Below are positions 1 to 64,000 of a stretch of DNA of 64,000 nucleotides, one piece after another. The first letter of the stretch is position 1, and each line of letters starts with the position of its first letter. The position numbers and the translations under genes are program-made. This DNA is from an uncultured Oscillospiraceae bacterium (GTDB taxonomy: Bacteria > Bacillota > Clostridia > Oscillospirales > Oscillospiraceae): NCBI GenBank assembly GCA_947623745.1, contig CANQHN010000012.1, positions 1 to 64,000 on the forward strand, in the 5' to 3' direction. The notes beneath the pieces were generated by a model. It was given only the letters and a program-made list of their open reading frames with translations, was not told the DNA's origin and made no database searches.

Positions 1-402
1 AAGGCCGCCGCGGGTGAGGTGGACCCCCTGTCCATCACCGCCTACCAGTACGACCTGGTGTGCAACGGCGTGGAGCTGTCCTCCGGCGCGGTGCGGAACC
101 ACGACCCGGAGATCATGATCGAGGCCTTCCAGCTGGTCCGCCTGGGGGAGGACGACGTGAAGGCCAAGTTCCCCGCCATGTATAACGCCTTCTGCTACGG
201 GGCTCCCCCCCACGCGGGCATCGCCCCCGGCGTGGACCGGATGGTCATGCTGCTGTGCGGCGCGGAGACCATCCGGGAGGTCATCCCCTTCCCCATGAAC
301 AAGAACGCCCAGGACGTGATGATGGGCGCCCCCGGCGCCGTCACCCAGGCCCAGCTGGACGAGCTGAACATCGCCGTGACCAAGACCGAGGAAGAGGAAT
401 AA
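1..402 (+). CDS. aspS: Aspartyl-tRNA synthetase, C-terminal end (partial)
   Basis: The reading frame is open from base 1 and ends at TAA 400-402, leaving about 133 residues of a class II aminoacyl-tRNA synthetase that charges tRNA-Asp in the cytoplasm. The visible part has the conserved core around [19 protein letters not shown], then NHDPEIM, and the class II motif 3 ([13 protein letters not shown]) followed by the AspRS hallmark [15 protein letters not shown]. The start and the anticodon-binding domain lie left of the window. A strong terminator follows directly, so this gene ends its transcript. Whether the enzyme is discriminating cannot be judged from this fragment; asnS at 55.3 kb implies that tRNA-Asn is charged directly. 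Confidence 0.95.
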
Positions 403-414
403 TTCTTCTAAATA

Positions 415-444
415 AAAGCGCCCGCCATACGGCGGGCGCTTTCT
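415..444 (+). terminator. Rho-independent terminator after aspS
   Basis: A perfect 12-bp stem (415-426 with 431-442) with a 4-base loop ATAC has A-rich and T-rich arms. It sits 13 bases after the aspS stop and also faces the end of the leftward lipoprotein gene, so it may act in both directions. Confidence 0.85.
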
Positions 445-468
445 ATTTTAGTTCCCCGGCGCGGGAGA

Positions 469-1836
469 TCAGTCCCCTATGCCCAGATTGCGGTAGAACA
501 CGCACGCGCCGGTGTCCAGCCGGTAGAACCCCACTCTGGCGGAGCGTTCGGCCTCTATCGTGGGGCTGTCATAGTCGACCTGGACCAGGTCGCCGTACCG
601 GAGCAGCCATGGCTCCTCCTCCGGGATGGAGAACACCTCCTCCCCCTGTTCGTTCCAGATCACGGTGTGGTCCTCCCCCAGGACGTTGACAGCGAAATAG
701 GCCGGTTGGCCCGGTCCGGCGGTGTAGTCCGTCAACTGGCTGACTTGGCCCTGTTGGACGGGGACTACCGCCTCACCGTCCAGGGTATAGACGGCGCACC
801 ACGGCTCCTCCGTGTAGGACTGGAAGATCACGAACCGCTCCCACAGGCTGTCTACATAGCCGATGGCATCGTCCGGCAGGCCCTCCGCCGGGAAGCTGGC
901 GCGCGGCTCGGTGTGTTGTCCGCTCCCATAGGACACAGTGGCTTCGCCGTTCTGGAGGCGGACCTCCCACCAGCCGCTTCGGCCGGTGAACCGCTGGTTG
1001 AAATAGTCGTTCCACTCCTCCTCCGAGATGCGGGTGCGCACCCCGGTCTCCAGGTCCAGGAAGTTGATCCCCTCGGAGCTCCAGCCCCCCTCGACAGGCA
1101 CCATCTCGTAGTCAATCATCAGCCCCCAGGGGGTCATCTGACTGCTCTCAGTCACCTCCCAGGAGTTCCAGCTGAAGTCCTCCCCGGACAGGCCGAAGCC
1201 GGCCAGGTCCCAGACGCGCAGCACCTCCCCGGTGTCCGGGTCCAGCAGGTGCAGCGCGTCCTCCGTACCCGCCAGGATCTGCCCATCCAGGTCGGTCCAG
1301 CCCAGGTAGATGAAATCGGTGACCCAGCTGCCGTCCCGGGCGGCGAAGGCGTAGATCTCCGCCAAATCCTCCCCCCAGCCCCGGCCGGAGCCCAGCTGCC
1401 AGACGGGCCAGTAGTGGGTGTCCAGCGCGTCGTCCGTCCAGGCCGTGTTGGAGATGGACACATACACCGGGTCCAGCACCACCTTCCCGTCCACGGTCAT
1501 CAGGCCGTACAGGTTGGAGCACTCGTAGGTCTCGCCGTTCCAGGGGTCGGGGTAGTAGGTCCGGGCGCCGGGGAAGGGGATGAGGTCCCCGTAGTCGTCC
1601 CGGGGCTGGAGGACGCTCTGGTAGTCCTCGTACCAGCGGTCGCCCACGTCAGGCTGGCCCGGCTCCGGGTCCTCCAGAGCGGAGTAGTCGGTGTGGACGT
1701 GGACGACGGGCTCTTCCGGCGTGGCGGGGGCGCCGCTGTCAGACGGGGCGCTGGAGGCAGAGGGCGCGGGGGACGTCTGGCCGCACCCGGCCAGCAGGGC
1801 CAGGGCAAGGAGCGCGGCAAAGCATCTTTTCTTCAC
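469..1836 (-). CDS. Secreted lipoprotein of unknown function (WG-repeat-like)
   Basis: A 455-residue exported lipoprotein. The start is GTG at 1836, with GGAGGG eight bases upstream overlapping the stop of the preceding gene. The N-terminus is a lipoprotein signal peptide (MKKRC, hydrophobic stretch, LAGC lipobox) followed by a Ser/Pro/Ala-rich tether. The mature part has motifs resembling WG/beta-propeller repeats, for example LYGLMTVDGKVVLDPVY and LHLLDPDTGEVLRVW, suggesting a folded extracellular beta domain. It lies 3 bp downstream of the PstS-like gene, so the two are almost certainly co-transcribed and may act together at the membrane surface. No catalytic motif is visible and no family name can be given safely. 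Confidence 0.7.
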   Translation of the reverse strand: MKKRCFAALLALALLAGCGQTSPAPSASSAPSDSGAPATPEEPVVHVHTDYSALEDPEPGQPDVGDRWYEDYQSVLQPRDDYGDLIPFPGARTYYPDPWNGETYECSNLYGLMTVDGKVVLDPVYVSISNTAWTDDALDTHYWPVWQLGSGRGWGEDLAEIYAFAARDGSWVTDFIYLGWTDLDGQILAGTEDALHLLDPDTGEVLRVWDLAGFGLSGEDFSWNSWEVTESSQMTPWGLMIDYEMVPVEGGWSSEGINFLDLETGVRTRISEEEWNDYFNQRFTGRSGWWEVRLQNGEATVSYGSGQHTEPRASFPAEGLPDDAIGYVDSLWERFVIFQSYTEEPWCAVYTLDGEAVVPVQQGQVSQLTDYTAGPGQPAYFAVNVLGEDHTVIWNEQGEEVFSIPEEEPWLLRYGDLVQVDYDSPTIEAERSARVGFYRLDTGACVFYRNLGIGD

Positions 1837-1839
1837 GGC

Positions 1840-2784
1840 TTAACCCTCCAAAACGGGGACATAGCCCTCCCGCTCCGCCAGGGCCTGTCCCTCCGGGCCC
1901 AGGAGCCAGTCGTAGAGGATGCGGGTGGGGCTGTCCTCCGGCTCATCCCTGTCCATGGCCAGGAAGTAGGGGTTGAGGAAGGGGTACGCCCCGCTCTGGA
2001 TGCTCTCCGCGCTGGGCTTCACCCCGTCGATGGCCAGAATCTTCAGGCCCTGGGCCATCTCCATGTCGTTGGCGTAGTAGTAGACGGTGTAGCCGATGGC
2101 GGCGGGGCGGTTGTCATACTCCCGCACCGCCTCCAGCAGGCCGATCATGGTGCCGGGGGCGTAGCCCTCCGGCGGGTCCATCATGTCCAGGCCGGACATG
2201 ACCAGCTTCTCCATCATGGACTGGCTGCCCGCCTCTGGGTTGCGCTGGAAGGGGGCGATGTCCAGGTCCTCTCCCCCCACCTGGGACCAGTTGGTGATCT
2301 CGCCGGTGTAGATCTTCTGCACCTGCTCCACCGTCAGGCTGTCCACCGGGTTGCCCTTATTCACCACGAACACCAGCGCGTCGGTGGCGAAGGGGGTCAT
2401 GAGGATCTTCCCGCTGTTCTCCACCTCGGAGAGCACCGAGGCCTCCGGCTCGGCGGCCATGACCAGGTCGGTCTCCCCGGCCAGCAGGGCCTTGTAGGAG
2501 GCGGTGGTGCGGGAGAAGTTCACCAGGTCGGACACGTCCTCCCGGCTCTCCCCCAGCAGCACGGAGCACACCGCCTGGGCGAAGGGCACCACCGAGGTGG
2601 AGCCGTCCAGCCGGGGCAGGTTTTCCCGGGTGAAAACGAATTCCTCCGCCGGCGCGGACGCCGCCGGACTGCCGGACGCGGCGGGCCCGGAGGAGGAGGC
2701 CGCCGGGGGCGGGGTCTGCCCGGCGCAGCCGGCCAGCAGGGCCAGGGCAAGGGCGCACAGCGTCAGTCGTCTCCAGAGTTTCAT
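1840..2784 (-). CDS. PstS-like phosphate-binding lipoprotein
   Basis: A 314-residue periplasmic-binding-type lipoprotein. ATG at 2784 follows AAGGAG at a normal distance. A signal peptide with lipobox LAGC leads into a Pro/Ser/Ala linker, then the PstS-type N-terminal strand LPRLDGSTSVVPFAQAV, the inner motif ALLAGETDLVMAAEPE, FVVNKGNPVDSLTVEQVQ and KIYTGEITNWSQVGG, all typical of phosphate-binding PstS proteins. The family captures phosphate for the PstCAB importer, but no pstC, pstA or pstB is next to it; instead it is paired with a second lipoprotein. It could be a stand-alone phosphate sensor or scavenger. Its upstream region has no good -35 but has phased T-rich repeats, as expected for activation by a PhoB/PhoP-type regulator. 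Confidence 0.8.
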   Translation of the reverse strand: MKLWRRLTLCALALALLAGCAGQTPPPAASSSGPAASGSPAASAPAEEFVFTRENLPRLDGSTSVVPFAQAVCSVLLGESREDVSDLVNFSRTTASYKALLAGETDLVMAAEPEASVLSEVENSGKILMTPFATDALVFVVNKGNPVDSLTVEQVQKIYTGEITNWSQVGGEDLDIAPFQRNPEAGSQSMMEKLVMSGLDMMDPPEGYAPGTMIGLLEAVREYDNRPAAIGYTVYYYANDMEMAQGLKILAIDGVKPSAESIQSGAYPFLNPYFLAMDRDEPEDSPTRILYDWLLGPEGQALAEREGYVPVLEG

Positions 2785-2859
2785 TTGATCCGCTCCTTTT
2801 TCATTCGGAATATCCCGCCCCGCGGGCGGGGGCGCAACGCAGCTTGAGCTGGTAAGTAC

Positions 2860-2934
2860 AGTATAGACGGAGGGCGGGGGAAAATCTTCTCAAACCGATA
2901 ACAAATGGTTACAAAATCCTCCGCCCCTGTAACC
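2860..2934 (-). promoter_or_regulatory. Candidate activator-dependent promoter of the PstS-like operon
   Basis: On the minus strand a good -10 (TATACT, 2865-2860) has no matching -35. Upstream, the minus strand carries segments ending in TTT at 11-base spacing (TGTAACCATTT, GTTATCGGTTT, GAGAAGATTTT), and there is an inverted repeat GGTTACA (2907-2913) / TGTAACC (2928-2934). Phased 11-base repeats over the -35 are typical of PhoB/PhoP sites; the assignment is inference. Confidence 0.35.
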
Positions 2935-3164
2935 GCCGGCCACAAAACGGCGCTTTTTCCGGCGCGTTTCGCGCCGTTGGAACCAGGGCAGGCGCGCAAG
3001 GCGCGTTTTTTCTCAGCCCCGCCCGCCCGGGAACTGCCGCATTTTTCTCAAATTTGAAAGAAAACGGCGGCCTTTCCTCTATTTTACCACAAAAAGCGGG
3101 GGTTTGAAAGGGAAAAGAGGGGGTTCCCGGGAGGGGCGGCGAAAAAATTCCTGCGAAAAACCCC

Positions 3165-3193
3165 TTGACAAACCCCGGGCGCGGTGCTACATT
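3165..3193 (+). promoter_or_regulatory. Sigma-A promoter of the asnB T-box transcript
   Basis: TTGACA (3165-3170), a 17-base spacer and TACATT (3188-3193) form a near-consensus promoter. Transcription would start near 3200, just before the T-box leader. The stretch 2940-3160 between this promoter and the divergent one holds no gene or motif that I recognise. Confidence 0.8.
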
Positions 3194-3224
3194 AGGCACA
3201 TAATTTTTCGCGTCCAAGGGGGGA

Positions 3225-3486
3225 CGCGCGGATCACAAAGGCGAGGATGGAGACAAGTAGCGCGGAAAAGCAGTCCCAGTGAGCGGGAGAGAGTGGAAAC
3301 CCCGCACCGGCGGCCGCGTGAATAACACTCCGGAGCCGCGAACCCAAAGCCTTCGGGCCGGTAGGGGAGCCGGATTGCGGCCGTTACTCCGCACGAGCTT
3401 GTCAGAGCTTGGAAAGTGGCCGGAAACGGCAAATTAGGTGGCACCGCGGATCGCAGCATTCGTCCTAAAATTTTTGGAAGAAGCTG
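3225..3486 (+). promoter_or_regulatory. T-box leader (tRNA-Asn responsive) upstream of asnB
   Basis: The untranslated leader carries the T-box signature AAATTAGGTGGCACCGCGG (3431-3449). Its bulge TGGC (3439-3442) can pair with the GCCA 3' end of an uncharged tRNA with discriminator G, as tRNA-Asn has. Upstream is a stem I with an AGTA motif (3256-3259), the AGCGGG...CCCGC distal helix (about 3281-3304) and a specifier loop GAATAACAC in which codon AAC (3324-3326, Asn) is followed by the usual A. Both tRNA contacts therefore point to tRNA-Asn, matching the downstream asparagine synthetase. The antiterminator closes as TTAGG with CCTAA (about 3434-3438 and 3465-3469). A classical terminator stem with a long U run is not obvious, so the output mode (termination or translation) is open. 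Confidence 0.9.
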
Positions 3487-3511
3487 CAACTATCCGGAGG
3501 TGCTTTTTGTT

Positions 3512-5098
3512 ATGTGCGCGATCATTGGTTTCACCAGCAAGACGTTGACACAGGAGCAGATGCGGGGGTATTTCGACCGCTGCGTCTCCCGCGGGCCGGA
3601 CATGACCCGGCTGGAGGAGTCCGGCTGCGGCTGGATGGGGTTCCACCGCCTGGCCATCATGGGCCTGGACGAGACGGGGATGCAGCCCTTTGAGCGGGAC
3701 GGCGACATCGTGGTGTGCAACGGCGAGCTGTACGGCTGGCGGCCTCTGAAAAAGGAGCTGGAGGCCAAGGGGTACACCTTCGTCAGCGGCAGCGACTGCG
3801 AGCTGCTGCTGCCCATGTACCGGGAGTACGGCCTGGAGATGTTCTCCAGGATGGACGCGGAGTTCGCCCTGGTCCTCTACGACGGGAGGACCGGCGAGGT
3901 CATCGCCGCCCGGGACCCCATCGGCATCCGGCCCCTGTTCTACGGCTACCTGGAGGCCGACGGCAGCATCGTCTTTTGCAGCGAGGCCCGGGCCCTGGTG
4001 GGGATGTGCAAAGAGGTCCGCCCCTTCCCGCCGGGACACTACTACGCCGGGGGCAGGTTCGTGCGCTACGCCGACCTGACCACCGTCACCCAGTACTGCC
4101 AGGACGACCTGGAGACCGCCTGCCGCCACATCCGCGACAAGCTGGTGGACGGCATCAACAAGCGCCTGGACTCCGACGCGCCTCTGGGCTTCCTGCTCTC
4201 CGGCGGCCTGGACTCCAGCCTGGTGTGCGCGGTCTCCGCCCTGATCCTGGGCCGGAAGATCCGCACCTTCGCCATCGGCATGGACAAGGACGCCATCGAC
4301 CTGAAGTACGCCCGGATGGTGGCCGATTACATCGGCGCCGACCACACCGAGGTGTATATGACCCGGGACGACGTGATCGCCGCTCTGCCCGAGGTCATCT
4401 CCATCCTGGGCACCTGGGACATCACCACCGTCCGGGCCAGCATGGGCATGTACCTGTGCTGCAAGGCCATCCACGAGCAAACCGACATCCGGGTGCTGAT
4501 GACCGGCGAGATCTCCGACGAGCTGTTCGGCTACAAGTACACCGACTTCGCCCCCTCCCCCGAGGCCTTCCAGCAGGAGGCCAAGAAGCGGGTGGACGAG
4601 CTGTATATGTACGACGTGCTCCGGGCCGACCGGTGCATCTCTGACAACTCCATCGAGGGCCGGGTGCCCTTCGGGGACATCGCCTTTGTCAAATATGTCA
4701 TGAGCCTGGACCCCAAAATGAAAATGAACACCTACGGCATGGGCAAGTACCTGCTGCGCCACGCCTTCGAGAAGGACCACCTGCTGCCCGACGAGATCCT
4801 GTGGCGGCAGAAGGCCGCCTTCTCCGACGCGGTGGGCCACTCCATGGTGGACGACCTGAAGGCCTACGCCGAGACCTGCTACACCGACCAGGAGTTCGAG
4901 GAGAAGCGCAGGAAGTACGCCTACGGTACCCCCTTCACCAAGGAGAGCCTGCTGTACCGGGAGATCTTTGAGCAGTACTACCCCGGCCAGGCGGAGATGA
5001 TCAAGGACTTCTGGATGCCCAACAAGTCCTGGGAGGGCTGCGACGTGGACGACCCCTCCGCCCGGGTGCTGTCCAACTACGGGGACAGCGGAAAATAA
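3512..5098 (+). CDS. asnB: Asparagine synthetase (glutamine-hydrolysing)
   Basis: A 528-residue cytoplasmic enzyme making asparagine from aspartate, glutamine and ATP. I chose ATG 3512, preceded by GGAGG, because it gives MCAIIGF: after removal of Met, Cys-2 is the N-terminal nucleophile of the glutaminase domain. An earlier in-frame start at 3416 would lie inside the T-box RNA and bury that cysteine. The class II amidotransferase domain (about 1-200; CNGELYG, RDPIGIRPLFYG, FCSEARAL) is followed by the synthetase domain with the PPi-loop LLSGGLDSSL and GEISDELFGYKY. It is a single-gene unit: T-box before, terminator after. Expression should rise when tRNA-Asn is uncharged. Confidence 0.95.
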   Translation: MCAIIGFTSKTLTQEQMRGYFDRCVSRGPDMTRLEESGCGWMGFHRLAIMGLDETGMQPFERDGDIVVCNGELYGWRPLKKELEAKGYTFVSGSDCELLLPMYREYGLEMFSRMDAEFALVLYDGRTGEVIAARDPIGIRPLFYGYLEADGSIVFCSEARALVGMCKEVRPFPPGHYYAGGRFVRYADLTTVTQYCQDDLETACRHIRDKLVDGINKRLDSDAPLGFLLSGGLDSSLVCAVSALILGRKIRTFAIGMDKDAIDLKYARMVADYIGADHTEVYMTRDDVIAALPEVISILGTWDITTVRASMGMYLCCKAIHEQTDIRVLMTGEISDELFGYKYTDFAPSPEAFQQEAKKRVDELYMYDVLRADRCISDNSIEGRVPFGDIAFVKYVMSLDPKMKMNTYGMGKYLLRHAFEKDHLLPDEILWRQKAAFSDAVGHSMVDDLKAYAETCYTDQEFEEKRRKYAYGTPFTKESLLYREIFEQYYPGQAEMIKDFWMPNKSWEGCDVDDPSARVLSNYGDSGK

Positions 5099-5117
5099 AA
5101 GCGCTGAAAGTCGAAAA

Positions 5118-5155
5118 CGCCGCCGCGGAAAAACCGCGGCGGCGCGTTTCTTTTA
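5118..5155 (+). terminator. Terminator after asnB
   Basis: A perfect 11-bp G+C stem (5118-5128 with 5134-5144), loop AAAAA, followed by CGTTTCTTTTA. It overlaps the stop codon of the convergent transporter gene. Confidence 0.9.
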
Positions 5156-6097
5156 TCCGAGCAAGACCATCAGGATGGGGATGGTGAGGAAACAGCCCAA
5201 AGTGGACAGGGTGGCGCCGGTGGCGGAGTACTGATCGTCGGCACCGTAGGTGCCGGCCATCACCGTCACCTGGCTGACCACAGGCAGGGCGCTCTCCACC
5301 ACGAACACCTGGTAGGCCAGGCCCCCGATGCCGAACAGCCGGCACAGCCCGGCGCAGATCAGGGGGGCCACCACCAGCCGGCACACCAGCATCACAGGCA
5401 GGCCCCGCTGGAACCGCAGGTTTTTCAGCCCCAGCTCGTACACGATGAACCCGCAGTAGATGAGGGCCAGGGGGGAGACGGAGTTGCTGATGTACTTGGC
5501 GAAGCTCATGACCACCTCCGGCGGGCGCAGGCCCAGCACCAGCAGGGCCGTGGAGAAGATGACCGCCAGGATGGGGGGCTTGGTGAACACCGCCTTGACG
5601 AAGTCCGCCGGCCCCTTGCCCGAGCCGCCGGCGGTGCCGGAGCGCTCCACCAGCATCACCGCCACGGACTGGACGAAGATGGTGTTGGCCAGGTAGTAGA
5701 GCATCACGTAGGGCACGCAGGCGTCCCCGAACAGCTGGGTGGACAGGGGCAGGCCGATGAACAGGGTGTTGGACAGGCCCACCATGCACACGAACACGCC
5801 CCAGCGCTCCCGGGGCAGCTTGAGCAGGGTGGCCAGGGCCGCGCCCAGCAGCAGGGCCGCCACCACGCCCAGGATGTTGCTGAACACCATGAGCCCCGCC
5901 TGGTCCAGCATATCCCGGTCCAGGTTGTTCAGCAGGCCCACCAGGCAGTTGCAGGGGACGGCGATGTTGATGATGTACTTGCCCAGAAACTTCTTGTGCT
6001 CCGCCGTCATCCAGCCGGCGGCGCCCATCCCGTAGCCCACCGACATGAGCAGGAGCAGGACGATCACCGCCGACACCGCGTTGAAAAACGCCGCCAC
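5153..6097 (-). CDS. AEC-family (auxin efflux carrier-like) transporter
   Basis: A 314-residue integral membrane protein with about ten hydrophobic segments, of the AEC family. Members export organic acids or related small molecules; substrate not predictable. The N-terminal region (VSAVIVLLLLMSVGYGMG, then KYIINIAVPCNCLVGLL) matches the family's first helix and the conserved helix with a central Pro-Cys. The C-terminal half repeats the fold (LVVAPLICAG, PVVSQVTVMAGTYGAD). I prefer GTG 6097, eight bases after AAGGGA; GTG at 6106 is too close to that site. It sits 76 bp downstream of ricT on the same strand and may be the last gene of that block. Confidence 0.85.
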   Translation of the reverse strand: MAAFFNAVSAVIVLLLLMSVGYGMGAAGWMTAEHKKFLGKYIINIAVPCNCLVGLLNNLDRDMLDQAGLMVFSNILGVVAALLLGAALATLLKLPRERWGVFVCMVGLSNTLFIGLPLSTQLFGDACVPYVMLYYLANTIFVQSVAVMLVERSGTAGGSGKGPADFVKAVFTKPPILAVIFSTALLVLGLRPPEVVMSFAKYISNSVSPLALIYCGFIVYELGLKNLRFQRGLPVMLVCRLVVAPLICAGLCRLFGIGGLAYQVFVVESALPVVSQVTVMAGTYGADDQYSATGATLSTLGCFLTIPILMVLLG

Positions 6098-6173
6098 ACA
6101 GGACACTTCCCTTCTGTCGCTTTGTCAACAGGGGTCCCGCGCCGGACGCGCGAAACCCCTGGGTCTGGTCACA

Positions 6174-7385
6174 TCATTCCTGCCCGGCGCCCTGCTGGCC
6201 CGGTCCGCGGCGGTCGCGGTAGCGCCTGTGGCGGCGGTAGGGGCGCTTCTCGCCCCCCTCGGCGCTCTGGGGCGCGGGGTCCTCCCCGGCCTGCTCCTGG
6301 GCCTCCTGCTGGACCGGCTGGCGCTCCGGCCTCTGCCGCTCCTCCTGGGGGCGGTCAGGCCGCTCCGAGCGGCTGCGCCGGCGGCGGCTGCGGGAGCGGC
6401 GCTCCCCCTCCTGGGCCTCCTCCTGCCCCGGCTGGGCGGCGGCCTCCTGGAACACCTCCAGGGGGGTGCCGAAGAAGGGGCCGGGCTCCGGCTGGGGCTC
6501 CGGGTCGGGGGCCCTGCGCAGCTTGGCCAGCTCCTCCAGCGGGGGCTCCACGTAGTTCTCGGGCCGCTTGCCCTTGCCGCTGCGGACCACGCGGACCTCG
6601 CAGTTCTGGTAGCACTTGGGGGTGTCGGGGGCGGACTCCAGGCGCACCTGGACCTGCTGGCGCAGCAGGTTCACGCTGGACACGGTGCCCGCGCCGTCGG
6701 GGGTCTCCACGAAGGACTCCTGCTTGGGGGCGTGCTTGACCAGGTCCTCGTAGGCCTCCTGCTCGTACTTCAGGCAGCACATCAGCCGGCCGCAGGTGCC
6801 GGAAATTTTCGTGGGGTTGAGGGACAGGTTCTGGGTCTTGGCCATTTTGATGGACACGGGCTGGAACTCGTCCAAAAACTGGGCGCAGCAGAAGGGCCGG
6901 CCGCAGATGCCCAGGCCGCCCAGCATCTTGGCCTCGTCCCGCACGCCGATCTGCCGCAGCTCGATGCGGGCGTGGAGGGTGCTGGCCAGGTCCTTCACCA
7001 GGGCGCGGAAGTCCACCCGGCCCTCGGCGGTGAAGAAGAAGAGGATCTTGTTCCCCTCGAAGCTGTACTCCGCCTCCACCAGCTTCATCTCCAGGCCGTG
7101 GGCGGCGATCTTCTCCTGGCAGATCTGGAAGGCCCGGGCCTCCTTCTCCTTATTGCGCTCCATGGTCTGCCGGTCCTCCTCGGTGGCGGCGCGCACCACG
7201 GGGCGCAGGGGGGGCGTCACCGCCTCGTCCTCCACCATGGTGTTGCCCTGGGCGCAGGTGCCGTACTCCACCCCCCGGGAGGTCTCCACGATCACGTCCT
7301 GGCCGGGCGCCACCGTCAGGCCGCAGGGGTCGAAGTAGTACTGTTTTCCGCCCTCTTTGAAGCGGACGCCGATGATCTCTGTCAT
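6174..7385 (-). CDS. ricT: RicT/YaaT-like PSP1-domain regulator
   Basis: A 403-residue protein of the PSP1 (YaaT) family. In Bacillus subtilis, RicT (YaaT) joins RicA and RicF in an iron-sulphur complex that modulates RNase Y and the sporulation/competence phosphorelay. The PSP1 region spans about residues 1-270, with conserved cysteine clusters LGICGRPFCC and SGTCGRLMCCLKYE, the expected iron-sulphur ligands. Beyond residue 280 is an unusual low-complexity tail of about 120 residues, very rich in Arg, Ser, Glu and Pro (RSRSRRRRSRSERPDR, RPYRRHRRYRDRRG), which may bind nucleic acid. The gene follows holB by 21 bp, as in the Bacillus holB-yaaT order. RicA and RicF are not in the window. Confidence 0.9.
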   Translation of the reverse strand: MTEIIGVRFKEGGKQYYFDPCGLTVAPGQDVIVETSRGVEYGTCAQGNTMVEDEAVTPPLRPVVRAATEEDRQTMERNKEKEARAFQICQEKIAAHGLEMKLVEAEYSFEGNKILFFFTAEGRVDFRALVKDLASTLHARIELRQIGVRDEAKMLGGLGICGRPFCCAQFLDEFQPVSIKMAKTQNLSLNPTKISGTCGRLMCCLKYEQEAYEDLVKHAPKQESFVETPDGAGTVSSVNLLRQQVQVRLESAPDTPKCYQNCEVRVVRSGKGKRPENYVEPPLEELAKLRRAPDPEPQPEPGPFFGTPLEVFQEAAAQPGQEEAQEGERRSRSRRRRSRSERPDRPQEERQRPERQPVQQEAQEQAGEDPAPQSAEGGEKRPYRRHRRYRDRRGPGQQGAGQE

Positions 7386-7406
7386 ATCGTTGCTCCTTTA
7401 CTCGGG

Positions 7407-8333
7407 TCAGTCTGTAAACATGGCCGCGCACAGCCAGCCGCCCAGCTGGCCGCCACCCACGTTGAGCTCCGCCGCGCCCCGCAGGGTGCGCAGCAGCTCC
7501 GCGGCCTTGAGCAGGCGGCGCTTTTCAGAGGACGCGGGCAGCAGGCGGCCGATCTCCTCCACCGTGCCGTCCAAAACGGCCTGCAGATCCTCTCGGCCCA
7601 GCTTGTCCAGGGCCATGGCGGTCTGGAACAGCTCCAGCTCACCGCCCCGCTCCAGTCCGGCGGCCAGCTGGGCGCACAGGGCCTGTCGCTCCCCGTCCTG
7701 GGCGCCGGAGAGCCGGTCTACCGCCCTGCCCAGCACCCCCTGGCAGTCCAGGGCGGCCTGATGCACCTCGGCGGCACTCTTCTGAGGGAACCGGGCGGCC
7801 AGCCACGCCTCGCACTCCGCCGGGGACAGGGGGGCCAGGCTCAGCGTCTCGCACCGGGAGCGGATGGTGGGCAGCAGGGCCCCGGCGTTTTCCGTGAAGA
7901 GCAGGAACACCGCGTAGGCCGGCCCCTCCTCCAGCAGCTTGAGCATGGCGTTCTGGGCGCTGGGGTTCATGCGCCCGGCCCGCTCCAGCAGGTAGACCTT
8001 CCGCGGGGCCTCGTTGGGGCGGATATGGGCGTCGGCGCGCAGGGCGCGGATCTGGTCCACGGAGATGGCCTTGCCCTCCGCCCCGGCGATGACGGCGATA
8101 TCCGGGTGGATGCCCGCCGTCGCCTTTTTACAGGCGGGACACCGGCCGCAGGGGCGCTCCCCCCCCGGCGCGGCGCTGCACACCAGGGCCTGGGAGAGCA
8201 GGCGGGCCAGGGTGTGCCGCCCGCTGCCCGCCGGACCGGCCAGGATGTAGGCGTGGCCCAGACCGCGGGCGCCCTCCCGGCCGGCGAGCTGCTGTTTGAT
8301 TTGGCGGTTGCCCGCCAGGGCGGTCAGTTCCAT
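7407..8333 (-). CDS. holB: DNA polymerase III, delta-prime subunit
   Basis: A 308-residue clamp-loader AAA+ subunit that helps load the beta clamp (dnaN, this window) onto DNA. Seen: a degenerate P-loop GPAGSGRHTLA, a zinc module CGRCPAC, KVYLLERAGRMNPSAQNAMLKLLEEGP (the Walker-B/sensor region shared with DnaX) and FTENAGALLPTIRSRCE. The lysine of Walker A is replaced by arginine; delta-prime subunits are often non-hydrolysing, so this is not decay. It lies between the PLP decarboxylase and ricT genes on the same strand, close to the Bacillus yaaO-tmk-yaaQ-yaaR-holB-yaaT cluster but without tmk, yaaQ and yaaR. Confidence 0.92.
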   Translation of the reverse strand: MELTALAGNRQIKQQLAGREGARGLGHAYILAGPAGSGRHTLARLLSQALVCSAAPGGERPCGRCPACKKATAGIHPDIAVIAGAEGKAISVDQIRALRADAHIRPNEAPRKVYLLERAGRMNPSAQNAMLKLLEEGPAYAVFLLFTENAGALLPTIRSRCETLSLAPLSPAECEAWLAARFPQKSAAEVHQAALDCQGVLGRAVDRLSGAQDGERQALCAQLAAGLERGGELELFQTAMALDKLGREDLQAVLDGTVEEIGRLLPASSEKRRLLKAAELLRTLRGAAELNVGGGQLGGWLCAAMFTD

Positions 8334-8366
8334 GGGCGGCTCCTCACTTGAAAGGGTGTTTTTCAG

Positions 8367-9683
8367 TCAGCGGGCGACAATACGGGTCTCTGACCTTATA
8401 TTATAACCGATTTCCTGCAAATAGGCCAGCTCTTTTTTTCCGATCCGCTCCCCGGGGGCGATTACCGGCACGCCGGGGGGGTAGGGGGCGATCTGGGCGG
8501 CGGCGATCTCCCCGCAGCAGTTCGCCAGGGGGCGGGAGAGGCTGGGGGCGAACAGGGCCCGGCGCAGGGACAGCGCCCGCTCCGGCAGGGGGGGCGGGGG
8601 CAGCTTTTCGGCCCGGGGGCCGATGAGGGCGCGGTTTTGCTCCAGGGCGTCCTCCAATCGGTCCAGGTCCGCATCGGTGTCGGCGCAGGTGAGGATGCAC
8701 ACCACGTGGCCGCCGTCCTCCATCTCGGGGAACACCCCCAGCGCCTCCAGGGCGGTGGTGAGGGCGGGGCCGTCCGGGGAGCTCACCGTCAGGCGGCAGG
8801 GGTCCAGGGGCAGGGGCGGGGCCAGGCAGGGAAACCTCTCCCGCAGGGCCGCGGCGCGCCCCGCCACCCGGCGGTACTCCTTCGTCCCCTCCCGTTCCAT
8901 GTAGTCCCGGGCCAGGTCCAGGGAGGCCAGCATGGGGTAGGACGGGCTGGAGGTGCCGAAGATGGCGGCGGTGCGGCGCACCCGGTCGGGGTCGATCCCC
9001 CGGGTGAACAGCAGGGCGGACTGGCCCATGGCGGGCAGGGTCTTGTGGGCGGAGACGGCTGCCGCGTCCGCCCCGCCGAAGGCGTCGATCCCCAGGAAGG
9101 GCAGGTGGGCGCCGTGGGCGCCGTCCACCAGCAGCTTCCCGCCCCGCCGGTGGACAAGGCGGGAAATGGCGGGGATATCCGATAACAGTCCACAATATGT
9201 AGGGGAAGTAATACAGACTGTTTTGACTTCCGGGTGGGCGTCCAGGGCTTTTTCCACATCGGACGGGGAAAACGGGCCCGCTACGCCCTCCCCCTCCAGC
9301 CAGGGGCGGGGGAGATAGACCGGCTCCAGGTCCAGCAGGGCCATGGCGTGGAACACTGAGCGGTGGCACCCCCGGTCCACCAGCACTTTGTCCCCGGGGC
9401 GGCACAGCAGGGCCAGGCCGGTGTGGAGGCCCAGGGTGGAGCCGTCGGTGAGGAACTGGCAGTGGTCAAAGCCGAACCGCTCTGCCCAGAGGGCCTGGGC
9501 GGCGTCGAAGGGCTCGCCGGGCTCGTACAGGTTGCCGGTGCCGGGCAGCTCGGTGAAGTCGATGGCCGAAATCCCGGACAGCTCAGGCGCTGGCAAGGGG
9601 TTTCCCTTGTGCCCCGGCATGTGCAGGCGCAGGGTGTTTTTCCCGGCCAGGGCCCGCAGCGCGTCGTACAGCGGGGTGGGCAC
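8367..9683 (-). CDS. Orn/Lys/Arg decarboxylase family PLP enzyme
   Basis: A 438-residue fold-type I PLP enzyme of the Orn/Lys/Arg decarboxylase family (YaaO/SpeA-like), which decarboxylates basic amino acids to polyamines; the exact substrate is unknown. The start is GTG 9683, only 2 bp after the preceding stop, with GGGGGAGG upstream; the open frame continues further but only inside the HD gene. Motifs: LRLHMPGHKGN near the N-terminus, DGSTLGLHTG, the PLP aspartate region LLVDGAHGAHL, and the Schiff-base lysine in SAHKTLPAMGQ. A C-terminal decarboxylase subdomain ends with PPGVPVIAPGERIG. The tight spacing shows it is translated from the HD-holB transcript. Confidence 0.9.
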   Translation of the reverse strand: MPTPLYDALRALAGKNTLRLHMPGHKGNPLPAPELSGISAIDFTELPGTGNLYEPGEPFDAAQALWAERFGFDHCQFLTDGSTLGLHTGLALLCRPGDKVLVDRGCHRSVFHAMALLDLEPVYLPRPWLEGEGVAGPFSPSDVEKALDAHPEVKTVCITSPTYCGLLSDIPAISRLVHRRGGKLLVDGAHGAHLPFLGIDAFGGADAAAVSAHKTLPAMGQSALLFTRGIDPDRVRRTAAIFGTSSPSYPMLASLDLARDYMEREGTKEYRRVAGRAAALRERFPCLAPPLPLDPCRLTVSSPDGPALTTALEALGVFPEMEDGGHVVCILTCADTDADLDRLEDALEQNRALIGPRAEKLPPPPLPERALSLRRALFAPSLSRPLANCCGEIAAAQIAPYPPGVPVIAPGERIGKKELAYLQEIGYNIRSETRIVAR

Positions 9684-9685
9684 GG

Positions 9686-10267
9686 TCAGTCCTCCCCCTC
9701 CAGGAAGTAGGAGGCCTCCATGTCGGCGGTGGCCAGGGCGAAGGCCAGGGGGTACTTTTGTAAGGCCTGGCCCACGGTGCGGTTGTCCTCGGTGCCGGAG
9801 AAGCCCATGTGCCAGCGGATGGCCATGGCCTCCTCCCGGGTCAGGCGGATAAAGCCGTTGACGATGTACACGCTCTTCTCCCCGTGGCCGTAGGGCAGGG
9901 GGTCGTCGAAGGTGTAGGTGGGGACGGTCTGCCACTTGCCGTTCTCGTCCTTCACGTTGCGGGTGCCCTGCTTGTAGCAGCCCACCTTGCACACGTCGTG
10001 GAGCAGGGCCACGATGGCCACGGACTCGTCGGTGTACTCCAGGCCGTAGAGCTCCTGCACCCGCTCCCGCTGGAGGTAGTCCACCAGGCAGTGGTAGACG
10101 TTCAGGCTGTGCTCGCACAGGCCGCCGGGGTAGGCCCCGTGGTAGCGGGCGGAGGCGGGGGCGGTGAAGAAGTCGCTCTTGTTCTCCAGGTAGTTGAGCA
10201 GGGCGTCGGCGCCGTCCCGGGTGATGTGCTCCTTAAAAATTTCGATAAATTCCTCTTTCGCGGACAT
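9686..10267 (-). CDS. HD-domain phosphohydrolase
   Basis: A 193-residue cytoplasmic protein with an HD metal-dependent phosphohydrolase domain, first gene of the leftward block. ATG 10267 follows AGGAGGA. The metal ligands are visible as YPGGLCEHSLNVY, ALLHDVCKVG (the HD pair), RWHMGF and the late aspartate in ATADMEAS. The length and layout resemble the HD part of the exonuclease YhaM, but there is no OB domain, so the substrate (a nucleotide or RNA end) is not predictable. Confidence 0.8.
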   Translation of the reverse strand: MSAKEEFIEIFKEHITRDGADALLNYLENKSDFFTAPASARYHGAYPGGLCEHSLNVYHCLVDYLQRERVQELYGLEYTDESVAIVALLHDVCKVGCYKQGTRNVKDENGKWQTVPTYTFDDPLPYGHGEKSVYIVNGFIRLTREEAMAIRWHMGFSGTEDNRTVGQALQKYPLAFALATADMEASYFLEGED

Positions 10268-10299
10268 AGCGGTCCTCCTGATTGGATTTTGTGTCCCTC

Positions 10300-10309
10300 A
10301 TTCTATCAC
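10300..10309 (-). promoter_or_regulatory. Extended -10 promoter of the HD-holB block
   Basis: The minus strand reads TGTGATAGAAT just upstream of the HD gene: TAGAAT (10305-10300) preceded by TGA as an extended -10. No strong -35 is present. Confidence 0.5.
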
Positions 10310-10340
10310 AGCGTCGGGGAAATTACCAGCCCCGCGGCAG

Positions 10341-10368
10341 AAAACCCCGCCGGGAGCGGCGGGGTTTT
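10341..10368 (-). terminator. Terminator of the HAD hydrolase gene
   Basis: An 11-bp perfect stem (10341-10351 with 10358-10368) with AAAA/TTTT outer arms. It abuts the stop codon of the HAD gene and separates it from the HD operon. Confidence 0.85.
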
Positions 10369-11177
10369 CAATAGATCTCGTCCAGAATGTCCACGATGTC
10401 CCCGATGACCCCCTGGTCGCAGTCGCACAGGATGCGCGCGCCCCAGTCGTAGACCTCCCTGGCGCTGTTGGCGGGGGCGAAGGGGATGGCGGACAGCTCC
10501 AGCATGGGGATGTCGTTCTGGTTGTCCCCCACGCAGTAAATGTTCTGGGGGGCGATGCCCAGCAGCCCGGCCAGCCGGGCCACCATGCCGCCCTTGGTGC
10601 TGCCCTTCTCGGTGACCTCCAGGTAGTACCAGTTGGAGAAGATGGCCTCGTACCGGTCCCCGAACCGCTCCAGCAGCCAGGGGCGCACCTGGACCATCAG
10701 CTCGTGGTCCTGCTGGAGGATGGCCTTGGTCCAGGGGACGGGCATGTCCCAGATGCTGCTACATTGGGTGTAGGAGGTGCCCACCTTCCGCATGTGCATG
10801 TCGGTGACCCAGTTGGGGCGGTAGACGTAGATGTCCTCGCCGTGGTAGGCCTCGAACCCCAGGGTGGGGAAGGCGGTGCACAGGGCCTGGAAATCCTCCC
10901 GGGCGGTGGGGCCCAGGAAGGTCTGCAAGACCATTTTGCCCGCCTGAAAGTCGTACAGGGCGGAGCCGTTGGAGAGGATCACCGGGGCGTTGATGGGGGC
11001 CAGGTGGAAGTAGGGGGCGAAGGTGGTGTGGGCCCGGCCGGTGGCCACGGTGAACCGGCCCCCCTGGGCGATGAAGTAGTCCAGGGCCCGCAGGTTGCGC
11101 TCCGGGATATGCCACGTGCTGTCGTACAGGGTGTCGTCAAAGTCGCTGGCCAGCAGCACGCCGTCGAATTTTCCCAT
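10368..11177 (-). CDS. HAD-IIB (Cof-type) hydrolase
   Basis: A 269-residue haloacid-dehalogenase-fold phosphatase of the Cof/HAD-IIB class, acting on small phosphorylated metabolites. Motif I DFDDTL (near residue 12) carries the nucleophile and acid/base aspartates; TGRAH and ILSNGS give motif II; the lysine (STKGGMVARL) and motif IV GDNQNDIPML complete the site. The insert between motifs II and III is the C2 cap typical of this class. ATG 11177 follows GGGGAGGGG. It stands alone, with its own terminator, divergent from the blaI-type operon. Confidence 0.88.
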   Translation of the reverse strand: MGKFDGVLLASDFDDTLYDSTWHIPERNLRALDYFIAQGGRFTVATGRAHTTFAPYFHLAPINAPVILSNGSALYDFQAGKMVLQTFLGPTAREDFQALCTAFPTLGFEAYHGEDIYVYRPNWVTDMHMRKVGTSYTQCSSIWDMPVPWTKAILQQDHELMVQVRPWLLERFGDRYEAIFSNWYYLEVTEKGSTKGGMVARLAGLLGIAPQNIYCVGDNQNDIPMLELSAIPFAPANSAREVYDWGARILCDCDQGVIGDIVDILDEIY

Positions 11178-11293
11178 GGGCTCCCCTCCCCTCTCGGCCG
11201 GTACAGTACAAGCTCATTTTATCCCACGGGGGCGGGACCTGTCAAGGCGGCGGGCGGGGTTTCCCCCGGCGGGACGGGGCCCCCGGTCCCCTA

Positions 11294-11345
11294 TTGACAA
11301 ATGTATTCTACAAGTGTAGAATACATTCAGAGTCTACACTTGTAG
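11294..11345 (+). promoter_or_regulatory. Promoter with two BlaI/MecI-type operators
   Basis: TTGACA (11294-11299), 17-base spacer, TAGAAT (11317-11322). A perfect palindrome with 12-bp arms, ATGTATTCTACA-AG-TGTAGAATACAT (11301-11326), fills the spacer and the -10. A second dyad CTACA-CT-TGTAG (11334-11345) lies between the promoter and the start codon, touching the ribosome binding site. The core TACA-NN-TGTA is the BlaI/MecI operator pattern, so the downstream repressor should shut off its own operon. Confidence 0.88.
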
Positions 11346-11356
11346 GAGGGATCGGC

Positions 11357-11719
11357 ATGTCCCACATCACCGACAGCGAGTGGAAGGTCCTGGAGGTCCT
11401 CTGGGCCCAGGGCCCGGCCCCCCTGGGGCAGATCCTGGCCGCCCTGGCCCCGGACACGGGCTGGAGCCGCACCACCGTCCACACCTACCTGACCCGGATG
11501 ACCGCCAAGGGCCTGGTGGCCGCCGGGGAGGAGTCCCCCCGCCGCTACCGGGCGGCGGTGAGCCGCCAGGAGTGCGCCGGCGGGGCCCGCCGGGACCTGC
11601 TGGAGCGGGTCTACGGCGGCAGCGCCGGGGCGCTGGTGGCCGCCTTCGTCAAGGACGGCGGGCTGACCCGGGCCGAGCGGGAGGAGCTGCGCCGCCTGCT
11701 GGACGAGATGGAGGTGTAG
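11357..11719 (+). CDS. BlaI/MecI/CopY-family repressor
   Basis: A 120-residue winged-helix repressor. The start is ATG 11357 after TAGGAGGG; the upstream in-frame start would lie inside the operator. The HTH region is DSEWKVLEVLWAQGPAPLGQIL with recognition helix WSRTTVHTYLTRM, and the C-terminus forms the dimerisation and cleavage region. In bla/mec systems, signal-activated proteolysis through the BlaR1/MecR1 sensor removes the repressor. The next gene, 3 bp on, encodes such an M56 peptidase. The operators in its own promoter imply autorepression. There is no beta-lactamase or PBP gene nearby, so the signal and wider regulon are unknown. Confidence 0.92.
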   Translation: MSHITDSEWKVLEVLWAQGPAPLGQILAALAPDTGWSRTTVHTYLTRMTAKGLVAAGEESPRRYRAAVSRQECAGGARRDLLERVYGGSAGALVAAFVKDGGLTRAEREELRRLLDEMEV

Positions 11720-11722
11720 CCC

Positions 11723-13711
11723 ATGTACAATCTGTGGGCCTTTCTGTACCAGACCCTGGCGGCCAGCGGCGCGGCGGCCTTCCTGCTGATCTTGAAGCGG
11801 ATCTTTCGGGACAAGCTGTCCCCCCGGTGGCAGTATCTGGTGTGGACCGCCCTGCTGGCCCGGCTGGTGGTCCCCGTGGGCTTTCTGGGCCGCTCCGGGG
11901 TGCTGGAGCTGTCCCTCCCGGTGGACCTGCTGCGCCTGACCGTCGAGCTGCGTCTGGACTCCGCCTGGTCCTCCCCCTGGCGGGCCGGCCGGCCCTGGGG
12001 CCCCATCCCTTGGCTGAGCGCCGGGGCGCCCCGGTCGGTCACCGACTGGCTGTTTGTGGCCTACCTGGCGGGGGTTATTTTGTGCGCCGCCCGGCTGCTG
12101 CTGGGCTGGGCGAAGCTGCGCCGGGCCGTGGGGGACGCCGTCCCCGTGGCGGGGGAGCGGCTGGCCTTCCTTCAAGCGGCGGCGGAGAAATTTTCCCTGA
12201 ATATGCCCCAGAACGTGGTGGAGAGCCGGGCCGCCCGCACCCCCTTCCTCATGGGGGTGCTCCGCCCGGTGCTGGTGCTGCCCATGGGCTGGGAGCCAGA
12301 CGAGAAGGTGGTCCTCCACGAGCTGCTCCACCTGAAATACCGCGACGTGGCGGCGGGGTGGGTCACCACCTTCTTCCGTTGCCTTCACTGGTGCAACCCC
12401 TTCCTGTGGTACGTGTTCGACCGCATCGGCAACGACCGGGAGGCCCTGTGCGACCAGCGGGTGCTGGAGCGGCTGGAGGGGGAGGACCGCCGGGACTACG
12501 GCCGCGCCCTGCTGTCCATGGCGGAGGACGGCGCCCTGCGCGTCCCCGGGGCCACCACCATGGCCAACGGGGCGCGGAACATCCGCCGACGCATCCAGTC
12601 CATCGCCCGGTTCAAGACCTTCCCCCAGGGGATGGGGCTGGTGTCCGGGTGCATGGCGGTGGTGCTGTCCCTGTTCCTGGGGCTGGGGGCTCCTGTCCAG
12701 GCCGGCGGGGAGCTGCCCGGCTGGGCCAGCTTTCTGGGGGATGAGGGGGAGCTGGCCTGGGCCATGACCCAGCGGGCCACCACCCCCGCCGGGGCGCTGG
12801 ACGCCTTCTCCAAGGCGGAGTACCTCCGCTATCAGTCCCCCGACCGCGCCTTCGCCTACCGGGCCATAGTGGCCCCGGAGGAGGACCTGCCCCGGCTGTG
12901 GGCGGAGCGGAAGGACCCGCCCTATTCTGGAAGCCGGGAGCTGATGGAGGCCCTGGAAACCCAGTACCGCACCGGCCCCATGTTCCGGGGGCTGGTGTCC
13001 GACGGGGACGGGGGCTACTGGACCCAGATGTACTTCTTCCGGGACAAGGAGCTGTCCCGGAAGGAGTGGGACGCCCGGCAGGAGGGGGACCCCTTCCCGG
13101 TGGAGTGGCGGCGGCAGACCCTCTCCCTGCGCCCCAGGGCGGACGGGTCCTGGACGGTGACCGAGCTGTCCTCCGCCCAGGGAGAGCTGACCAGTGACGG
13201 GTTCGTGATCCGCGTCCCCGAGCGGCCCATCGCCTATTGGACCGGGGAGGCGGACGGGATGCAGGTGGAGCTGTGGCCCGAGGCCAACGTGCAGGTCCAG
13301 GGGGCATTCATCAACGGCGGGACCCCGGTGATGAACCTGGGCCTGGAGCGCTTCGGGGATCAGATCAGCTTCACCCCCGACCTGGACGCCAACTTCTCCA
13401 GCGTGACGGGGACCCTGTCCGGCCGGGCGGTCAACCCCACCGGGGAGAAGAAATCCGTGCGGCTGTATGTCTCCCAGTCCTGGGACCCGGACGGGGTCCG
13501 GGGCTACACCGGAAGCGACGGGTCCTGGATCGACCTGGAGCTGGAGCCCGGCCAGACCTTATCCATTCAGAGCTCCGGCGGCGGCTTTCAGGCACTCAAC
13601 AACGTAGAGACGGGGGAGTGCGTCATCACGGAAGAGCTCACCGCCGTCTGGATCGACGGACAGGGCGGCGAGCACGAGATCCCCCTGACCCGGGAGGTGA
13701 ACTTGAAGTGA
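11723..13711 (+). CDS. M56 (BlaR1-type) membrane metallopeptidase sensor
   Basis: A 662-residue membrane protein. The N-terminal half has several membrane helices and the M56 zinc-protease motif HELLH (H199-H203) with RDVAAGWVTTFFRCLHWCNPFLWYVFDR and the downstream EALCDQRVL, as in BlaR1/MecR1. After a membrane segment near residues 306-325 comes a C-terminal extracellular part of about 330 residues that is not a penicillin-binding domain: no SxxK/KTG set is visible. By analogy, a ligand outside would activate the inner protease to relieve repression by the upstream repressor. The different sensor domain suggests a signal other than beta-lactam, or an envelope-stress signal. Confidence 0.88.
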   Translation: MYNLWAFLYQTLAASGAAAFLLILKRIFRDKLSPRWQYLVWTALLARLVVPVGFLGRSGVLELSLPVDLLRLTVELRLDSAWSSPWRAGRPWGPIPWLSAGAPRSVTDWLFVAYLAGVILCAARLLLGWAKLRRAVGDAVPVAGERLAFLQAAAEKFSLNMPQNVVESRAARTPFLMGVLRPVLVLPMGWEPDEKVVLHELLHLKYRDVAAGWVTTFFRCLHWCNPFLWYVFDRIGNDREALCDQRVLERLEGEDRRDYGRALLSMAEDGALRVPGATTMANGARNIRRRIQSIARFKTFPQGMGLVSGCMAVVLSLFLGLGAPVQAGGELPGWASFLGDEGELAWAMTQRATTPAGALDAFSKAEYLRYQSPDRAFAYRAIVAPEEDLPRLWAERKDPPYSGSRELMEALETQYRTGPMFRGLVSDGDGGYWTQMYFFRDKELSRKEWDARQEGDPFPVEWRRQTLSLRPRADGSWTVTELSSAQGELTSDGFVIRVPERPIAYWTGEADGMQVELWPEANVQVQGAFINGGTPVMNLGLERFGDQISFTPDLDANFSSVTGTLSGRAVNPTGEKKSVRLYVSQSWDPDGVRGYTGSDGSWIDLELEPGQTLSIQSSGGGFQALNNVETGECVITEELTAVWIDGQGGEHEIPLTREVNLK

Positions 13712-14283
13712 ACCGTTTCCAAACCCTGGCCCGCTGGACGCGGACCGCGGCCTGGGGCTACCTCTTCCTGTACCTGAACGTCAACATCAACAACTGGAGC
13801 CTCCTGCCGGAGTGGGTGGGGTGGGTCCTGCTGTACTTCGCCGTCCGGGGCCTGAAGGAGGAACAGCCCAAGCTGGCCCTGCTGGAGAAATTCGCCGCGG
13901 CCCTTGGGCTGTGGGCCCTGCTGGAGTGGATTCCCGCGCTGGAGCTGCCAGCGTGGACCGCCCCGGCGTCCCTGGCGCTCTCCCTGATGGGGATGTACTT
14001 CCACTTCCAGTTCCTCACGGAGCTCTCCCAGATCGCCCGGCGCTATGAGGACTCCTTCACCCGCCCCGGGCTGGCGGGCGGCCTGTTGACGGCCCGGACA
14101 TGGGTGGTGGTCCTCCAGACGGCCGTGATCGTGATCGGCTTTCTGCTGCCGGCGAATCTGGAGATGGCCGGGTTTCTGGCGCTCCCCATGCTGTTGGTGG
14201 GGGTCGTGTTCTGCATCTATATCGTGGTCCTGCTGTTCCGCCTGTCCGGCCAGCTGCGGGCTATGACCCCGGAGGACCCTTGA
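13708..14283 (+). CDS. Small membrane protein of the M56 operon (unknown)
   Basis: A 191-residue membrane protein of no recognised family. GTG 13708 overlaps the preceding stop (GTGA) and has GGGAGGTG upstream, so it is translationally coupled to the M56 sensor. About five hydrophobic helices are visible (for example WGYLFLYLNVNI, WVGWVLLYFAV, WVVVLQTAVIVIGFLL, ALPMLLVGVVFCIYIVVLLF). The coupling suggests it works with the sensor, perhaps as an accessory subunit or as the effector of the response. No catalytic motif is seen. Confidence 0.75.
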   Translation: MNRFQTLARWTRTAAWGYLFLYLNVNINNWSLLPEWVGWVLLYFAVRGLKEEQPKLALLEKFAAALGLWALLEWIPALELPAWTAPASLALSLMGMYFHFQFLTELSQIARRYEDSFTRPGLAGGLLTARTWVVVLQTAVIVIGFLLPANLEMAGFLALPMLLVGVVFCIYIVVLLFRLSGQLRAMTPEDP

Positions 14284-14290
14284 AGGAAAA

Positions 14291-14318
14291 CGCCCCCGGA
14301 CTTTCGTCCGGGGACGTT
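14291..14318 (+). terminator. Terminator between convergent M56 operon and rnhA
   Basis: CCCCGGAC (14294-14301) pairs with GTCCGGGG (14306-14313), loop TTTC, extended by a few outer pairs and followed by TTCTTG. It probably serves both directions. Confidence 0.65.
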
Positions 14319-14325
14319 CTTGCGC

Positions 14326-14763
14326 TCATTTGAACTTTTTGCTCTCCGCCACGGCCAGCTGGTCACAGCGGTTGTTGTACGGGTTCTCCGCGTGGCCCTT
14401 GACCCAGTGGAGGTTGACCTTGTGGTATTCGCACAGCTCCAGCAGGCGCTGCCACAGATCGGGGTTGAGGGCGGGCTTTTTGTCCCCCTTTACCCAGCCC
14501 CTGGCCCGCCAGCCTGCGGCCCAGCCCTTGTCCAGGGCGTCGATGACATACTTGCTGTCGGAGTACAGCTCCACCTGGCAGGGCTCGGTGAGGGCCTCCA
14601 GGGCGGTGATGACGCCGGTGAGCTCCATGCGGTTGTTGGTGGTGCGGGCCTCGCCCCCGGACAGCTCCTTCTTGTGGGGGCCGTACAGGAGGATGGCCCC
14701 CCAGCCGCCCGGGCCGGGGTTGCCGGAGCAGGCCCCGTCGGTGTAGATGGTCACGGTTTTCAT
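14326..14763 (-). CDS. rnhA: Ribonuclease HI
   Basis: A 145-residue cytoplasmic nuclease that cuts the RNA strand of RNA-DNA hybrids, near the usual length for the bacterial type I enzyme. The catalytic carboxylates are D9 ([11 protein letters not shown]), E47 (NNRMELTG), D69 (LYSDSKYV) and D134 (NNRCDQLA), with the mobile His in VKGHAENP. The basic-protrusion tryptophans ([14 protein letters not shown]) are kept, so hybrid binding should be normal. It follows the SHOCT gene by 10 bp and is the last gene of the leftward gyrase block. Confidence 0.96.
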
Positions 14764-14773
14764 GGAATGTTCC

Positions 14774-15262
14774 CTACTTGATCTCAGAGAGTTTTTTCCG
14801 GTACTCCTCCTCGTCGATGAGGCCGGCGTCCTTCATGATCCGCAGCTGCTCCAGCCGCTTGTCCGCGGAGTGGCCCGTGGAGGCGGCGGTGATGTGTCCA
14901 TGGTCCCGGGCCGCCGGGTCAAAGCCGGAGGACCTGGGCATACGGAATACCTCGCCGGCCCGGGTGATGGGGGCGGAGCGGATGTGCTCGTGGTCTGCGG
15001 CGTCCGGGTCGAATTTCTGGGCAGAGGTCCGCCCTGTCCCGGCGGCGCTCCTGCTCTTGCCACGGAACGCCGTCCTGCCTCCGCTCACGGCAAAGTACAC
15101 GCCCATGGCCAGGGCGGGCAGGCCAAGGACGCCCAGGCTCAGCCCCACCAGGACGAAGATCAGGCCGACCCCGAATAAGACCAGCCCCGTCGTCCGCGCG
15201 GGGGTGCCGCTGTTCCTGCCGGGCTCGCGCCGCGGCTCCAGTCTTTTTCCATCCAGCGCCAT
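14774..15262 (-). CDS. SHOCT-domain membrane protein
   Basis: A 162-residue protein. ATG 15262 follows GAGGAGGGGG. The N-terminus is Arg-rich, then a hydrophobic hairpin (about residues 25-62) forms one or two membrane passes. The C-terminal 28 residues ([20 protein letters not shown]) are a classical SHOCT domain, a short C-terminal element of uncertain, probably oligomerising, function. Between them is an internal duplication: [12 protein letters not shown] and [12 protein letters not shown], each with conserved Asp/His, about 30 residues apart. The duplicated FDPxAxDHxHI unit might bind a metal. Its role beside gyrA and rnhA is unknown. Confidence 0.75.
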
Positions 15263-15340
15263 TGTGATCCCCCTCCTCTATGCCTTTCGGACTTTTTTCA
15301 GCGCCCTCCCGTTCAGTGGGAACCCTTTTCAAGTCTTGTG

Positions 15341-17866
<2,526 letters not shown>

Positions 17867-17884
17867 TGTATTACCTCGTTCCCG

Positions 17885-19828
17885 TTAGTAGTCCAGATTG
17901 ACCGCGTACTGGGCGTTCTGCTCGATCCAAGCCTTGCGGGGCTCCACCTCTTCGCCCATGAGGACGGTGAAGATCTGGTCGGCGGCCACCGCGTCCTCCA
18001 GGGTGATGCGGCGCAGGGTGCGCCGCTCCGGGTCCATGGTGGTCTCCCACAACTCGTGGGGGTCCATCTCGCCCAGGCCCTTGAAGCGGTTGATATCCAC
18101 CTTCACATTGGGGTTGCCCCCCCGCATCTCGGCGGATACCCGCTCCTTCTCCTCATCGGAGTAGGCCACCCGCACCGTTTTCCCCCGGGTCAGCTTATAG
18201 AGGGGGGGCACGGCGGAGTAGACATAGCCCTTCTCGATGAGGGGGCGCATATAGCGGAAAAAGAAGGTGAGCAGCAGGGTGCGGATGTGGGCGCCGTCCA
18301 CATCGGCATCAGCCATGATGATGATCTTGTGGTAGCGGAGCTTGTCGATGTTGAACTCGTCCCCGATGCCGGCCCCCAGGGCCATGATCATGGGGTAGAG
18401 CTTGTCGTTGCCGTAGATCTTGTCCGCCCGGGCCTTCTCCACGTTGAGCATCTTGCCCCACATGGACAGGATGGCCTGGAACCGGCTGTCCCGGCCCTGG
18501 ATGGCGCTGCCTCCGGCGGAGTCGCCCTCTACGATGTAGATCTCGCACAGGCTGGGGTCCCGTTCGTTGCAGTCCTGGAGCTTCTCCGGCATCTGGCCGG
18601 ATTCCAGGCCGGTCTTGCGGCGGACGGACTCCCGGGCCTTCCGGGCGGCCTCCCGGGCCCGGGAGGCCATGAGGGCCTTGTCCAGGATGGCCCGGCCCAC
18701 GGCGGGGTTCTCCTCCAGGAAGATCTCCAGCTTCTCGGTGACGATGTTGTTGACCAGGGTGCGCATTTCGCTGTTGCCCAGCTTGGCCTTGGTCTGGCCC
18801 TCGAACTGGGCCTCGGTGAGCTTGACGGAGATGACCACGCTCAGGCCCTCCCGGCAGTCGTCGCCGGAGACCTTCTCGTCGTCCTTGAGGATCTTCATCT
18901 TCTTGCCGTAGGCGTTGAGCACGTTGGTCAGGGCCCGGCGAAAGCCCTCCTCGTGCATGCCGCCCTCGGGGGTGTGGACGTTGTTGGCAAAGGACACCAT
19001 CACCTCGTTGTACCCGTCGTTGTACTGCATGGCCACCTCTGCCATGGAGTCCTCCCGGGCGCCGGCCATGTAGATGACCTCGGGGTGCAGAGGCTCCTTG
19101 TTCTGGTTGATGAAGGCGACGAACTCCCGGATGCCGCCCTCGTAGCACATATCGTCCTCCTGCTGCTGGCCCTCCCGCAGGTCCACGGTCTGGATGCGCA
19201 GGCCGGCGTTGAGGAAGGCCTCCTCCCGCATCCGGGTGTGGAGGGTGTCGTAGTTGTACACCAGGGTGTCGAACATCTCGGGGTCGGGCTTGAAGGTGAC
19301 AGTGGTGCCGGTGTGGTCGGTGCGGCCCACGACCCTCATCTCCTGGGTGATCTTGCCCCGGGAGAACTTCATCTCGAAGATCTGGCCGTTCTTGTGGACC
19401 TGGACCTCCAGCCACTCGGACAGGGCGTTCACCACCGAGGCGCCCACGCCGTGCAGGCCGCCGGACACCTTGTACCCGCCGCCGCCGAACTTGCCGCCGG
19501 CGTGGAGCACGGTGAACACTACCTCCAGGGCCGGCCGGCCGGTCTGGGGCTGGATGTCCACCGGGATGCCCCGGCCGTTGTCGGTGACGGTGATGGTGTT
19601 GTCCCGGTTGATGGTGACGGTGATGTCGGTGCAGTAGCCCGCCAAGGCCTCGTCAATGGAGTTGTCCACGATCTCATACACCAGGTGGTGCAGGCCGGAC
19701 TCGCTGGTGGAGCCGATATACATGCCAGGGCGCTTGCGCACGGCCTCCAGGCCCTCCAGCACCTGGATTTCCGAGGCGCCGTACTCGTGGTCCACCTGGG
19801 TGGAATTCAGTGTCAATTCGTCTGCCAT
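17885..19828 (-). CDS. gyrB: DNA gyrase subunit B
   Basis: A 647-residue ATPase subunit of gyrase. I chose ATG 19828, which follows GGAGGT; the TTG twelve bases earlier is part of that ribosome binding site. GHKL ATPase motifs: [37 protein letters not shown]. The TOPRIM domain starts at [12 protein letters not shown] with [16 protein letters not shown], and the C-terminal motif [17 protein letters not shown] is intact. It precedes gyrA in the conserved recF-remB-gyrB-gyrA order, with a small PH-domain gene inserted upstream. Confidence 0.97.
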
Positions 19829-19879
19829 AGTTACCTCCAAGGTTCTTCGCCGGCCCCGGGCCGGAGAGGGATAGGGATC

Positions 19880-20299
19880 TTACTCGATCTCGTCGTCGTC
19901 CAGATCGTCCATGTCGTCCGCGTCGTGGAAACTGTCGTCGGCCCCGTCGCCGGACATGACCTCCATGGTGCGCATACGCCGCTTCTCCTTGGCGGCCTCC
20001 ACGCTGCGGTGGATGAGCTCCTTGACCTCCCTGGGGTTCTTTACGTTCTCCAGGTCCAGGTGGGGGATGCTCTTGTCGGAGGAGATGACACAGATGGTGC
20101 CCACGCCGAAGATGCGCTGGCCGATGGAGATGTTCAGCTGCAGGTCCCGGACCCGGTAGAGCAGCACCTCGTCCTCCCGCAGGTTGAACAGGCCCTTCTC
20201 GCAGAACAGCCGGTCCTCGCTCAGACGGAAGCGGGTGAAGGACAGGGGCATGCCCAGGTGGCGCTTGCGGTCCTTCCAGACGTATTCGATGGGTTCCAT
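19880..20299 (-). CDS. PH-domain-like protein (bPH2 type)
   Basis: A 139-residue protein whose first 95 residues resemble a bacterial PH-like domain: RLSEDRLFCEKGLFNLREDEVLLYRVRDLQLNISIGQRIF fits the YdbT-type pattern, with a VGTICVISSD strand. The C-terminal third is charged: a Lys/Arg helix, then a very acidic end (DDMDDLDDDEIE). It has no membrane helix, unlike many bPH2 proteins. It is inserted between remB and gyrB, an extra gene compared with the Bacillus order. Function unknown; an oligomeric or scaffold role is possible. Confidence 0.7.
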   Translation of the reverse strand: MEPIEYVWKDRKRHLGMPLSFTRFRLSEDRLFCEKGLFNLREDEVLLYRVRDLQLNISIGQRIFGVGTICVISSDKSIPHLDLENVKNPREVKELIHRSVEAAKEKRRMRTMEVMSGDGADDSFHDADDMDDLDDDEIE

Positions 20300-20332
20300 G
20301 ACAAATCCTCCTTGTTATATAGTCTATTTTTA

Positions 20333-20596
20333 TTACTCAAAGGAATTGCGCTCCGCCCGGCCCAGCAGGGCCGCGGAGGACAGCTGGGTGATGTACACGG
20401 TGGCCGCCTCCCCCTGGCCGCCCACCAGCACGAAGGAGCGGGGCAGGTCGTCGGTGACGGAGACCACCCGGCCCTCCCGCTCGGCCCGCTCCAGGAACTC
20501 CCGGGTCTTGTAGGCCCAGCTGGCGTTGTCCAGGTCGAAGATGCCCAAAATTTCGCTGTGGGGGACGACCACGGACTGGCCCAAATGCAGATACAT
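20333..20596 (-). CDS. remB: RemB/YaaB-like DUF370 regulator
   Basis: An 87-residue protein of the DUF370 (RemA/RemB) family, starting MYLHLGQSVVVPHSEILGIFDLDNAS. In B. subtilis the related RemA is a DNA-binding activator of matrix and osmoprotection genes, and yaaB (remB) sits between recF and gyrB as here. ATG 20596 lies 22 bp after recF. A direct DNA-binding role for this copy is inference. Confidence 0.88.
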   Translation of the reverse strand: MYLHLGQSVVVPHSEILGIFDLDNASWAYKTREFLERAEREGRVVSVTDDLPRSFVLVGGQGEAATVYITQLSSAALLGRAERNSFE

Positions 20597-20618
20597 AGAG
20601 ATTCCTCCGTGGGGGAGC

Positions 20619-21722
20619 TCAGATCAGGCTCCCGTTTTGAATGTGGAACGTCTTTCCGCCCTCCAGGCCCTCCAGCTTCTCCTCCTCGCAGCAGGTGATA
20701 AAGATCTGGCCCCCCTGGATGCGGTTGAGGACGAAGGACTGCCGCCGGGCGTCCAGCTCGGAGAGCACGTCGTCCAGCAGGAGCACCGGCCACTCGCCGG
20801 TCTCCTGGAAGAAGATCTCCCGCTGGGCCAGCTTGAGGGACAGGGCGGCCGTCCGGGTCTGGCCCTGGGAGCCGTAGGTCTTGGCGGACACGCCGCTGAG
20901 GGTGACGGCCAGATCGTCCTTGTGGGGGCCGGACAGGCACTGGCGGGCATCCAGCTCCGCCTGGCGGTGGGTCTCCTGGTGGCGCAGCAGCAGGGGCAGC
21001 AGCTCCTTCGGCGGCCGCAGGGGGTCGTCTATGGTGGAGACGGTCTGGTACTCCAGGTCCAGCTCCTCCCGGCCGCCGGAGAAGTCCCGGTGGATGGCCG
21101 GGGCCTGCTCCCGCAGGCGCCGGATGAAGTGGGCCCGGTAGTGGATGATCAGGGCCCCGGTCTGGGCCATGCGCAGGTCGAAGTCCTCTAGGATGTCCAG
21201 CAGGGAGGGGTTCTCCGGCCAGTCCCGCAGGATGCGGGTTTTGTGCTCGTACAGCCGGTTGTACTCCCCCAGGGCCTGGGCGTAGCGGGGGCGGAGTTGG
21301 CAGATGGCGCTGTCCAGAAAGCGCCGCCGGGCGGCGCCCCCCTCCCGGATGAGGTACAGGTCCTCCGGGCAGAACAGCACGGTGGTCAGAATGCCGGACA
21401 GCTCCCCGGCGTTTTTCAGCCTCACCCCGTTTGACCACAGCTGCCGGCCCCGGCCCCGGGCCAGTCTGGCCTCCAGGGTGTAGTCCCGGCCGTGGGAGAA
21501 CACCTGGCCCTTCACAAAGCCCTCGTCCACCCCCATGAGGATCATCTCCCGGTCGAACCGGGCCCGGTGGGAGCGGGCGGAGGACAGGTAGGCGACGGCC
21601 TCCAGCAGATTGGTCTTGCCCTGGGCGTTCTCCCCGTAGATCAGGTTCACCCGAGGGTCGAACTCCGCCTCCAAGTGGAGGTAGTTGCGGAAAAAGTCCA
21701 GCTCCAGCGCGTTGACGATCAT
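20619..21722 (-). CDS. recF: DNA replication/repair protein RecF
   Basis: A 367-residue SMC-like ATPase that helps load RecA at gaps. ATG 21722 overlaps the stop of the preceding gene (ATGA), giving MIVNALELDFFRNY, the typical RecF start. Walker A is GENAQGKTNLLEAV; the signature region is LSGPHKDDL with SQGQTRTAALSLKLA; Walker B is LLLDDVLSELD followed by QIFITCCEE. The overlap with the S4-domain gene indicates translational coupling. Confidence 0.96.
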   Translation of the reverse strand: MIVNALELDFFRNYLHLEAEFDPRVNLIYGENAQGKTNLLEAVAYLSSARSHRARFDREMILMGVDEGFVKGQVFSHGRDYTLEARLARGRGRQLWSNGVRLKNAGELSGILTTVLFCPEDLYLIREGGAARRRFLDSAICQLRPRYAQALGEYNRLYEHKTRILRDWPENPSLLDILEDFDLRMAQTGALIIHYRAHFIRRLREQAPAIHRDFSGGREELDLEYQTVSTIDDPLRPPKELLPLLLRHQETHRQAELDARQCLSGPHKDDLAVTLSGVSAKTYGSQGQTRTAALSLKLAQREIFFQETGEWPVLLLDDVLSELDARRQSFVLNRIQGGQIFITCCEEEKLEGLEGGKTFHIQNGSLI

Positions 21723-21934
21723 GTGACGATGAGCTCGGTCTCGCCGTCGATGGCGGCCCGGTCCCCGGGGCGCAGCTTCCTGCCCCGCATGGTGCAAACC
21801 TGGCCGTTGACGGTCACCCGGCCCTCCTGGATGATGAGCTTGGCGTCCCCGCCGGTCTCCACCGCGCCGGCGAACTTCAGCAGGTCCTGGAGCTTGATAT
21901 ATTCGGTACGGATCTTGATCTCATGCGTTTCCAT
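21719..21934 (-). CDS. yaaA: S4-domain RNA-binding protein YaaA
   Basis: A 71-residue protein consisting of one S4 RNA-binding domain: IKLQDLLKFAGAVETGGDAK, EGRVTVNGQVCTMRGRKLRPGD. This is the conserved small gene between dnaN and recF in Firmicutes (yaaA, also rlbA), implicated in ribosome assembly. It is coupled to recF by a 4-base overlap and lies 15 bp after dnaN. Confidence 0.92.
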   Translation of the reverse strand: METHEIKIRTEYIKLQDLLKFAGAVETGGDAKLIIQEGRVTVNGQVCTMRGRKLRPGDRAAIDGETELIVT

Positions 21935-21949
21935 AGCGGGACCTTCCCT

Positions 21950-23056
21950 TTAATTCGCCTTCAGGCGCACGGGGAGCACCATATAGATGAAGTTCTCCTC
22001 CCCCTCGGCTGGCAGGATGACGCAGGGGGCCACGCCGGAGTTGAACTCCAGCCGCAGCTTCTCCGCCGGGGCGGCCTTGAGGGCGTCCATCAGATACTTG
22101 TTGTTGAACCCGATCTCCAGGCCGCCGCCGTCCCCGGTGATGGGACACTGGTCGGCGGCGTCGCCGATGGCGGTCTTGGTGGTGATGGACAGCAGGCCGT
22201 CCCCGAACACGCAGCGCAGGGGGCTTTTCAGCTTGTCGTTGATGATGAGGGACACCCGCTCGATGGACTGGAGCAGGGTGCGGGCCTCGCCCTCCACCTT
22301 GATGGCGTTGGTGCGGGGGATGGCATTGCGGTAAGCCAGGAACTCCCCTTCCAGCCGGCGGCACACCAGCACCGTGTCCCCGGTCTGGAACAGGATGTGC
22401 CGGGCGCCCTGGGAGATGGTCACGTCCTCCTCCCCGGCGCAGATCTTCTCCACCTCGCTCAGAGCGGAGCCGGGCACCACGAAGGAGAAGGGGGCCGCGC
22501 CCTGGACCTGGCCCACCTTCTCCCGGCGCAGGGCCAGGCGGTAGCCGTCCACGGAGACGATGGTGAGGGTGTCCCCCTCCACCTCGAACAGGGAGCCGGT
22601 GTGCACCGGGCGGCTCTCGTTGTCGCTGACGGCGAAGAGGGTCTGGGAGATCATGGGGCGCAGGGTGGACTGGGGCAGCGTCAGGCCGTTGACCTGGTCC
22701 ACGGTGGGCAGCTCCGGGAACTCCTCCGGGTCCGTGCCCAGGATATTGAACTCAGACAGGCCGCACTTGATGTTGACCGTGTAGTTTTCCGAGGAAAAGA
22801 CCACCACGTCGTCGGGCATCTTCCGCACGATCTCCCCGAACAGCCGGGCGGAGAGGACCAGGGAGCCCTTCTCCCTGATCTCGGCGGGGACGGAGGCCCG
22901 GATGCCGGTCTCCAGGTTGTAGCCGGTCAGGCGGAGCTGTGCGCCGGCCTCGATCAGGATGCCCTCCAGGGCGGGGATAGAGCTCTTCACCGCCACGGCC
23001 CGGGAGGCGGTGGAGATGGCGGAGAGCAGCAGAGCCTTTTCACAGGAAAACTTCAT
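21950..23056 (-). CDS. dnaN: DNA polymerase III beta clamp
   Basis: A 368-residue sliding clamp that tethers DNA polymerase III to the template, of usual length for the family. ATG 23056 follows AGGAGGT. Three repeated clamp domains can be followed: MKFSCEKALLLSAISTASRAV at the start, the middle domain around LRPMISQTLFAVSDNESRPV, and the C-terminal VLPVRLKAN end, equivalent to the conserved MPMRL motif that lines the binding pocket for partner proteins. The region in front of the gene is the replication origin. Confidence 0.97.
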   Translation of the reverse strand: MKFSCEKALLLSAISTASRAVAVKSSIPALEGILIEAGAQLRLTGYNLETGIRASVPAEIREKGSLVLSARLFGEIVRKMPDDVVVFSSENYTVNIKCGLSEFNILGTDPEEFPELPTVDQVNGLTLPQSTLRPMISQTLFAVSDNESRPVHTGSLFEVEGDTLTIVSVDGYRLALRREKVGQVQGAAPFSFVVPGSALSEVEKICAGEEDVTISQGARHILFQTGDTVLVCRRLEGEFLAYRNAIPRTNAIKVEGEARTLLQSIERVSLIINDKLKSPLRCVFGDGLLSITTKTAIGDAADQCPITGDGGGLEIGFNNKYLMDALKAAPAEKLRLEFNSGVAPCVILPAEGEENFIYMVLPVRLKAN

Positions 23057-23104
23057 GGGTACGACCTCCTATCAGTTCAGTCTTTCTCTCTCAAAGAAGG
23101 AGAG

Positions 23105-23292
23105 GGTATTTTTTAGTAACAGTAGTCCGTAGGGGACGAAAATGTGGAAAAGCGGGGGCAAGGGCCTGGAACGGCGGAGAAATCCCGGTCACAGGGGGTG
23201 TGGACGCCGGGGCCGGGTTGTCCACAGAGGGAGAAGAATCAAAAAGTTTTCCACAGGGGGATGTCCACATATCCACAAAATGCTGTGGAAAG
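23105..23292. other. oriC: Chromosomal replication origin region (dnaA-dnaN intergenic)
   Basis: The 238-bp gap between dnaN and dnaA holds five near-consensus DnaA boxes: 23143-23151 (TTTTCCACA, minus), 23218-23226 (TTGTCCACA), 23247-23255 (TTTTCCACA), 23269-23277 (ATATCCACA) and 23284-23292 (minus, weaker). At the dnaN-proximal side, on the dnaA coding strand, a GC-rich segment is followed by CTACTGTTACTA (23125-23114) and AAAAAATAC. This matches the order DnaA boxes, GC cluster, DnaA-trio, AT-rich start of unwinding described for B. subtilis. The gene orientation switch around dnaA agrees. Confidence 0.85.
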
Positions 23293-23294
23293 GG

Positions 23295-24614
23295 TCACTC
23301 GAACCGGCTGTTCACGTTGGCGGTGATGTCCTTGATGATCTCTTTGATCTCCGGGTCGCTCTTGACCATGTTCTCCATGCGCTCGATGGAATGGAGCACG
23401 GTGGAGTGGTCCCGGTTGTCGAACTCCCGGCCGATCTCCTTCAGGGAGAGGTTGGTCATGCTGCGGATCTGGTACATGGCGATCTGCCGGGCCAGGGCGA
23501 TGTCCTTGGTGCGGCCCTGCCCCCGGAGGATCTCCGGCTCGATGTTGTAGAACTTGCACACCTCGTCGATAATGACCCCGGCGGTGGGGACGATGTCGGA
23601 GCGGTCCTTGAACATGTCCTTCACCGCCCGGAATACAGTGTCCTTGTCCACGCTGTCCCCCATGAGCTGCTGATAGGCCATGATCTTGTTCACCGTGCCC
23701 TCGATTTGCCGGACGTTGGCGGTGATGTTCTCGGCGATGAGCTGCAGCAGGGGCTCGGGCAGGTCTACCCCCATGCGGATGGCCTTGTTCTTGATGATGG
23801 CCATGCGGGTCTCGTAGTCGGGGGGCTGGATGTCGGCCAGCAGGCCCTGCTCGAACCGGGTCTTTAACCGGTCCTCCAGCCGGAGCATCTCCTTGGGGGG
23901 GCGGTCGGAGGTGAATACGATCTGTTTTTTCAGCTCATACAGGGAGTTGAAGGTGTGGAACAGCTCCTCCTGGGTGGAGGGCCGGCCGGCGATGAACTGC
24001 ACGTCGTCCATGAGCAGCACGTCGGCAAAGCGGTATTTGTCCCGGAACTCCTGGTTGCGCCGCTCCCGGATGGCCTGGACCAGCTCGTTGGTGAAGGTCT
24101 CGCCCCGGACGTAGACCACCGACATCTCCGGGCTGCGCTGGTGGAGCAGGTGGGCAATGGCGTAGAGCAGGTGGGTCTTGCCCAGGCCGGACTCGCCGTA
24201 GATGTAGAGGGGGTTGTAGACCTGGCCCGGGTTCTCCGCCACCGCCAGGGCGGCGGCGTGGGCGAACTTGTTGGAGGAGCCCACCACAAAGCGCTCGAAG
24301 GTGTAGTCCTCGGTGCCGGAGAGGGCGTCGCCGGGCTTGGACTGGCCGTCCTGGTAGGCGGCCAGGTCCCCCTCGGTGAGCACCTCCACCTGGAACTGGG
24401 CGGAGAACAGCTCCTGCAGGGCGCTCTGGATGGCGGAGAGGTAGCGGTTGGCGATGATGTCCCGCTTGAAGCGGGTGGGGGAGTAGAGGACGAATTTGTC
24501 CCCCTCCAGGGCCACGGCGGTGGCGTCGTCAAACCAGGTGTGGATGGTGGTGGCGGTCAGGTCGGTCTGCAGCAGAGCCAGGACCTTGGCCCATACGTCG
24601 GCGGCAGGATTCAT
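23295..24614 (-). CDS. dnaA: Chromosomal replication initiator DnaA
   Basis: A 439-residue AAA+ initiator that binds DnaA boxes and opens the origin. Domain I is about residues 1-75, a short linker follows, then AAA+ motifs YGESGLGKTHLLYAI (Walker A) and VLLMDDVQFIAGR (Walker B). The C-terminal domain carries the DNA-binding signature DIALARQIAMYQIR followed by DNRDHSTVLHSIERM. ATG 24614 follows GGAGC. An 8-bp hairpin (24629-24636 with 24643-24650) lies just upstream in the leader. Confidence 0.97.
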   Translation of the reverse strand: MNPAADVWAKVLALLQTDLTATTIHTWFDDATAVALEGDKFVLYSPTRFKRDIIANRYLSAIQSALQELFSAQFQVEVLTEGDLAAYQDGQSKPGDALSGTEDYTFERFVVGSSNKFAHAAALAVAENPGQVYNPLYIYGESGLGKTHLLYAIAHLLHQRSPEMSVVYVRGETFTNELVQAIRERRNQEFRDKYRFADVLLMDDVQFIAGRPSTQEELFHTFNSLYELKKQIVFTSDRPPKEMLRLEDRLKTRFEQGLLADIQPPDYETRMAIIKNKAIRMGVDLPEPLLQLIAENITANVRQIEGTVNKIMAYQQLMGDSVDKDTVFRAVKDMFKDRSDIVPTAGVIIDEVCKFYNIEPEILRGQGRTKDIALARQIAMYQIRSMTNLSLKEIGREFDNRDHSTVLHSIERMENMVKSDPEIKEIIKDITANVNSRFE

Positions 24615-24702
24615 AGTACGCTCCTATCCCCGGGACGGGGAGGTCCCGGGCCGGATTTGATGGAAAAATCAGGGGCCGCGAAGGCAAAAGGATATCTAAC
24701 TT

Positions 24703-24731
24703 ATTATATCAGAAAAACCGTCCGCCCGCAA
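24703..24731 (-). promoter_or_regulatory. dnaA promoter
   Basis: On the minus strand TTGCGG (24731-24726), a 17-base spacer and TATAAT (24708-24703) preceded by TGA form an extended -10 promoter about 90 bp before dnaA. Confidence 0.7.
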
Positions 24732-24830
24732 GAAAAACGGCCCTGTTTTATTTTTAATATGTGTAGGAAAGAGGGCGGGAAAGGGACGGAAAATTTGTGA
24801 GCCGGTGAGAAATAGGGCTTTGGCTCCATT

Positions 24831-24839
24831 TTATCCACA
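24831..24839 (+). promoter_or_regulatory. Perfect DnaA box upstream of dnaA
   Basis: TTATCCACA, the exact consensus, lies between the divergent dnaA and rpmH promoters. It could autoregulate dnaA or form the second part of a bipartite origin. The surrounding 24740-24890 is AT-richer than the rest of the window. Confidence 0.75.
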
Positions 24840-24897
24840 ATATCTTGTGTTGAACGGGAAAACGCAAAAAAAACTTCATTTTCTGCGGAAAATCCGG

Positions 24898-24927
24898 TTG
24901 ACAGAATGGAAAAGCATGGGCTATAAT
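24898..24927 (+). promoter_or_regulatory. rpmH promoter
   Basis: TTGACA (24898-24903), 18-base spacer, TATAAT (24922-24927): both hexamers match the consensus. The leader to the rpmH start has two short hairpins (GTCCCC/GGGGAC and CAGCCC/GGGCTG). Confidence 0.85.
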
Positions 24928-25035
24928 GTATAGCACTGTCCCCCTGTCCGGGGACGGAACAGGAAAACCGCAGCCCGTCCGGGCTGTTGTTGGACCGGGA
25001 GAGCCGGTCTGAACTTAAATGAGGAGGTGTCCCCT

Positions 25036-25170
25036 ATGCTTCGTACCTATCAGCCCAAGAAGCGCCAGCGCTCCAAGGAGCACGGCTTCCGCAAGCGCAT
25101 GGCGACCCGCAACGGCCGCAAGGTGCTCGCCCGCCGCCGCGCCCGGGGCCGCGCCCGCCTGACCCTGTGA
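25036..25170 (+). CDS. rpmH: Large ribosomal subunit protein bL34
   Basis: A 44-residue ribosomal protein: [18 protein letters not shown], then [19 protein letters not shown], the typical bL34 sequence. ATG 25036 follows GAGGAGGTG. It is the first rightward gene from the origin, in the conserved rpmH-rnpA-yidD-yidC-jag order. The 164-bp gap to rnpA shows nothing recognisable. Confidence 0.97.
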
Positions 25171-25334
25171 TCCCGGGTCGAGGTGTGCCGGCCTGACCGG
25201 CCGGGACCAGACCGGCCACGGCAGACAACAAGAGGACACGACTTTGACTATGAGGGGCGTGGGAGCAATTCCCCCGCCCCTATGGTGCATACGGAGAATT
25301 TTTACATCGGCCCGCCGGAGAGGGGGAGGAGCTT

Positions 25335-25688
25335 GTGGAGCATACCGTCTCGCTGAAGCAGAACCATGAGTTCCGCCGCCTGTACCAGAAGGGGAAGAGC
25401 GCCGTGTCCCCCTATTTCGCCGTCTACTGCCGTCCCAACCGCAGGAGCGTCAGCCGCCTGGGGATCACCACCGGCGTCAAGCTGGGCAACGCGGTCAAGC
25501 GCAACCGGGTGCGCAGGCGCATCCGGGAGCTGTACCGCACCCACGAGGGGCAGCTGCTCCCTGGTTATGACATCGTGGTGGTGGCCCGCACCCGGGCGGT
25601 GTTCGCCAGCTACCAGGAGCTCCGGCACAGTTTCCTCAGGCTGATGCGGAAGCTGGAGCTGGCGCCCCCCAGGGAGGCGGAGAGATGA
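25335..25688 (+). CDS. rnpA: Ribonuclease P protein component
   Basis: A 117-residue basic protein subunit of RNase P, which trims the 5' leader of tRNA precursors. GTG 25335 follows GGGGGAGGAG. The core shows [15 protein letters not shown], the phenylalanine/tyrosine face [12 protein letters not shown] and the RNR signature [15 protein letters not shown]. It overlaps yidD by four bases. Confidence 0.96.
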
Positions 25689-25903
25689 AGCAGATTCTGC
25701 TCCGGCTGATCCGGTTTTACCGCAGCACCATTTCCCCCGCACGGCCGCCCTGCTGCCGCTTTATCCCCACCTGCTCCCAGTACGCGCTGGAGGCCATCGA
25801 GAAGTACGGCGCGCTCAAGGGGGGCTGGCTGGCGGTGAAGCGCCTGCTGCGGTGCCATCCGTTCCACCGGCAGAAGTCCATCGAGTACGACCCCGTACCG
25901 TGA
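25685..25903 (+). CDS. yidD: Membrane protein insertion efficiency factor YidD
   Basis: A 72-residue protein of the YidD family: [34 protein letters not shown] contains the conserved cysteines and the FxPTCSxYA motif. ATG 25685 overlaps the rnpA stop (ATGA), so the two are coupled. It assists membrane protein insertion, consistent with yidC 39 bp downstream. Confidence 0.95.
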
Positions 25904-25942
25904 GAGACCCTGCCGAGTTTCTACGAATGTGGAGGTAATACC

Positions 25943-27340
25943 GTGTCCATTATCTTACGACCCTTTGCATGGATCATCGTCTTGTTCTATAACTGGACGA
26001 ACAGTTATGGCATCGCGCTGATCCTGTTCGCCATCGTGCTCAAGATGATCCTCTTCCCGGTCACCCTGAAGAGCAAGAAGAGCATGATCAAGATGAATCT
26101 GCTCTCCAGCCAGATGCAGAAGCTCCAGAAGCAGTACGGGAAGGATCAGAACCGCTACAACCAGGAAATCCAGAAGCTCTATGAGCGGGAGGGCGTCAAC
26201 CCCATGGGCGGCTGCCTGTGGTCCCTGATTCCTATGATCCTGCTCATCGCCGTGTACGGCATCATCCGCGAGCCCCTGACCTACTTCATGGGCCTGACCG
26301 TGGAGCAGCTGCAGACCATGGCCAGCCAGCTGGACTGGCAGCACGTGGCCGTGGCCAGCGGCTGGGTTACGGAGAACGAAATGTCCAGGCTGGTAGAACA
26401 ACTGGCCAGTGGAGAAGTCACGTCGGTGTTCCAGAACATCCGCTTCAACCAGATCCACCTGGCCTCCCTGGTCAACGAGGGCAACCTGGCCTCCCTCCGG
26501 GCCGCCCTGGGCGAGACGGGCAGCAACCTGTTCATCATCAACTTCTCCTTCCTGGGCCTGAACCTGAACAACGTGCCCGACTGGATGTTCTGGCGCAACG
26601 GCATCAGCTGGAACTCCGTGGGCCTGTTCCTGATGGCCGTGCTGTCCGCGGTCATCTCCTACCTGTCCATGAAGGTGTCCCTGGCCACCAGCAAGATGAA
26701 CAACCAGGCCTCCGGAGCCCCCGCGAATGACGCGGCGGAGCGCACCAACCGGTTCATGAATCTGACGATGCCCCTGCTCTCCCTGTGGATCGGCTTCACC
26801 CTGCCCGCCGCCCTGTGCGTGTACTGGATCACCCAGTATCTGGTGACCATGGCCCAAGAGGTGATCTGCGGCCGCCTGCTGAAGAAGGACTACGAGGAGG
26901 CCCGCGCCGCCGCCGAGCGCCGGGAGCTGGAGGCGAAAGAGGAGGAGAAGCGCCGCAAGGAGCAGGCCCGCCTGGAGCGGGAGCGGCGCCTGGAAGAGGA
27001 AAAGAAGAACCGCGGCAAGAAGAAGGCCGCCAAGAAGAACGAGCCCACCCCCGCCGGCATCGACAAGAACGACAGCAAGGTGGGGATGCGGGCCTACGCC
27101 CGGGGCCGCGCCTACGACCCCAACCGCTTCGGCGGCGTGACGGCTTACCGGGACCCCAACGTGGTGTTCTTCGGCGGCAAGGCGGAAAAGGATCAGAAGG
27201 GCAAGCAGGACGACCTGTTCCTTCCCGATGAGGAGGACAAGCCCGAGCTGACGGCCGCCGAGCCGGAGACCGCCCCCGTGGAGACCTCCCCCGCGCAGAC
27301 CGGGGAGGACGCGGACGAAGACGATAAGGAGGGTGTCTGA
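25943..27340 (+). CDS. yidC: Membrane protein insertase YidC (Oxa1 family)
   Basis: A 465-residue insertase that places proteins into the cytoplasmic membrane with or without SecYEG. GTG 25943 follows GGAGGT. The Oxa1 core shows YGIALILFAIVLKMILFPVTLKSKKS, the cytoplasmic hairpin MQKLQKQYGKDQNRYNQEIQ, GGCLWSLIPMILLIAVYGIIREPL and the last helices around LWIGFTLPAALCVYWITQYL. There is no lipobox, so it is a short-type Gram-positive YidC. Two unusual parts: an extracellular insert of roughly 80 residues between helices, and a 145-residue charged C-terminal tail (Lys/Arg/Glu-rich, then acidic), a candidate ribosome contact. Confidence 0.93.
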   Translation: MSIILRPFAWIIVLFYNWTNSYGIALILFAIVLKMILFPVTLKSKKSMIKMNLLSSQMQKLQKQYGKDQNRYNQEIQKLYEREGVNPMGGCLWSLIPMILLIAVYGIIREPLTYFMGLTVEQLQTMASQLDWQHVAVASGWVTENEMSRLVEQLASGEVTSVFQNIRFNQIHLASLVNEGNLASLRAALGETGSNLFIINFSFLGLNLNNVPDWMFWRNGISWNSVGLFLMAVLSAVISYLSMKVSLATSKMNNQASGAPANDAAERTNRFMNLTMPLLSLWIGFTLPAALCVYWITQYLVTMAQEVICGRLLKKDYEEARAAAERRELEAKEEEKRRKEQARLERERRLEEEKKNRGKKKAAKKNEPTPAGIDKNDSKVGMRAYARGRAYDPNRFGGVTAYRDPNVVFFGGKAEKDQKGKQDDLFLPDEEDKPELTAAEPETAPVETSPAQTGEDADEDDKEGV

Positions 27341-28230
27341 TGACCAAATGGATCGAAACCACCGGGCGCTCGGAAGAGGACGCCATCGCCGCCGCGCTGT
27401 TCCAGCTGGGCCTGGACCGGGACGACGTCTCGGTGGAAGTGATAGAGCGCGCCAAGTCCGGATTCCTGGGCTTTGGCGGCAACCCCGCCAAGGTGCGGGT
27501 GAGCTATGAGGTGGCGGAGGACAACGAGACCCCCATCCACGCCCCCAGCGTGATGGAGGAGCCCAAGCCGGAGCCCAAGCCCGTGAAAAAGGCGGAGCCC
27601 CGGCCGGAGCCCAAGCCGGAGAAGAGGCCGGAGAAAAAACCCCAGCCGGAGCGCAGGCCCCAGCCGGAGAAAAAGCCCCAGCCCCAGCCCAAGAGCGCCC
27701 CGGCCCCCCGGCCGGAGCCCCAGGACGAGGTGCTCATCGCCCAGGAGAACGTCCCCGCCGCGGCGGACGACCCCAAGGCTGAGCACATCCGCACCTTCCT
27801 GGGCGGGCTGATGGAGCACCTCCAGGTGGAGGCCACGCCCGAGATCAGCGTCACCCCCGAGGGGGGCTACAAGGTGGTCCTCCAGGGCCAGGGCCTGGGC
27901 GCCATCATCGGCCGCCGGGGCGAGACCCTGGACGCCATCCAGCAGCTGACCAACTACGCCGTCAACCGGGGCCAGTCCAAGCGGGTGCGCATCCACATCG
28001 ACGCGGAGAACTACCGGGCCAAGCGGGAGGAGTCCCTGCGCCGCCTGGCGGTGAAGGTGGCCGGCAAGGTGGTCAAGTACCGCAAGAACGTCACCCTGGA
28101 GGTCATGAACGCCTACGAGCGCCACGTGATCCACACCGCCCTCCAGGACTACCGGGGCGTCACCACCTACTCCATCGGCACCGAGCCTAACCGCCGCACC
28201 GTGGTGGCCTACGACCCCTCGAAGAAGTAA
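27340..28230 (+). CDS. jag: Jag/KhpB (EloR) RNA-binding protein
   Basis: A 296-residue RNA-binding protein with Jag-N (residues 1-50: WIETTGRSEEDAIAAALFQLG, VEVIERAKSGFLGFGGNPAKV), a Pro/Glu/Lys repeat linker (about 68-128), a KH domain (LGAIIGRRGETLDAIQQL) and an R3H domain (MNAYERHVIHTALQDYRGVTTYSIGTEPNRR). Such proteins (KhpB/EloR) pair with KhpA and control cell elongation and division in other Gram-positives. ATG 27340 overlaps the yidC stop. The usual downstream mnmE, mnmG, rsmG and noc are not here. Confidence 0.95.
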   Translation: MTKWIETTGRSEEDAIAAALFQLGLDRDDVSVEVIERAKSGFLGFGGNPAKVRVSYEVAEDNETPIHAPSVMEEPKPEPKPVKKAEPRPEPKPEKRPEKKPQPERRPQPEKKPQPQPKSAPAPRPEPQDEVLIAQENVPAAADDPKAEHIRTFLGGLMEHLQVEATPEISVTPEGGYKVVLQGQGLGAIIGRRGETLDAIQQLTNYAVNRGQSKRVRIHIDAENYRAKREESLRRLAVKVAGKVVKYRKNVTLEVMNAYERHVIHTALQDYRGVTTYSIGTEPNRRTVVAYDPSKK

Positions 28231-28267
28231 AGGGCCCCCTTTTCCCGGGACATAGAAAAAATGGAAT

Positions 28268-28327
28268 AAAATACCGCCTCTCCGGGCATGATTGAAGTAT
28301 CAATCGACCGAGAAAGGCGGTATTTTT
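28268..28327 (+). terminator. Terminator-like hairpin covering the CBS gene ribosome binding site
   Basis: A perfect 12-bp stem (28268-28279 with 28315-28326) ending in a T run encloses a second perfect hairpin GATTGA-AGTA-TCAATC (28290-28305). The right arm contains AAGGCGG, the only ribosome binding site for the CBS gene, whose ATG begins one base after the stem. It can end the jag transcript and also hide that site. Confidence 0.7.
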
Positions 28328-28756
28328 ATGCAGGTGCGTCAGCTCATGAACCCCGACGTGGTCACCGTGGAGCCCAGCTCCTCGGCCACCACGGCCTCCC
28401 GGCTGCTCAGCCGGCACAACATCGGCTCCCTGCCCGTGTGCTCCTCCGACCGGCAGCTGCGGGGGGTGGTCACCGACCGGGACATCGTCCTGCGCTGCGT
28501 GGCGGCGGAGGAGGACCCGGCCCAGACCCAGGTGAAGGACATCATGTCCCGCCACCCGGTCACCGTGGGCCCCGGCGAGGACTGCGCCGCCGCCGCCCAG
28601 CTGATGGCCCGGGACCAGATCCGCCGCCTGCCGGTGGTGGAGGACGGAAAGCTGGTGGGCATCGTCTCCCTGGGGGACATCGCCAGGTGCAGGCGGCTGG
28701 ACATGGAGGCCGCCGAGGCGCTGAGCGAGATCTCTGAAAACATCATACGCGGCTAA
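28328..28756 (+). CDS. CBS-domain-pair protein
   Basis: A 142-residue cytoplasmic protein made of two CBS domains (VRQLMNPDVVTVEPSSSATTASRLL, then VKDIMSRHPVTVGPGEDCAAAAQLM), which together form a Bateman module that binds adenosyl nucleotides such as AMP, ATP or S-adenosylmethionine. There is no attached enzyme or transporter domain, so it is probably a sensor acting on another protein. Each half has the GxxT/SxxD end (GVVTDRDI, GIVSLGDI). ATG 28328 was chosen over an upstream TTG without a ribosome binding site. It occupies the place after jag where mnmE normally lies. Confidence 0.85.
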   Translation: MQVRQLMNPDVVTVEPSSSATTASRLLSRHNIGSLPVCSSDRQLRGVVTDRDIVLRCVAAEEDPAQTQVKDIMSRHPVTVGPGEDCAAAAQLMARDQIRRLPVVEDGKLVGIVSLGDIARCRRLDMEAAEALSEISENIIRG

Positions 28757-28760
28757 AAAA

Positions 28761-28795
28761 CGGCCCCCGGACAGTCTGTCCGGGGGCCGCGCTTT
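28761..28795 (+). terminator. Terminator after the CBS gene
   Basis: A perfect 13-bp stem (28761-28773 with 28777-28789), loop GTC, followed by CGCTTTT. The A-rich left side lets it also end the convergent murE-argB operon. Confidence 0.9.
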
Positions 28796-28806
28796 TGTCT
28801 GTCAAG

Positions 28807-31179
28807 TCAGGGGGTGATGGTGGTGCCCTGCACCCGCTGGTGGAGCATTTGAAGCAGCAGGGCGTGCTCCACCCGGCCGTCCAGGATGGACACCTCCCCC
28901 ACGCCGGCCTGGATGGCGTGGATACAGCCCCGGACCTTGGGCACCATGCCCCCGGCGATGAGGCCGCTGGAGATGAGCTCCTCGGCCCGCTTCACGTCCA
29001 TGTGGGGGACGGCGGTCTTTTGGTTGTGGCTGTCGATGAGGATGCCCCCCACGTCGGTGAGGAAGATGAGCTGGTCGGCCCCCATGGCCTCGGCCACGGC
29101 CCGGGCGGCGTCGTCGGCGTTGCAGTTGAACCCCTCCCCGTCGGCCCCCAGGGCGATGGGGGACACCACGGGCAGGAACCCGGCGTCCAGCAGGGTGTGG
29201 AGCACCTTGGGGTCCACCCTGGTGATCTCCCCCACCCGGCCCATGGCCGGGTTTTTGAAGTCGGCGGTGAGCAGGCCGCCGTCCTTGCCGGACAGGCCCA
29301 CGGCGGACACCTCCAGCGCCTCCAGGGCGGCCACGATGGACTTGTTCACCTGGGCGGACAGGGCCATCTCCGCCGCGTCTAGGGCGGGCGTGTCGGTGAC
29401 CCGGTAGCCGTTTTCAAAGCGGGTGGGCACGTTCAGCTTCTCCAGCAGGGCGGTGATGTGCTTGCCGCCCCCGTGGACCAGCACCACCCGGGCGCCCACC
29501 ATCCGCAGGGCGGCCACGTCCTGCAAGGTGGTGTCCGCCGCGGCCCCGGCCCCGATGGCCGCGCCGCCGTACTTCACCACCACCGTGCTGCCCTCCGCCC
29601 GCTTCAGGATGGGCAGGATGGACAGCAGGGAGCGCACCTTCTCCAGCCCGTCCAGGCCGTGGCGCACGTCGTACTCCTGGAGGCAGGTGTGGACATACTC
29701 CACGTCGGAGGGGCAGTCGATATACGCCCGGCCCCGCTTCTGGCGGGTCTCCGCCCCCTTGCCGGTGATGAGCAGCACAGAGGGCTCCCGGCAGCCCAGG
29801 ATAGCCTGGCGGATAGCCTCGCCCCGGTTGGGCTCGATGGAGAACTGGCAGTCCTGGGCGGCCACGTAGGTTGAGATCTCCCGGCAGATGGACAGGGTGT
29901 CCTCCTCCCCGGAGTCCTCCTCGGTGAGCACCACCAGGTCGGAGTATTTCCCGGAGACCTCCCCCAGGTCCCGGCGGCGGTCCAGGGCCTTGAGCCCGGG
30001 ACAGCCGAACACGGTGACGATGCGCCGGCCGGGGTACTCCGCCTTCACGGAGCGGAAGAGGGTCTCGAAGCTCATGCGGTTGTGGGCGTAGTCCACGATG
30101 GCGGTGACGGTCTCGTCGGCGTTGGAGTAGACCTCCATCCGGCCGGGCACCCGGGCCTTCATCAGCCCCACGTACACGCACCGCTCGGGGATGTCCAGAG
30201 CCTGGCACACGGCGATGGCGGCCAGGGCGTTCTCCACGTTGAACAGCCCCGGCATGGTCAGCCGGAACTGGCGCAGGAACCGGCGGCTGCGCACCCGGAA
30301 CAGGATGTCGCCCCCCTGCTTGTGGACCTGGTCGGCGAAGATGTCGGCCTCCGGGTCCCGCTGGGAGAAGGTGATCACCGGGCCGCCGGCGGCCTGGGCG
30401 GCGGCCAGCACCCGACCGGCGTGGTCACAGTCCAGATTGACGCACTTCACCTTCGCCTGGGCGAAGATGCGCAGCTTGGAGGTGAAGTAGTCCTCGAAGT
30501 CCGGGTGCTCGATGGGGGAGATGTGGTCGGTGCCGATGTTCAGAAAGCAGGCGGCGGCGAACCGGGTGCACAGGGTGCGGTGGTACTTCAGGGCCTGGCT
30601 GGACACCTCCATGGTCAGGTAGGGGATGCCGGCGTCCACCGCGTGGGCGAAGTGGCGCTGGAGCTCCAGGGGCTCGGGGGTGGTCAGGTGGGACTCGAAC
30701 CGCTCCGCGCCGTCGTAGGTGTCAATGGAGGAGATGACGCCGCTCTCCCCCCTCCCCTGCTCGGCCAGGTACTCGTCCAGGATATATTTCAGGTAGTAGG
30801 TGGTGGAGGACTTGCCCTTGGTGCCGGTGATGCCGATGACGCTGAGCTTTTGGGAGGGGTGGTCGTAGTACAGGTCGGCCATGGGGGCCAACACCTGCCG
30901 CATATCGGACGCCAGCAGGCAGGGCAGGTCCACCTCCGGGTAGGGCTTTTCAGAGATGTAGGCGAAGGCGCCCTTCTCTTTGGCCTGGGCCAGGTACTCC
31001 GCCTTAAAGTGGGCGCCCTTGCACAGGAACAGGGTGCCGGGGACCACGTCCTGGGAGTCGTAGGACACCAGCTCCACCGGGGCGGACAGGTCCAGCCCCG
31101 CCGGGACGGGGGCGGTCAGCAGGCCCTTCTGCTCCAGGAGGGCGGCGTAATCTTGCAGGGGACGGATGGGGAGATCCAT
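28807..31179 (-). CDS. MurE-type Mur ligase fused to N-acetylglutamate kinase (ArgB)
   Basis: A single 790-residue chain with two enzymes. Residues 1-515 are a Mur ligase of the MurE type: ATP loop TGTKGKSST (118-126), LTTPEPLELQ, MEVSSQALKYHRT, GLFNVENALAAIAV, DYAHNRMSFETL and GKGAETRQ (473-480). Where meso-diaminopimelate MurE has DNPR, this has EEDSGEED (420-427), and the region RRRDLGEVSGKYSDL resembles lysine-type MurE of lactic bacteria. Residues about 530-790 are a full-length acetylglutamate kinase: VVVKYGGAAI, VLVHGGGKHI, ENGYRVTD, FNCNADDAA, IFLTDVGG and GGMVPKV. All key kinase residues look intact. ArgB starts ornithine/arginine synthesis, so the third-position amino acid may be ornithine (or lysine). 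Last gene of the D-aspartate operon, 18 bp after the racemase. Confidence 0.88.
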   Translation of the reverse strand: MDLPIRPLQDYAALLEQKGLLTAPVPAGLDLSAPVELVSYDSQDVVPGTLFLCKGAHFKAEYLAQAKEKGAFAYISEKPYPEVDLPCLLASDMRQVLAPMADLYYDHPSQKLSVIGITGTKGKSSTTYYLKYILDEYLAEQGRGESGVISSIDTYDGAERFESHLTTPEPLELQRHFAHAVDAGIPYLTMEVSSQALKYHRTLCTRFAAACFLNIGTDHISPIEHPDFEDYFTSKLRIFAQAKVKCVNLDCDHAGRVLAAAQAAGGPVITFSQRDPEADIFADQVHKQGGDILFRVRSRRFLRQFRLTMPGLFNVENALAAIAVCQALDIPERCVYVGLMKARVPGRMEVYSNADETVTAIVDYAHNRMSFETLFRSVKAEYPGRRIVTVFGCPGLKALDRRRDLGEVSGKYSDLVVLTEEDSGEEDTLSICREISTYVAAQDCQFSIEPNRGEAIRQAILGCREPSVLLITGKGAETRQKRGRAYIDCPSDVEYVHTCLQEYDVRHGLDGLEKVRSLLSILPILKRAEGSTVVVKYGGAAIGAGAAADTTLQDVAALRMVGARVVLVHGGGKHITALLEKLNVPTRFENGYRVTDTPALDAAEMALSAQVNKSIVAALEALEVSAVGLSGKDGGLLTADFKNPAMGRVGEITRVDPKVLHTLLDAGFLPVVSPIALGADGEGFNCNADDAARAVAEAMGADQLIFLTDVGGILIDSHNQKTAVPHMDVKRAEELISSGLIAGGMVPKVRGCIHAIQAGVGEVSILDGRVEHALLLQMLHQRVQGTTITP

Positions 31180-31197
31180 AGCGCACCTCGTTTCCAG

Positions 31198-31911
31198 CTA
31201 TTTCATGAAGATGGTCCGCAGGGGCCGGTGGCAGGCCTCGATGGCCCGGTCGGCCAGCACGGCCATGGCGTCGGTGTAGAAGGGAGGCAGGTGGTTCTGG
31301 GCGGCGAACACGGACAGCTCCGTGCAGGCCAGCACCCCGCAGTCACAGCCCTGGGCGATCAGGTCCCGGTGGACCGCGTCGAACTTGGAGCGGTCCCCCT
31401 CCTTGCCGGCCTTCACATCATCGTAGATGATGGACATGACCAGCGCCTGGGCCGCCGGGGAGGGGACGACCGCCTGGATCCCCAAGGCGGAAAATTCCTT
31501 CTGGTATAATCCGGTCTGGATCGTCCCGTCCGTAGCCAGGATGCCGGGGCGTTTCCTGCCCTGGGCGGCCAGGACCTTGGCGGTCTCCCGGATCATGTGG
31601 AGGATGGGGATGTGGACCTGCTCCTGCACCTGATCCAGAAAGTAGTGGGAGGTATTGCAGGGCACGGCGATGACGGTGCACCCCGCCGCCTCCAGCAGCC
31701 GGGCGTCCTCCGTCAGGCGGCGCAGGGAGGCCGAGGTGTCCCCGCTGAGGATGGCCGCCGTGCGGTCGGGCATCTGGGCGTCGGACAGAATCAGGGCGTT
31801 GACGTGCTCCTGGTCGGTGCGGGCGTCGGTGCGGTCGATGATGAACTGATAGAACGTATTCGTCGCCTGAGGGCCCATTCCCCCAAGGACACCTAGACGG
31901 TAATCAGGCAT
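31198..31911 (-). CDS. Aspartate/glutamate racemase family protein
   Basis: A 237-residue cofactor-independent racemase that interconverts L- and D-forms of an acidic amino acid by two cysteines. Both are visible: C85 in AVPCNTSHYF and C196 in LACTELSVF. The N-terminus LGVLGGMGPQATNTFY is the aspartate-racemase-type start. Placed 18 bp downstream of a D-aspartate ligase-like gene, it most likely supplies D-aspartate; this pairing mirrors the D-aspartate ligase and racemase pair known in Enterococcus faecium. ATG 31911 follows CAGGAG. Confidence 0.9.
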   Translation of the reverse strand: MPDYRLGVLGGMGPQATNTFYQFIIDRTDARTDQEHVNALILSDAQMPDRTAAILSGDTSASLRRLTEDARLLEAAGCTVIAVPCNTSHYFLDQVQEQVHIPILHMIRETAKVLAAQGRKRPGILATDGTIQTGLYQKEFSALGIQAVVPSPAAQALVMSIIYDDVKAGKEGDRSKFDAVHRDLIAQGCDCGVLACTELSVFAAQNHLPPFYTDAMAVLADRAIEACHRPLRTIFMK

Positions 31912-31929
31912 AAATGAACTCCTGCGCAG

Positions 31930-33141
31930 TCAGTTTTTCGGGCGCGTGTTGTACTGGTTAAAGCGCTTGATGTGGCCCAGCTGGCTCTTCAGGACGCGGG
32001 GGTAGCGCCCGCCGCCGTAGTCCGGCCGGTACTCCAGGGAGTGGGTGTCCGCCCCGGCGCGGATGAGGGCCTTCATCTGGGGGTGGTAGGACCTGGGGAT
32101 GAACTGGAAGGCCAGGAACCGGGGGATCATCCGCCACAGGGACTGGTTTTTGACGATGGTGAAGGGCAGGTCCCTCCCCTCCAGCCGGTCCTCCACCAGC
32201 AGCTTTGCGATGTTGTGGCCCGAGCCGGTGACGTAGTAGTTGCTCCGGCCCTGGCGGCAGTTGATTTCAAAGAGCTTGTACTTGCCGTCCCGGGAGTCGT
32301 ACTTGATGTCGAAATTGGAGAAGCCGGTGTAGTCCAGGGCCTCCAGCAGCTCCCGGATCTTCAGGGACAGGGCCTCGTCGTGCTCGGTGATGATGACGGC
32401 GTGGTTGCCGATGCCGTGGGGGGAGTGCTCCTCCAGCAGCACGTGGCCCAGGCACATCAGCTTCACCTTCCGGTTCCGGTCGGAGTAGCAGGTCATGACC
32501 CGCATAAAGGTGTCGTCCCCGGGGATGAACTCCTGCAAAATCATGTGGTCGGGGTAGCCGGCGGCGTACACCGCGTCCAGGGAGGAGAGCAGTTCCTCCC
32601 AACTCTGGCAGACGAACACCTTTTTGATGCCGGGGAAGTCGTGCTGCCAGTAGGCCACGGAGTCGGCGGGCTTGGCGATATAGGGCGGGCCCCAGGGCAG
32701 GGTGAAGTCGTGGCCCATGGACTTGTCGTAGATGAAGGTGGCCGGGTGGTCGATGCCGAACTGGTCGCACAGGGCGTAGAACTGCTCCTTGTTGATCAGC
32801 CGGTCCAGCAGGTCCCCGTCGATATAGGGGGCCACGGCGTTTTTGGGCAGGGAGTCCTTCACATGGGCGGCCAGCTGCACGTAGCTGTCCCCGCAGCCGA
32901 TGACCAGCACCGTCTTGTCGGGGAATTCGGCGCACACCTTCTCGATGTTGGCCCGGAAGGCCCCCTCGTCCTCGTTCTCCTTGCAGATGCGGTAGTCGAT
33001 GATGGAGCTGTGGGCGCAGGGGAAGGTGAAGTAGCGGCCGTAGGCGATGGACTTGACGCCGTAGGCCTCGTGGAAGGCCCGGGCCACGCTGTATACGTTG
33101 ATGTCGCCGCCGAACAGCAGCGGCTGGAAGGACTGGGACAT
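31930..33141 (-). CDS. ATP-grasp ligase, D-aspartate ligase-like
   Basis: A 403-residue ATP-grasp carboxylate-amine ligase. From memory it closely resembles the E. faecium D-aspartate ligase (Aslfm), which adds D-aspartate to the lysine side chain of the UDP-MurNAc-pentapeptide: PLLFGGDINVYSVARAFHEAYG, APYIDGDLLDRLINKEQFY, IAKPADSVAYW, LQEFIPGDDTFMRV, MCLGHVLLEEHSPHGIGNH, FSNFDIKYDSRDGKYKLFEI and CRQGRSNYYVTGSG are all at matching places. The last two blocks hold the metal-binding acidic/Asn residues. I chose ATG 33141, nine bases after AGAGG; an upstream GTG (33165) lacks a site. The racemase and MurE genes follow in the same operon. Confidence 0.85.
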   Translation of the reverse strand: MSQSFQPLLFGGDINVYSVARAFHEAYGVKSIAYGRYFTFPCAHSSIIDYRICKENEDEGAFRANIEKVCAEFPDKTVLVIGCGDSYVQLAAHVKDSLPKNAVAPYIDGDLLDRLINKEQFYALCDQFGIDHPATFIYDKSMGHDFTLPWGPPYIAKPADSVAYWQHDFPGIKKVFVCQSWEELLSSLDAVYAAGYPDHMILQEFIPGDDTFMRVMTCYSDRNRKVKLMCLGHVLLEEHSPHGIGNHAVIITEHDEALSLKIRELLEALDYTGFSNFDIKYDSRDGKYKLFEINCRQGRSNYYVTGSGHNIAKLLVEDRLEGRDLPFTIVKNQSLWRMIPRFLAFQFIPRSYHPQMKALIRAGADTHSLEYRPDYGGGRYPRVLKSQLGHIKRFNQYNTRPKN

Positions 33142-33181
33142 GTCAAAAAACCTCTTTCCGGTCACAGACCGAATTTTTTCT

Positions 33182-34246
33182 TTACCGGTACTCGATGACG
33201 AACCCCTTGGCGTACAGGGGGTCGATGTCGAAGGTGGCCACGTCCCCGGCGGAGCACTTCAGGTCGGTGACGTTCACCACCGTCTCGGTGGCGCCGATGC
33301 GGCCGATGACCCGGGCCCGCTGGCCCTGGATGAGGACGCTGGCCCGGCGGGCGCGGCGCCAGCGGGCCAGCATGGCCCAGAAGCCCCCCTCCCGGGGGCG
33401 CTCGATGCCGTAGCCGTTCTGGTAGCCCACGGGCAGCACCGCCACCCGGGTGGGCTTTTTCAGGGTGACGGGTTTGTCCACCCCCACGGTGTGGCCCTTG
33501 GGCAGCCAGCGCACCTCGGAGATCTCCACCTCGCCCTGGCCCACGGCGGACAGCCCGTCGTCGGCGGTGCGGCGGCAGCGGCCCAGCAGCACCGACCCGG
33601 CCCGCACCGCGTCCAGCCGGGTGAAGTCCTTGTGCATCAGGGCGAAGGAGCCGGCGGCATGGACGGTGCCGGTCTCGAACCCGGCGGCGTGGATGGCGTC
33701 CAGCACCTGCTGGAACTGGCTGAGCTGCTCCTGGCAGCCCTCCCCCTTGGGGGCGGAGTGGAGCTGGGTGTAGATGCCGGACAGGGCCACGTTGGGCAGG
33801 GAGCGGTAGGCCAGCAGGATCTTCTCCGGCTCGCTGACCAGAAAGCCGCCGAACCCCATGCCGGTGTCCACCTGGATGTGGGCCTCGGCCACGGTGGAGC
33901 GGTTCTCCGCCAGGGCGTTGAGGGCCATGCCGGTGTCCACCGAGGAGATGGTGCACACCACGTTCAGGTCCACCAGCCGCTCCAGTTCCTCCCGGTTGGT
34001 GGTGGCCCGGAGCATCAGGATCTCCTCGTCCACGAAGCCGGCCCTGCGCAGGGCCTCGGCCTCCTCCACCTCGCTGACGGCGAACCGGCCGATCCCCTCG
34101 TCCCGGAGCAGGCGGGCCAGCTGGGCGATGCCGGCGCCGCCGCCGTCCCCGGAGAGCACGGCGTACACCGCGGCGCTGCCCGATTTCTCCTTGACGACGC
34201 GGATGTTGTTCTTCACGGAGGAGCGCTTGATGATCAGCTTACGCAT
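33182..34246 (-). CDS. Alanine racemase homologue lacking the PLP lysine
   Basis: A 354-residue protein with the full alanine racemase architecture: N-terminal TIM-barrel (FAVSEVEEAEALRRAGF, EAHIQVDTGMGFGGF, VHAAGSFALM, RAGSVLLG) and C-terminal beta domain (VLPVGYQNGYGIER, VIGRIGATETVVNVTD). But the PLP motif AVvKAnAYGHG reads AVLSGDGGGAG: the Schiff-base lysine is serine, the tyrosine glycine and the histidine alanine. The codons confirm it (TCC at the lysine site). Normal PLP racemisation is therefore unlikely. First gene of the D-aspartate operon; it may bind an amino acid or peptide, act as a partner protein, or use another chemistry. ATG 34246 chosen over GTG 34291, which has no ribosome binding site. 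Confidence 0.82.
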   Translation of the reverse strand: MRKLIIKRSSVKNNIRVVKEKSGSAAVYAVLSGDGGGAGIAQLARLLRDEGIGRFAVSEVEEAEALRRAGFVDEEILMLRATTNREELERLVDLNVVCTISSVDTGMALNALAENRSTVAEAHIQVDTGMGFGGFLVSEPEKILLAYRSLPNVALSGIYTQLHSAPKGEGCQEQLSQFQQVLDAIHAAGFETGTVHAAGSFALMHKDFTRLDAVRAGSVLLGRCRRTADDGLSAVGQGEVEISEVRWLPKGHTVGVDKPVTLKKPTRVAVLPVGYQNGYGIERPREGGFWAMLARWRRARRASVLIQGQRARVIGRIGATETVVNVTDLKCSAGDVATFDIDPLYAKGFVIEYR

Positions 34247-34408
34247 GGAGGCGGCCCCCTTTTCTCTGTCTGTACGCGCATATCTGGACACTTTATACCC
34301 ATTGTAACCATGCTAACACTTTATTTTACCACCGGAGGCGGAAAAAGGCAATGGGAAATGGGGGCGGTCCGGCCCGGCGGCCCCTGAAATTTATTGCTTT
34401 GGCCGCCC

Positions 34409-34437
34409 TTGTGCTTTTGGCGGAAAAATGGTATGAT
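34409..34437 (+). promoter_or_regulatory. miaB promoter
   Basis: TTGTGC (34409-34414), 17-base spacer, TATGAT (34432-34437). A candidate opposing -10 (TATAAA) for the divergent D-aspartate operon lies near 34295-34300 but without a clear -35. Confidence 0.6.
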
Positions 34438-34473
34438 AACATCACAAAAATGTGCCCTTGGAGGACTGTTTCC

Positions 34474-35886
34474 ATGCAGCGAACCACTACCGTCGTCCCG
34501 CAGGCGGACATCGACCGCCAGCTCGCCATCTGCGACCAGATCGCCCAGCTCAGCGCCCAGCGGGGCGCCCAGCCCCTGGCCTTTGTGGACACCTACGGCT
34601 GTCAGCAGAACGAGGCCGACTCCGAACGCATCCGGGGCTACCTGCGCCGGATGGGCTACGGCTTCACCGGCGACGAGGAGCAGGCCCAGATCATCGTCAT
34701 CAACACCTGCGCCGTCCGGGAGCACGCCGAGCTGCGGGTGCTGGGCAACGTGGGTGCCCTGGTCCATGTCAAGCGCCGCCACCCGGACACCCTCATCTGC
34801 CTGTGCGGGTGCATGATGCAGGAGCCCCACATCGCCGACAAGATCTGCAAATCCTACCGCCACGTGGACCTGGTGTTCGGGCCCCACGCCCTGTGGCAGT
34901 TCCCGGAGTTCGTCCAGACCCTGCTCACCAGGCGGGGCCGGGTGTTCCGCACCGCCGACGAGCCCGGCTCCATCGCCGAGGGCATCCCCGTGGTGCGCCA
35001 GGACAGCGTGAAGGCCTGGGTGTCCATCATGTACGGGTGCAACAACTTCTGCTCCTACTGCATCGTTCCCTACGTCCGGGGCCGGGAGCGCAGCCGCGCG
35101 CCGGAGGATATCCTGGAGGAGGTGCGGCAGCTGGCCGCCGAGGGGTACAGGGACATCACCCTGCTGGGCCAGAATGTCAACTCCTACGGCAAAGATCTGG
35201 ACGAGCCCATGGACTTCTCCGACCTGCTCCGAGCGGTGAACGACATCCCCGGGGACTTCCTCATCCGGTTCATGACCTCCCACCCCAAGGACGCCACCCA
35301 CAAGCTGTTCGAGACCATGGCCCGGTGCGAAAAGGTGGCCCCGGTGCTCCACCTCCCCTTCCAGGCGGGCAACGACCGCATCCTGAAGGAGATGAACCGC
35401 CGGCACACCCGGGCGCAGTACCTGGAGAAGATCCGGGACCTGCGCTCCCTGATCCCCGATATCGTGCTCACCTCCGACGTGATCGTGGGGTTCCCCGGGG
35501 AGACCACCTGGGAGTTTGAGGACACCCTCAAGGTGCTGGAGGAGGTCCAGTTCGACGCCCTGTTCACCTTCCTCTTCTCCCCCAGGGAGGGCACCCCCGC
35601 CGCCAAGCTCCCCGACCCCATGCCCCGGGAGGAAAAGCTGCGCAATTTCAACCGCCTGGTGGAGCTGCAGAACGAGATCTCCGCCCGGAAGCACGCGGCC
35701 TACATCGGCAAGACGGTGCGTTGCCTCATCGACGGCAGGTCCGGGGAGGAGGCGTATCCCCTCTCCGCCCGCACCCCAGGTAACCGGCTGGTGCGCCTGG
35801 CCGGGGACGAGGGGCTCATCGGCGCCTTCGCCGACGTGAAGATTACCGGGGCCAACACCTGGTCCCTGTTCGGGGAGCTGATCTGA
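34474..35886 (+). CDS. miaB: tRNA-2-methylthio-N6-isopentenyladenosine synthase
   Basis: A 470-residue radical-SAM methylthiotransferase that modifies A37 of tRNAs reading UNN codons. The first cluster uses cysteines in DTYGCQQNEAD, NTCAVREHAE and CLCGCMMQ; the radical-SAM cluster is CNNFCSYC followed by IVPYVRGRERSR; a TRAM domain ends the chain. ATG 34474 follows TTGGAGGAC; the frame is open further upstream but without a site. mutS follows 49 bp later, a common Clostridia arrangement. Confidence 0.95.
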   Translation: MQRTTTVVPQADIDRQLAICDQIAQLSAQRGAQPLAFVDTYGCQQNEADSERIRGYLRRMGYGFTGDEEQAQIIVINTCAVREHAELRVLGNVGALVHVKRRHPDTLICLCGCMMQEPHIADKICKSYRHVDLVFGPHALWQFPEFVQTLLTRRGRVFRTADEPGSIAEGIPVVRQDSVKAWVSIMYGCNNFCSYCIVPYVRGRERSRAPEDILEEVRQLAAEGYRDITLLGQNVNSYGKDLDEPMDFSDLLRAVNDIPGDFLIRFMTSHPKDATHKLFETMARCEKVAPVLHLPFQAGNDRILKEMNRRHTRAQYLEKIRDLRSLIPDIVLTSDVIVGFPGETTWEFEDTLKVLEEVQFDALFTFLFSPREGTPAAKLPDPMPREEKLRNFNRLVELQNEISARKHAAYIGKTVRCLIDGRSGEEAYPLSARTPGNRLVRLAGDEGLIGAFADVKITGANTWSLFGELI

Positions 35887-35935
35887 CGCCGCCCCCGCTT
35901 TCGCGACCATAGACAGACAGAGAGAGGGTTTACCT

Positions 35936-38539
35936 ATGCCAGAGATCACCCCCATGATGCAGCAGTACCTGGATATGAAGGCCCGCAACCCGGACTCCAT
36001 CCTGTTTTTCCGGCTGGGGGATTTCTACGAGATGTTCAACGAGGACGCCAAGCTGGTGTCCAAGGAGCTGGACCTGACCCTGACCACCCGGGACCGGAAC
36101 AAGCCCGCCGAGGAGCGCACCCCCATGTGCGGGGTGCCCTACCACTCCTGCGAGAGCTACATCGCCCGGCTCATCGCCAAGGGCTACAAGGTGGCCATCT
36201 GTGAGCAGACCGAGGACCCGGCCCTGGCCAAGGGGCTGGTGGACCGGGACATCATCCGGGTCATCACCCCCGGCACGGTGATCTCCTCCTCCATGCTGGA
36301 GGAGGGGAAGAACAACTTCATCTGCGCCGTGTGCACCGGGGAGGACGGCCTGGGGCTGTGCCTGTGCGATATCTCCACCGGCGAGTGCATGGCCACCTCC
36401 TTCCCCGCCGGGCCGGAGGGGCTGGACCACCTGAAAAATGAGCTGGGCCGCTATTCCCCCACCGAGGCGGTGCTGTGCCCCGGGGCCTGGGCGCTGGAGG
36501 AGCTGCGGACCTTCCTGAAGGAGCGGCTGAGCTGCGCCTGCGAGCGGGGGGCGGAGGAGCCCTTCCGCTACGGGGACGCCCTGGCCCTGGTGCGGAAGCA
36601 GTTCGGCGCCGGGATGGAGCTGCCCCCGGACGACCAGGTGTGCGTGCGCAGCGCCGGCGGCCTGCTGGCCTACCTGTACGAGACCCAGAAAACCGATTTG
36701 AGCCATATCTCCACCCTGCGCTGCTACACAGCGGGGCAGTATATGGAGCTGGATCTGACCGCCCGGCAAACCCTGGAGCTTACCGAGACCCTCCGGGGCA
36801 AGGAGAAGAAGGGCAGTCTGCTCTGGGTGCTGGACCGCACCCGCACCGCCATGGGCCGCCGGCTCATCCGCAGCTGGGTGGAGCGGCCCCTGCTCTCCCC
36901 CGTCCAGATCCGCCGCCGCCAGCAGGCGGTGGGCGACCTGGTGGAGGACATCATCACCCGGGAGGAGCTGTCCCTGGCCCTGCGGGAGGTCACCGACCTG
37001 GAGCGGCTCATCGGCCGGGTGGTGTACGGCACCGCCGGGGGCCGGGACCTGGCCGCCCTCAACGCCGGGCTGGGCAGGCTGCCCCACATCCGGGAGCTGC
37101 TGGAGGGCTGCCCCTCCGCCCTGCTCCAGTCCCTGCGGGCCGAGCTGGACGACCTGCCGGCCCTGCGGGACCTGCTGTCCCGGGGCCTGGTGGACGAGCC
37201 CCCCTTCTCCGTGCGGGAGGGCAAGTTCATCCGCCGGGGGTACAGCGAGGAAGTGGACAAGCTGTGGAACGTCATCGAGCACGGGGCGGACCTGCTGGCC
37301 GACCTGGAGCGGCGCACCAAGGAGCAGACCGGCATCAAGAACATGCGGGTGAGCTATAACAAGGTTTTTGGCTACTACATCGAGGTGGCCAAGGCCCAGA
37401 CCGGCCTGGTGCCCCAGGACTGGGTGCGCCGCCAGACCACGGTGAATGCCGAGCGGTACATCTCCCAGGAGCTGAAGGAGCTGGAGCACACCATCCTCTC
37501 CGCCCAGGACAAGGTGGTGGCCCTGGAGTACCAGCTGTTCTGCCAGATGCGGGACGAGGTGTGTGCCCACGTGGCGGAGATCCAGAGATCCGCCGCCGCA
37601 GTTGCCCAGGTGGATGTGCTCACCTCCTTCGCCGCCGTAGCCGCCGCCAACAACTACTGTATGCCCCAGGTGGACGACTCGGCGAGCATCAGCATCACCG
37701 AGGGCCGCCACCCGGTGGTGGAGAAGATGCTCCAGGGGGCGCCCTTCGTCCCCAACGACACCCACATGGACTGCGGGGAGGACCTGTGCGCCATCATCAC
37801 CGGCCCCAACATGGCCGGCAAGTCCACCTATATGCGGCAGGTGGCCCTCATCGTCCTCATGGCCCAGATGGGCTCCTTCGTGCCGGCCAAGGCCGCCCGG
37901 GTGGGAGTGGTGGACCGGGTGTTCACCCGCATCGGGGCCAGCGATGACTTGGCCGCCGGGGCCTCCACCTTCATGGTGGAGATGAACGAGGTGGCCGCCC
38001 TGCTGAAAAACGCCACACCCCGCTCCCTGCTCATTCTGGACGAGATCGGCCGGGGCACCTCCACCTACGACGGCATGGCCATCGCCCGGGCGGTGGTGGA
38101 GCACTGCGCCGACAGGCGCCGCCTGGGGTGCAAGACCCTTTTCGCCACCCACTACCACGAGCTCACCGTGCTGGAGGGGACTATCCCCGGGGTGAAGAAC
38201 TACAACATCGCCGCCAAAAAGCGGAAGGACGACATCATCTTCCTGCGCAAGATCGTCCGGGGCGGGGCCGACCAGAGCTACGGTGTGGAGGTGGCCAAGC
38301 TGGCCGGAGTGCCCGACCGGGTGGTGAAGCGGGCCAGGGAGATTTTGAAGGAGCTGGAGGAGCAGGATTGGCACCCCTCCCCCGCCGTCCAGCCCCCCGC
38401 GGACGGCCAACTGTCCCTGATGGACCTGGGGGGGCAGACCGTGCTGAAAAAGCTGCGGATGACCGACGTGAACATCCTCTCCCCCATCGAGGCCCTGAAC
38501 CTGCTGGCGGAGCTGAAGCAGGACCTGAACGAGAGCTGA
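35936..38539 (+). CDS. mutS: DNA mismatch repair protein MutS
   Basis: An 867-residue mismatch-recognition ATPase. The N-terminal mismatch-binding motif is GDFYEMF (the Phe-x-Glu wedge); the connector and lever follow; the ATPase has Walker A GPNMAGKSTYMRQ, signature FMVEMNEVAALLKNA, Walker B LLILDEIGRGTSTYDG and the ATHYHEL switch. The C-terminus keeps a short dimerisation tail. ATG 35936 follows GAGAGGG. It is transcribed with miaB, a lipoprotein gene and mutL. Confidence 0.97.
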   Translation: MPEITPMMQQYLDMKARNPDSILFFRLGDFYEMFNEDAKLVSKELDLTLTTRDRNKPAEERTPMCGVPYHSCESYIARLIAKGYKVAICEQTEDPALAKGLVDRDIIRVITPGTVISSSMLEEGKNNFICAVCTGEDGLGLCLCDISTGECMATSFPAGPEGLDHLKNELGRYSPTEAVLCPGAWALEELRTFLKERLSCACERGAEEPFRYGDALALVRKQFGAGMELPPDDQVCVRSAGGLLAYLYETQKTDLSHISTLRCYTAGQYMELDLTARQTLELTETLRGKEKKGSLLWVLDRTRTAMGRRLIRSWVERPLLSPVQIRRRQQAVGDLVEDIITREELSLALREVTDLERLIGRVVYGTAGGRDLAALNAGLGRLPHIRELLEGCPSALLQSLRAELDDLPALRDLLSRGLVDEPPFSVREGKFIRRGYSEEVDKLWNVIEHGADLLADLERRTKEQTGIKNMRVSYNKVFGYYIEVAKAQTGLVPQDWVRRQTTVNAERYISQELKELEHTILSAQDKVVALEYQLFCQMRDEVCAHVAEIQRSAAAVAQVDVLTSFAAVAAANNYCMPQVDDSASISITEGRHPVVEKMLQGAPFVPNDTHMDCGEDLCAIITGPNMAGKSTYMRQVALIVLMAQMGSFVPAKAARVGVVDRVFTRIGASDDLAAGASTFMVEMNEVAALLKNATPRSLLILDEIGRGTSTYDGMAIARAVVEHCADRRRLGCKTLFATHYHELTVLEGTIPGVKNYNIAAKKRKDDIIFLRKIVRGGADQSYGVEVAKLAGVPDRVVKRAREILKELEEQDWHPSPAVQPPADGQLSLMDLGGQTVLKKLRMTDVNILSPIEALNLLAELKQDLNES

Positions 38540-38553
38540 AAGGAGATGCCCCT

Positions 38554-39408
38554 GTGAAAAAACAGAGTCTGTGTCTTGCCCTTGTCCTGCTGCTGACCGC
38601 CTGCGGCGCTCCGGCGGCCTCCTCCGGGCAGAGTTCCAGAAATCAGAGCGCCGGGAGCCAGAGCTCCGGAGCGGCCTCAAGCGGGCAGTCCTCCGCCGTT
38701 CAGCCCGTAGAGCCGGCCCCCGCCGGGCCCGCGCTGGATCTGGACGCCATTGCCGCCGCCCTGACGGACAGCGGCTGTTTCCCCGACAGCCTGGAGGCCC
38801 AGGACCCCGGGCTTGTTCCCGGCCAGCTGTGCCTCTACGAGGACCGGATTGAGGCCGGCCCGGAGGACGTGGCCGACGCTCGGTACTCCATGGCCCTGGG
38901 GGTGGTGGCCGACCAGTTTTTCCTGATTGAAGCGGCGGACGCAGAGGCCGCGGACCGGCTGGAGCGGGCCCTGGACACCTACGCCGAGGACCAGCGGTCG
39001 GCCTATGAGTTCTACAACCCGGAGCAGGCCGCCCGGCTGGACGATCCCGTCCGGGCGCGGCGGGGGAACTATCTGCTCTTTGCCATCGGAAGCGATAGGG
39101 ATGAATTAAATGGTTTGTGTAACCGGCTGATGGACGGCGAGGCGGTGGACCTGCCGGCGGCGCCCGAGCCCGCCCCCCTGACGGCGGAGGAGCTGGAGGC
39201 CGCCAGACAGGCCGCCCTGGCCTACTACGCCGGGACGGTGTTCGAGGTCCGGGAGCTGACCCCGCTGGAGCCCGGCGAGGCCCCCAGCTGGGAGGGGGAG
39301 GCCATCTTCCGGGTGGCCTGCTCAAAGGGCGGCCAGGAGCAGGTGGACCGCACCATCGCCCTGTCCCGGCAGGACGGGGCCTGGACCGTTGTCGGCGAGG
39401 GATACTGA
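38554..39408 (+). CDS. Lipoprotein with DUF4358-like domain
   Basis: A 284-residue secreted lipoprotein. GTG 38554 follows AAAGGAG, 14 bp after mutS. The signal peptide is short with lipobox LTAC, then a Ser/Gln/Ala-rich tether of about 45 residues (SSGQSSRNQSAGSQSSG). The next 130 residues resemble the clostridial DUF4358 domain (MALGVVADQFFLIEAADAEAADRLERALDTYAEDQ, YLLFAIGSDRDEL). A further C-terminal part looks like a small beta domain (YYAGTVFEVRELTP, ALSRQDGAWTVVGEGY). Function unknown. Its place between mutS and mutL is odd for a surface protein and seems to reflect operon convenience. Confidence 0.75.
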   Translation: MKKQSLCLALVLLLTACGAPAASSGQSSRNQSAGSQSSGAASSGQSSAVQPVEPAPAGPALDLDAIAAALTDSGCFPDSLEAQDPGLVPGQLCLYEDRIEAGPEDVADARYSMALGVVADQFFLIEAADAEAADRLERALDTYAEDQRSAYEFYNPEQAARLDDPVRARRGNYLLFAIGSDRDELNGLCNRLMDGEAVDLPAAPEPAPLTAEELEAARQAALAYYAGTVFEVRELTPLEPGEAPSWEGEAIFRVACSKGGQEQVDRTIALSRQDGAWTVVGEGY

Positions 39409-39450
39409 AAAGGGCCCCGCGGGGCCTGAAAGCATGATTTGGAGGTTTCT

Positions 39451-41394
39451 ATGCCTGAGATTCGCGTATTGGACAGCCACGTGGCCGACCTCATCGCCGC
39501 CGGCGAGGTGGTGGAGCGGCCGGCCAGCGTGGCCAAGGAGCTGATGGAGAACGCCATCGACGCCGGGGCCAACGCGGTGACGGTGGAGATCGCCCACGGG
39601 GGCATGACCTTCCTGCGGGTCACCGACGACGGCTGCGGCATCCCGGCGGACCAGCTGCAGACCGCCTTCCTCCGCCACGCCACCAGCAAGCTGCGCACCC
39701 AGTACGACCTGGAGGCCATCGGCACCCTGGGCTTCCGGGGGGAGGCCCTGGCGGCCATCTCCGCCGTCTCCCGCATCGACGTGATGACCCGCACCCCCGG
39801 CGCCCCCCTGGGGGCCTCCCTCTCCCTGGAGGGGGGCGTACCCGGTCAGGTGGAGGAGGCGGGCTGTCCCCTGGGCACCACCATGGTGGTGCGGGACCTG
39901 TTCTACAACACCCCCGCCCGGCTGAAATTCATGAAGAAGGACGCCGCCGAGGGGGCCGCGGTGTTCGCCGTGGTGCAGCGGGTGGCCCTGTCCCACCCGG
40001 AGGTGAGCGTGAAGTTCATCCGGGACGGGCGGCAGGAGCTGCTGACCCCCGGGGACGGGCAGCTCCAGAGCGCCGTCTACGCCGTGCTGGGCCGGGAGCT
40101 GGCCCTGGGCTTTGTGCCGGTGAAGGGCAGCGGCGAGGGGATGAGCGTCACCGGCTTCGTGTCCCTGCCCGCCTGCTGCCGGGGCAGCCGGGCCACCCAG
40201 TTCTTCTTCGTCAACGGCCGCCAGGTGAAGTCCCGGGTGATGATGGCCGCCCTGGAGGAGGCCTACCAGAACCAGAAGATGGTGGGCAAGTTCCCCGGCT
40301 GCGTCCTCCACCTGGAGACCAAGCTCAGCGCCGTGGATGTGAACGTCCACCCGGCCAAGACCGAGGTGAAGTTCGGCAGCGAGCGGGCGGTGTACGATGC
40401 GGTGTACCACGCCGTGCTGTCTGCCCTGGACCGGGGCCGCACCCGCCCGGCGGCGGAGCTGAGGCCCGCCCGGCCCCAGGCCAGCGACACCGTCGCCCCC
40501 AACCAGACCGCCTTCCAGACCGTCACCGCCCGGCAGTTCCGGGAGTCCCTGCCCCTCCACGACAGCACGAGGGGCGGCGGCATGGGCCTGCTGGGGAAAT
40601 GGGGAGCCCAGGAGCAGAAAAAGCCGGCCCCGGCGGAAAAAAGGGAGCCCGTCACGGTCCCTGCCCGGCCCCCGGTCAAGGAGGTGGCCTGCCACAACCG
40701 CATGGCCCCGGAGGACTTTGAAGTGCTGACGCCGGAGAAGGTGCCCGCGCCCCCGCCGGCCTGCGCCCCGGCGCCGGAGCCGGTCCCCCAGGCCGCCCCC
40801 GCGCCGGAGCCCCCCGCCCGGGAGGAGCCTGTCCCCTGGCGCATCGCCGGGGAGGTGCTGAACACCTACATCATCGTGGAGCAGGGGGACAAGGTGCTGT
40901 TCATCGACAAGCACGCCGCCCACGAGCGGATGAATTTCGACCGCATGAAGGCCCAGGGTTACCGGCCCATGGTGCAGACCCTGCTCACCCCCGTCACCCT
41001 GCGGCCCTCCGCCCAGGAGGGCCAGGCCCTGCTGGACAACCTGCCCCTGCTGGAGCAGTTCGGCTTCGGGGTGGAGGACTTCGGCGGCGGGGCCCTCATC
41101 GTGCGCCAGGCGCCCTTCGACATGGACGCCGGGGACGTGGAGAACACCCTGGTGGAGATCGCCCAGAAGCTGCTCACCGCCGGCAGGGCCGACCCGGACG
41201 CAGCCCGGGACGGGCTGCTGCACACCATGGCCTGCAAGGCGGCCATCAAGGGCGGCTGGAAGAGCGGGGAGCAGGAGCTGGAGGCCGTGGCCCAGGCGGT
41301 GATGTCCGGGCAGGTGAAGTACTGCCCCCACGGCCGGCCGGTGGCCATCGAGCTGACGAAAAAGCAGCTGGAAAAGCAGTTCAAGCGGGCATAA
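39451..41394 (+). CDS. mutL: DNA mismatch repair protein MutL
   Basis: A 647-residue MutS partner. I chose ATG 39451 after GGAGGT; the TTG at 39439 is inside that site. GHKL motifs: ELMENAIDAGANAV, VTDDGCGIPAD, TLGFRGEALAAIS, and TSKL. A Pro/Ala linker (about 330-460) leads to the C-terminal endonuclease domain. The usual DQHA(x)2E(x)4E site reads DKHAAHERMNFD, so glutamine is lysine and the last glutamate is aspartate; ACK-AIKGG and CPHGRP are present. It is probably still a nicking MutL, but the altered metal site is worth testing. Confidence 0.95.
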   Translation: MPEIRVLDSHVADLIAAGEVVERPASVAKELMENAIDAGANAVTVEIAHGGMTFLRVTDDGCGIPADQLQTAFLRHATSKLRTQYDLEAIGTLGFRGEALAAISAVSRIDVMTRTPGAPLGASLSLEGGVPGQVEEAGCPLGTTMVVRDLFYNTPARLKFMKKDAAEGAAVFAVVQRVALSHPEVSVKFIRDGRQELLTPGDGQLQSAVYAVLGRELALGFVPVKGSGEGMSVTGFVSLPACCRGSRATQFFFVNGRQVKSRVMMAALEEAYQNQKMVGKFPGCVLHLETKLSAVDVNVHPAKTEVKFGSERAVYDAVYHAVLSALDRGRTRPAAELRPARPQASDTVAPNQTAFQTVTARQFRESLPLHDSTRGGGMGLLGKWGAQEQKKPAPAEKREPVTVPARPPVKEVACHNRMAPEDFEVLTPEKVPAPPPACAPAPEPVPQAAPAPEPPAREEPVPWRIAGEVLNTYIIVEQGDKVLFIDKHAAHERMNFDRMKAQGYRPMVQTLLTPVTLRPSAQEGQALLDNLPLLEQFGFGVEDFGGGALIVRQAPFDMDAGDVENTLVEIAQKLLTAGRADPDAARDGLLHTMACKAAIKGGWKSGEQELEAVAQAVMSGQVKYCPHGRPVAIELTKKQLEKQFKRA

Positions 41395-41417
41395 TGGGAC
41401 AAAGGAGCTGAACAGGC

Positions 41418-42797
41418 ATGACCCAGGAGGAGATCAGGACCATCGTGGAGCGGCAGCGGGCCTTTTTCCGCGCCGGGGGCACCCGGGAGATGGGGGTGCG
41501 CCTGGCCGCCCTGGCCCGGCTGCGGGACGCGGTGCGGAGATACGAGCCGGGGATCTGCGCGGCCCTCCAGGCCGATTTGGGCAAGAGTGCCTGTGAGAGC
41601 TACCTGTGCGAGGTGGGCATGGCCCTGTCCGAGCTGACCTATATGCTCAGGCACGCCCCCCGCTTTGCCCAGGAAAAGACGGTCCCCACCCCCCTGGCCC
41701 AGTTCCCCGCCCGCAGTTTTCAAAAGCCCGCCCCCTACGGGGTGAGCCTCATCATGAGCCCGTGGAACTACCCCTTCCTGCTGACCATCGAACCCCTCAC
41801 CGACGCCATCGCCGCCGGGAACACCGCGGTGCTCAAGCCCAGCGCCTACTCCCCCAGCACCAGCGCCGTGATCCAGCGACTGGTGGAGGAGTGCTTCGAG
41901 CCGGAGTACGTGGCCGTGGTCACCGGCGGGCGGGCGGAGAACACCGCCCTGCTGGGGGAGCACTTTGACTGTATCTTTTTCACCGGCAGCCAGGCGGTGG
42001 GGAGAGAGGTCATGCGCCGGGCCGCCGAGCACCTCACCCCCGTCACCCTGGAGCTGGGGGGCAAGAGCCCCTGCATTGTGGAGAGGAGCGCCGACCTGAA
42101 GATCGCGGCGCGGCGCATCGTGTTCGGGAAGTTCCTCAACTGCGGCCAGACCTGCGTGGCCCCAGACTACATCCTGTGCGACGCCTCCGTGAAGGACGCG
42201 CTGATAGAGCAGCTCAAGCTCCAGATCAGGCGGCAGTTCGGCGCTCAGCCGCTGCTCAACCCCAGCTATGGGCGGGTCGTCAACGAGAAGCACTTCGACC
42301 GCCTGCTGGGCCTGCTGGACCCGGCCAAGACGGTCTGGGGCGGGGAGAGCCGCCGGGAGAGCCTGTGCATCGAGCCCACCATCCTGGACGGCGTGACCCT
42401 GGACGACCCGGTGATGGGGGAGGAGATCTTCGGGCCTATTTTGCCGGTGCTGACCTACGAGGACCTGGACGGGGCCCTGGACGGGATCGAGGCCCGGCCC
42501 CACCCGCTGGCCTTCTATATTTTCACCGGGGACCGCGCCCTGGCCAGGCGGGCCATGGAGCGGTGCAGCTTCGGCGGCGGGTGCGTCAACGACGTGATCA
42601 TCCACCTGGCCACCAGCGAGCTGCCCTTCGGCGGGTTCGGGGAGAGCGGCATGGGCAGCTACCACGGGAAGGCCGGGTTCGACGCCTTCACCCACTACAA
42701 GAGCATCGTGGACAAGGGTACCTGGCTGGACCTGCCCATGCGCTACCAGCCCTACAAAAAGGTCAACGAAAAACTGGCCCGGCTGTTTCTTCGGTAG
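41418..42797 (+). CDS. Aldehyde dehydrogenase (class 3 type)
   Basis: A 459-residue NAD(P)-dependent aldehyde dehydrogenase. The catalytic cysteine is in NCGQTCVAPDY, the general-base glutamate in TLELGGKSP, and the NAD region is IIMSPWNYPF and FFTGSQAVGREVM. The length and C-terminal end (YQPYKKVNEKLARLFLR) fit the class 3 / long-chain aldehyde group that may sit at the membrane. ATG 41418 lies 23 bp after mutL on the same transcript. The substrate is not predictable. Confidence 0.9.
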   Translation: MTQEEIRTIVERQRAFFRAGGTREMGVRLAALARLRDAVRRYEPGICAALQADLGKSACESYLCEVGMALSELTYMLRHAPRFAQEKTVPTPLAQFPARSFQKPAPYGVSLIMSPWNYPFLLTIEPLTDAIAAGNTAVLKPSAYSPSTSAVIQRLVEECFEPEYVAVVTGGRAENTALLGEHFDCIFFTGSQAVGREVMRRAAEHLTPVTLELGGKSPCIVERSADLKIAARRIVFGKFLNCGQTCVAPDYILCDASVKDALIEQLKLQIRRQFGAQPLLNPSYGRVVNEKHFDRLLGLLDPAKTVWGGESRRESLCIEPTILDGVTLDDPVMGEEIFGPILPVLTYEDLDGALDGIEARPHPLAFYIFTGDRALARRAMERCSFGGGCVNDVIIHLATSELPFGGFGESGMGSYHGKAGFDAFTHYKSIVDKGTWLDLPMRYQPYKKVNEKLARLFLR

Positions 42798-42798
42798 A

Positions 42799-42975
42799 TG
42801 TCAAAAAAGGCCACAGGCCTTTTTTGACAAAGGGTTGCGGCCCGCGGCAGCGCACTCGCTGCGCTCGCACGTTTGCGGGCCGAGAGGAATTTTTCCCGAC
42901 GTACACGCCGCCGGGAAAAATGGATCACATTGTATTCGCGCCTGCGGGCGCGAACTCTGCGAGGCTTTTTTGACA
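42799..42975. repeat. Palindromic repeat element with inverted ends (possible mobile element)
   Basis: A 177-bp stretch starts with TGTCAAAAAAGGCC and ends with GGCTTTTTTGACA, imperfect inverted repeats of 13-14 bp. The left end is itself a perfect 14-bp hairpin (42799-42812 with 42816-42829). Inside are further dyads (TTTTTCCCG/CGGGAAAAA, TTCGCGCC/GGCGCGAA). There is no open frame. It begins one base after the aldehyde dehydrogenase stop and may serve as its terminator. Confidence 0.5.
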
Positions 42976-42983
42976 AACTGAAA

Positions 42984-43012
42984 GGCGGCACGCGTTCGCG
43001 TGCCGCCTCTTT
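42984..43012 (+). terminator. Terminator hairpin between aldehyde dehydrogenase and bsh
   Basis: A 10-bp stem (42984-42993 with 42998-43007), loop GTTC, followed by TCTTTTT. It lies at the 3' end of the leftward bsh gene and may work both ways. Confidence 0.8.
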
Positions 43013-43022
43013 TTGTGTATGT

Positions 43023-43997
43023 TCAGTTCTGCATCCGGATCTGCTGGCCCTGGATCAGCGGGTAGCTGACCAGCGCGGAGCCGTCCAGGTCCTCTTTATT
43101 CATGTCCACCCCGGAGATCTGGCTGTTCTCGTAGGTGGTGTAGTAGTAGATGCCCCTCTCCGTGTCGCAGCAGGAGGAGTAGATGGTGTACTCGAACTTC
43201 TCCCCCACCCGGCAGCAGCCCTTCTGCTGGTCCACGCTGCCCAGGATGTGGAAGAACTGGCTGATGCGGGCGGACTCGGTGTCCGCGCCGCACACCGAGT
43301 TGAGCATGGTGAAGGTGGCCTTGACGAACCGGGCGGTGGAGGACAGGCCGCCGGGCAGGCCGGTGGTCCCCATGCCGCGGCTGTAGGGCGCCAGCTCCAG
43401 GTAGCCGGAGAAGAGGTTGGCCGGCTCCTCCCGAGTGACGCCCATATAGTTGGCCAGGTTCAGCAGGTGGTAGTCGAAGGGCGGGTTGTTGGTCAGCACC
43501 CCCACGGGGTCGTCATAGACCTTCAGGCCGTCCGCCAGGGGCTCGACCACGATGGTCCGCACCCGGTCGGCGATGATCCAGTGCAGGGGAGAGGCGGGCA
43601 GCTGGGCGCTGAAGTCCAGCCTGGCCAGGTTCACCCGGGCCAGCAGCGCCTCCGCCTCGTCCACGGTGGCACACTGGCTCAGCACCCAGGGGATGAATTC
43701 AAAGGGGGCCACGTTGTCCTTCCCCTCCGCCTCCGGCTGGTAGACGGCGTTGCCGGGGAAGTTGAGGCCGGCCATGCCCAGCCCCTTCTCGTTGACGGCG
43801 TCGTAGTAGAGGGGGTAGCCCTCCGCCACAAAGGCCATGCCGATCATGGCGTAATGGTTGTTTTTCTCCCCCATCCGGCGGAAGCGGAAGGGGAAGCTGC
43901 GGGGGGTGACGGTGACCGTCTCGTGGTAGGAGAACTCCAGGTCCAGATTGCGGCCGAAGTAGTGCCGGCCGGGGCGGTAAGAGATCGCGGTACACAT
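43023..43997 (-). CDS. bsh: Bile salt hydrolase (choloylglycine hydrolase)
   Basis: A 324-residue Ntn-hydrolase that cleaves glycine or taurine from conjugated bile acids. ATG 43997 gives MCTAISY, placing the nucleophile Cys-2 at the N-terminus after Met removal; upstream frame extension would block it. Active-site residues fit Clostridium perfringens BSH: R16 and D19 (GRNLDLE), N79 (AGLNFPG), N170 (GVLTNNP), R223 (TARF). The C-terminal GIYYYTTYENSQISGVDMNKEDLDG also matches. There is no signal peptide, so it is cytoplasmic. It is a single gene between the palindromic repeat and an unrelated surface protein gene. Confidence 0.93.
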   Translation of the reverse strand: MCTAISYRPGRHYFGRNLDLEFSYHETVTVTPRSFPFRFRRMGEKNNHYAMIGMAFVAEGYPLYYDAVNEKGLGMAGLNFPGNAVYQPEAEGKDNVAPFEFIPWVLSQCATVDEAEALLARVNLARLDFSAQLPASPLHWIIADRVRTIVVEPLADGLKVYDDPVGVLTNNPPFDYHLLNLANYMGVTREEPANLFSGYLELAPYSRGMGTTGLPGGLSSTARFVKATFTMLNSVCGADTESARISQFFHILGSVDQQKGCCRVGEKFEYTIYSSCCDTERGIYYYTTYENSQISGVDMNKEDLDGSALVSYPLIQGQQIRMQN

Positions 43998-44149
43998 GGA
44001 AAAAGCCTCCTTTGTCAGTGGGGCCTGTCCAACAGGACAGGCCGTGAAAGCGATAGAACCATGATAGCACCGAAGCGGGCGGTTTTCAAGGGGCGCGCCC
44101 GAAAATCCCCCTATGTAGCGGCCCGCCGGGGCGGGCCGCCGGGCGGAGC

Positions 44150-45754
44150 TCACTCCGCCCAGGTCTCCTGCTCGCCTGGGAGGGCGGTGTGGGTGTTGGC
44201 CGCCTCCAGGACCTCATAGAAGGCCCAGTGTTCCGGGCCCATGTCGGTGAAGGTGTGCAGCTGCGTCAGGTGGGCGGCGATATACGCCTGGTCCGGCTCC
44301 CGGTCCAGAGCGCGGTCCAGGAGCGCGGCCCCCTCGGCCCGGGTGATGGGCGCGTCGGGGCGGAACCGGCCGTCCCCGTAGCCCTGGACCCAGCCGCGGC
44401 CGGCGGCGGTGCGGATGAGCCCCGCCGCCCAGTGTCCGGCCGGGACGTCGGAGAAGTCGGCGGGCAGGCTGGACCGGGCCGGCTGACTTCCCGCCGCGGA
44501 GAAGAAGTTCACCACCATGGCGGTGAACTCCGCCCGGGTGACGGAGGCGCTGGGGTCAAATACCCCCTCGCCCCTCCCCTGGACCACGTCCAGACCGGCC
44601 AGATAGTCCACCTGGGGGGTGTACCAGGCACCCTGGGGCACGTCGGAGAATACGGCGCCCCCCGCGGGCAGGTCCTCCCCCCTGGCCTGGGCCAGCAGGC
44701 GGGCCAGCATGGATGCCGCCTCCGACCGGGTCATGGAGCGGGCGGGCCGGAAGCTGCCGTCGGGCAGGCCGGAGAGGTAGGCGCCGTGGAGCTCCCCCTG
44801 GGGGACAGGCCCGCTTTCAGCCCCGCGGTCCGGCGCGGGTCCGGGACCGGACTCCGGCTCCGGCTCGGCGCCGGGTCCGGGGTCCGGCCTGGGTGCCGGC
44901 TCCGGTTCAGGGGCCGGTTCGGGCTCCGGTTCAGATTTCGGCTCCGGCTCCGGTTCCGGCTCCGGGGCCAGGCGGGGCAGCAGCTCGCTCTCCGCCGCGC
45001 CGCACACCTGACAGGTCCGGCTGCGGCTGCCCTCCCGGTCCGGGGTGGGCTCCGTGTCCACGGTCCAAGCGCCGAAGCGGTGGCCGACGGCCGGGGTCTC
45101 ATCCCCCTGGCAGGTGTAGCCGCACATCTGGCAGACGTAGGCGGTGTATCCCCCCTCGGTGCAGGTGGGGGCGGTGACAGCGGCGTCAAAGACGTGCTCC
45201 TCCAGCGCGGCGGCGCTCATGGCGAACCCCTCGCCGCAGAGGGGACAGCGGGCGCTGTCCGTGGAGGCGGCCTGATGGAGCGCCTCATTCACGCAGTCAT
45301 AGGTGGTCTGGACGGCGTGCTCGGCCGGGCAGGGCTCCAGCCGGAGCACGTTCAGCCAGAAGCCGTGGTCGCCGGGATCCAGGTCGCCGTTGATGGCGCC
45401 GCACGCCAGGCACATGGTCATTTTCCAGTGATGGCCGGTGTAGCCGTCGGTGTCCTGGAAGTCCGCGGCCTGGCCAAAGCTGCCGTCGGCCCGGACGCCG
45501 TCGGAATAGACGACCCCGTCCAGCGCCAGGGACGTGCCGCCGCCGGCGTACTCCGGCGCGTACAGCACCCAGAAGGTCCGGGTCTCCCCGCACGCGTTGC
45601 AGGGCAGGGTGTCGGTAGTCTCGGTAAAGGCCGGGATGACGTCCAGGATGTCCGGCTTTTGCGGTTCTGTCTCTGTTTCCGGGGCGGACAGGAGGCCGAG
45701 TGCAAGGACAGATGCAGCCAACGCGGCCCGTCGCGTCCGCGCTGTTTTTTTCAT
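44150..45754 (-). CDS. Surface protein with CxxC repeats and three S-layer homology domains
   Basis: A 534-residue exported protein. ATG 45754 follows GGAGGG. After an N-terminal signal peptide comes a region with five CxxC pairs (LPCNACG, CLACG, CPLCG, CQMCG, CQVCG), including the ATCTExGY-like unit common in clostridial surface proteins. Then a Pro/Glu repeat spacer (about residues 265-325; a likely cell-wall-spanning rod) and three SLH domains (LPDGSFRPARSMTRSEAASML, FDPSASVTRAEFTAMVV, RFRPDAPITRAEGAALL), which anchor proteins to wall polymers. Role unknown; it may be an adhesin or scaffold. Confidence 0.88.
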   Translation of the reverse strand: MKKTARTRRAALAASVLALGLLSAPETETEPQKPDILDVIPAFTETTDTLPCNACGETRTFWVLYAPEYAGGGTSLALDGVVYSDGVRADGSFGQAADFQDTDGYTGHHWKMTMCLACGAINGDLDPGDHGFWLNVLRLEPCPAEHAVQTTYDCVNEALHQAASTDSARCPLCGEGFAMSAAALEEHVFDAAVTAPTCTEGGYTAYVCQMCGYTCQGDETPAVGHRFGAWTVDTEPTPDREGSRSRTCQVCGAAESELLPRLAPEPEPEPEPKSEPEPEPAPEPEPAPRPDPGPGAEPEPESGPGPAPDRGAESGPVPQGELHGAYLSGLPDGSFRPARSMTRSEAASMLARLLAQARGEDLPAGGAVFSDVPQGAWYTPQVDYLAGLDVVQGRGEGVFDPSASVTRAEFTAMVVNFFSAAGSQPARSSLPADFSDVPAGHWAAGLIRTAAGRGWVQGYGDGRFRPDAPITRAEGAALLDRALDREPDQAYIAAHLTQLHTFTDMGPEHWAFYEVLEAANTHTALPGEQETWAE

Positions 45755-45881
45755 TGGGTATCCCTCCAATCCCAGTGGTTTGGGATGGCCGTCGCCCCGT
45801 CGGGGGCGTTCACGGCCCCCACACTAGCGTATGCCGGCGGGGACGGAGAGGTGACGGAGGGCGCGGGCGGGCGTTTTGTGC

Positions 45882-45910
45882 TGGACTTATGGGCCGCCGT
45901 GGGGTATAAT
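45882..45910 (+). promoter_or_regulatory. galK promoter
   Basis: TGGACT (45882-45887), 17-base spacer, TATAAT (45905-45910), about 58 bp before galK. Confidence 0.6.
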
Positions 45911-45967
45911 TTTGACAGCGCCGCCGCAGGCGCGGCGGCAAAGAACAGAGGATGAGGTGGTAGGGAC

Positions 45968-47263
45968 ATGGGCTCCTGCGGACAGCTTTTGAATGCCCTG
46001 CGGGGCGGGCGCTGGGACGCCGCCTTGGCCGCCCTGTACGCCCTGGACGGCGGGGAGGACTCCCTCCGGGCCGCGCGGGCGCGGGCGGAGCGGGTGACAG
46101 AGGGATTTTTGCGCACCTTCGGGGACCGGGAGGGGGCCGCTTTGTACAGCGGCCCAGGCCGCACCGAGATCGGCGGCAACCACACCGACCACCAGCACGG
46201 CCGCGTCCTGTGCGGCAGCGTGGATATGGACCTGCTCTCCTGCGCCGCCCCCAACGGCGGGCGGGCAGTGCGCATTCTGTCCGAGGGCTACCCCGCCCTG
46301 GAGGTGGACCTGGACGATCTGGCCCCGAGGGAGGGGGAGAAAAACACCTCCGCCGCCTTGGTGCGGGGGGTGGCGGCCAGGATCTCTGCCCTGGGATATG
46401 GGCTGGGCGGATTTGACGCCTATGCCGCCTCCACCGTCCTGTCCGGCTCGGGCCTGTCCTCCTCGGCGGCCTACGAGGTGCTCATCGGGACGATCTTCAA
46501 CCACCTGTTCTGCGGCGGGGCGCTGGACGCGGTAAAGATCGCTAAAATCGGCCAGTACGCCGAGAACGTCTACTTCGGCAAGCCCTGCGGGCTCATGGAC
46601 CAGATGGGCTCCGCCGTGGGGGGCGCGGTGGCCATCGACTTCGCCGACCCGGCTGACCCCATCGTCAAACGGGTCGATTACGATTTCAGCTGGTCCGGCC
46701 ACGCTCTGTGTATCGTGGACACCGGCTCCTGCCACGCCGATCTCACCGACGACTACGCGGACATCACCCGGGAGATGGGGGCGGTGGCCGCCCACTTCGG
46801 AAAGCAAGTCCTCCGGGACGTGCCTGAGGCGGATTTCCGCTCGGAGCTGCCCGCGCTGCGCGCGGCATGCGGCGACCGGGCGGTGCTGCGGGCCATGCAC
46901 TTCTACGCCGACGACCGCCGGGCCGCCCAGGAGGCCCAGGCCCTGGAGCGGGGCAGCTTCGCCGACTTTCTGGCCCTGGTGAACCAGTCCGGCCGGTCCT
47001 CCGAGCTGCTGCTGCAAAACACCTGGTCCCCCGCCGACCCCAGGCAGCAGGCCATCCCCCTGGCCCTGGCCGTGGGCCGGGAGCTGCTGGAGGGGACCGG
47101 GGCCATCCGGGTCCACGGCGGTGGGTTCGCCGGGACCATCCAGGCCTTTGTGCCCAATGAGCGGCTGGCGGCCTTCCGGGCCGGGATGGAGGCCCTGCTG
47201 GGCCGGGGCAAGTGCCACGTGCTGCACATCCGTCCCCAGGGCGGGTGCGTCGTTGCGGAGTGA
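45968..47263 (+). CDS. galK: Galactokinase
   Basis: A 431-residue GHMP kinase that phosphorylates galactose at C1. The galactokinase signature is GRTEIGGNHTDHQHGRVL and the ATP loop is SGSGLSSSAAYEV; a third motif is GTGAIRVHGGGFAGT. It is longer than the usual ~390 residues by an N-terminal extension of about 40. ATG 45968 is followed in the same operon by galT. No galE, galM or sugar transporter is near, so the Leloir pathway must be completed elsewhere. Confidence 0.95.
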   Translation: MGSCGQLLNALRGGRWDAALAALYALDGGEDSLRAARARAERVTEGFLRTFGDREGAALYSGPGRTEIGGNHTDHQHGRVLCGSVDMDLLSCAAPNGGRAVRILSEGYPALEVDLDDLAPREGEKNTSAALVRGVAARISALGYGLGGFDAYAASTVLSGSGLSSSAAYEVLIGTIFNHLFCGGALDAVKIAKIGQYAENVYFGKPCGLMDQMGSAVGGAVAIDFADPADPIVKRVDYDFSWSGHALCIVDTGSCHADLTDDYADITREMGAVAAHFGKQVLRDVPEADFRSELPALRAACGDRAVLRAMHFYADDRRAAQEAQALERGSFADFLALVNQSGRSSELLLQNTWSPADPRQQAIPLALAVGRELLEGTGAIRVHGGGFAGTIQAFVPNERLAAFRAGMEALLGRGKCHVLHIRPQGGCVVAE

Positions 47264-47273
47264 GGTGAGCAAG

Positions 47274-48764
47274 GTGATAAATGAGGCAATCTCCAAGCTG
47301 GTGACCTACGCCCTGCGCGCCGGGCTGATCGAGGAAACGGAGCGCATTTGGGCGGTCAACACGATACTAGACGTATTAAAATTAGATAATTATACAGAAC
47401 CAAATCAGAAGTGGGGCGACATCGACCTGGCCCCCGTGCTGGAGGAGCTGCTGGACGACGCCCACGCCCGGGGCGTCCTGGCGGAAAACTCTGTGGTCTA
47501 CCGGGACCTGTTCGACAGCGAGCTTATGGGCCGCCTGACGCCCCGGCCGGCCCAGGTCATTGAGAAGTTCCAGACGCTGTACGCCCAGTCACCCAAGGCG
47601 GCCACCGACTGGTACTATACCTTCTCCCAAGACACCAACTACATCCGCCGGGATCGGATCGCAAAGGACATGCAGTGGAAGGCCCCCACGGAGTACGGCG
47701 ACCTGGATATCACCATCAACCTGTCCAAGCCGGAGAAGGACCCCAAGGCCATCGCCGCTGCCCGGAACCTGCCCGCCTCCGCCTACCCCCGCTGCCAGCT
47801 GTGCGCCGAGAACGAGGGCTACGCCGGCCGGGTCAACCACCCGGCACGACAGAACCACCGCATCGTGCCCATCACCATCAACGGGTCCCCCTGGTTTTTG
47901 CAGTACAGTCCCTATGTGTACTACAACGAACACTGCATCTGCCTCAATCGGGAGCATGTGCCCATGAAAATCGACCGAGCCTGCTTCGCCAAACTGCTGG
48001 ACTTCGTGGGCCAGTTCCCCCACTACTTCGTGGGCTCCAACGCCGACCTGCCTATCGTGGGCGGCTCCATCCTGGCCCACGACCACTTCCAGGGCGGTCG
48101 GTACACCTTCGCTATGGAGAAAGCGCCCGTGGAGACCCCCTTTACCTTCCCCGGCTTTGAGGATGTGACGGCGGGAATCGTGAAATGGCCCATGTCGGTG
48201 ATCCGCATCACGGCGGATGACCCGGCCCGCTTAGTCGATTTGGCGGACAGGATTTTGACGGCCTGGCGGGGCTACACCGACGAGAGCGCGGTGATCTACG
48301 CCGAGACGGAGGGTGTCCCCCACAACACCATCACCCCCATCGCCCGGCGGCGCGGCGAAAAATTTGAGTTGGACCTGGTCCTCCGCAACAACCTGACCAC
48401 GCCGGAGCACCCCCTGGGGCTGTACCACCCCCACGCGGAGCTGCACCACATCAAGAAGGAGAACATCGGACTGATCGAGGTGATGGGTCTGGCGGTCCTC
48501 CCCGCCCGGCTGAAAGCCGAGCTGGCCGCTGTGGCCGACGCGCTGGTGTCCGGCGCGGACCTGCGCTCCAGCGAGCTGACGGAGAAGCACGCCGACTGGG
48601 CGGAAGGCTTCCGAGACAAGTACAATTTCACCCCGGAGAACGCCCTGGGTATCGTGGAGAAGGAGACCGGTCTGGTGTTCGCCCAGGTGCTGGAGCACGC
48701 CGGAGTGTACAAGCGCACCCCCGAGGGCCGGGCGGCCTTCCTGCGGTTTTTGGAGCGGATCTGA
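47274..48764 (+). CDS. galT: Galactose-1-phosphate uridylyltransferase (class II)
   Basis: A 496-residue class II (Firmicutes-type) GalT that exchanges UMP between UDP-glucose and galactose-1-phosphate. GTG 47274, after GAGGTGA, gives MINEAISKLVTYAL, the usual start of the type; GTG 47265 is possible. Seen: NLPASAYPRCQLCAENEGYAGR, NEHCICLNREHVPM, GGSILAHDHFQGG (histidine motif) and GLYHPHAELHHIKKENIG. A short AT-rich stretch near 47360-47405 encodes ILDVLKLDNYTEPN. The gene is 10 bp after galK. Confidence 0.94.
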   Translation: MINEAISKLVTYALRAGLIEETERIWAVNTILDVLKLDNYTEPNQKWGDIDLAPVLEELLDDAHARGVLAENSVVYRDLFDSELMGRLTPRPAQVIEKFQTLYAQSPKAATDWYYTFSQDTNYIRRDRIAKDMQWKAPTEYGDLDITINLSKPEKDPKAIAAARNLPASAYPRCQLCAENEGYAGRVNHPARQNHRIVPITINGSPWFLQYSPYVYYNEHCICLNREHVPMKIDRACFAKLLDFVGQFPHYFVGSNADLPIVGGSILAHDHFQGGRYTFAMEKAPVETPFTFPGFEDVTAGIVKWPMSVIRITADDPARLVDLADRILTAWRGYTDESAVIYAETEGVPHNTITPIARRRGEKFELDLVLRNNLTTPEHPLGLYHPHAELHHIKKENIGLIEVMGLAVLPARLKAELAAVADALVSGADLRSSELTEKHADWAEGFRDKYNFTPENALGIVEKETGLVFAQVLEHAGVYKRTPEGRAAFLRFLERI

Positions 48765-48774
48765 ACAAAGAAAG

Positions 48775-48808
48775 AGGGCGGCCCGGAGGTTCCGGGCCGC
48801 CCTTTTTT
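48775..48808 (+). terminator. Terminator after galT
   Basis: A perfect 13-bp stem (48775-48787 with 48791-48803), loop GGT, followed by TTTTTT. It separates galT from the convergent transporter operon. Confidence 0.92.
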
Positions 48809-48822
48809 GGACGGGAGACCAA

Positions 48823-50802
48823 TCAGATCGAGATCTTCAGACCCTTGCGCTTGGCCAGGATCACCTGGATGGCGACGATAACGGCAAACAGGGCCAGACC
48901 GATGATATCGCTGGTCACGTTGCTGTTGATCAGCAGGACGGAGGTGACGGCGGCGGCCACGCGGACAATAATGGGTACCTTGGTGAACAGGAAGCCCTCC
49001 GCGGCCACGCTGATGAGGGCCACGCCGATGACAGAGGTGATGAGGATCCAAATGCCGCTGAGGACAGTCACACCCTCCAGCAGCAGGCCCTGGTTGTACA
49101 CGAACATGTAGGGGACGATGAAGCCGGCGATGGCCAGCTTGACCGACATCCAGCCTGTCTTCATGGCGTTGCCGCCGGAGATGCCGGCCGCGGCGAAGGA
49201 GGCCAGGGCCACGGGAGGCGTCAGGTTGGCGAACATGGCGAAGTAGAAGCAGAACATGTGGGCGGCCAGGTCGGGGATGTCCAGCTTCACCAGGGCGGGG
49301 GCCGCGATGGTGGCGGTGATCAGGTAGGAGGGGATGGAGGGCAGGCCCATGCCCAGGATCATACAGGTCACCATGGTGAACAGCAGGGTGAGGAACAGGC
49401 TCCTCTGGCCGATGCCGATGATGGCCGCGGAGATGTTCAGGGCGAAGCCGGTCAGGCTGCACACGCCCACGATGATGCCCACACAGGCGCAGCTGATGGC
49501 CACGGAGACGGTGGAGCGGGCGGCCTGGGCGAAGGCGTCGTAGATGTCCTTCAGGGACATGCGGCTCACCGGCCGCAGCTCGGCCACCACGATGGTCAGG
49601 ACGATGGTCCAGAAGGCGATCTTCAGCACCGTCCAGCCGGAGGCGAAGAGCATAATCACCAGGAAGGCGATGGGGATGACCAGGTGGCCGCGCTCCATAA
49701 AGACCTGGCCGACCTTGGGCAGCTGGTCGCGGGGCAGGCCGAACATCTTCTCCTTGTTGGCGCGCAGCTGCACCTGGAAGAGGATGCCGCAGTAGTAGAC
49801 GATGGCGGGGATCACCGCCGCCTTGACAATGACGGCGTACTGGACGCCCAGAGTCTCAGCCATGACGAAGGCCGCGGCGCCCATGATGGGGGGCATCAGC
49901 TGGCCGCCCACCGAGGCGGTGGCGACCACGGCGCCGGAGAACTCGCTGGAGTAGCCGTTCTTCTTCATCAGGGGGATGGTGAAGGAGCCGGTGGTGACCA
50001 CCACGGCCACGGCGGCGCCGTTGATCATGCCCAGCAGGCCGGAGGCGATGACACCCACCTTGGCCGGGCCGCCCTTGGTGCCGCCGGCGGCGGCGCTGGC
50101 AAGGTCGTTGAACAGCTGGCCCATGCCGCACTTGTTCATGACCTCACCGAAGATGATGAACAGGACGATGTAGGTGGCCGACACCTTGATGGACGAGCCG
50201 TAGATGCCGTACACGTCGATGGTCAGGTACTGGATGATCTTGGTCCAGCTGTAGCCCCGGTGCATGAAGATGCCGGGCACATACCGGCCGAACAGACCAT
50301 ATAAGATGAAGATGATGGACAAAATTGGCAGCGCCGCGCCGCTGATGCGGCGGGTGGCCTCCAGCACCAGGACCACCAGGATGGTGCCCATGACCACGTC
50401 CATGGTGGAGGGCTTGAAGCCGGTGGAGATGAAGGTGTCGTAGCGGGCAAAGACGTAGATGGGCTCGGCCAGGGACAGGAGGACAAAGACCCAGTCGTAA
50501 ATGGCCACTTTCTTGCGGGAGGCCTTCTCCCAGGCGGGGTAGAGCACGAAGCTCAGGATCAGGATGAGGCCCACGTGGATGGCGTGGTGCTTCAGGTTGA
50601 CCATCTGCATCAGGCGGATGCCGGAGGCGTAGGCCAGATGGTAGACAGTGAACAGGAAGCAGAACAGGGACAGGGCCTTGGCCGGGATGCCGGTGAACTT
50701 GCGGGTGCGGGCGGCCTTCTCATGCTTTTCCAGCATGGCCTCCTGCTTGGCCAGTTCTTCCGCGGTCAGTTCCTGATGCAAAATGTTGTTTTCCTCAGAC
50801 AA
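48823..50802 (-). CDS. TAXI-type TRAP transporter fused permease
   Basis: A 659-residue membrane protein in which the small (DctQ-like) and large (DctM-like) TRAP permease parts are joined, as in TAXI systems. About 16-18 hydrophobic segments are visible. The DctM part shows GMINGAAVAVVVTTGSFTIPLMKKNGY, GAVVATASVGGQLMPPIMGAAAFVMAE and GMGLPSIPSYLITATIAAPAL. I chose TTG 50802, giving LSEENNILHQE, ten bases after AGGAGG; the frame continues upstream only inside the DUF1850 gene. It overlaps that gene by 8 bases. Such transporters use a sodium or proton gradient to take up organic acids. Confidence 0.9.
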   Translation of the reverse strand: MSEENNILHQELTAEELAKQEAMLEKHEKAARTRKFTGIPAKALSLFCFLFTVYHLAYASGIRLMQMVNLKHHAIHVGLILILSFVLYPAWEKASRKKVAIYDWVFVLLSLAEPIYVFARYDTFISTGFKPSTMDVVMGTILVVLVLEATRRISGAALPILSIIFILYGLFGRYVPGIFMHRGYSWTKIIQYLTIDVYGIYGSSIKVSATYIVLFIIFGEVMNKCGMGQLFNDLASAAAGGTKGGPAKVGVIASGLLGMINGAAVAVVVTTGSFTIPLMKKNGYSSEFSGAVVATASVGGQLMPPIMGAAAFVMAETLGVQYAVIVKAAVIPAIVYYCGILFQVQLRANKEKMFGLPRDQLPKVGQVFMERGHLVIPIAFLVIMLFASGWTVLKIAFWTIVLTIVVAELRPVSRMSLKDIYDAFAQAARSTVSVAISCACVGIIVGVCSLTGFALNISAAIIGIGQRSLFLTLLFTMVTCMILGMGLPSIPSYLITATIAAPALVKLDIPDLAAHMFCFYFAMFANLTPPVALASFAAAGISGGNAMKTGWMSVKLAIAGFIVPYMFVYNQGLLLEGVTVLSGIWILITSVIGVALISVAAEGFLFTKVPIIVRVAAAVTSVLLINSNVTSDIIGLALFAVIVAIQVILAKRKGLKISI

Positions 50803-51319
50803 GGCGGAACAACCTCCTTTGGATTTCGATTTCGCAAGTGACAAAGCTGTGGTGGGGCAGGTCGGCAAAGTAGAGGATGGGCTGCCCGTTGAGCAGCAGG
50901 TCCTTCATGTTGACCTGCGAGGTGATCCAGTTGAAGCGGGGAAAGACGGAGTTGATGCCGTCCATGTGGACCAGGCCGTCGTCCCCCACGTAGGTTTCCA
51001 CATCCATGGTGTCCGGGATGCCGGCCCCGTAGCCGCCGACCTCGATGCGGTCCAGCAGGAAGGAGCCGTCAGACTGAATGAAGTAGTACTCGTTCCAGGG
51101 CACGTGCTCGAAGGAGTGGGTCAGCTCCACGGCCACCTGGTCGCCGACCTGGACCGGACAGGTGAGGATGACCTCCCCCGTCTTTTGGTAGGACAGGCGC
51201 AGCGTCATGACCGGGGAGAGCAGCCAGACCGCCCCGGCCGCCAGGGCGGCCAAAAGCAGGACCAGCGCGACGGGGACAAGAGAGCGGCGCTTGTTTCCTT
51301 TGGTAGGTTCCGTTTTCAT
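50795..51319 (-). CDS. DUF1850 protein of the TAXI-TRAP operon
   Basis: A 174-residue protein with one N-terminal membrane helix (VALVLLLAALAAGAVWLL) and an outside domain with the DUF1850 pattern: VAVELTHSFEHVPWNEYYFI, LDRIEVGGYGAGIP, ISTQVNMKD-like end. DUF1850 genes often accompany TAXI-TRAP permeases; their role is unknown. The coupling here (8-base overlap with the permease) supports a working partnership at the membrane. Confidence 0.8.
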   Translation of the reverse strand: MKTEPTKGNKRRSLVPVALVLLLAALAAGAVWLLSPVMTLRLSYQKTGEVILTCPVQVGDQVAVELTHSFEHVPWNEYYFIQSDGSFLLDRIEVGGYGAGIPDTMDVETYVGDDGLVHMDGINSVFPRFNWITSQVNMKDLLLNGQPILYFADLPHHSFVTCEIEIQRRLFRLV

Positions 51320-51394
51320 TTCTCTCTCAAAAAGAGCGGCGGCGCGGGGGGCGGAAACCGCCGCCCGCGCCGCTGCAGCTCAGGGTCAGGAAAA

Positions 51395-52459
51395 TCAGTC
51401 GATATAGCCGTTGTCCTTCCAGAACTGCTCCGCGCCGGGGTGCAGGGGCAGCTGGATGTCGCTCACGCCGAAGGTGATGTCGATGTTCTTGTCAGCGGCG
51501 TTGTGGGAGGCCTTGATGGTGCCGATGTTCTCGAAGATGCCGGTCAGCATGTCGTAGACCATCTCGTCGGACAGGTCCTCGCGCACCAGCATGATGTTGT
51601 AGACGAACACGCCCTCAACGTCCTCGGTGTTGTTGTAGGTGCCGGCGGGGATGACGGAGGCGGCGTAGTAGGGGTAGTCGGAGACCAGCTTGTCGCGGCC
51701 GGCGCCGTCGATGGGGACGATGACCATGTCATAGCTGGTGGCCAGCTCGGTGACGGAGGCGTTGGGCAGGCCGGAGGTGACGAACACGGCGTCGCACTGG
51801 CCGTTCTTCATGTTGTCGATGGCCTCGCCGTAAGCCAGGTAGTCGGGGGTGATGTCGTCATAGGACATGCCATAGGCGGACAGGATCATGCGGGCGTTGA
51901 TCTCCACGCCGGAGTTGGCGGCGCCCACGCCCACGCGCTTGCCGCGCAGGTCCTCGACGGAGTTGATGCCGGTGCCCTTCACGGTGACCAGCTGCACGTA
52001 GTTGGGCCACAGGCGCATCATGGCCTTCAGGTGGGTGTCGGGCTCGGTGCCCTCATAGGCGCCGGTGCCGGTGTAGGCCTGCATGACGGAGTCCTGCATG
52101 GCGATGGCGATCTCCACGTCGCCGTCCTGGAGCAGCTGGATGTTCTCAGCGGAGGCGGCAGTGGCCTGCGCGGTGGTCTTATAGCCCCAGTCGCCCAGAG
52201 CGGTGCCGAAGGCGCCGCCGATGGGGAAGTAGACGCCGGAGGTCGGGCCGGTGCCGACGGTGATGAACTCCTGAGCGCGCTGCTCGGGGGTCAGGCCCTT
52301 GGAGGCGGCGGGAGCGCTGGCGTCAGGCGCGGAAGCGGCGGGAGCGCTGGCAGCGGGGGCGGAGGCGGCGGGAGTGGAGGCAGCGGGAGTACCGCCGCCG
52401 CAGGCGGCCAGGGACAGCACCATGGCGCCCGCCAGAGCGAGGGCAAGGATCTTCTTCAT
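51395..52459 (-). CDS. TAXI-family TRAP substrate-binding lipoprotein
   Basis: A 354-residue solute receptor. ATG 52459 follows AAAGGAG; a TTG 21 bases earlier starts inside that region. The signal peptide has lipobox LAAC, then a Pro/Ala/Ser repeat tether (AASAPAASAPAASAP). The TAXI domain begins FITVGTGPTSGVYFPIGGAF, then ENIQLLQDGDVEIAIAMQDSV, LRGKRVGVGAANSGVE and CDAVFVTSGLPN. The family binds glutamate, 2-oxoglutarate or similar anions. It is the promoter-proximal gene of the three. Confidence 0.93.
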   Translation of the reverse strand: MKKILALALAGAMVLSLAACGGGTPAASTPAASAPAASAPAASAPDASAPAASKGLTPEQRAQEFITVGTGPTSGVYFPIGGAFGTALGDWGYKTTAQATAASAENIQLLQDGDVEIAIAMQDSVMQAYTGTGAYEGTEPDTHLKAMMRLWPNYVQLVTVKGTGINSVEDLRGKRVGVGAANSGVEINARMILSAYGMSYDDITPDYLAYGEAIDNMKNGQCDAVFVTSGLPNASVTELATSYDMVIVPIDGAGRDKLVSDYPYYAASVIPAGTYNNTEDVEGVFVYNIMLVREDLSDEMVYDMLTGIFENIGTIKASHNAADKNIDITFGVSDIQLPLHPGAEQFWKDNGYID

Positions 52460-52573
52460 GTTCGTTTTCTCCTTTTTCAAAACTTATTTCAACGGCACAC
52501 ACGCCGAGGAAATACCGGTCCGCGGGGAGAAATGGACCCACTGGCCCAATGTGCTATTTAACGATTTATTAAC

Positions 52574-52602
52574 ATTTTAAGGAAAAAGCCGGACCCCGTC
52601 AA
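52574..52602 (-). promoter_or_regulatory. Promoter of the TAXI-TRAP operon
   Basis: On the minus strand: TTGACG (52602-52597), 17-base spacer, TAAAAT (52579-52574). Confidence 0.8.
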
Positions 52603-52632
52603 TGAAATCGGGGTATATGGTAGGGTTTCGGG

Positions 52633-52660
52633 GGGGAACGGTCAAAGTTTTCCGGGGAAC
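52633..52660. promoter_or_regulatory. Direct repeat between divergent promoters (candidate LytTR site)
   Basis: GGGGAAC occurs at 52633-52639 and 52654-52660, exactly 21 bases apart, between the transporter promoter and the kinase promoter. On the minus strand the copies read GTTCCCC, preceded by ACC or CG. LytTR regulators bind two short direct repeats about 21 bases apart, and a LytTR regulator is encoded nearby. Confidence 0.45.
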
Positions 52661-52673
52661 CGCAGAGCGCTCC

Positions 52674-52702
52674 TTGAAAAATCTGTCCCGAAGTGGTACA
52701 CT
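52674..52702 (+). promoter_or_regulatory. Promoter of the LytS/LytTR operon
   Basis: TTGAAA (52674-52679), 17-base spacer, TACACT (52697-52702), 43 bases before the kinase start. Confidence 0.75.
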
Positions 52703-52745
52703 TGGAGCCGGGATTGAGAGCGGAGCGGGAGAGGAGCGCGCGGCT

Positions 52746-54431
52746 ATGAAGGACAGCCTGTTTTTCTATCTCCTTTTGAATATCGGACTGCTGCTGCTGG
52801 TGGCCGTGCTGCTGGCCGAGATGCGCCCCCTGCGGGAGATGCTGCGCCAGCGGGTGCGCTCCGTGCCCAACCAGCTCCTCCTGGGGCTGATTTTCGGCCT
52901 GCTGTCCATCAGCGGCACCTACACCGGCCTGGACTTCCAGGGGGCGGTGGTCAACACCCGGGTGGTGAGCACCATGGCCGCCGGCCTGGTGGGCGGCCCC
53001 CTGTCCGGGGTGGTGGCCGGCCTGCTGGGGGGCGCCCACCGCTACCTCTACAACCCGGAGGGGTTCACCTCCCTGGCCTGCGGCATCGGCACCTTCCTGT
53101 TCGGGGTGCAGGGCTCGGTGTGCTACCGGTGGTTCTCCCGGCGCAAGTGGCGCTACCCCGCCCTGGTGGGCCTGGTCCTGGCGGCCGAGACCATCCAGTG
53201 CGTGATCATCCTCCTGCTGGCCAAGCCCTTCTCCGCCGCGGTGGAGCTGGAGCGGGCCATCCTGATCCCCAAGATGCTGGTCAACTCGGTGGGCATGGTG
53301 GGCTTCATGTGGATGCTGGACCGGCTCAACCGGGGGCGCACCATCGAGCTGGCCGAGCAGCAGGCCCTGGCCCTGCTCACCGCCCAGAAGTGCCTGCCCT
53401 ACCTGCGGGAGGGGATGAGCGACCGGCAGGCGCTGCAAAAGGCGGCGGACACCGTGCGGGAGACCCTGCCCGACTTCCGGGTGGCCATCACCGACCGGGA
53501 GCGGGTGCTGGCCAGCAGCGGCATGGAGCTGGCCGAGGAGCCCCTGCCCGCCGTGGTCCGGGCGGCCATCGAGACCGGCCAGCGGGTGGTGCGGGCCTAC
53601 GCCCAGCCCGGGAAGGCAGAGAGCGCCGCCGTGGCCTGCCCCCTGATCTGGGAGGAGCGGGTGGTGGGCGTGCTGATGCTGGTGGCGCCCATGGGCCCCA
53701 ACCTGGTGCTGGAGGCCGACATCCGCACCGCCGAGGGCCTGGCCCAGCTGTTCTCCGCCATGCTGGAGCTGGGGGAGCTGCAGCACCAGGTGGAGCTGCG
53801 CCAGCAGGCCGAGCTGCGGGCCCTCCAGTCCCAGATCAACCCCCACTTCCTCTTCAACGCCCTGAACACCATCTCGGCCCTGTGCCTCACCGACCCGGAC
53901 CGGGCCCGGGAGACCATCCTGGTGCTGGCCCGGTACTTCCGCCAGACCCTGTCCATCAACGAGCCCTTCGTCACCCTGGAGCAGGAGCTGGCCAACGTGG
54001 ACAACTACCTGTTCCTCACCGAGGCCCGGTTCGAGGGGGCCCTCCACGTGGAGAAGGAGCTGCCCGGCGACCTGCACGCCCTGCGCCTGCCGCCGCTGAT
54101 CCTCCAGCCCATCGTGGAGAACGCGGTGCGCCACGGGGGCACCGCCGTGGACGACCGGCGGATCCGCCTGGAGATCCGCCAGGACGGCCAGCGGGCCTAC
54201 ATCCGGGTGTCCGACCAGGGGAAGGGATTCCCGCCCCAGGTGCTGGAGAAGCTGGAGGACCCCAACGACCCCACCTACTCCGGCCTGTTCAACGTGCGCA
54301 AGCGCCTGCGCAGCATCTACGGCAGCCAGTGCGTCTTTTCCATCCAGAGCACCCCCAAGGGCTCCACCGTGTCCATCTCCATCCCCCTCACGCCCCCTGA
54401 GCACGGGGCCAGTCCCGCAGAAAAGGAGTAG
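52746..54431 (+). CDS. LytS-type sensor histidine kinase
   Basis: A 561-residue membrane kinase. ATG 52746 was chosen: the open frame further upstream crosses the promoter. Six or so N-terminal helices match the LytS 5TM receptor domain (GLLSISGTYTGLDFQGAVVNTRVV, GLVGGPLSGVVAGLLGGAHRY), followed by a GAF-like region (about 215-340) and the His_kinase box QINPHFLFNALNTIS with H367. The ATP part has PIVENAVRHGG and DQGKGFP. It sends its signal to the LytTR regulator 5 bp downstream. Being divergent from the TRAP operon, it likely senses the same nutrient. Confidence 0.92.
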   Translation: MKDSLFFYLLLNIGLLLLVAVLLAEMRPLREMLRQRVRSVPNQLLLGLIFGLLSISGTYTGLDFQGAVVNTRVVSTMAAGLVGGPLSGVVAGLLGGAHRYLYNPEGFTSLACGIGTFLFGVQGSVCYRWFSRRKWRYPALVGLVLAAETIQCVIILLLAKPFSAAVELERAILIPKMLVNSVGMVGFMWMLDRLNRGRTIELAEQQALALLTAQKCLPYLREGMSDRQALQKAADTVRETLPDFRVAITDRERVLASSGMELAEEPLPAVVRAAIETGQRVVRAYAQPGKAESAAVACPLIWEERVVGVLMLVAPMGPNLVLEADIRTAEGLAQLFSAMLELGELQHQVELRQQAELRALQSQINPHFLFNALNTISALCLTDPDRARETILVLARYFRQTLSINEPFVTLEQELANVDNYLFLTEARFEGALHVEKELPGDLHALRLPPLILQPIVENAVRHGGTAVDDRRIRLEIRQDGQRAYIRVSDQGKGFPPQVLEKLEDPNDPTYSGLFNVRKRLRSIYGSQCVFSIQSTPKGSTVSISIPLTPPEHGASPAEKE

Positions 54432-54436
54432 CGCCC

Positions 54437-55153
54437 ATGCGTATCGCGGTCATCGACGACGAAAAATATTCCCGGGTGGAGCTGATCCACCAGATCAAGG
54501 AGCTCCAGCCCGGGGCGGAGGTCGCCCAGGCGGGCAGCGGCGCCCAGGCGCTGGAGCTGCTGCAGCGGGAGACCTTCGACATCCTGTTCATCGACATCCA
54601 CCTGGGCGACGTGGAGGGCACCACCGTGGCCGCCCTGGCCCGGCGGCTCATGCCCCAGGCGAAGATCATCTTCGCCACGGCGTACTCAGAGTACGCCGTG
54701 AGGGCCTTTGAGCTCCAGGTGGACGACTACATCCTGAAGCCCTTCGACCCGGCCCGCATCCGGCAGGTGCTGGAGCGCTGCGCCCCCGCCCCCGAGCCCC
54801 CCGCCGCCGGGGACCCCGCCCGCCTGGCCATCGGGGGCAGCCGGCACACCACCTTTATCGACGTGGACGAGGTGTCCTACATCGAGACGGACGGCGCGGG
54901 CCGGGGCTGTGTGCTGCACACCCTGTCCGGGGAGACCTACACCGACGGCGCCACCCTGTCCGACTACGAGGGGCGGCTGGCCGGGCAGGGGTTCTACCGC
55001 ATCCACAAGACCTGTCTGGTGCGGCTGAAATACGTCCAGGACATCTTCCCGTGGAACAACAGCGGGTTCGCCCTGCGGGTGCGGGGCTGCGCGGAGGTGT
55101 TGCCCATCGGCCGGGACCGGGTGAAGGAGCTGCGCCGCCGGCTGAGCATCTGA
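54437..55153 (+). CDS. LytTR response regulator
   Basis: A 238-residue regulator. The receiver domain has IDDEKYS, phospho-acceptor D53 (FIDIHLGD), the T/A switch FATAYSEYA and K in YILKPFDP. The LytTR DNA-binding domain starts near residue 135 (TTFIDVDEVSYIETDGAG, FYRIHKTCLVRLKYVQDIFPW). Paired with the upstream kinase; the predicted target is the TAXI-TRAP operon and its own promoter. Confidence 0.93.
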   Translation: MRIAVIDDEKYSRVELIHQIKELQPGAEVAQAGSGAQALELLQRETFDILFIDIHLGDVEGTTVAALARRLMPQAKIIFATAYSEYAVRAFELQVDDYILKPFDPARIRQVLERCAPAPEPPAAGDPARLAIGGSRHTTFIDVDEVSYIETDGAGRGCVLHTLSGETYTDGATLSDYEGRLAGQGFYRIHKTCLVRLKYVQDIFPWNNSGFALRVRGCAEVLPIGRDRVKELRRRLSI

Positions 55154-55173
55154 CGGCCCGTTTATAAAGGACA

Positions 55174-55208
55174 AAAAGGCAGACTTTTTGAAGGTCTGCC
55201 TTTTCTTT
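55174..55208 (+). terminator. Terminator after the LytTR regulator
   Basis: A perfect 11-bp stem (55174-55184 with 55194-55204), a 9-base loop, ending in CCTTTTCTTT. Confidence 0.88.
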
Positions 55209-55241
55209 GGGCCCGGCGCCTGCCGGCGGCGGATTTTCCGC

Positions 55242-55269
55242 TTGCAAATCCACGGGAAACTGCTATACT
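55242..55269 (+). promoter_or_regulatory. asnS promoter
   Basis: TTGCAA (55242-55247), 16-base spacer, TATACT (55264-55269), 54 bases before asnS. No T-box is present here. Confidence 0.65.
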
Positions 55270-55323
55270 GGAGATACTTGTGATAAAAGCCCCCGGAAAG
55301 GGGGCCAGAGAGGATGAAACGCT

Positions 55324-56718
55324 ATGGAACGCACCACCATCGCCGCCATTTTTGCCGACCAGGAGGCCCTGGGCGGCCAGACCGTCACCGTGTGCGGCTG
55401 GGCCCGCACCATCCGGGACATGAAGGGCTTCGGCTTTATCGAGCTCAACGACGGCTCCTGCTTCAAGAATTTACAGGTCGTCATGGACGCCGGCGTGCTG
55501 GACAACTACAAGGAGATCGCCGGGCAGAACGTGGGCGCCGCCCTCATCGTCACCGGCACCGTGGTCCTCACCCCCCAGGCCAAGCAGCCCCTGGAGGTGA
55601 AGGCCGCCACCATCGCCGTGGAGGGCCCCTCCGCCCCCGACTACCCCCTGCAGAAAAAGCGCCACAGCGTGGAGTTCCTGCGGACCATCCAGCACCTGCG
55701 GCCCCGGACCAACCTGTTCTCCGCCGCCTTCCGGGTGCGCTCCGTGGCCGCCCACGCCATCCACTGCTTCTTCCAGGACCGGGGCTTCGTGTACGTCCAC
55801 ACCCCCATCATCACCGGCAGCGACTGCGAGGGCGCCGGCGAGATGTTCCAGGTGACCACCCTGGACCTGAACGACGTCCCCAAGACGCCCGACGGCCAGG
55901 TGGACTATGCCCAGGACTTCTTCGGCAAAAAGACCAGCCTCACTGTGTCCGGCCAGCTCAACTGCGAGAACTTCGCCATGGCATTCGGCAACGTGTACAC
56001 CTTCGGTCCCACCTTCCGGGCGGAGAACTCCAACACCGCCCGCCACGCCGCCGAGTTCTGGATGATCGAGCCGGAGATGGCCTTCGCTGACCTGGGCGAC
56101 TACATGGACACCGCCGAGGCCATGATCAAGTATATCATCAAGTTCGTCATGGAGCGCTGCCCCGACGAGATGGACTTCTTCAACAGCTTCGTGGACAAGG
56201 GCCTGAAGGAGCGCCTGGAGCACGTAGCCAACTCCGACTTCGGCCGGGTGAGCTACACTGAGGCGGTGGAGATCCTCAAGCAGCACAACGACCAGTTCGA
56301 CTACAAGGTGGAGTGGGGCTGCGACCTGCAGACCGAGCACGAGCGGTTCCTCACCGAGCAGATCTACAAGCGCCCGGTGTTCGTCACCGACTACCCCAAG
56401 GAGATCAAGGCGTTCTATATGCGCCTCAACGACGACGGCAGGACCGTGGCCGCCGCCGACTGCCTGGTGCCCGGCATCGGGGAGATCATCGGCGGGTCCC
56501 AGCGCGAGGAGCGCATCGACGTGCTGGAGGGCCGCATCCAGGAGTTGGGCATGAATCCCCAGGACTACTGGTGGTACTGCGACCTGCGGCGCTACGGCTC
56601 CTGCCGCCACGCCGGGTTCGGCCTGGGCTTTGAGCGGATGGTGATGTACCTCACCGGCGTGAACAACATCCGGGACGTGGAGCTGCACCCCAGAACGGTG
56701 GGCAACGCGGAGTTCTGA
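55324..56718 (+). CDS. asnS: Asparaginyl-tRNA synthetase
   Basis: A 464-residue class II synthetase charging tRNA-Asn. The OB anticodon-binding domain ([25 protein letters not shown]) precedes the catalytic core with motif 2 [28 protein letters not shown] (AsnRS-type) and motif 3 [15 protein letters not shown] with [16 protein letters not shown] 55324 follows AGAGGA by ten bases. Its presence shows that asparagine is used as a free amino acid, which fits asnB being controlled by a tRNA-Asn T-box. Confidence 0.96.
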
Positions 56719-56728
56719 TAAAAAATGG

Positions 56729-56763
56729 GGCCGCACAGCCGTCTGGCTGTGCGGCCTGTTTTT
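56729..56763 (+). terminator. Terminator after asnS
   Basis: A perfect 12-bp stem (56729-56740 with 56745-56756), loop GTCT, followed by TGTTTTTAT. It abuts the convergent membrane-protein gene. Confidence 0.9.
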
Positions 56764-57592
56764 ATCCGCGCTCTCTGGCCCTGCCCACCGCCGTCCCGGC
56801 GGAGACGCCCAGCAGGGGGGCGGTTACGGCGATTACAATCGGTATAATGAATAAGTTGTGATACAGAATGGATATGGAGATCAGGCTGAGCACCCCGCAG
56901 GCGGCGGGGTACAGGGGGCAGAAGCCCTTCCGTTTGCCCAGGGACATCCCGGAGACGAACCCGCCCACAGGCAGCAGCACCCAGGGGTAGAGCACCTGGG
57001 TGAGCAGGGGCACGTCGGGGGCGTCCGCCAGCCGGAGCACCAGGGGCAGCACCAGGCACAGCACAAGGGCGAAGCCCAGGTGGGGCAGGGTCTCCCGCCA
57101 CTTCAAAAAGGAGGGCGCGGGGGCCAGGCCCAGCTTCTCCCGGATGGCGTCCAGCTCGGCGCACCAGCCCACCCACCGGCCCAGCCACACCGTGACGTAC
57201 AGCAGGGCCAGGGCGGCCATCCAGGGCAGGGGGTCCTCCCGGGGGAAGTTCAGCTGGAACCCCAGGCAGAACACCGCCTCGGTGGCGGCGAAGTGGAGCA
57301 GGGAGCGCACCGCCAGCTCCCGGGAGGTCTCGGCGAAGGGGAGGGTGGCCAGCCCCGCCAGCGCCCCCATGGTGAAGAACAGCAGCGCCTGCACCAGGTC
57401 GGCGATCCACTCCGCGCCCAACAGCTGCTCCATGTTGCCGTCGGTCCAGAAGAACAGGTCGTTCAGGGCGGGGATGCTGCTGCCCCCGAACAGGCTGAAG
57501 CTGCCTATGAGTGCGCCGATCAGCACCAGGACCAGCACCCCGGCCAGCCCGCCGATCAGAATGCGGACCAGATAGTCCCGTTTTGTGTCCAT
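56762..57592 (-). CDS. Multi-pass membrane protein in a LytTR operon (unknown)
   Basis: A 276-residue membrane protein with about eight hydrophobic segments (for example ILIGGLAGVLVLVLIGALIGSF, MAALALLYVTVWLGRWVGWC, LGFALVLCLVLPLVLRL, FIIPIVIAVTAPLLG). No family is recognised. It follows a stand-alone LytTR regulator by 12 bp. Such pairs, regulator plus membrane protein, often form a system where the membrane protein restrains the regulator; that would be inference here. Confidence 0.75.
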   Translation of the reverse strand: MDTKRDYLVRILIGGLAGVLVLVLIGALIGSFSLFGGSSIPALNDLFFWTDGNMEQLLGAEWIADLVQALLFFTMGALAGLATLPFAETSRELAVRSLLHFAATEAVFCLGFQLNFPREDPLPWMAALALLYVTVWLGRWVGWCAELDAIREKLGLAPAPSFLKWRETLPHLGFALVLCLVLPLVLRLADAPDVPLLTQVLYPWVLLPVGGFVSGMSLGKRKGFCPLYPAACGVLSLISISILYHNLFIIPIVIAVTAPLLGVSAGTAVGRARERG

Positions 57593-57604
57593 GTTCCCGC
57601 CTCC

Positions 57605-58045
57605 TTACAGGCCCAGCGCCTGTTTGATCTTTTTCACGTACCGCCGGGAGACGTAGCACACCGCGTCTTTCCCCAGCTCCATGCGGATGGTGCCGGTGAG
57701 GGACAAATCCAGGCCGGTGACCTTTTTCAGGTTGACGATCTCCGAGTTGGAGATGCGCACGAACCGCCGGGGGTCCAGCCGCCCCTCCAGCTCGTAGAGC
57801 CGTTCCCGGACGGAGTAGGTGCCCTGGGCCGTCTGGGCGCTGACACCCCGGCCGTCGGTGAAGAACCGCAGCACCTGCTCCGGCTCCAGCATGACGGCTC
57901 GCTCCCCCTGGGCGGCGGCGATGGGGGACACGTCCAGCCCCTCCAGCTCCCGGGCCAGCTCCCGCAGGCGCTGGCTCTCCGCCCCGGCCAGGATGACGAT
58001 CTCCGGCTCCTCCAGCCCCGGGCGCAGCTTCAGCGTCACCTTCAC
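57605..58045 (-). CDS. Stand-alone LytTR-domain regulator
   Basis: A 146-residue protein with a C-terminal LytTR DNA-binding domain (VLRFFTDGRGVSAQTAQGTYSVRERLYELEGRL, FVRISNSEIVNLKKVTGL, CYVSRRYVKKIKQALGL) and a short N-terminal part without a receiver domain. GTG 58045 follows AAGGGGGG; the longer frame upstream has no site and runs into the lexA promoter. It forms an operon with the membrane protein and is divergent from lexA. Confidence 0.85.
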   Translation of the reverse strand: MKVTLKLRPGLEEPEIVILAGAESQRLRELARELEGLDVSPIAAAQGERAVMLEPEQVLRFFTDGRGVSAQTAQGTYSVRERLYELEGRLDPRRFVRISNSEIVNLKKVTGLDLSLTGTIRMELGKDAVCYVSRRYVKKIKQALGL

Positions 58046-58160
58046 AGCCCATCCCCCCTTTCCTCGTTTCCAGTATATCCAAACCAGCCGCCCCTGTCCA
58101 GGGATTTGGGACAGGCGGTCGTTTTTGCCGCATAAGCGGCAAAAAAGTGGGGAAAAATTC

Positions 58161-58200
58161 GGAACATCTGTTTGACATTCGTACAAATGTATGATATACT
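58161..58200 (+). promoter_or_regulatory. lexA promoter with SOS-box-like operators
   Basis: TTGACA (58172-58177), 17-base spacer, TATACT (58195-58200). GGAACATCTGTTTG (58161-58174) matches 12 of 14 positions of the B. subtilis SOS box and overlaps the -35. A second dyad CGTACA-AA-TGTATG (58180-58193) lies in the spacer. Either or both would let LexA repress its own gene. Confidence 0.7.
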
Positions 58201-58255
58201 GCTACCAACCTCAACCAAACTTTCCAGCTGACCCACTGAGAAAGGAGCCCTCCCT

Positions 58256-58873
58256 ATGGCCAACCTCACCGCCAAGCAGCAGCAGATCTACGACTTTATC
58301 CGGACCTTCACCGCCCAAAACGGCTACCCGCCCTCCGTGCGGGAGATCGGCGCGGCCGTCAACCTCAAGTCCCCCTCCACCGTCCACTTCCACATCAAGG
58401 GCCTGGTAGAAGCCGGAGTCCTGGTCAAGGCCGAGGGCAAGACCCGGGCCATCACCCTGCCCGGGGCCGGCTATCACCCGGTGGCCGAGGAACTGGCCCC
58501 CCGCGTCAACCAGGTGCCGGTGGTGGGCCGGGTGGCCGCCGGCGCGCCCATCCTGGCCGAGGAGTGCATCGAGGAGTACCTGGCCTTCGACACCCGGGGC
58601 CTGGAGGGGGAGCACTTCGCCCTGCGGGTGCGGGGCGAGTCCATGCTGAACGCCGGCATCCTGCCAGACGACCTGGTGGTGGTCCACCGCCAGCAGGACG
58701 CCCGCAGCGGGGAGATCGTGGTGGCCCTGTTTGAGGACGAGGCCACGGTAAAGACCCTGCGCCGCAAGGACGGGCACACCTGGCTCATGCCGGAGAACGA
58801 CGCCTACGAGCCCATCGACGGCACCTACGCCGAGATCATCGGCAAGGTCGTGGCGGTCATCCGAAGATATTGA
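58256..58873 (+). CDS. lexA: LexA SOS repressor
   Basis: A 205-residue repressor. The N-terminal winged helix has YPPSVREIGAAVNLKSPSTVHFHI; the self-cleavage site is A95-G96 (VAAGAP); the catalytic dyad is S129 (RGESMLNAG) and K166 (ATVKTLRR). RecA filaments on damaged DNA trigger cleavage. ATG 58256 follows AAAGGAG. The SOS boxes in front imply autoregulation. Confidence 0.96.
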   Translation: MANLTAKQQQIYDFIRTFTAQNGYPPSVREIGAAVNLKSPSTVHFHIKGLVEAGVLVKAEGKTRAITLPGAGYHPVAEELAPRVNQVPVVGRVAAGAPILAEECIEEYLAFDTRGLEGEHFALRVRGESMLNAGILPDDLVVVHRQQDARSGEIVVALFEDEATVKTLRRKDGHTWLMPENDAYEPIDGTYAEIIGKVVAVIRRY

Positions 58874-58885
58874 GACGCCGGATCG

Positions 58886-58930
58886 CGGCGGGGACTGCGG
58901 GGGAAAATGCCCCGGCGGCCCCCGCCGTTT
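58886..58930 (+). terminator. Possible weak terminator after lexA
   Basis: CGGCGGGG can pair with CCCCGCCG across an inner GGGG/CCCC helix, followed by only TTT. The rest of 58931-59046 is AT-richer but has no recognised motif. Confidence 0.35.
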
Positions 58931-59046
58931 CCATGTCATGGAAAACCGGCCGGTCCTTTTGGCTTTTTGCCTAAAGGGCGCGGAAATGGGGCAAAAAAAC
59001 TTTTTCAAAAATTTCACTTGAAGGGTAAAAATTTTCTTGTTATTAT

Positions 59047-59054
59047 GCTATAAT
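59047..59054 (+). promoter_or_regulatory. Extended -10 promoter of prs
   Basis: TATGCTATAAT: TATAAT (59049-59054) preceded by TG-C, with a poor -35. The start codon is 86 bases downstream. Confidence 0.55.
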
Positions 59055-59139
59055 GTTATCAGGCACAGCGCGGAGACGATCCTATTCCACAAAACAGAAA
59101 ATCTGGGGCGGGAGATCCCCACAAGGAAGGACGTTATTT

Positions 59140-60120
59140 ATGATCGCACACGGGAAAGACATCAAGGTCTTTACAGGAAACTCGAACCCCAAGCTGGCCG
59201 AGGGGATTTGCCGGGAGCTGGGCATCCCCCTGGGCAACTCTGAGGTGGGCGCCTTTTCCGACGGGGAAAATTTCGCCTCCATCTACGAGACGGTCCGCGG
59301 CTCCGATGTGTTTGTAGTACAATCCACCTGCTCCTTTGAGAAGGACGGCAAGACGAGCACCGTCAACGACGCGCTGATGGAGCTGCTCATCATGATCGAC
59401 GCGCTCAAGCGCGCCTCCGCCGGCCGGGTCACCGCCGTCATCCCCTACTTCGGCTACGCCCGACAGGACCGCAAGACCAAGCCCCGCGACCCCATCTCCG
59501 CCAAGCTGGTGGCCAACCTCATCACCCGCGCCGGCGCCGACCGGGTGCTGACCATGGACCTGCACGCCAACCAGATCCAAGGCTTCTTCGACATCCCGGT
59601 GGACAACCTGCTGGGCGCCCCCGTCTTTGTTGACCACTTCCTGCGCAAGTACGCCGACTGCCACGACGAGACCATGGTGGTCTCCCCCGATGTGGGCTCC
59701 GTGGCCCGGGCCCGCTCCTTCGCCCAGAAGCTGAACATGCCCATGGCCATCGTGGACAAGCGCCGCCAGAAGGCCAACTCCTCCGAGGTCATGAACATCA
59801 TCGGCGACGTGCGGGACAAGCACGTCATCCTGCTGGACGACATGGTGGACACCGGCGGCTCCCTGTGCCACGCGGCCCGCGCCCTGATGGAGCTGGGCGG
59901 CGCCCGGGACGTCACCGCCTGCGCCAGCCACGGCGTCCTCTCCGGTCCGGCCATCCGCCGCATCAACGAAAGCGTGCTGGACGAGGTCATCTTCTTGGAC
60001 ACCATCCCCACCCGTATGCCCACCAGCAGCAAGATCCGCTACATCTCTGTGGCCCACCTCTTCGCCGAGGCCATCAGCCACATCTACATGGAGACCTCCG
60101 TCTCCCCGCTTTTCCTGTAA
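59140..60120 (+). CDS. prs: Ribose-phosphate pyrophosphokinase
   Basis: A 326-residue enzyme making PRPP, needed for nucleotides, His, Trp and NAD. ATG 59140 follows GGAAGG; upstream codons belong to the leader. Motifs: IKVFTGNSNPKLAEGI, IPYFGYARQDRK (flexible loop), MDLHANQIQGFFD, and the PRPP-binding loop LLDDMVDTGGS. The family motif DRK and a divalent-metal His are present. Confidence 0.95.
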   Translation: MIAHGKDIKVFTGNSNPKLAEGICRELGIPLGNSEVGAFSDGENFASIYETVRGSDVFVVQSTCSFEKDGKTSTVNDALMELLIMIDALKRASAGRVTAVIPYFGYARQDRKTKPRDPISAKLVANLITRAGADRVLTMDLHANQIQGFFDIPVDNLLGAPVFVDHFLRKYADCHDETMVVSPDVGSVARARSFAQKLNMPMAIVDKRRQKANSSEVMNIIGDVRDKHVILLDDMVDTGGSLCHAARALMELGGARDVTACASHGVLSGPAIRRINESVLDEVIFLDTIPTRMPTSSKIRYISVAHLFAEAISHIYMETSVSPLFL

Positions 60121-60149
60121 GTCATACCCTGCGTCACATCAGAAAATTG

Positions 60150-60190
60150 CCCAAATAGGGGCGGGTAGCTTTTACCCGCCCCTATTTGGG
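60150..60190. repeat. Perfect 18-bp hairpin between prs and pth
   Basis: CCCAAATAGGGGCGGGTA (60150-60167) pairs completely with 60173-60190 across a 5-base loop. No T run follows, so it is an imperfect fit to a terminator; it may be an RNA stability element or a cruciform. Confidence 0.6.
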
Positions 60191-60212
60191 CCGTCTGAGG
60201 GAGGGAAGTGCC

Positions 60213-60806
60213 ATGCTGTTTTCCCGCAGCGCCGGCGGCGCGTCCTGGCTGCTGGTCTGCCTGGGCAACCCCGGCGACAAGTATGAGAATACCCGCCACA
60301 ACGTGGGCTGGATGGTGGCCGACGAGCTGGGGGAGCGGGCTGGCGCGCCCATCCAGAAGCTGCGGTTCAAGGCCCTGACCAACATCCTCCCCATCGGCGG
60401 GGAGAAGGTGCTGGTGATGAAGCCGGTGACCTATATGAACCTGTCCGGCGAGGCGGCCCGCCCCGCGGCGGACTTCTACAAGATCCCGCCGGATCGGGTG
60501 CTGGTGATCTCCGACGACACCGCCCTGGCCGTGGGCCGGCTGCGGGTGCGCCGCAGCGGCTCCGCCGGGGGGCACAACGGCCTGAAGAGCATCATCCAGC
60601 ACCTGGGCACCGACCAGTTCCCCCGCATCCGCGTGGGAGTGGGCGAGAAGCCCCACCCCGACTACGACCTGGCCGACTGGGTGCTGGGCAAGTTCCAGGG
60701 GGAGGACAAAAAGACCATCGACGCGGCGGTGAAGCGGGCCGCCGACGCGGTGGAGTGCCTGATCCGCGACGGCGTGGACGCGGCCATGAACCGGTTCAAC
60801 GGGTGA
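60213..60806 (+). CDS. pth: Peptidyl-tRNA hydrolase
   Basis: A 197-residue enzyme that frees tRNA from peptidyl-tRNA that drops off the ribosome. The catalytic histidine is in NTRHNVGWMVAD, with VLVMKPVTYMNLSGEA, VISDDTALAVGRLRVR and GGHNGLKSI. ATG 60213 follows GAGGGAGGG. It precedes mfd, the common pth-mfd order. The 124 bases between pth and mfd are GC-rich with no recognised feature. Confidence 0.95.
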   Translation: MLFSRSAGGASWLLVCLGNPGDKYENTRHNVGWMVADELGERAGAPIQKLRFKALTNILPIGGEKVLVMKPVTYMNLSGEAARPAADFYKIPPDRVLVISDDTALAVGRLRVRRSGSAGGHNGLKSIIQHLGTDQFPRIRVGVGEKPHPDYDLADWVLGKFQGEDKKTIDAAVKRAADAVECLIRDGVDAAMNRFNG

Positions 60807-60930
60807 CGGCTTTTCCACGCCGGCCCTGGGGGCGCCCCGGCCCTTCGGGGCGGCACCCCCGCCGGGTTTGAAAAGGCGGCGGTCCGTCGTGCCCGCGACT
60901 TCCAAATTTTGTTAATCTTCGGAGCGAGCT

Positions 60931-63900
60931 ATGAAATTTCTCACCAAGATCCTGGAGCGGGTCCCCGAGTTTGAACAGCTCCTGGCCGCCATGGACAACG
61001 GACAGTGTCCGGCGGCGGTGTCCGGGCTGTCCGCGGTCCACCGCGCCCACTTCGCCGCCGCCATCCGGGAGCGCACCGGCCGGAGCGTGGTGGTGGTGTG
61101 CGCCGACGAGGGGGAGGCCGAGCGCATGGCCCGGGACCTGGCCGCCCTGACGGGGGAGCGTCTGCCGGTGCTCACCTCCCGCTCCTTCACCTTCCACAAC
61201 GCCGCCACCGTCTCCCACCAGTGGGAGCACCGCCGCCTGGGGCTGATGCGCGCCCTGCGCGCCGGCCGGGCCCCGGTGCTGGTGTGCACCGTGGAGGGCC
61301 TGCTCCAGCGCACCATGCCCCCCCAAGTGCTGGACCGGGCCTGCGTGGAGCTGGCCGTGGGGCAGTCGCTGGACCTGAACGAGATCGCCGAGGCTCTGGC
61401 CGCCGCCGGCTACGTCCGGTGCGCCCAGGTGGAGGGCGCCGGACAGTTCGCCCTGCGGGGCGGCATCCTGGACGTGTTCTCCCCCGGCATGGACCGGCCC
61501 GTGCGGGCCGAGTTCTGGGGGGACGAGCTGGACTCCATGGGCTGTTTTGACCCCTCCACCCAGCGCCGGGTGGAAAATGTGGACAGCTGTGTCCTGCTGC
61601 CCGCGGCGGAGACCCTGCCCCAGTTCGCCCCGGAGGGGCTGGGCGGGCTGCTCAAGGCCCTGGACAGGCTGGAGGCCAAGGCCGCCAAGGCCGGGAACAC
61701 CGAGCTGTGCGCCAACCTGCGCCGGGACCGGGAGGCCCTGGAGCAGGGGCGGGCCCTGCCCGCGGTGGACCGCTACCTGGCCCTCATCTACCCGAAGCTG
61801 ACCACGGCGGCGGACTTCCTGTCCCCGGACGCCTGCGTGCTGCTCTCCGAGAGCAGCCGGGTGGCCGAGCGGGCGAAGACCTGGCAGTGGCAGCAGGAGG
61901 AAGACGCCAAGACCCTGCTGGAGCGGGGGGAGCTGGACGGCTCCTGCGCCGTGCTGGGCCGCACCTTCCCCCAGCTGTGCGCCGCGCTGGAGGACTTCCC
62001 GGTGGCCTACCTGGACTCCTTCACCCTGTCGGCCTACCCCGCGCCGCCCAGGAGCCTGCTGTCCCTGAACGTCAAGCAGCTGCCCTGCTTCGGGGCCAGC
62101 CTGGAGACGGCGGTGAGCGACCTGTCCCACTACCAGAACGCCGGGTTCGGCTCCCTGGTGCTGGTGAGCAGCGAGCAGCGGGCCCTGAATCTACAGACCC
62201 TGCTGCGGGAGCAGCGGGTGAAGTCGGCGGTGGAGTTCAGACCCGCCGCCCTCCCCGGTCCGGGGACCACCCTCATCTGCGTGGGCGGGCTGTCCGCGGG
62301 CATGGAGTATCCGCAGGCCCGGCTGGCTGTGCTCACCGAGGGCCAGGAGGGGGGCGTGCCCCGCAGGCCCCGGGCCCGGAAGGCCGCCACCAACCGGCAG
62401 AAGCTCAGCTCCTACGCCGACCTGTCCCCCGGCGACCTGGTGGTCCACGAGCACCACGGCGTGGGCCGGTACGAGGGCATGGTGAAGCTCCCCGCCGACG
62501 GGGTGGAGAAGGACTACGTGAAGATCGCCTACGCCGGGTCCGATGTGCTCTATGTCCCCGCCACCCAGCTGGACCTGGTGAGCAAGTACATCGGCGGCGG
62601 CGAGGACGCCCAGGAGACCAAAAAGCTCTCCCGCCTGGGGGGCACCGACTGGGAAAAAACCAAGAGCCGGGCGAAAAAGGCGGTGCAGGACCTGGCCAAG
62701 GGGCTCATCCAGCTCTACGCCCAGCGCCAGCGCCAGCCGGGCTACGCCTTCTCCCCGGACTCCCCCTGGCAGAAGGAGTTCGAGGAGCAGTTCGAGTACG
62801 CCGAGACCGACGACCAGCTGCGGTGCGCGGCGGAGATCAAGCGGGACATGGAGCAGCCCCGGCCCATGGACCGGCTGCTGTGCGGCGACGTGGGCTACGG
62901 CAAGACGGAGGTGGCCTTCCGGGCCATCATGAAGTGCGTGCTGGACGGCAAGCAGGCCGCCATCCTGGTGCCCACCACGGTGCTGGCCCGCCAGCACTAC
63001 CTCACCGCCGTGAAGCGCTTCGCCAAGTACCCGGTGGAGATCGACGTGGTCTCCCGGTTCCGCACCCCCGCCCAGATCAGGGACACCCTGCGCCGGGTGG
63101 AGAGCGGCGAGGTGGACATCCTCATCGGCACCCACCGGCTGTTCAACCGGGATGTGCGCTTCAAGGACCTGGGCCTGCTGGTGGTGGACGAGGAGCAGCG
63201 CTTCGGGGTGCAGCACAAGGAGCGGCTGAAGGAGAACTTCAAGCAGGTGGACGTGCTCACCCTGTCGGCCACCCCCATCCCCCGCACCCTGAACATGGCC
63301 CTGTCGGGCATCCGGGACATGTCCACCCTGGAGGAGCCCCCCGCCGACCGCCAGCCGGTGCAGACCTACGTGCTGGAGCACGACTGGTCCATCCTGGCCG
63401 ACGCCATGCGCCGGGAGCTGGAGCGGGGCGGGCAGGTGTACTACCTCCACAACCGGGTGGAGACCATCAGCCGCTGCGCCGCCCGCATCCGGGAGATGCT
63501 GGGAGAGGCGGCGGTGGTGGGCGTGGCCCACGGCAAGATGAGCCAGGAGGACATCGACGACGTGATGAGCCGCATGACCGACGGCGACCTGAACGTGCTG
63601 GTGTGCACCACCATCATCGAGACGGGCATCGACCTGCCCAACGTGAACACCCTCATCATTGAGGACGCGGATAAAATGGGTCTGGCCCAGCTCCACCAGA
63701 TCCGGGGCCGGGTGGGCCGGTCCTCCCGGCGGGCCTTCGCCTACCTGACCTACCGCCGGGGCAAGGTGCTCACCGAAGTGGCCGCCAAGCGCCTGGGGGC
63801 CATCCGGGAGTTCGCCGAGTTCGGCTCCGGCTTCAAGATCGCCATGCGGGACCTGGAGATCCGGGGTGCGGGCAACGTGCTGGGCCCGGAGCAGTCGGGG

Positions 63901-64000
63901 TTCCTGCTGTCGGTGGGCTACGACATGTACCTGAAGCTGCTGGAGGAGGCGGTGCTCGCCGAGCAGGGCGAGAGCGCCCCCCAGCGCACCGAGTGCGCCG
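60931..64000 (+). CDS. mfd: Transcription-repair coupling factor (partial, cut by window end)
   Basis: The frame from ATG 60931 (after GGAGCGAG) is open to base 64000, 1023 residues without a stop. Mfd removes stalled RNA polymerase from damaged DNA and recruits UvrA. The N-terminal UvrB-homology part includes ALRGGILDVFSPGMDRPVRAEFWG; the RNA-polymerase-interacting domain starts DLSPGDLVVHEHHGVGRYEGM; the translocase has Walker A CGDVGYGKTE (from residue 651) and the DEEQ box VVDEEQRFGV (near 753), then TLSATPIPRTLNMALSGIRD. The last ~150 residues, including the D7 domain, are outside the window. Confidence 0.96.
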   Translation, partial: MKFLTKILERVPEFEQLLAAMDNGQCPAAVSGLSAVHRAHFAAAIRERTGRSVVVVCADEGEAERMARDLAALTGERLPVLTSRSFTFHNAATVSHQWEHRRLGLMRALRAGRAPVLVCTVEGLLQRTMPPQVLDRACVELAVGQSLDLNEIAEALAAAGYVRCAQVEGAGQFALRGGILDVFSPGMDRPVRAEFWGDELDSMGCFDPSTQRRVENVDSCVLLPAAETLPQFAPEGLGGLLKALDRLEAKAAKAGNTELCANLRRDREALEQGRALPAVDRYLALIYPKLTTAADFLSPDACVLLSESSRVAERAKTWQWQQEEDAKTLLERGELDGSCAVLGRTFPQLCAALEDFPVAYLDSFTLSAYPAPPRSLLSLNVKQLPCFGASLETAVSDLSHYQNAGFGSLVLVSSEQRALNLQTLLREQRVKSAVEFRPAALPGPGTTLICVGGLSAGMEYPQARLAVLTEGQEGGVPRRPRARKAATNRQKLSSYADLSPGDLVVHEHHGVGRYEGMVKLPADGVEKDYVKIAYAGSDVLYVPATQLDLVSKYIGGGEDAQETKKLSRLGGTDWEKTKSRAKKAVQDLAKGLIQLYAQRQRQPGYAFSPDSPWQKEFEEQFEYAETDDQLRCAAEIKRDMEQPRPMDRLLCGDVGYGKTEVAFRAIMKCVLDGKQAAILVPTTVLARQHYLTAVKRFAKYPVEIDVVSRFRTPAQIRDTLRRVESGEVDILIGTHRLFNRDVRFKDLGLLVVDEEQRFGVQHKERLKENFKQVDVLTLSATPIPRTLNMALSGIRDMSTLEEPPADRQPVQTYVLEHDWSILADAMRRELERGGQVYYLHNRVETISRCAARIREMLGEAAVVGVAHGKMSQEDIDDVMSRMTDGDLNVLVCTTIIETGIDLPNVNTLIIEDADKMGLAQLHQIRGRVGRSSRRAFAYLTYRRGKVLTEVAAKRLGAIREFAEFGSGFKIAMRDLEIRGAGNVLGPEQSGFLLSVGYDMYLKLLEEAVLAEQGESAPQRTECA

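Follow-up and report, generated by a model that had tools for sequence, protein, structure and literature searches.

The closest described counterparts of the locus reported here are AslA and RacD of L. lactis and Aslfm of E. faecium. According to the excerpts of PMC4155827 that we used, aslA and racD of L. lactis lie in one operon, AslA is an ATP-grasp enzyme that adds D-Asp to Lys, and AsnH amidates D-Asp. For the MurE ligases, an excerpt of PMC3829189 gives the DNPR motif as the signature of the enzymes that add diaminopimelate.

The window analysed in this study, a stretch of 64,000 nucleotides from an uncultured Oscillospiraceae bacterium (contig CANQHN010000012.1), contains an operon of four minus-strand genes that spans 28807-34246, with gaps of 40, 18 and 18 bp when counted from the chosen starts. 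The first gene encodes an alanine-racemase homologue without the catalytic lysine, or pseudo-racemase (33182-34246, 354 aa, with the domains Ala_racemase_N and Ala_racemase_C). It is followed by an ATP-grasp ligase that homology places with the D-aspartate ligase (AslA) kind (31930-33141, 403 aa from an ATG preceded by a ribosome-binding-site-like stretch; an alternative in-frame GTG lies at 33165), by a protein of the Asp/Glu racemase family (31198-31911, 237 aa, Asp_Glu_race/TIGR00035, with the motifs CNT and CTE), and by a MurE-ArgB fusion that forms one open chain of 790 aa with no internal stop (28807-31179). The operon holds these four genes and none further, and a predicted intrinsic terminator with a 14-bp stem and a T run marks its end (28760-28790, minus strand). 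Upstream of the alanine-racemase homologue lies a promoter-like site of the sigma-A type with a TG before the -10 element (TTGCCT-17-TAAAAT, 34323-34351, minus strand), which suggests a housekeeping-type promoter; one such site was found in the region against 0.5 expected in shuffles, and a comparable site with the 17-bp spacer and the TG is present in 34 of 34 loci. The original prediction had described the same coordinates, strand and spacing, and its four family assignments were matched in our domain and homology searches. We consider it probable that this operon is a cassette of the A4 type, combining L-Orn or L-Lys with D-Asp, which exists alongside the diaminopimelate pathway.

The gene order recurs in related loci. 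When relatives of the ATP-grasp protein were collected by a profile scan, the best 80 of at least 522 were taken as loci, and 66 of these 80 have a MurE of the operon type downstream, with the racemase between ligase and MurE in 63 of the 66. Six of the 80 extend more than 2.5 kb downstream and lack this MurE, and the other eight are too short to judge. Therefore, the operon is not a chance arrangement, and the survey of conserved gene order that the original prediction had suggested bears it out. Among other loci, the ligase occurs without a linked aspartate racemase gene in five Intestinimonas loci, and with a racemase, an AsnB-type amidotransferase or both in the G118, G100, G094 and Subdoligranulum loci. 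Cultured carriers of the cassette include Evtepia gabavorous, [Clostridium] viride DSM 6836 and Flavonifractor sp. An100. The median dN/dS of the racemase, ligase and pseudo-racemase ranges from 0.20 to 0.28 (pairs with dS outside 0-3 omitted), values that were calculated with NG86 at approximately 66% GC and serve for comparison between genes only.

The ATP-grasp protein gave only weak matches to domain families, all below the cut-off, and a profile search of the PDB sequences returned no match. The top PDB matches of its structural model are ATP-grasp enzymes (GAR synthetase, PurK and PylC) with TM scores of 0.4-0.55, at a pLDDT of 67.5. More specific information comes from the lactobacilli. 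The protein shares 41% identity over 320 aa with a carboxylate-amine ligase of Latilactobacillus curvatus, the gene for which follows an amino-acid racemase gene, and the homologue of L. crispatus follows asnB; a third lactobacillar homologue, that of L. fermentum, adjoins neither. Identity to the three ranges from 33 to 38% across the alignment. Those lactobacillar species have D-Asp bridges. On this homology, we believe that the protein belongs among the D-aspartate ligases of the AslA type, and its shared gene neighbours likewise suggest that it would join D-Asp to the side-chain amine of Orn or Lys.

The adjacent racemase scores 212.3 bits against TIGR00035 (cut-off 93.1) and is 36% identical to the L. 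curvatus racemase. The active-site cysteine motifs CNT and C[T/S]E are present in 66 of 66 matches. By family score and by its two cysteines, the protein belongs with the aspartate racemases, and D-Asp is its predicted product in view of its family and neighbours; it also exceeds the cut-off of the cysteate racemase model (211.3 vs 190 bits). The pairing of a D-Asp-type ligase with an Asp/Glu racemase, as originally predicted, is thus supported by the L. curvatus and L. crispatus homologues and by the racemase identity.

The MurE domain of the fusion (29665-31179, minus strand, residues 1-505, Mur_ligase_M and Mur_ligase_C) scores 286.8 bits against TIGR01085 (cut-off 257.3) and reads E-E-D-S-G in place of D-D-N-P-R. 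In the alignment, the Arg of the DNPR motif is found in 0 of 108 operon-type rows, which contain part of the genomes twice (in the genus set and in the named set), and in 0 of 3 f6 rows; DNPR is present in all 28 ordinary (canonical) and "type II" rows. The domain has TGTKGK, CKGxxFK, SSQA and SPIEHP in common with the annotated L-Lys ligase of E. faecalis. The NCBIfam models were tried as arbiters and rejected, because neither the lysine nor the diaminopimelate cut-offs are reached: among the 25 of 48 families listed, the domain lies under every diaminopimelate equivalog cut-off, and against the L-lysine ligase equivalog NF010628 it scores 306.1 bits against a cut-off of 536. The ordinary MurE of the same genome scores slightly higher on NF010628 (320.8 bits), and that model therefore gives lysine no support. 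We place the operon MurE outside the DNPR diaminopimelate class and, since it falls below the NF010628 cut-off, name it L-Lys/L-Orn-like rather than a member of the equivalog. The motif class suggests that it would add L-Orn or L-Lys, diamino acids that lack a distal carboxylate, to UDP-MurNAc-L-Ala-D-Glu, and together with the ligase it would give a D-Ala4-D-Asp-(Orn/Lys)3 cross-bridge.

The ArgB domain (28807-29643, minus strand, AA_kinase) is full length and scores 240.2 bits against the equivalog-domain model TIGR00761 (cut-off 151.3). Seven residues, which we take to be the key ones, are intact in 34 of 34 full-length copies, which have probably retained kinase activity. The MurE tree was built from 112 matches, from which four partial ones (L053, L079, L081 and L134) were removed, duplicates were merged to give 84, and the contig-cut row L052 was omitted to give 83 rows. 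With the same MurE motif, the kinase is truncated in 25 of the 83 rows and absent from 22 (two outgroup rows uncounted), and it is therefore not required for the core reaction. The full, truncated and absent states cluster on the tree; the ArgB half appears to have been gained once, with the full form lost approximately three times. The fused ArgB is best read as an accessory of the cassette and not as part of its core. By the logic of gene fusion, it may boost the supply of ornithine at the ligase.

A possible, if doubtful, reading is that the cassette is the same, with L-lysine as the third residue, and that ArgB is an oligomerisation or regulatory addition that feeds nothing. The ArgB domain aligns from its N-terminal helix with plant, cyanobacterial and Thermotoga kinases, which are arginine-regulated hexamers. 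The agreement of the MurE signatures with the L-Lys ligase, a lysA homologue in the genome and the loss of ArgB beside a retained MurE motif also favour this reading. However, the intact kinase residues argue against it, an ornithine-pathway kinase fused to a wall ligase becomes harder to explain, and the L-lysine cut-off is not reached. We discarded lysA as an arbiter: the homologue scores 270.6 bits, under its cut-off of 297.9, and argJ-argB-argD is also present, so these genes favour neither amino acid. The ornithine- or lysine-type stem of the original prediction agrees with the MurE motif. The further claim of that prediction, that the kinase feeds ornithine, is strengthened by the intact residues and weakened by the truncated and absent copies.

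Judged by sequence, two MurEs of different class coexist in this genome. The ordinary MurE passes one diaminopimelate equivalog (538.7 bits, cut-off 373), its DNPR-bearing gene lies between mraY and a gene for a spoVD-like PBP (515.5 bits, under the cut-off of 688), and such a murE is present in 44 of 44 same-genus genomes that have the operon-type MurE. Because this enzyme accompanies the cassette, the cell could produce stem peptides of two different chemistries. The original prediction had reasoned that an ordinary murE elsewhere would point to some other or secondary product; this gene is in the genome, as are the ordinary argB and alr for which that prediction proposed a search, and such a product is therefore favoured.

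The catalytic PLP lysine of the pseudo-racemase is missing from all 34 copies in the genus and from all 31 copies at named loci (the two sets partly overlap), which justifies the original term. The positions aligned to what we take to be Arg136, Tyr265, Met312 and Asp313 of alanine racemase are also altered. The protein, which occurs mainly in the genus of the window, is judged to be under purifying selection despite the missing lysine, and may act as a non-catalytic partner.

A refinement of the A4-type reading, which we hold tentatively and think rather unlikely, is a division of labour in which vegetative cells build their wall with the cassette, and the diaminopimelate cortex of the spore is made through the ordinary MurE. 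Lysinibacillus (Bacillus) sphaericus is a precedent for such a division, for which our literature searches turned up no source. The promoter-like site at all 34 loci and the spoVD-like neighbour of the ordinary murE agree with it, as does SpoIVA, which is present in the genome itself and in 39 of the 44 genomes of the genus that carry the operon-type MurE. However, SpoIVA also occurs in genus members without this MurE (57 of 64 overall); it therefore does not discriminate and was rejected as an arbiter. Less likely still is a fuller version, in which the cell switches between two position-3 chemistries, with L-Orn/D-Asp in the vegetative wall and diaminopimelate in the spore cortex, ornithine is supplied by the kinase tethered at the ligase, and the dead racemase is a structural or regulatory subunit of a wall-building complex.

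It is very improbable that meso-diaminopimelate is still the amino acid added by the second MurE and that the ligase places D-Asp on the amine of that residue. Among MurE chains with solved structures, the nearest belong to diaminopimelate enzymes, and NCBIfam diaminopimelate models rank with the best matches among the families listed, although all are below the cut-off. However, both the Arg and the Asn of DNPR are substituted in all 108 rows, and in L. lactis the residue to which AslA adds D-Asp is Lys (excerpts of PMC4155827). We dismiss as hardly credible the production of a free or secreted D-Asp peptide with no role in the wall, which the ordinary pathway alongside would permit, since the studied AslA enzymes use wall precursors (excerpts of PMC4155827) and the operon is restricted to its four genes.

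Should the A4-type reading be correct, the walls of a group of gut commensals would contain material without diaminopimelate, and what NOD1 and NOD2 sense would differ accordingly; in the part of PMC11382707 that we used, NOD1 agonists are linked to peptides with diaminopimelate or lanthionine. The chemistry at position 3 also becomes directly testable in a family that has been little analysed. The locus would further join amino-acid supply and wall synthesis in an unusual fused protein, and it has a conserved pseudoenzyme whose functional context is narrow. In the same part of PMC11382707, Faecalibacterium is the sole Oscillospiraceae genus in the wall table and is given as diaminopimelate, an entry that counts against a non-diaminopimelate cassette. 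Among the literature matches listed, nothing relevant to a MurE-ArgB fusion was found, nor any on the wall chemistry of a carrier or of Flavonifractor, Intestinimonas, Pseudoflavonifractor or other Oscillospiraceae; the excerpt of the species description PMC6341035 does not mention peptidoglycan, and our search gave no usable statement on the wall type of Collinsella.

Compared through the lactobacillar homologues, the locus resembles AslA/RacD and Aslfm in having ligase and racemase in one operon, and some distant relatives of the cassette add an AsnB/AsnH-type amidotransferase, as in the AslA/AsnH system. A close AsnH-like gene was not found in the genome itself (best 31%), and the AsnB-like gene at 3512-5098 of the window is kept outside the cassette because its identity to the f6 amidotransferase is 25% over 395 aligned positions. 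Unlike those systems, the cassette has its own non-DNPR MurE, which is fused to ArgB, together with a pseudo-racemase, and the organism retains a DNPR MurE. The MurE domain shares its motifs and the lack of the DNPR Arg with the E. faecalis type of L-Lys/L-Orn MurE, from which it differs in being a second MurE, in its C-terminal kinase domain and in its score below the L-lysine equivalog cut-off; its own third residue is a predicted one. The kinase is by sequence an entire N-acetylglutamate kinase domain with the seven residues kept; unlike the usual ArgB, it forms one chain with MurE, and the genome also has the argB of argJ-argB-argD. The pseudo-racemase has both Pfam domains of alanine racemase and differs in the catalytic Lys and four aligned positions.

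The four genes of the operon, which encode a pseudo-racemase, an ATP-grasp ligase, an Asp/Glu racemase and a MurE-ArgB fusion, lie at 28807-34246 on the minus strand, at the positions given in the original prediction and with intergenic gaps of 40, 18 and 18 bp. The region scanned contains one promoter-like site of the sigma-A type with a TG before the -10 (34351-34323, minus strand; 0.5 expected in shuffles), and a terminator with a 14-bp stem follows the genes (28790-28760, minus strand). Because of these two signals, the four genes look like one transcription unit. In all 34 loci compared, the pseudo-racemase is preceded, at a distance of 41-97 bp, by a promoter-like site with a 17-bp spacer and a TG before the -10. 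These sites match a mean of 8.9 of 12 positions versus 7.0 in base-shuffled sequence, and point to expression of the operon in growing cells. In this 3.05 Mb genome, the operon is flanked by genes that we take from their sequences to be dnaA (23295-24614) on one side and miaB and mutS on the other. The named relatives, the best 80 of at least 522, include Lawsonibacter, Pseudoflavonifractor and Flavonifractor strains and uncultured Oscillospiraceae; at the level of sequence, the operon and its conservation are established.

Elsewhere in the window, an asparagine-synthase-like protein (3512-5098, plus strand) was not assigned to the cassette, being just 25% identical to the amidotransferase of the distant outgroup cassette f6, and an open frame at 8367-10118 (minus strand) presumably resembles the Orn/Lys/Arg decarboxylase family. 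Among the relatives, DUF1963-type proteins (one member Pfam-tested) form a cluster in 10 loci (L046:6896-8185 and nine more), and a second protein cluster occurs in four (L060, L061, L065 and L073). In genus members, most of these genes sit between those for the racemase and MurE, and in L046 one of them occupies the place of the absent racemase.

According to an excerpt of one report (PMC3829189), the Asn and Arg of the DNPR motif hold the distal carboxylate of diaminopimelate. The motif is intact in 18/18 canonical and 10/10 'type II' MurE rows. In operon-type MurEs, the position reads E/D-D-S/P/A-G/E, with Arg in none of 108 rows, and the Arg is also absent from the three f6 rows. The window domain and the annotated L-Lys ligase of Enterococcus faecalis have TGTKGK, CKGxxFK, SSQA and SPIEHP in common. 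Because of the absent Arg and these common signatures, we infer that the operon-type MurE adds a diamino acid that lacks a distal carboxylate, which would place Orn or Lys at position 3. The window domain scores above the cut-off of the general murE model (286.8 versus 257.3 bits) and reaches no equivalog cut-off, whether diaminopimelate or L-lysine, among the matches listed (25 of 48 families), scoring 306.1 bits on the L-lysine equivalog (cut-off 536). The ordinary MurE of the same genome passes a diaminopimelate equivalog (538.7 bits versus 373) and scores 320.8 bits on the L-lysine one. The best match of the window MurE in the plasmid collection (40%) comes from Collinsella aerofaciens, where asnB lies directly upstream of this non-DNPR MurE (L221:3892-7446).

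The ordinary murE lies between a spoVD-like PBP gene and mraY, followed by ftsW-like and murG genes. Operon-type MurE occurs at 63% identity or more in 44 of the 64 genus genomes searched (own included). An ordinary MurE reaches the same threshold in all 44, counting G050 and G053, where a stop codon lies within the matched stretch. The six proteins with a Mur ligase middle domain in the window's genome would fit a putative set of MurC, MurD, MurF, FolC and two MurEs. A MurE without DNPR evidently stands beside an ordinary MurE, and one organism would probably use two wall chemistries. An ordinary DNPR MurE also lies within the cassette's own locus (up to 13 kb) in 17 of the 80 best named loci of at least 522, including L128, L130, L133, L142, L143, L154, L163 and, on the other strand, L165. 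Fourteen of the 64 genus genomes, all without operon-type MurE, carry a 'type II' DapF beside a MurE, which is the sole MurE found at E 1e-100 in seven of them. In all 10 such loci fetched (L087-L096; e.g. L096:5203-6051 and neighbours), the MurE has an intact DNPR and DapF is preceded by a gene for a Cys/Met-metabolism PLP enzyme; nine have a divergent AraC-type regulator. The two kinds co-occur in none of the 64 genomes, and six, all less than 90% complete, have neither. The type II set might conceivably introduce a lanthionine- or cystathionine-like residue at position 3.

Among 84 distinct MurE rows, the kinase is full and of near-constant length in 34, a short remnant in 17, intermediate in eight, absent from 24 (two f6 outgroup rows included) and cut by a contig end in one. 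On a tree of 83 rows, six changes account for the four kinase states (41 in shuffles), and four changes, three of them forced by well-supported branches, account for the label 'full'. With f6 as the outgroup, this pattern suggests that the kinase was gained once, at the root of the Oscillospiraceae clade, and that its full form was lost about three times. All 34 full copies keep unchanged the seven residues that were checked (two Lys, one Gly, one Arg, two Asn, one Asp), whose roles we assume. Median dN/dS, suitable for comparing genes only, is 0.43 for the kinase versus 0.34 for the MurE part in full copies (561 and 560 of 561 pairs), and 0.59 for the remnant versus 0.24 for MurE in 15 short forms (105/105 pairs). 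These residues and ratios suggest constraint on whole kinases and relaxation after breakage; some lineages demonstrably keep the fusion intact, and others have a broken one or have lost it. Its repeated loss in full form shows that the kinase is dispensable for the wall step. The genome's separate argB lies within argJ-argB-argD. Gene-fusion logic favours ornithine, which the fused kinase would feed.

In the pseudo-racemase, VKANAYGHG of the same genome's true Alr aligns with VLSGDGGGAG, and the residues that correspond to the PLP lysine, Arg136, Tyr265 and Met312-Asp313 (in what we take to be Alr numbering) are all changed. The lysine motif is absent from 34/34 genus copies (33 of these aligned) and 31/31 named-locus copies. 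The ligase is preceded by this gene in 31 of the 74 named loci (from the best 80 of at least 522) with at least 1.3 kb upstream. These belong mainly to the window's genus, with L176 coming from another branch. The median dN/dS of the pseudo-racemase, 0.28 (534/561 pairs), is close to that of the ligase (0.23, 559/595) and of the racemase (0.20, 516/561). The protein is evidently under constraint and maintained, and ordinary racemase activity is not expected of it.

The window ligase has weak Pfam and NCBIfam matches, and its modelled structure (pLDDT 67.5) resembles ATP-grasp enzymes, including PylC and L-amino-acid ligases. By tblastn, its distant homologue P0005 matches three lactobacillar proteins at 36-41%, two annotated as carboxylate-amine ligase and one as hypothetical, from species (L. 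curvatus, L. crispatus, L. fermentum) with D-Asp bridges. In Latilactobacillus curvatus, the homologue is 41% identical to the window ligase over 320 aa, and its gene comes after one for an amino-acid racemase that shares 36% identity with the window racemase. The homologue is preceded by asnB in L. crispatus and has neither racemase nor asnB beside it in L. fermentum; we count this last neighbourhood and the unreached L-lysine cut-off against the cassette reading. In a sample of 398 phylum genomes, the ligase matched 26 at E 1e-5, 12 of them below 1e-90 (own genome included), and the short flanks fetched for these 12 contain a racemase in five, MurE in five and AsnB in one. Five Intestinimonas loci (L171, L172, L179, L182 and L183) have the ligase (61-64%), with neither racemase nor operon-type MurE within the flanks that were fetched. 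By homology, the ligase is AslA-like with a linked racemase, and the cassette would carry out D-Asp bridging.

SpoIVA occurs in 57 of the 64 genus genomes, the window's own among them; of the 44 that carry operon-type MurE, 39 have it. Lysinibacillus sphaericus has a Lys-D-Asp vegetative wall and a diaminopimelate spore cortex, and the same division is possible in operon carriers. The parts of the cassette are of known kinds; their combination and the MurE-ArgB fusion were not found in the literature searched. In Lactococcus lactis, according to portions of PMC4155827, aslA and racD belong to one operon, the ATP-grasp enzyme AslA attaches D-Asp to the stem Lys, and the D-Asp is amidated by AsnH. 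The same set of ligase, racemase and amidotransferase turns up again in relatives further removed from the window: a 9-kb stretch of genome G118 contains MurE, AsnB, ligase and racemase, G100 carries MurE, AsnB and ligase, and G094 and one Subdoligranulum record carry ligase, racemase and AsnB.
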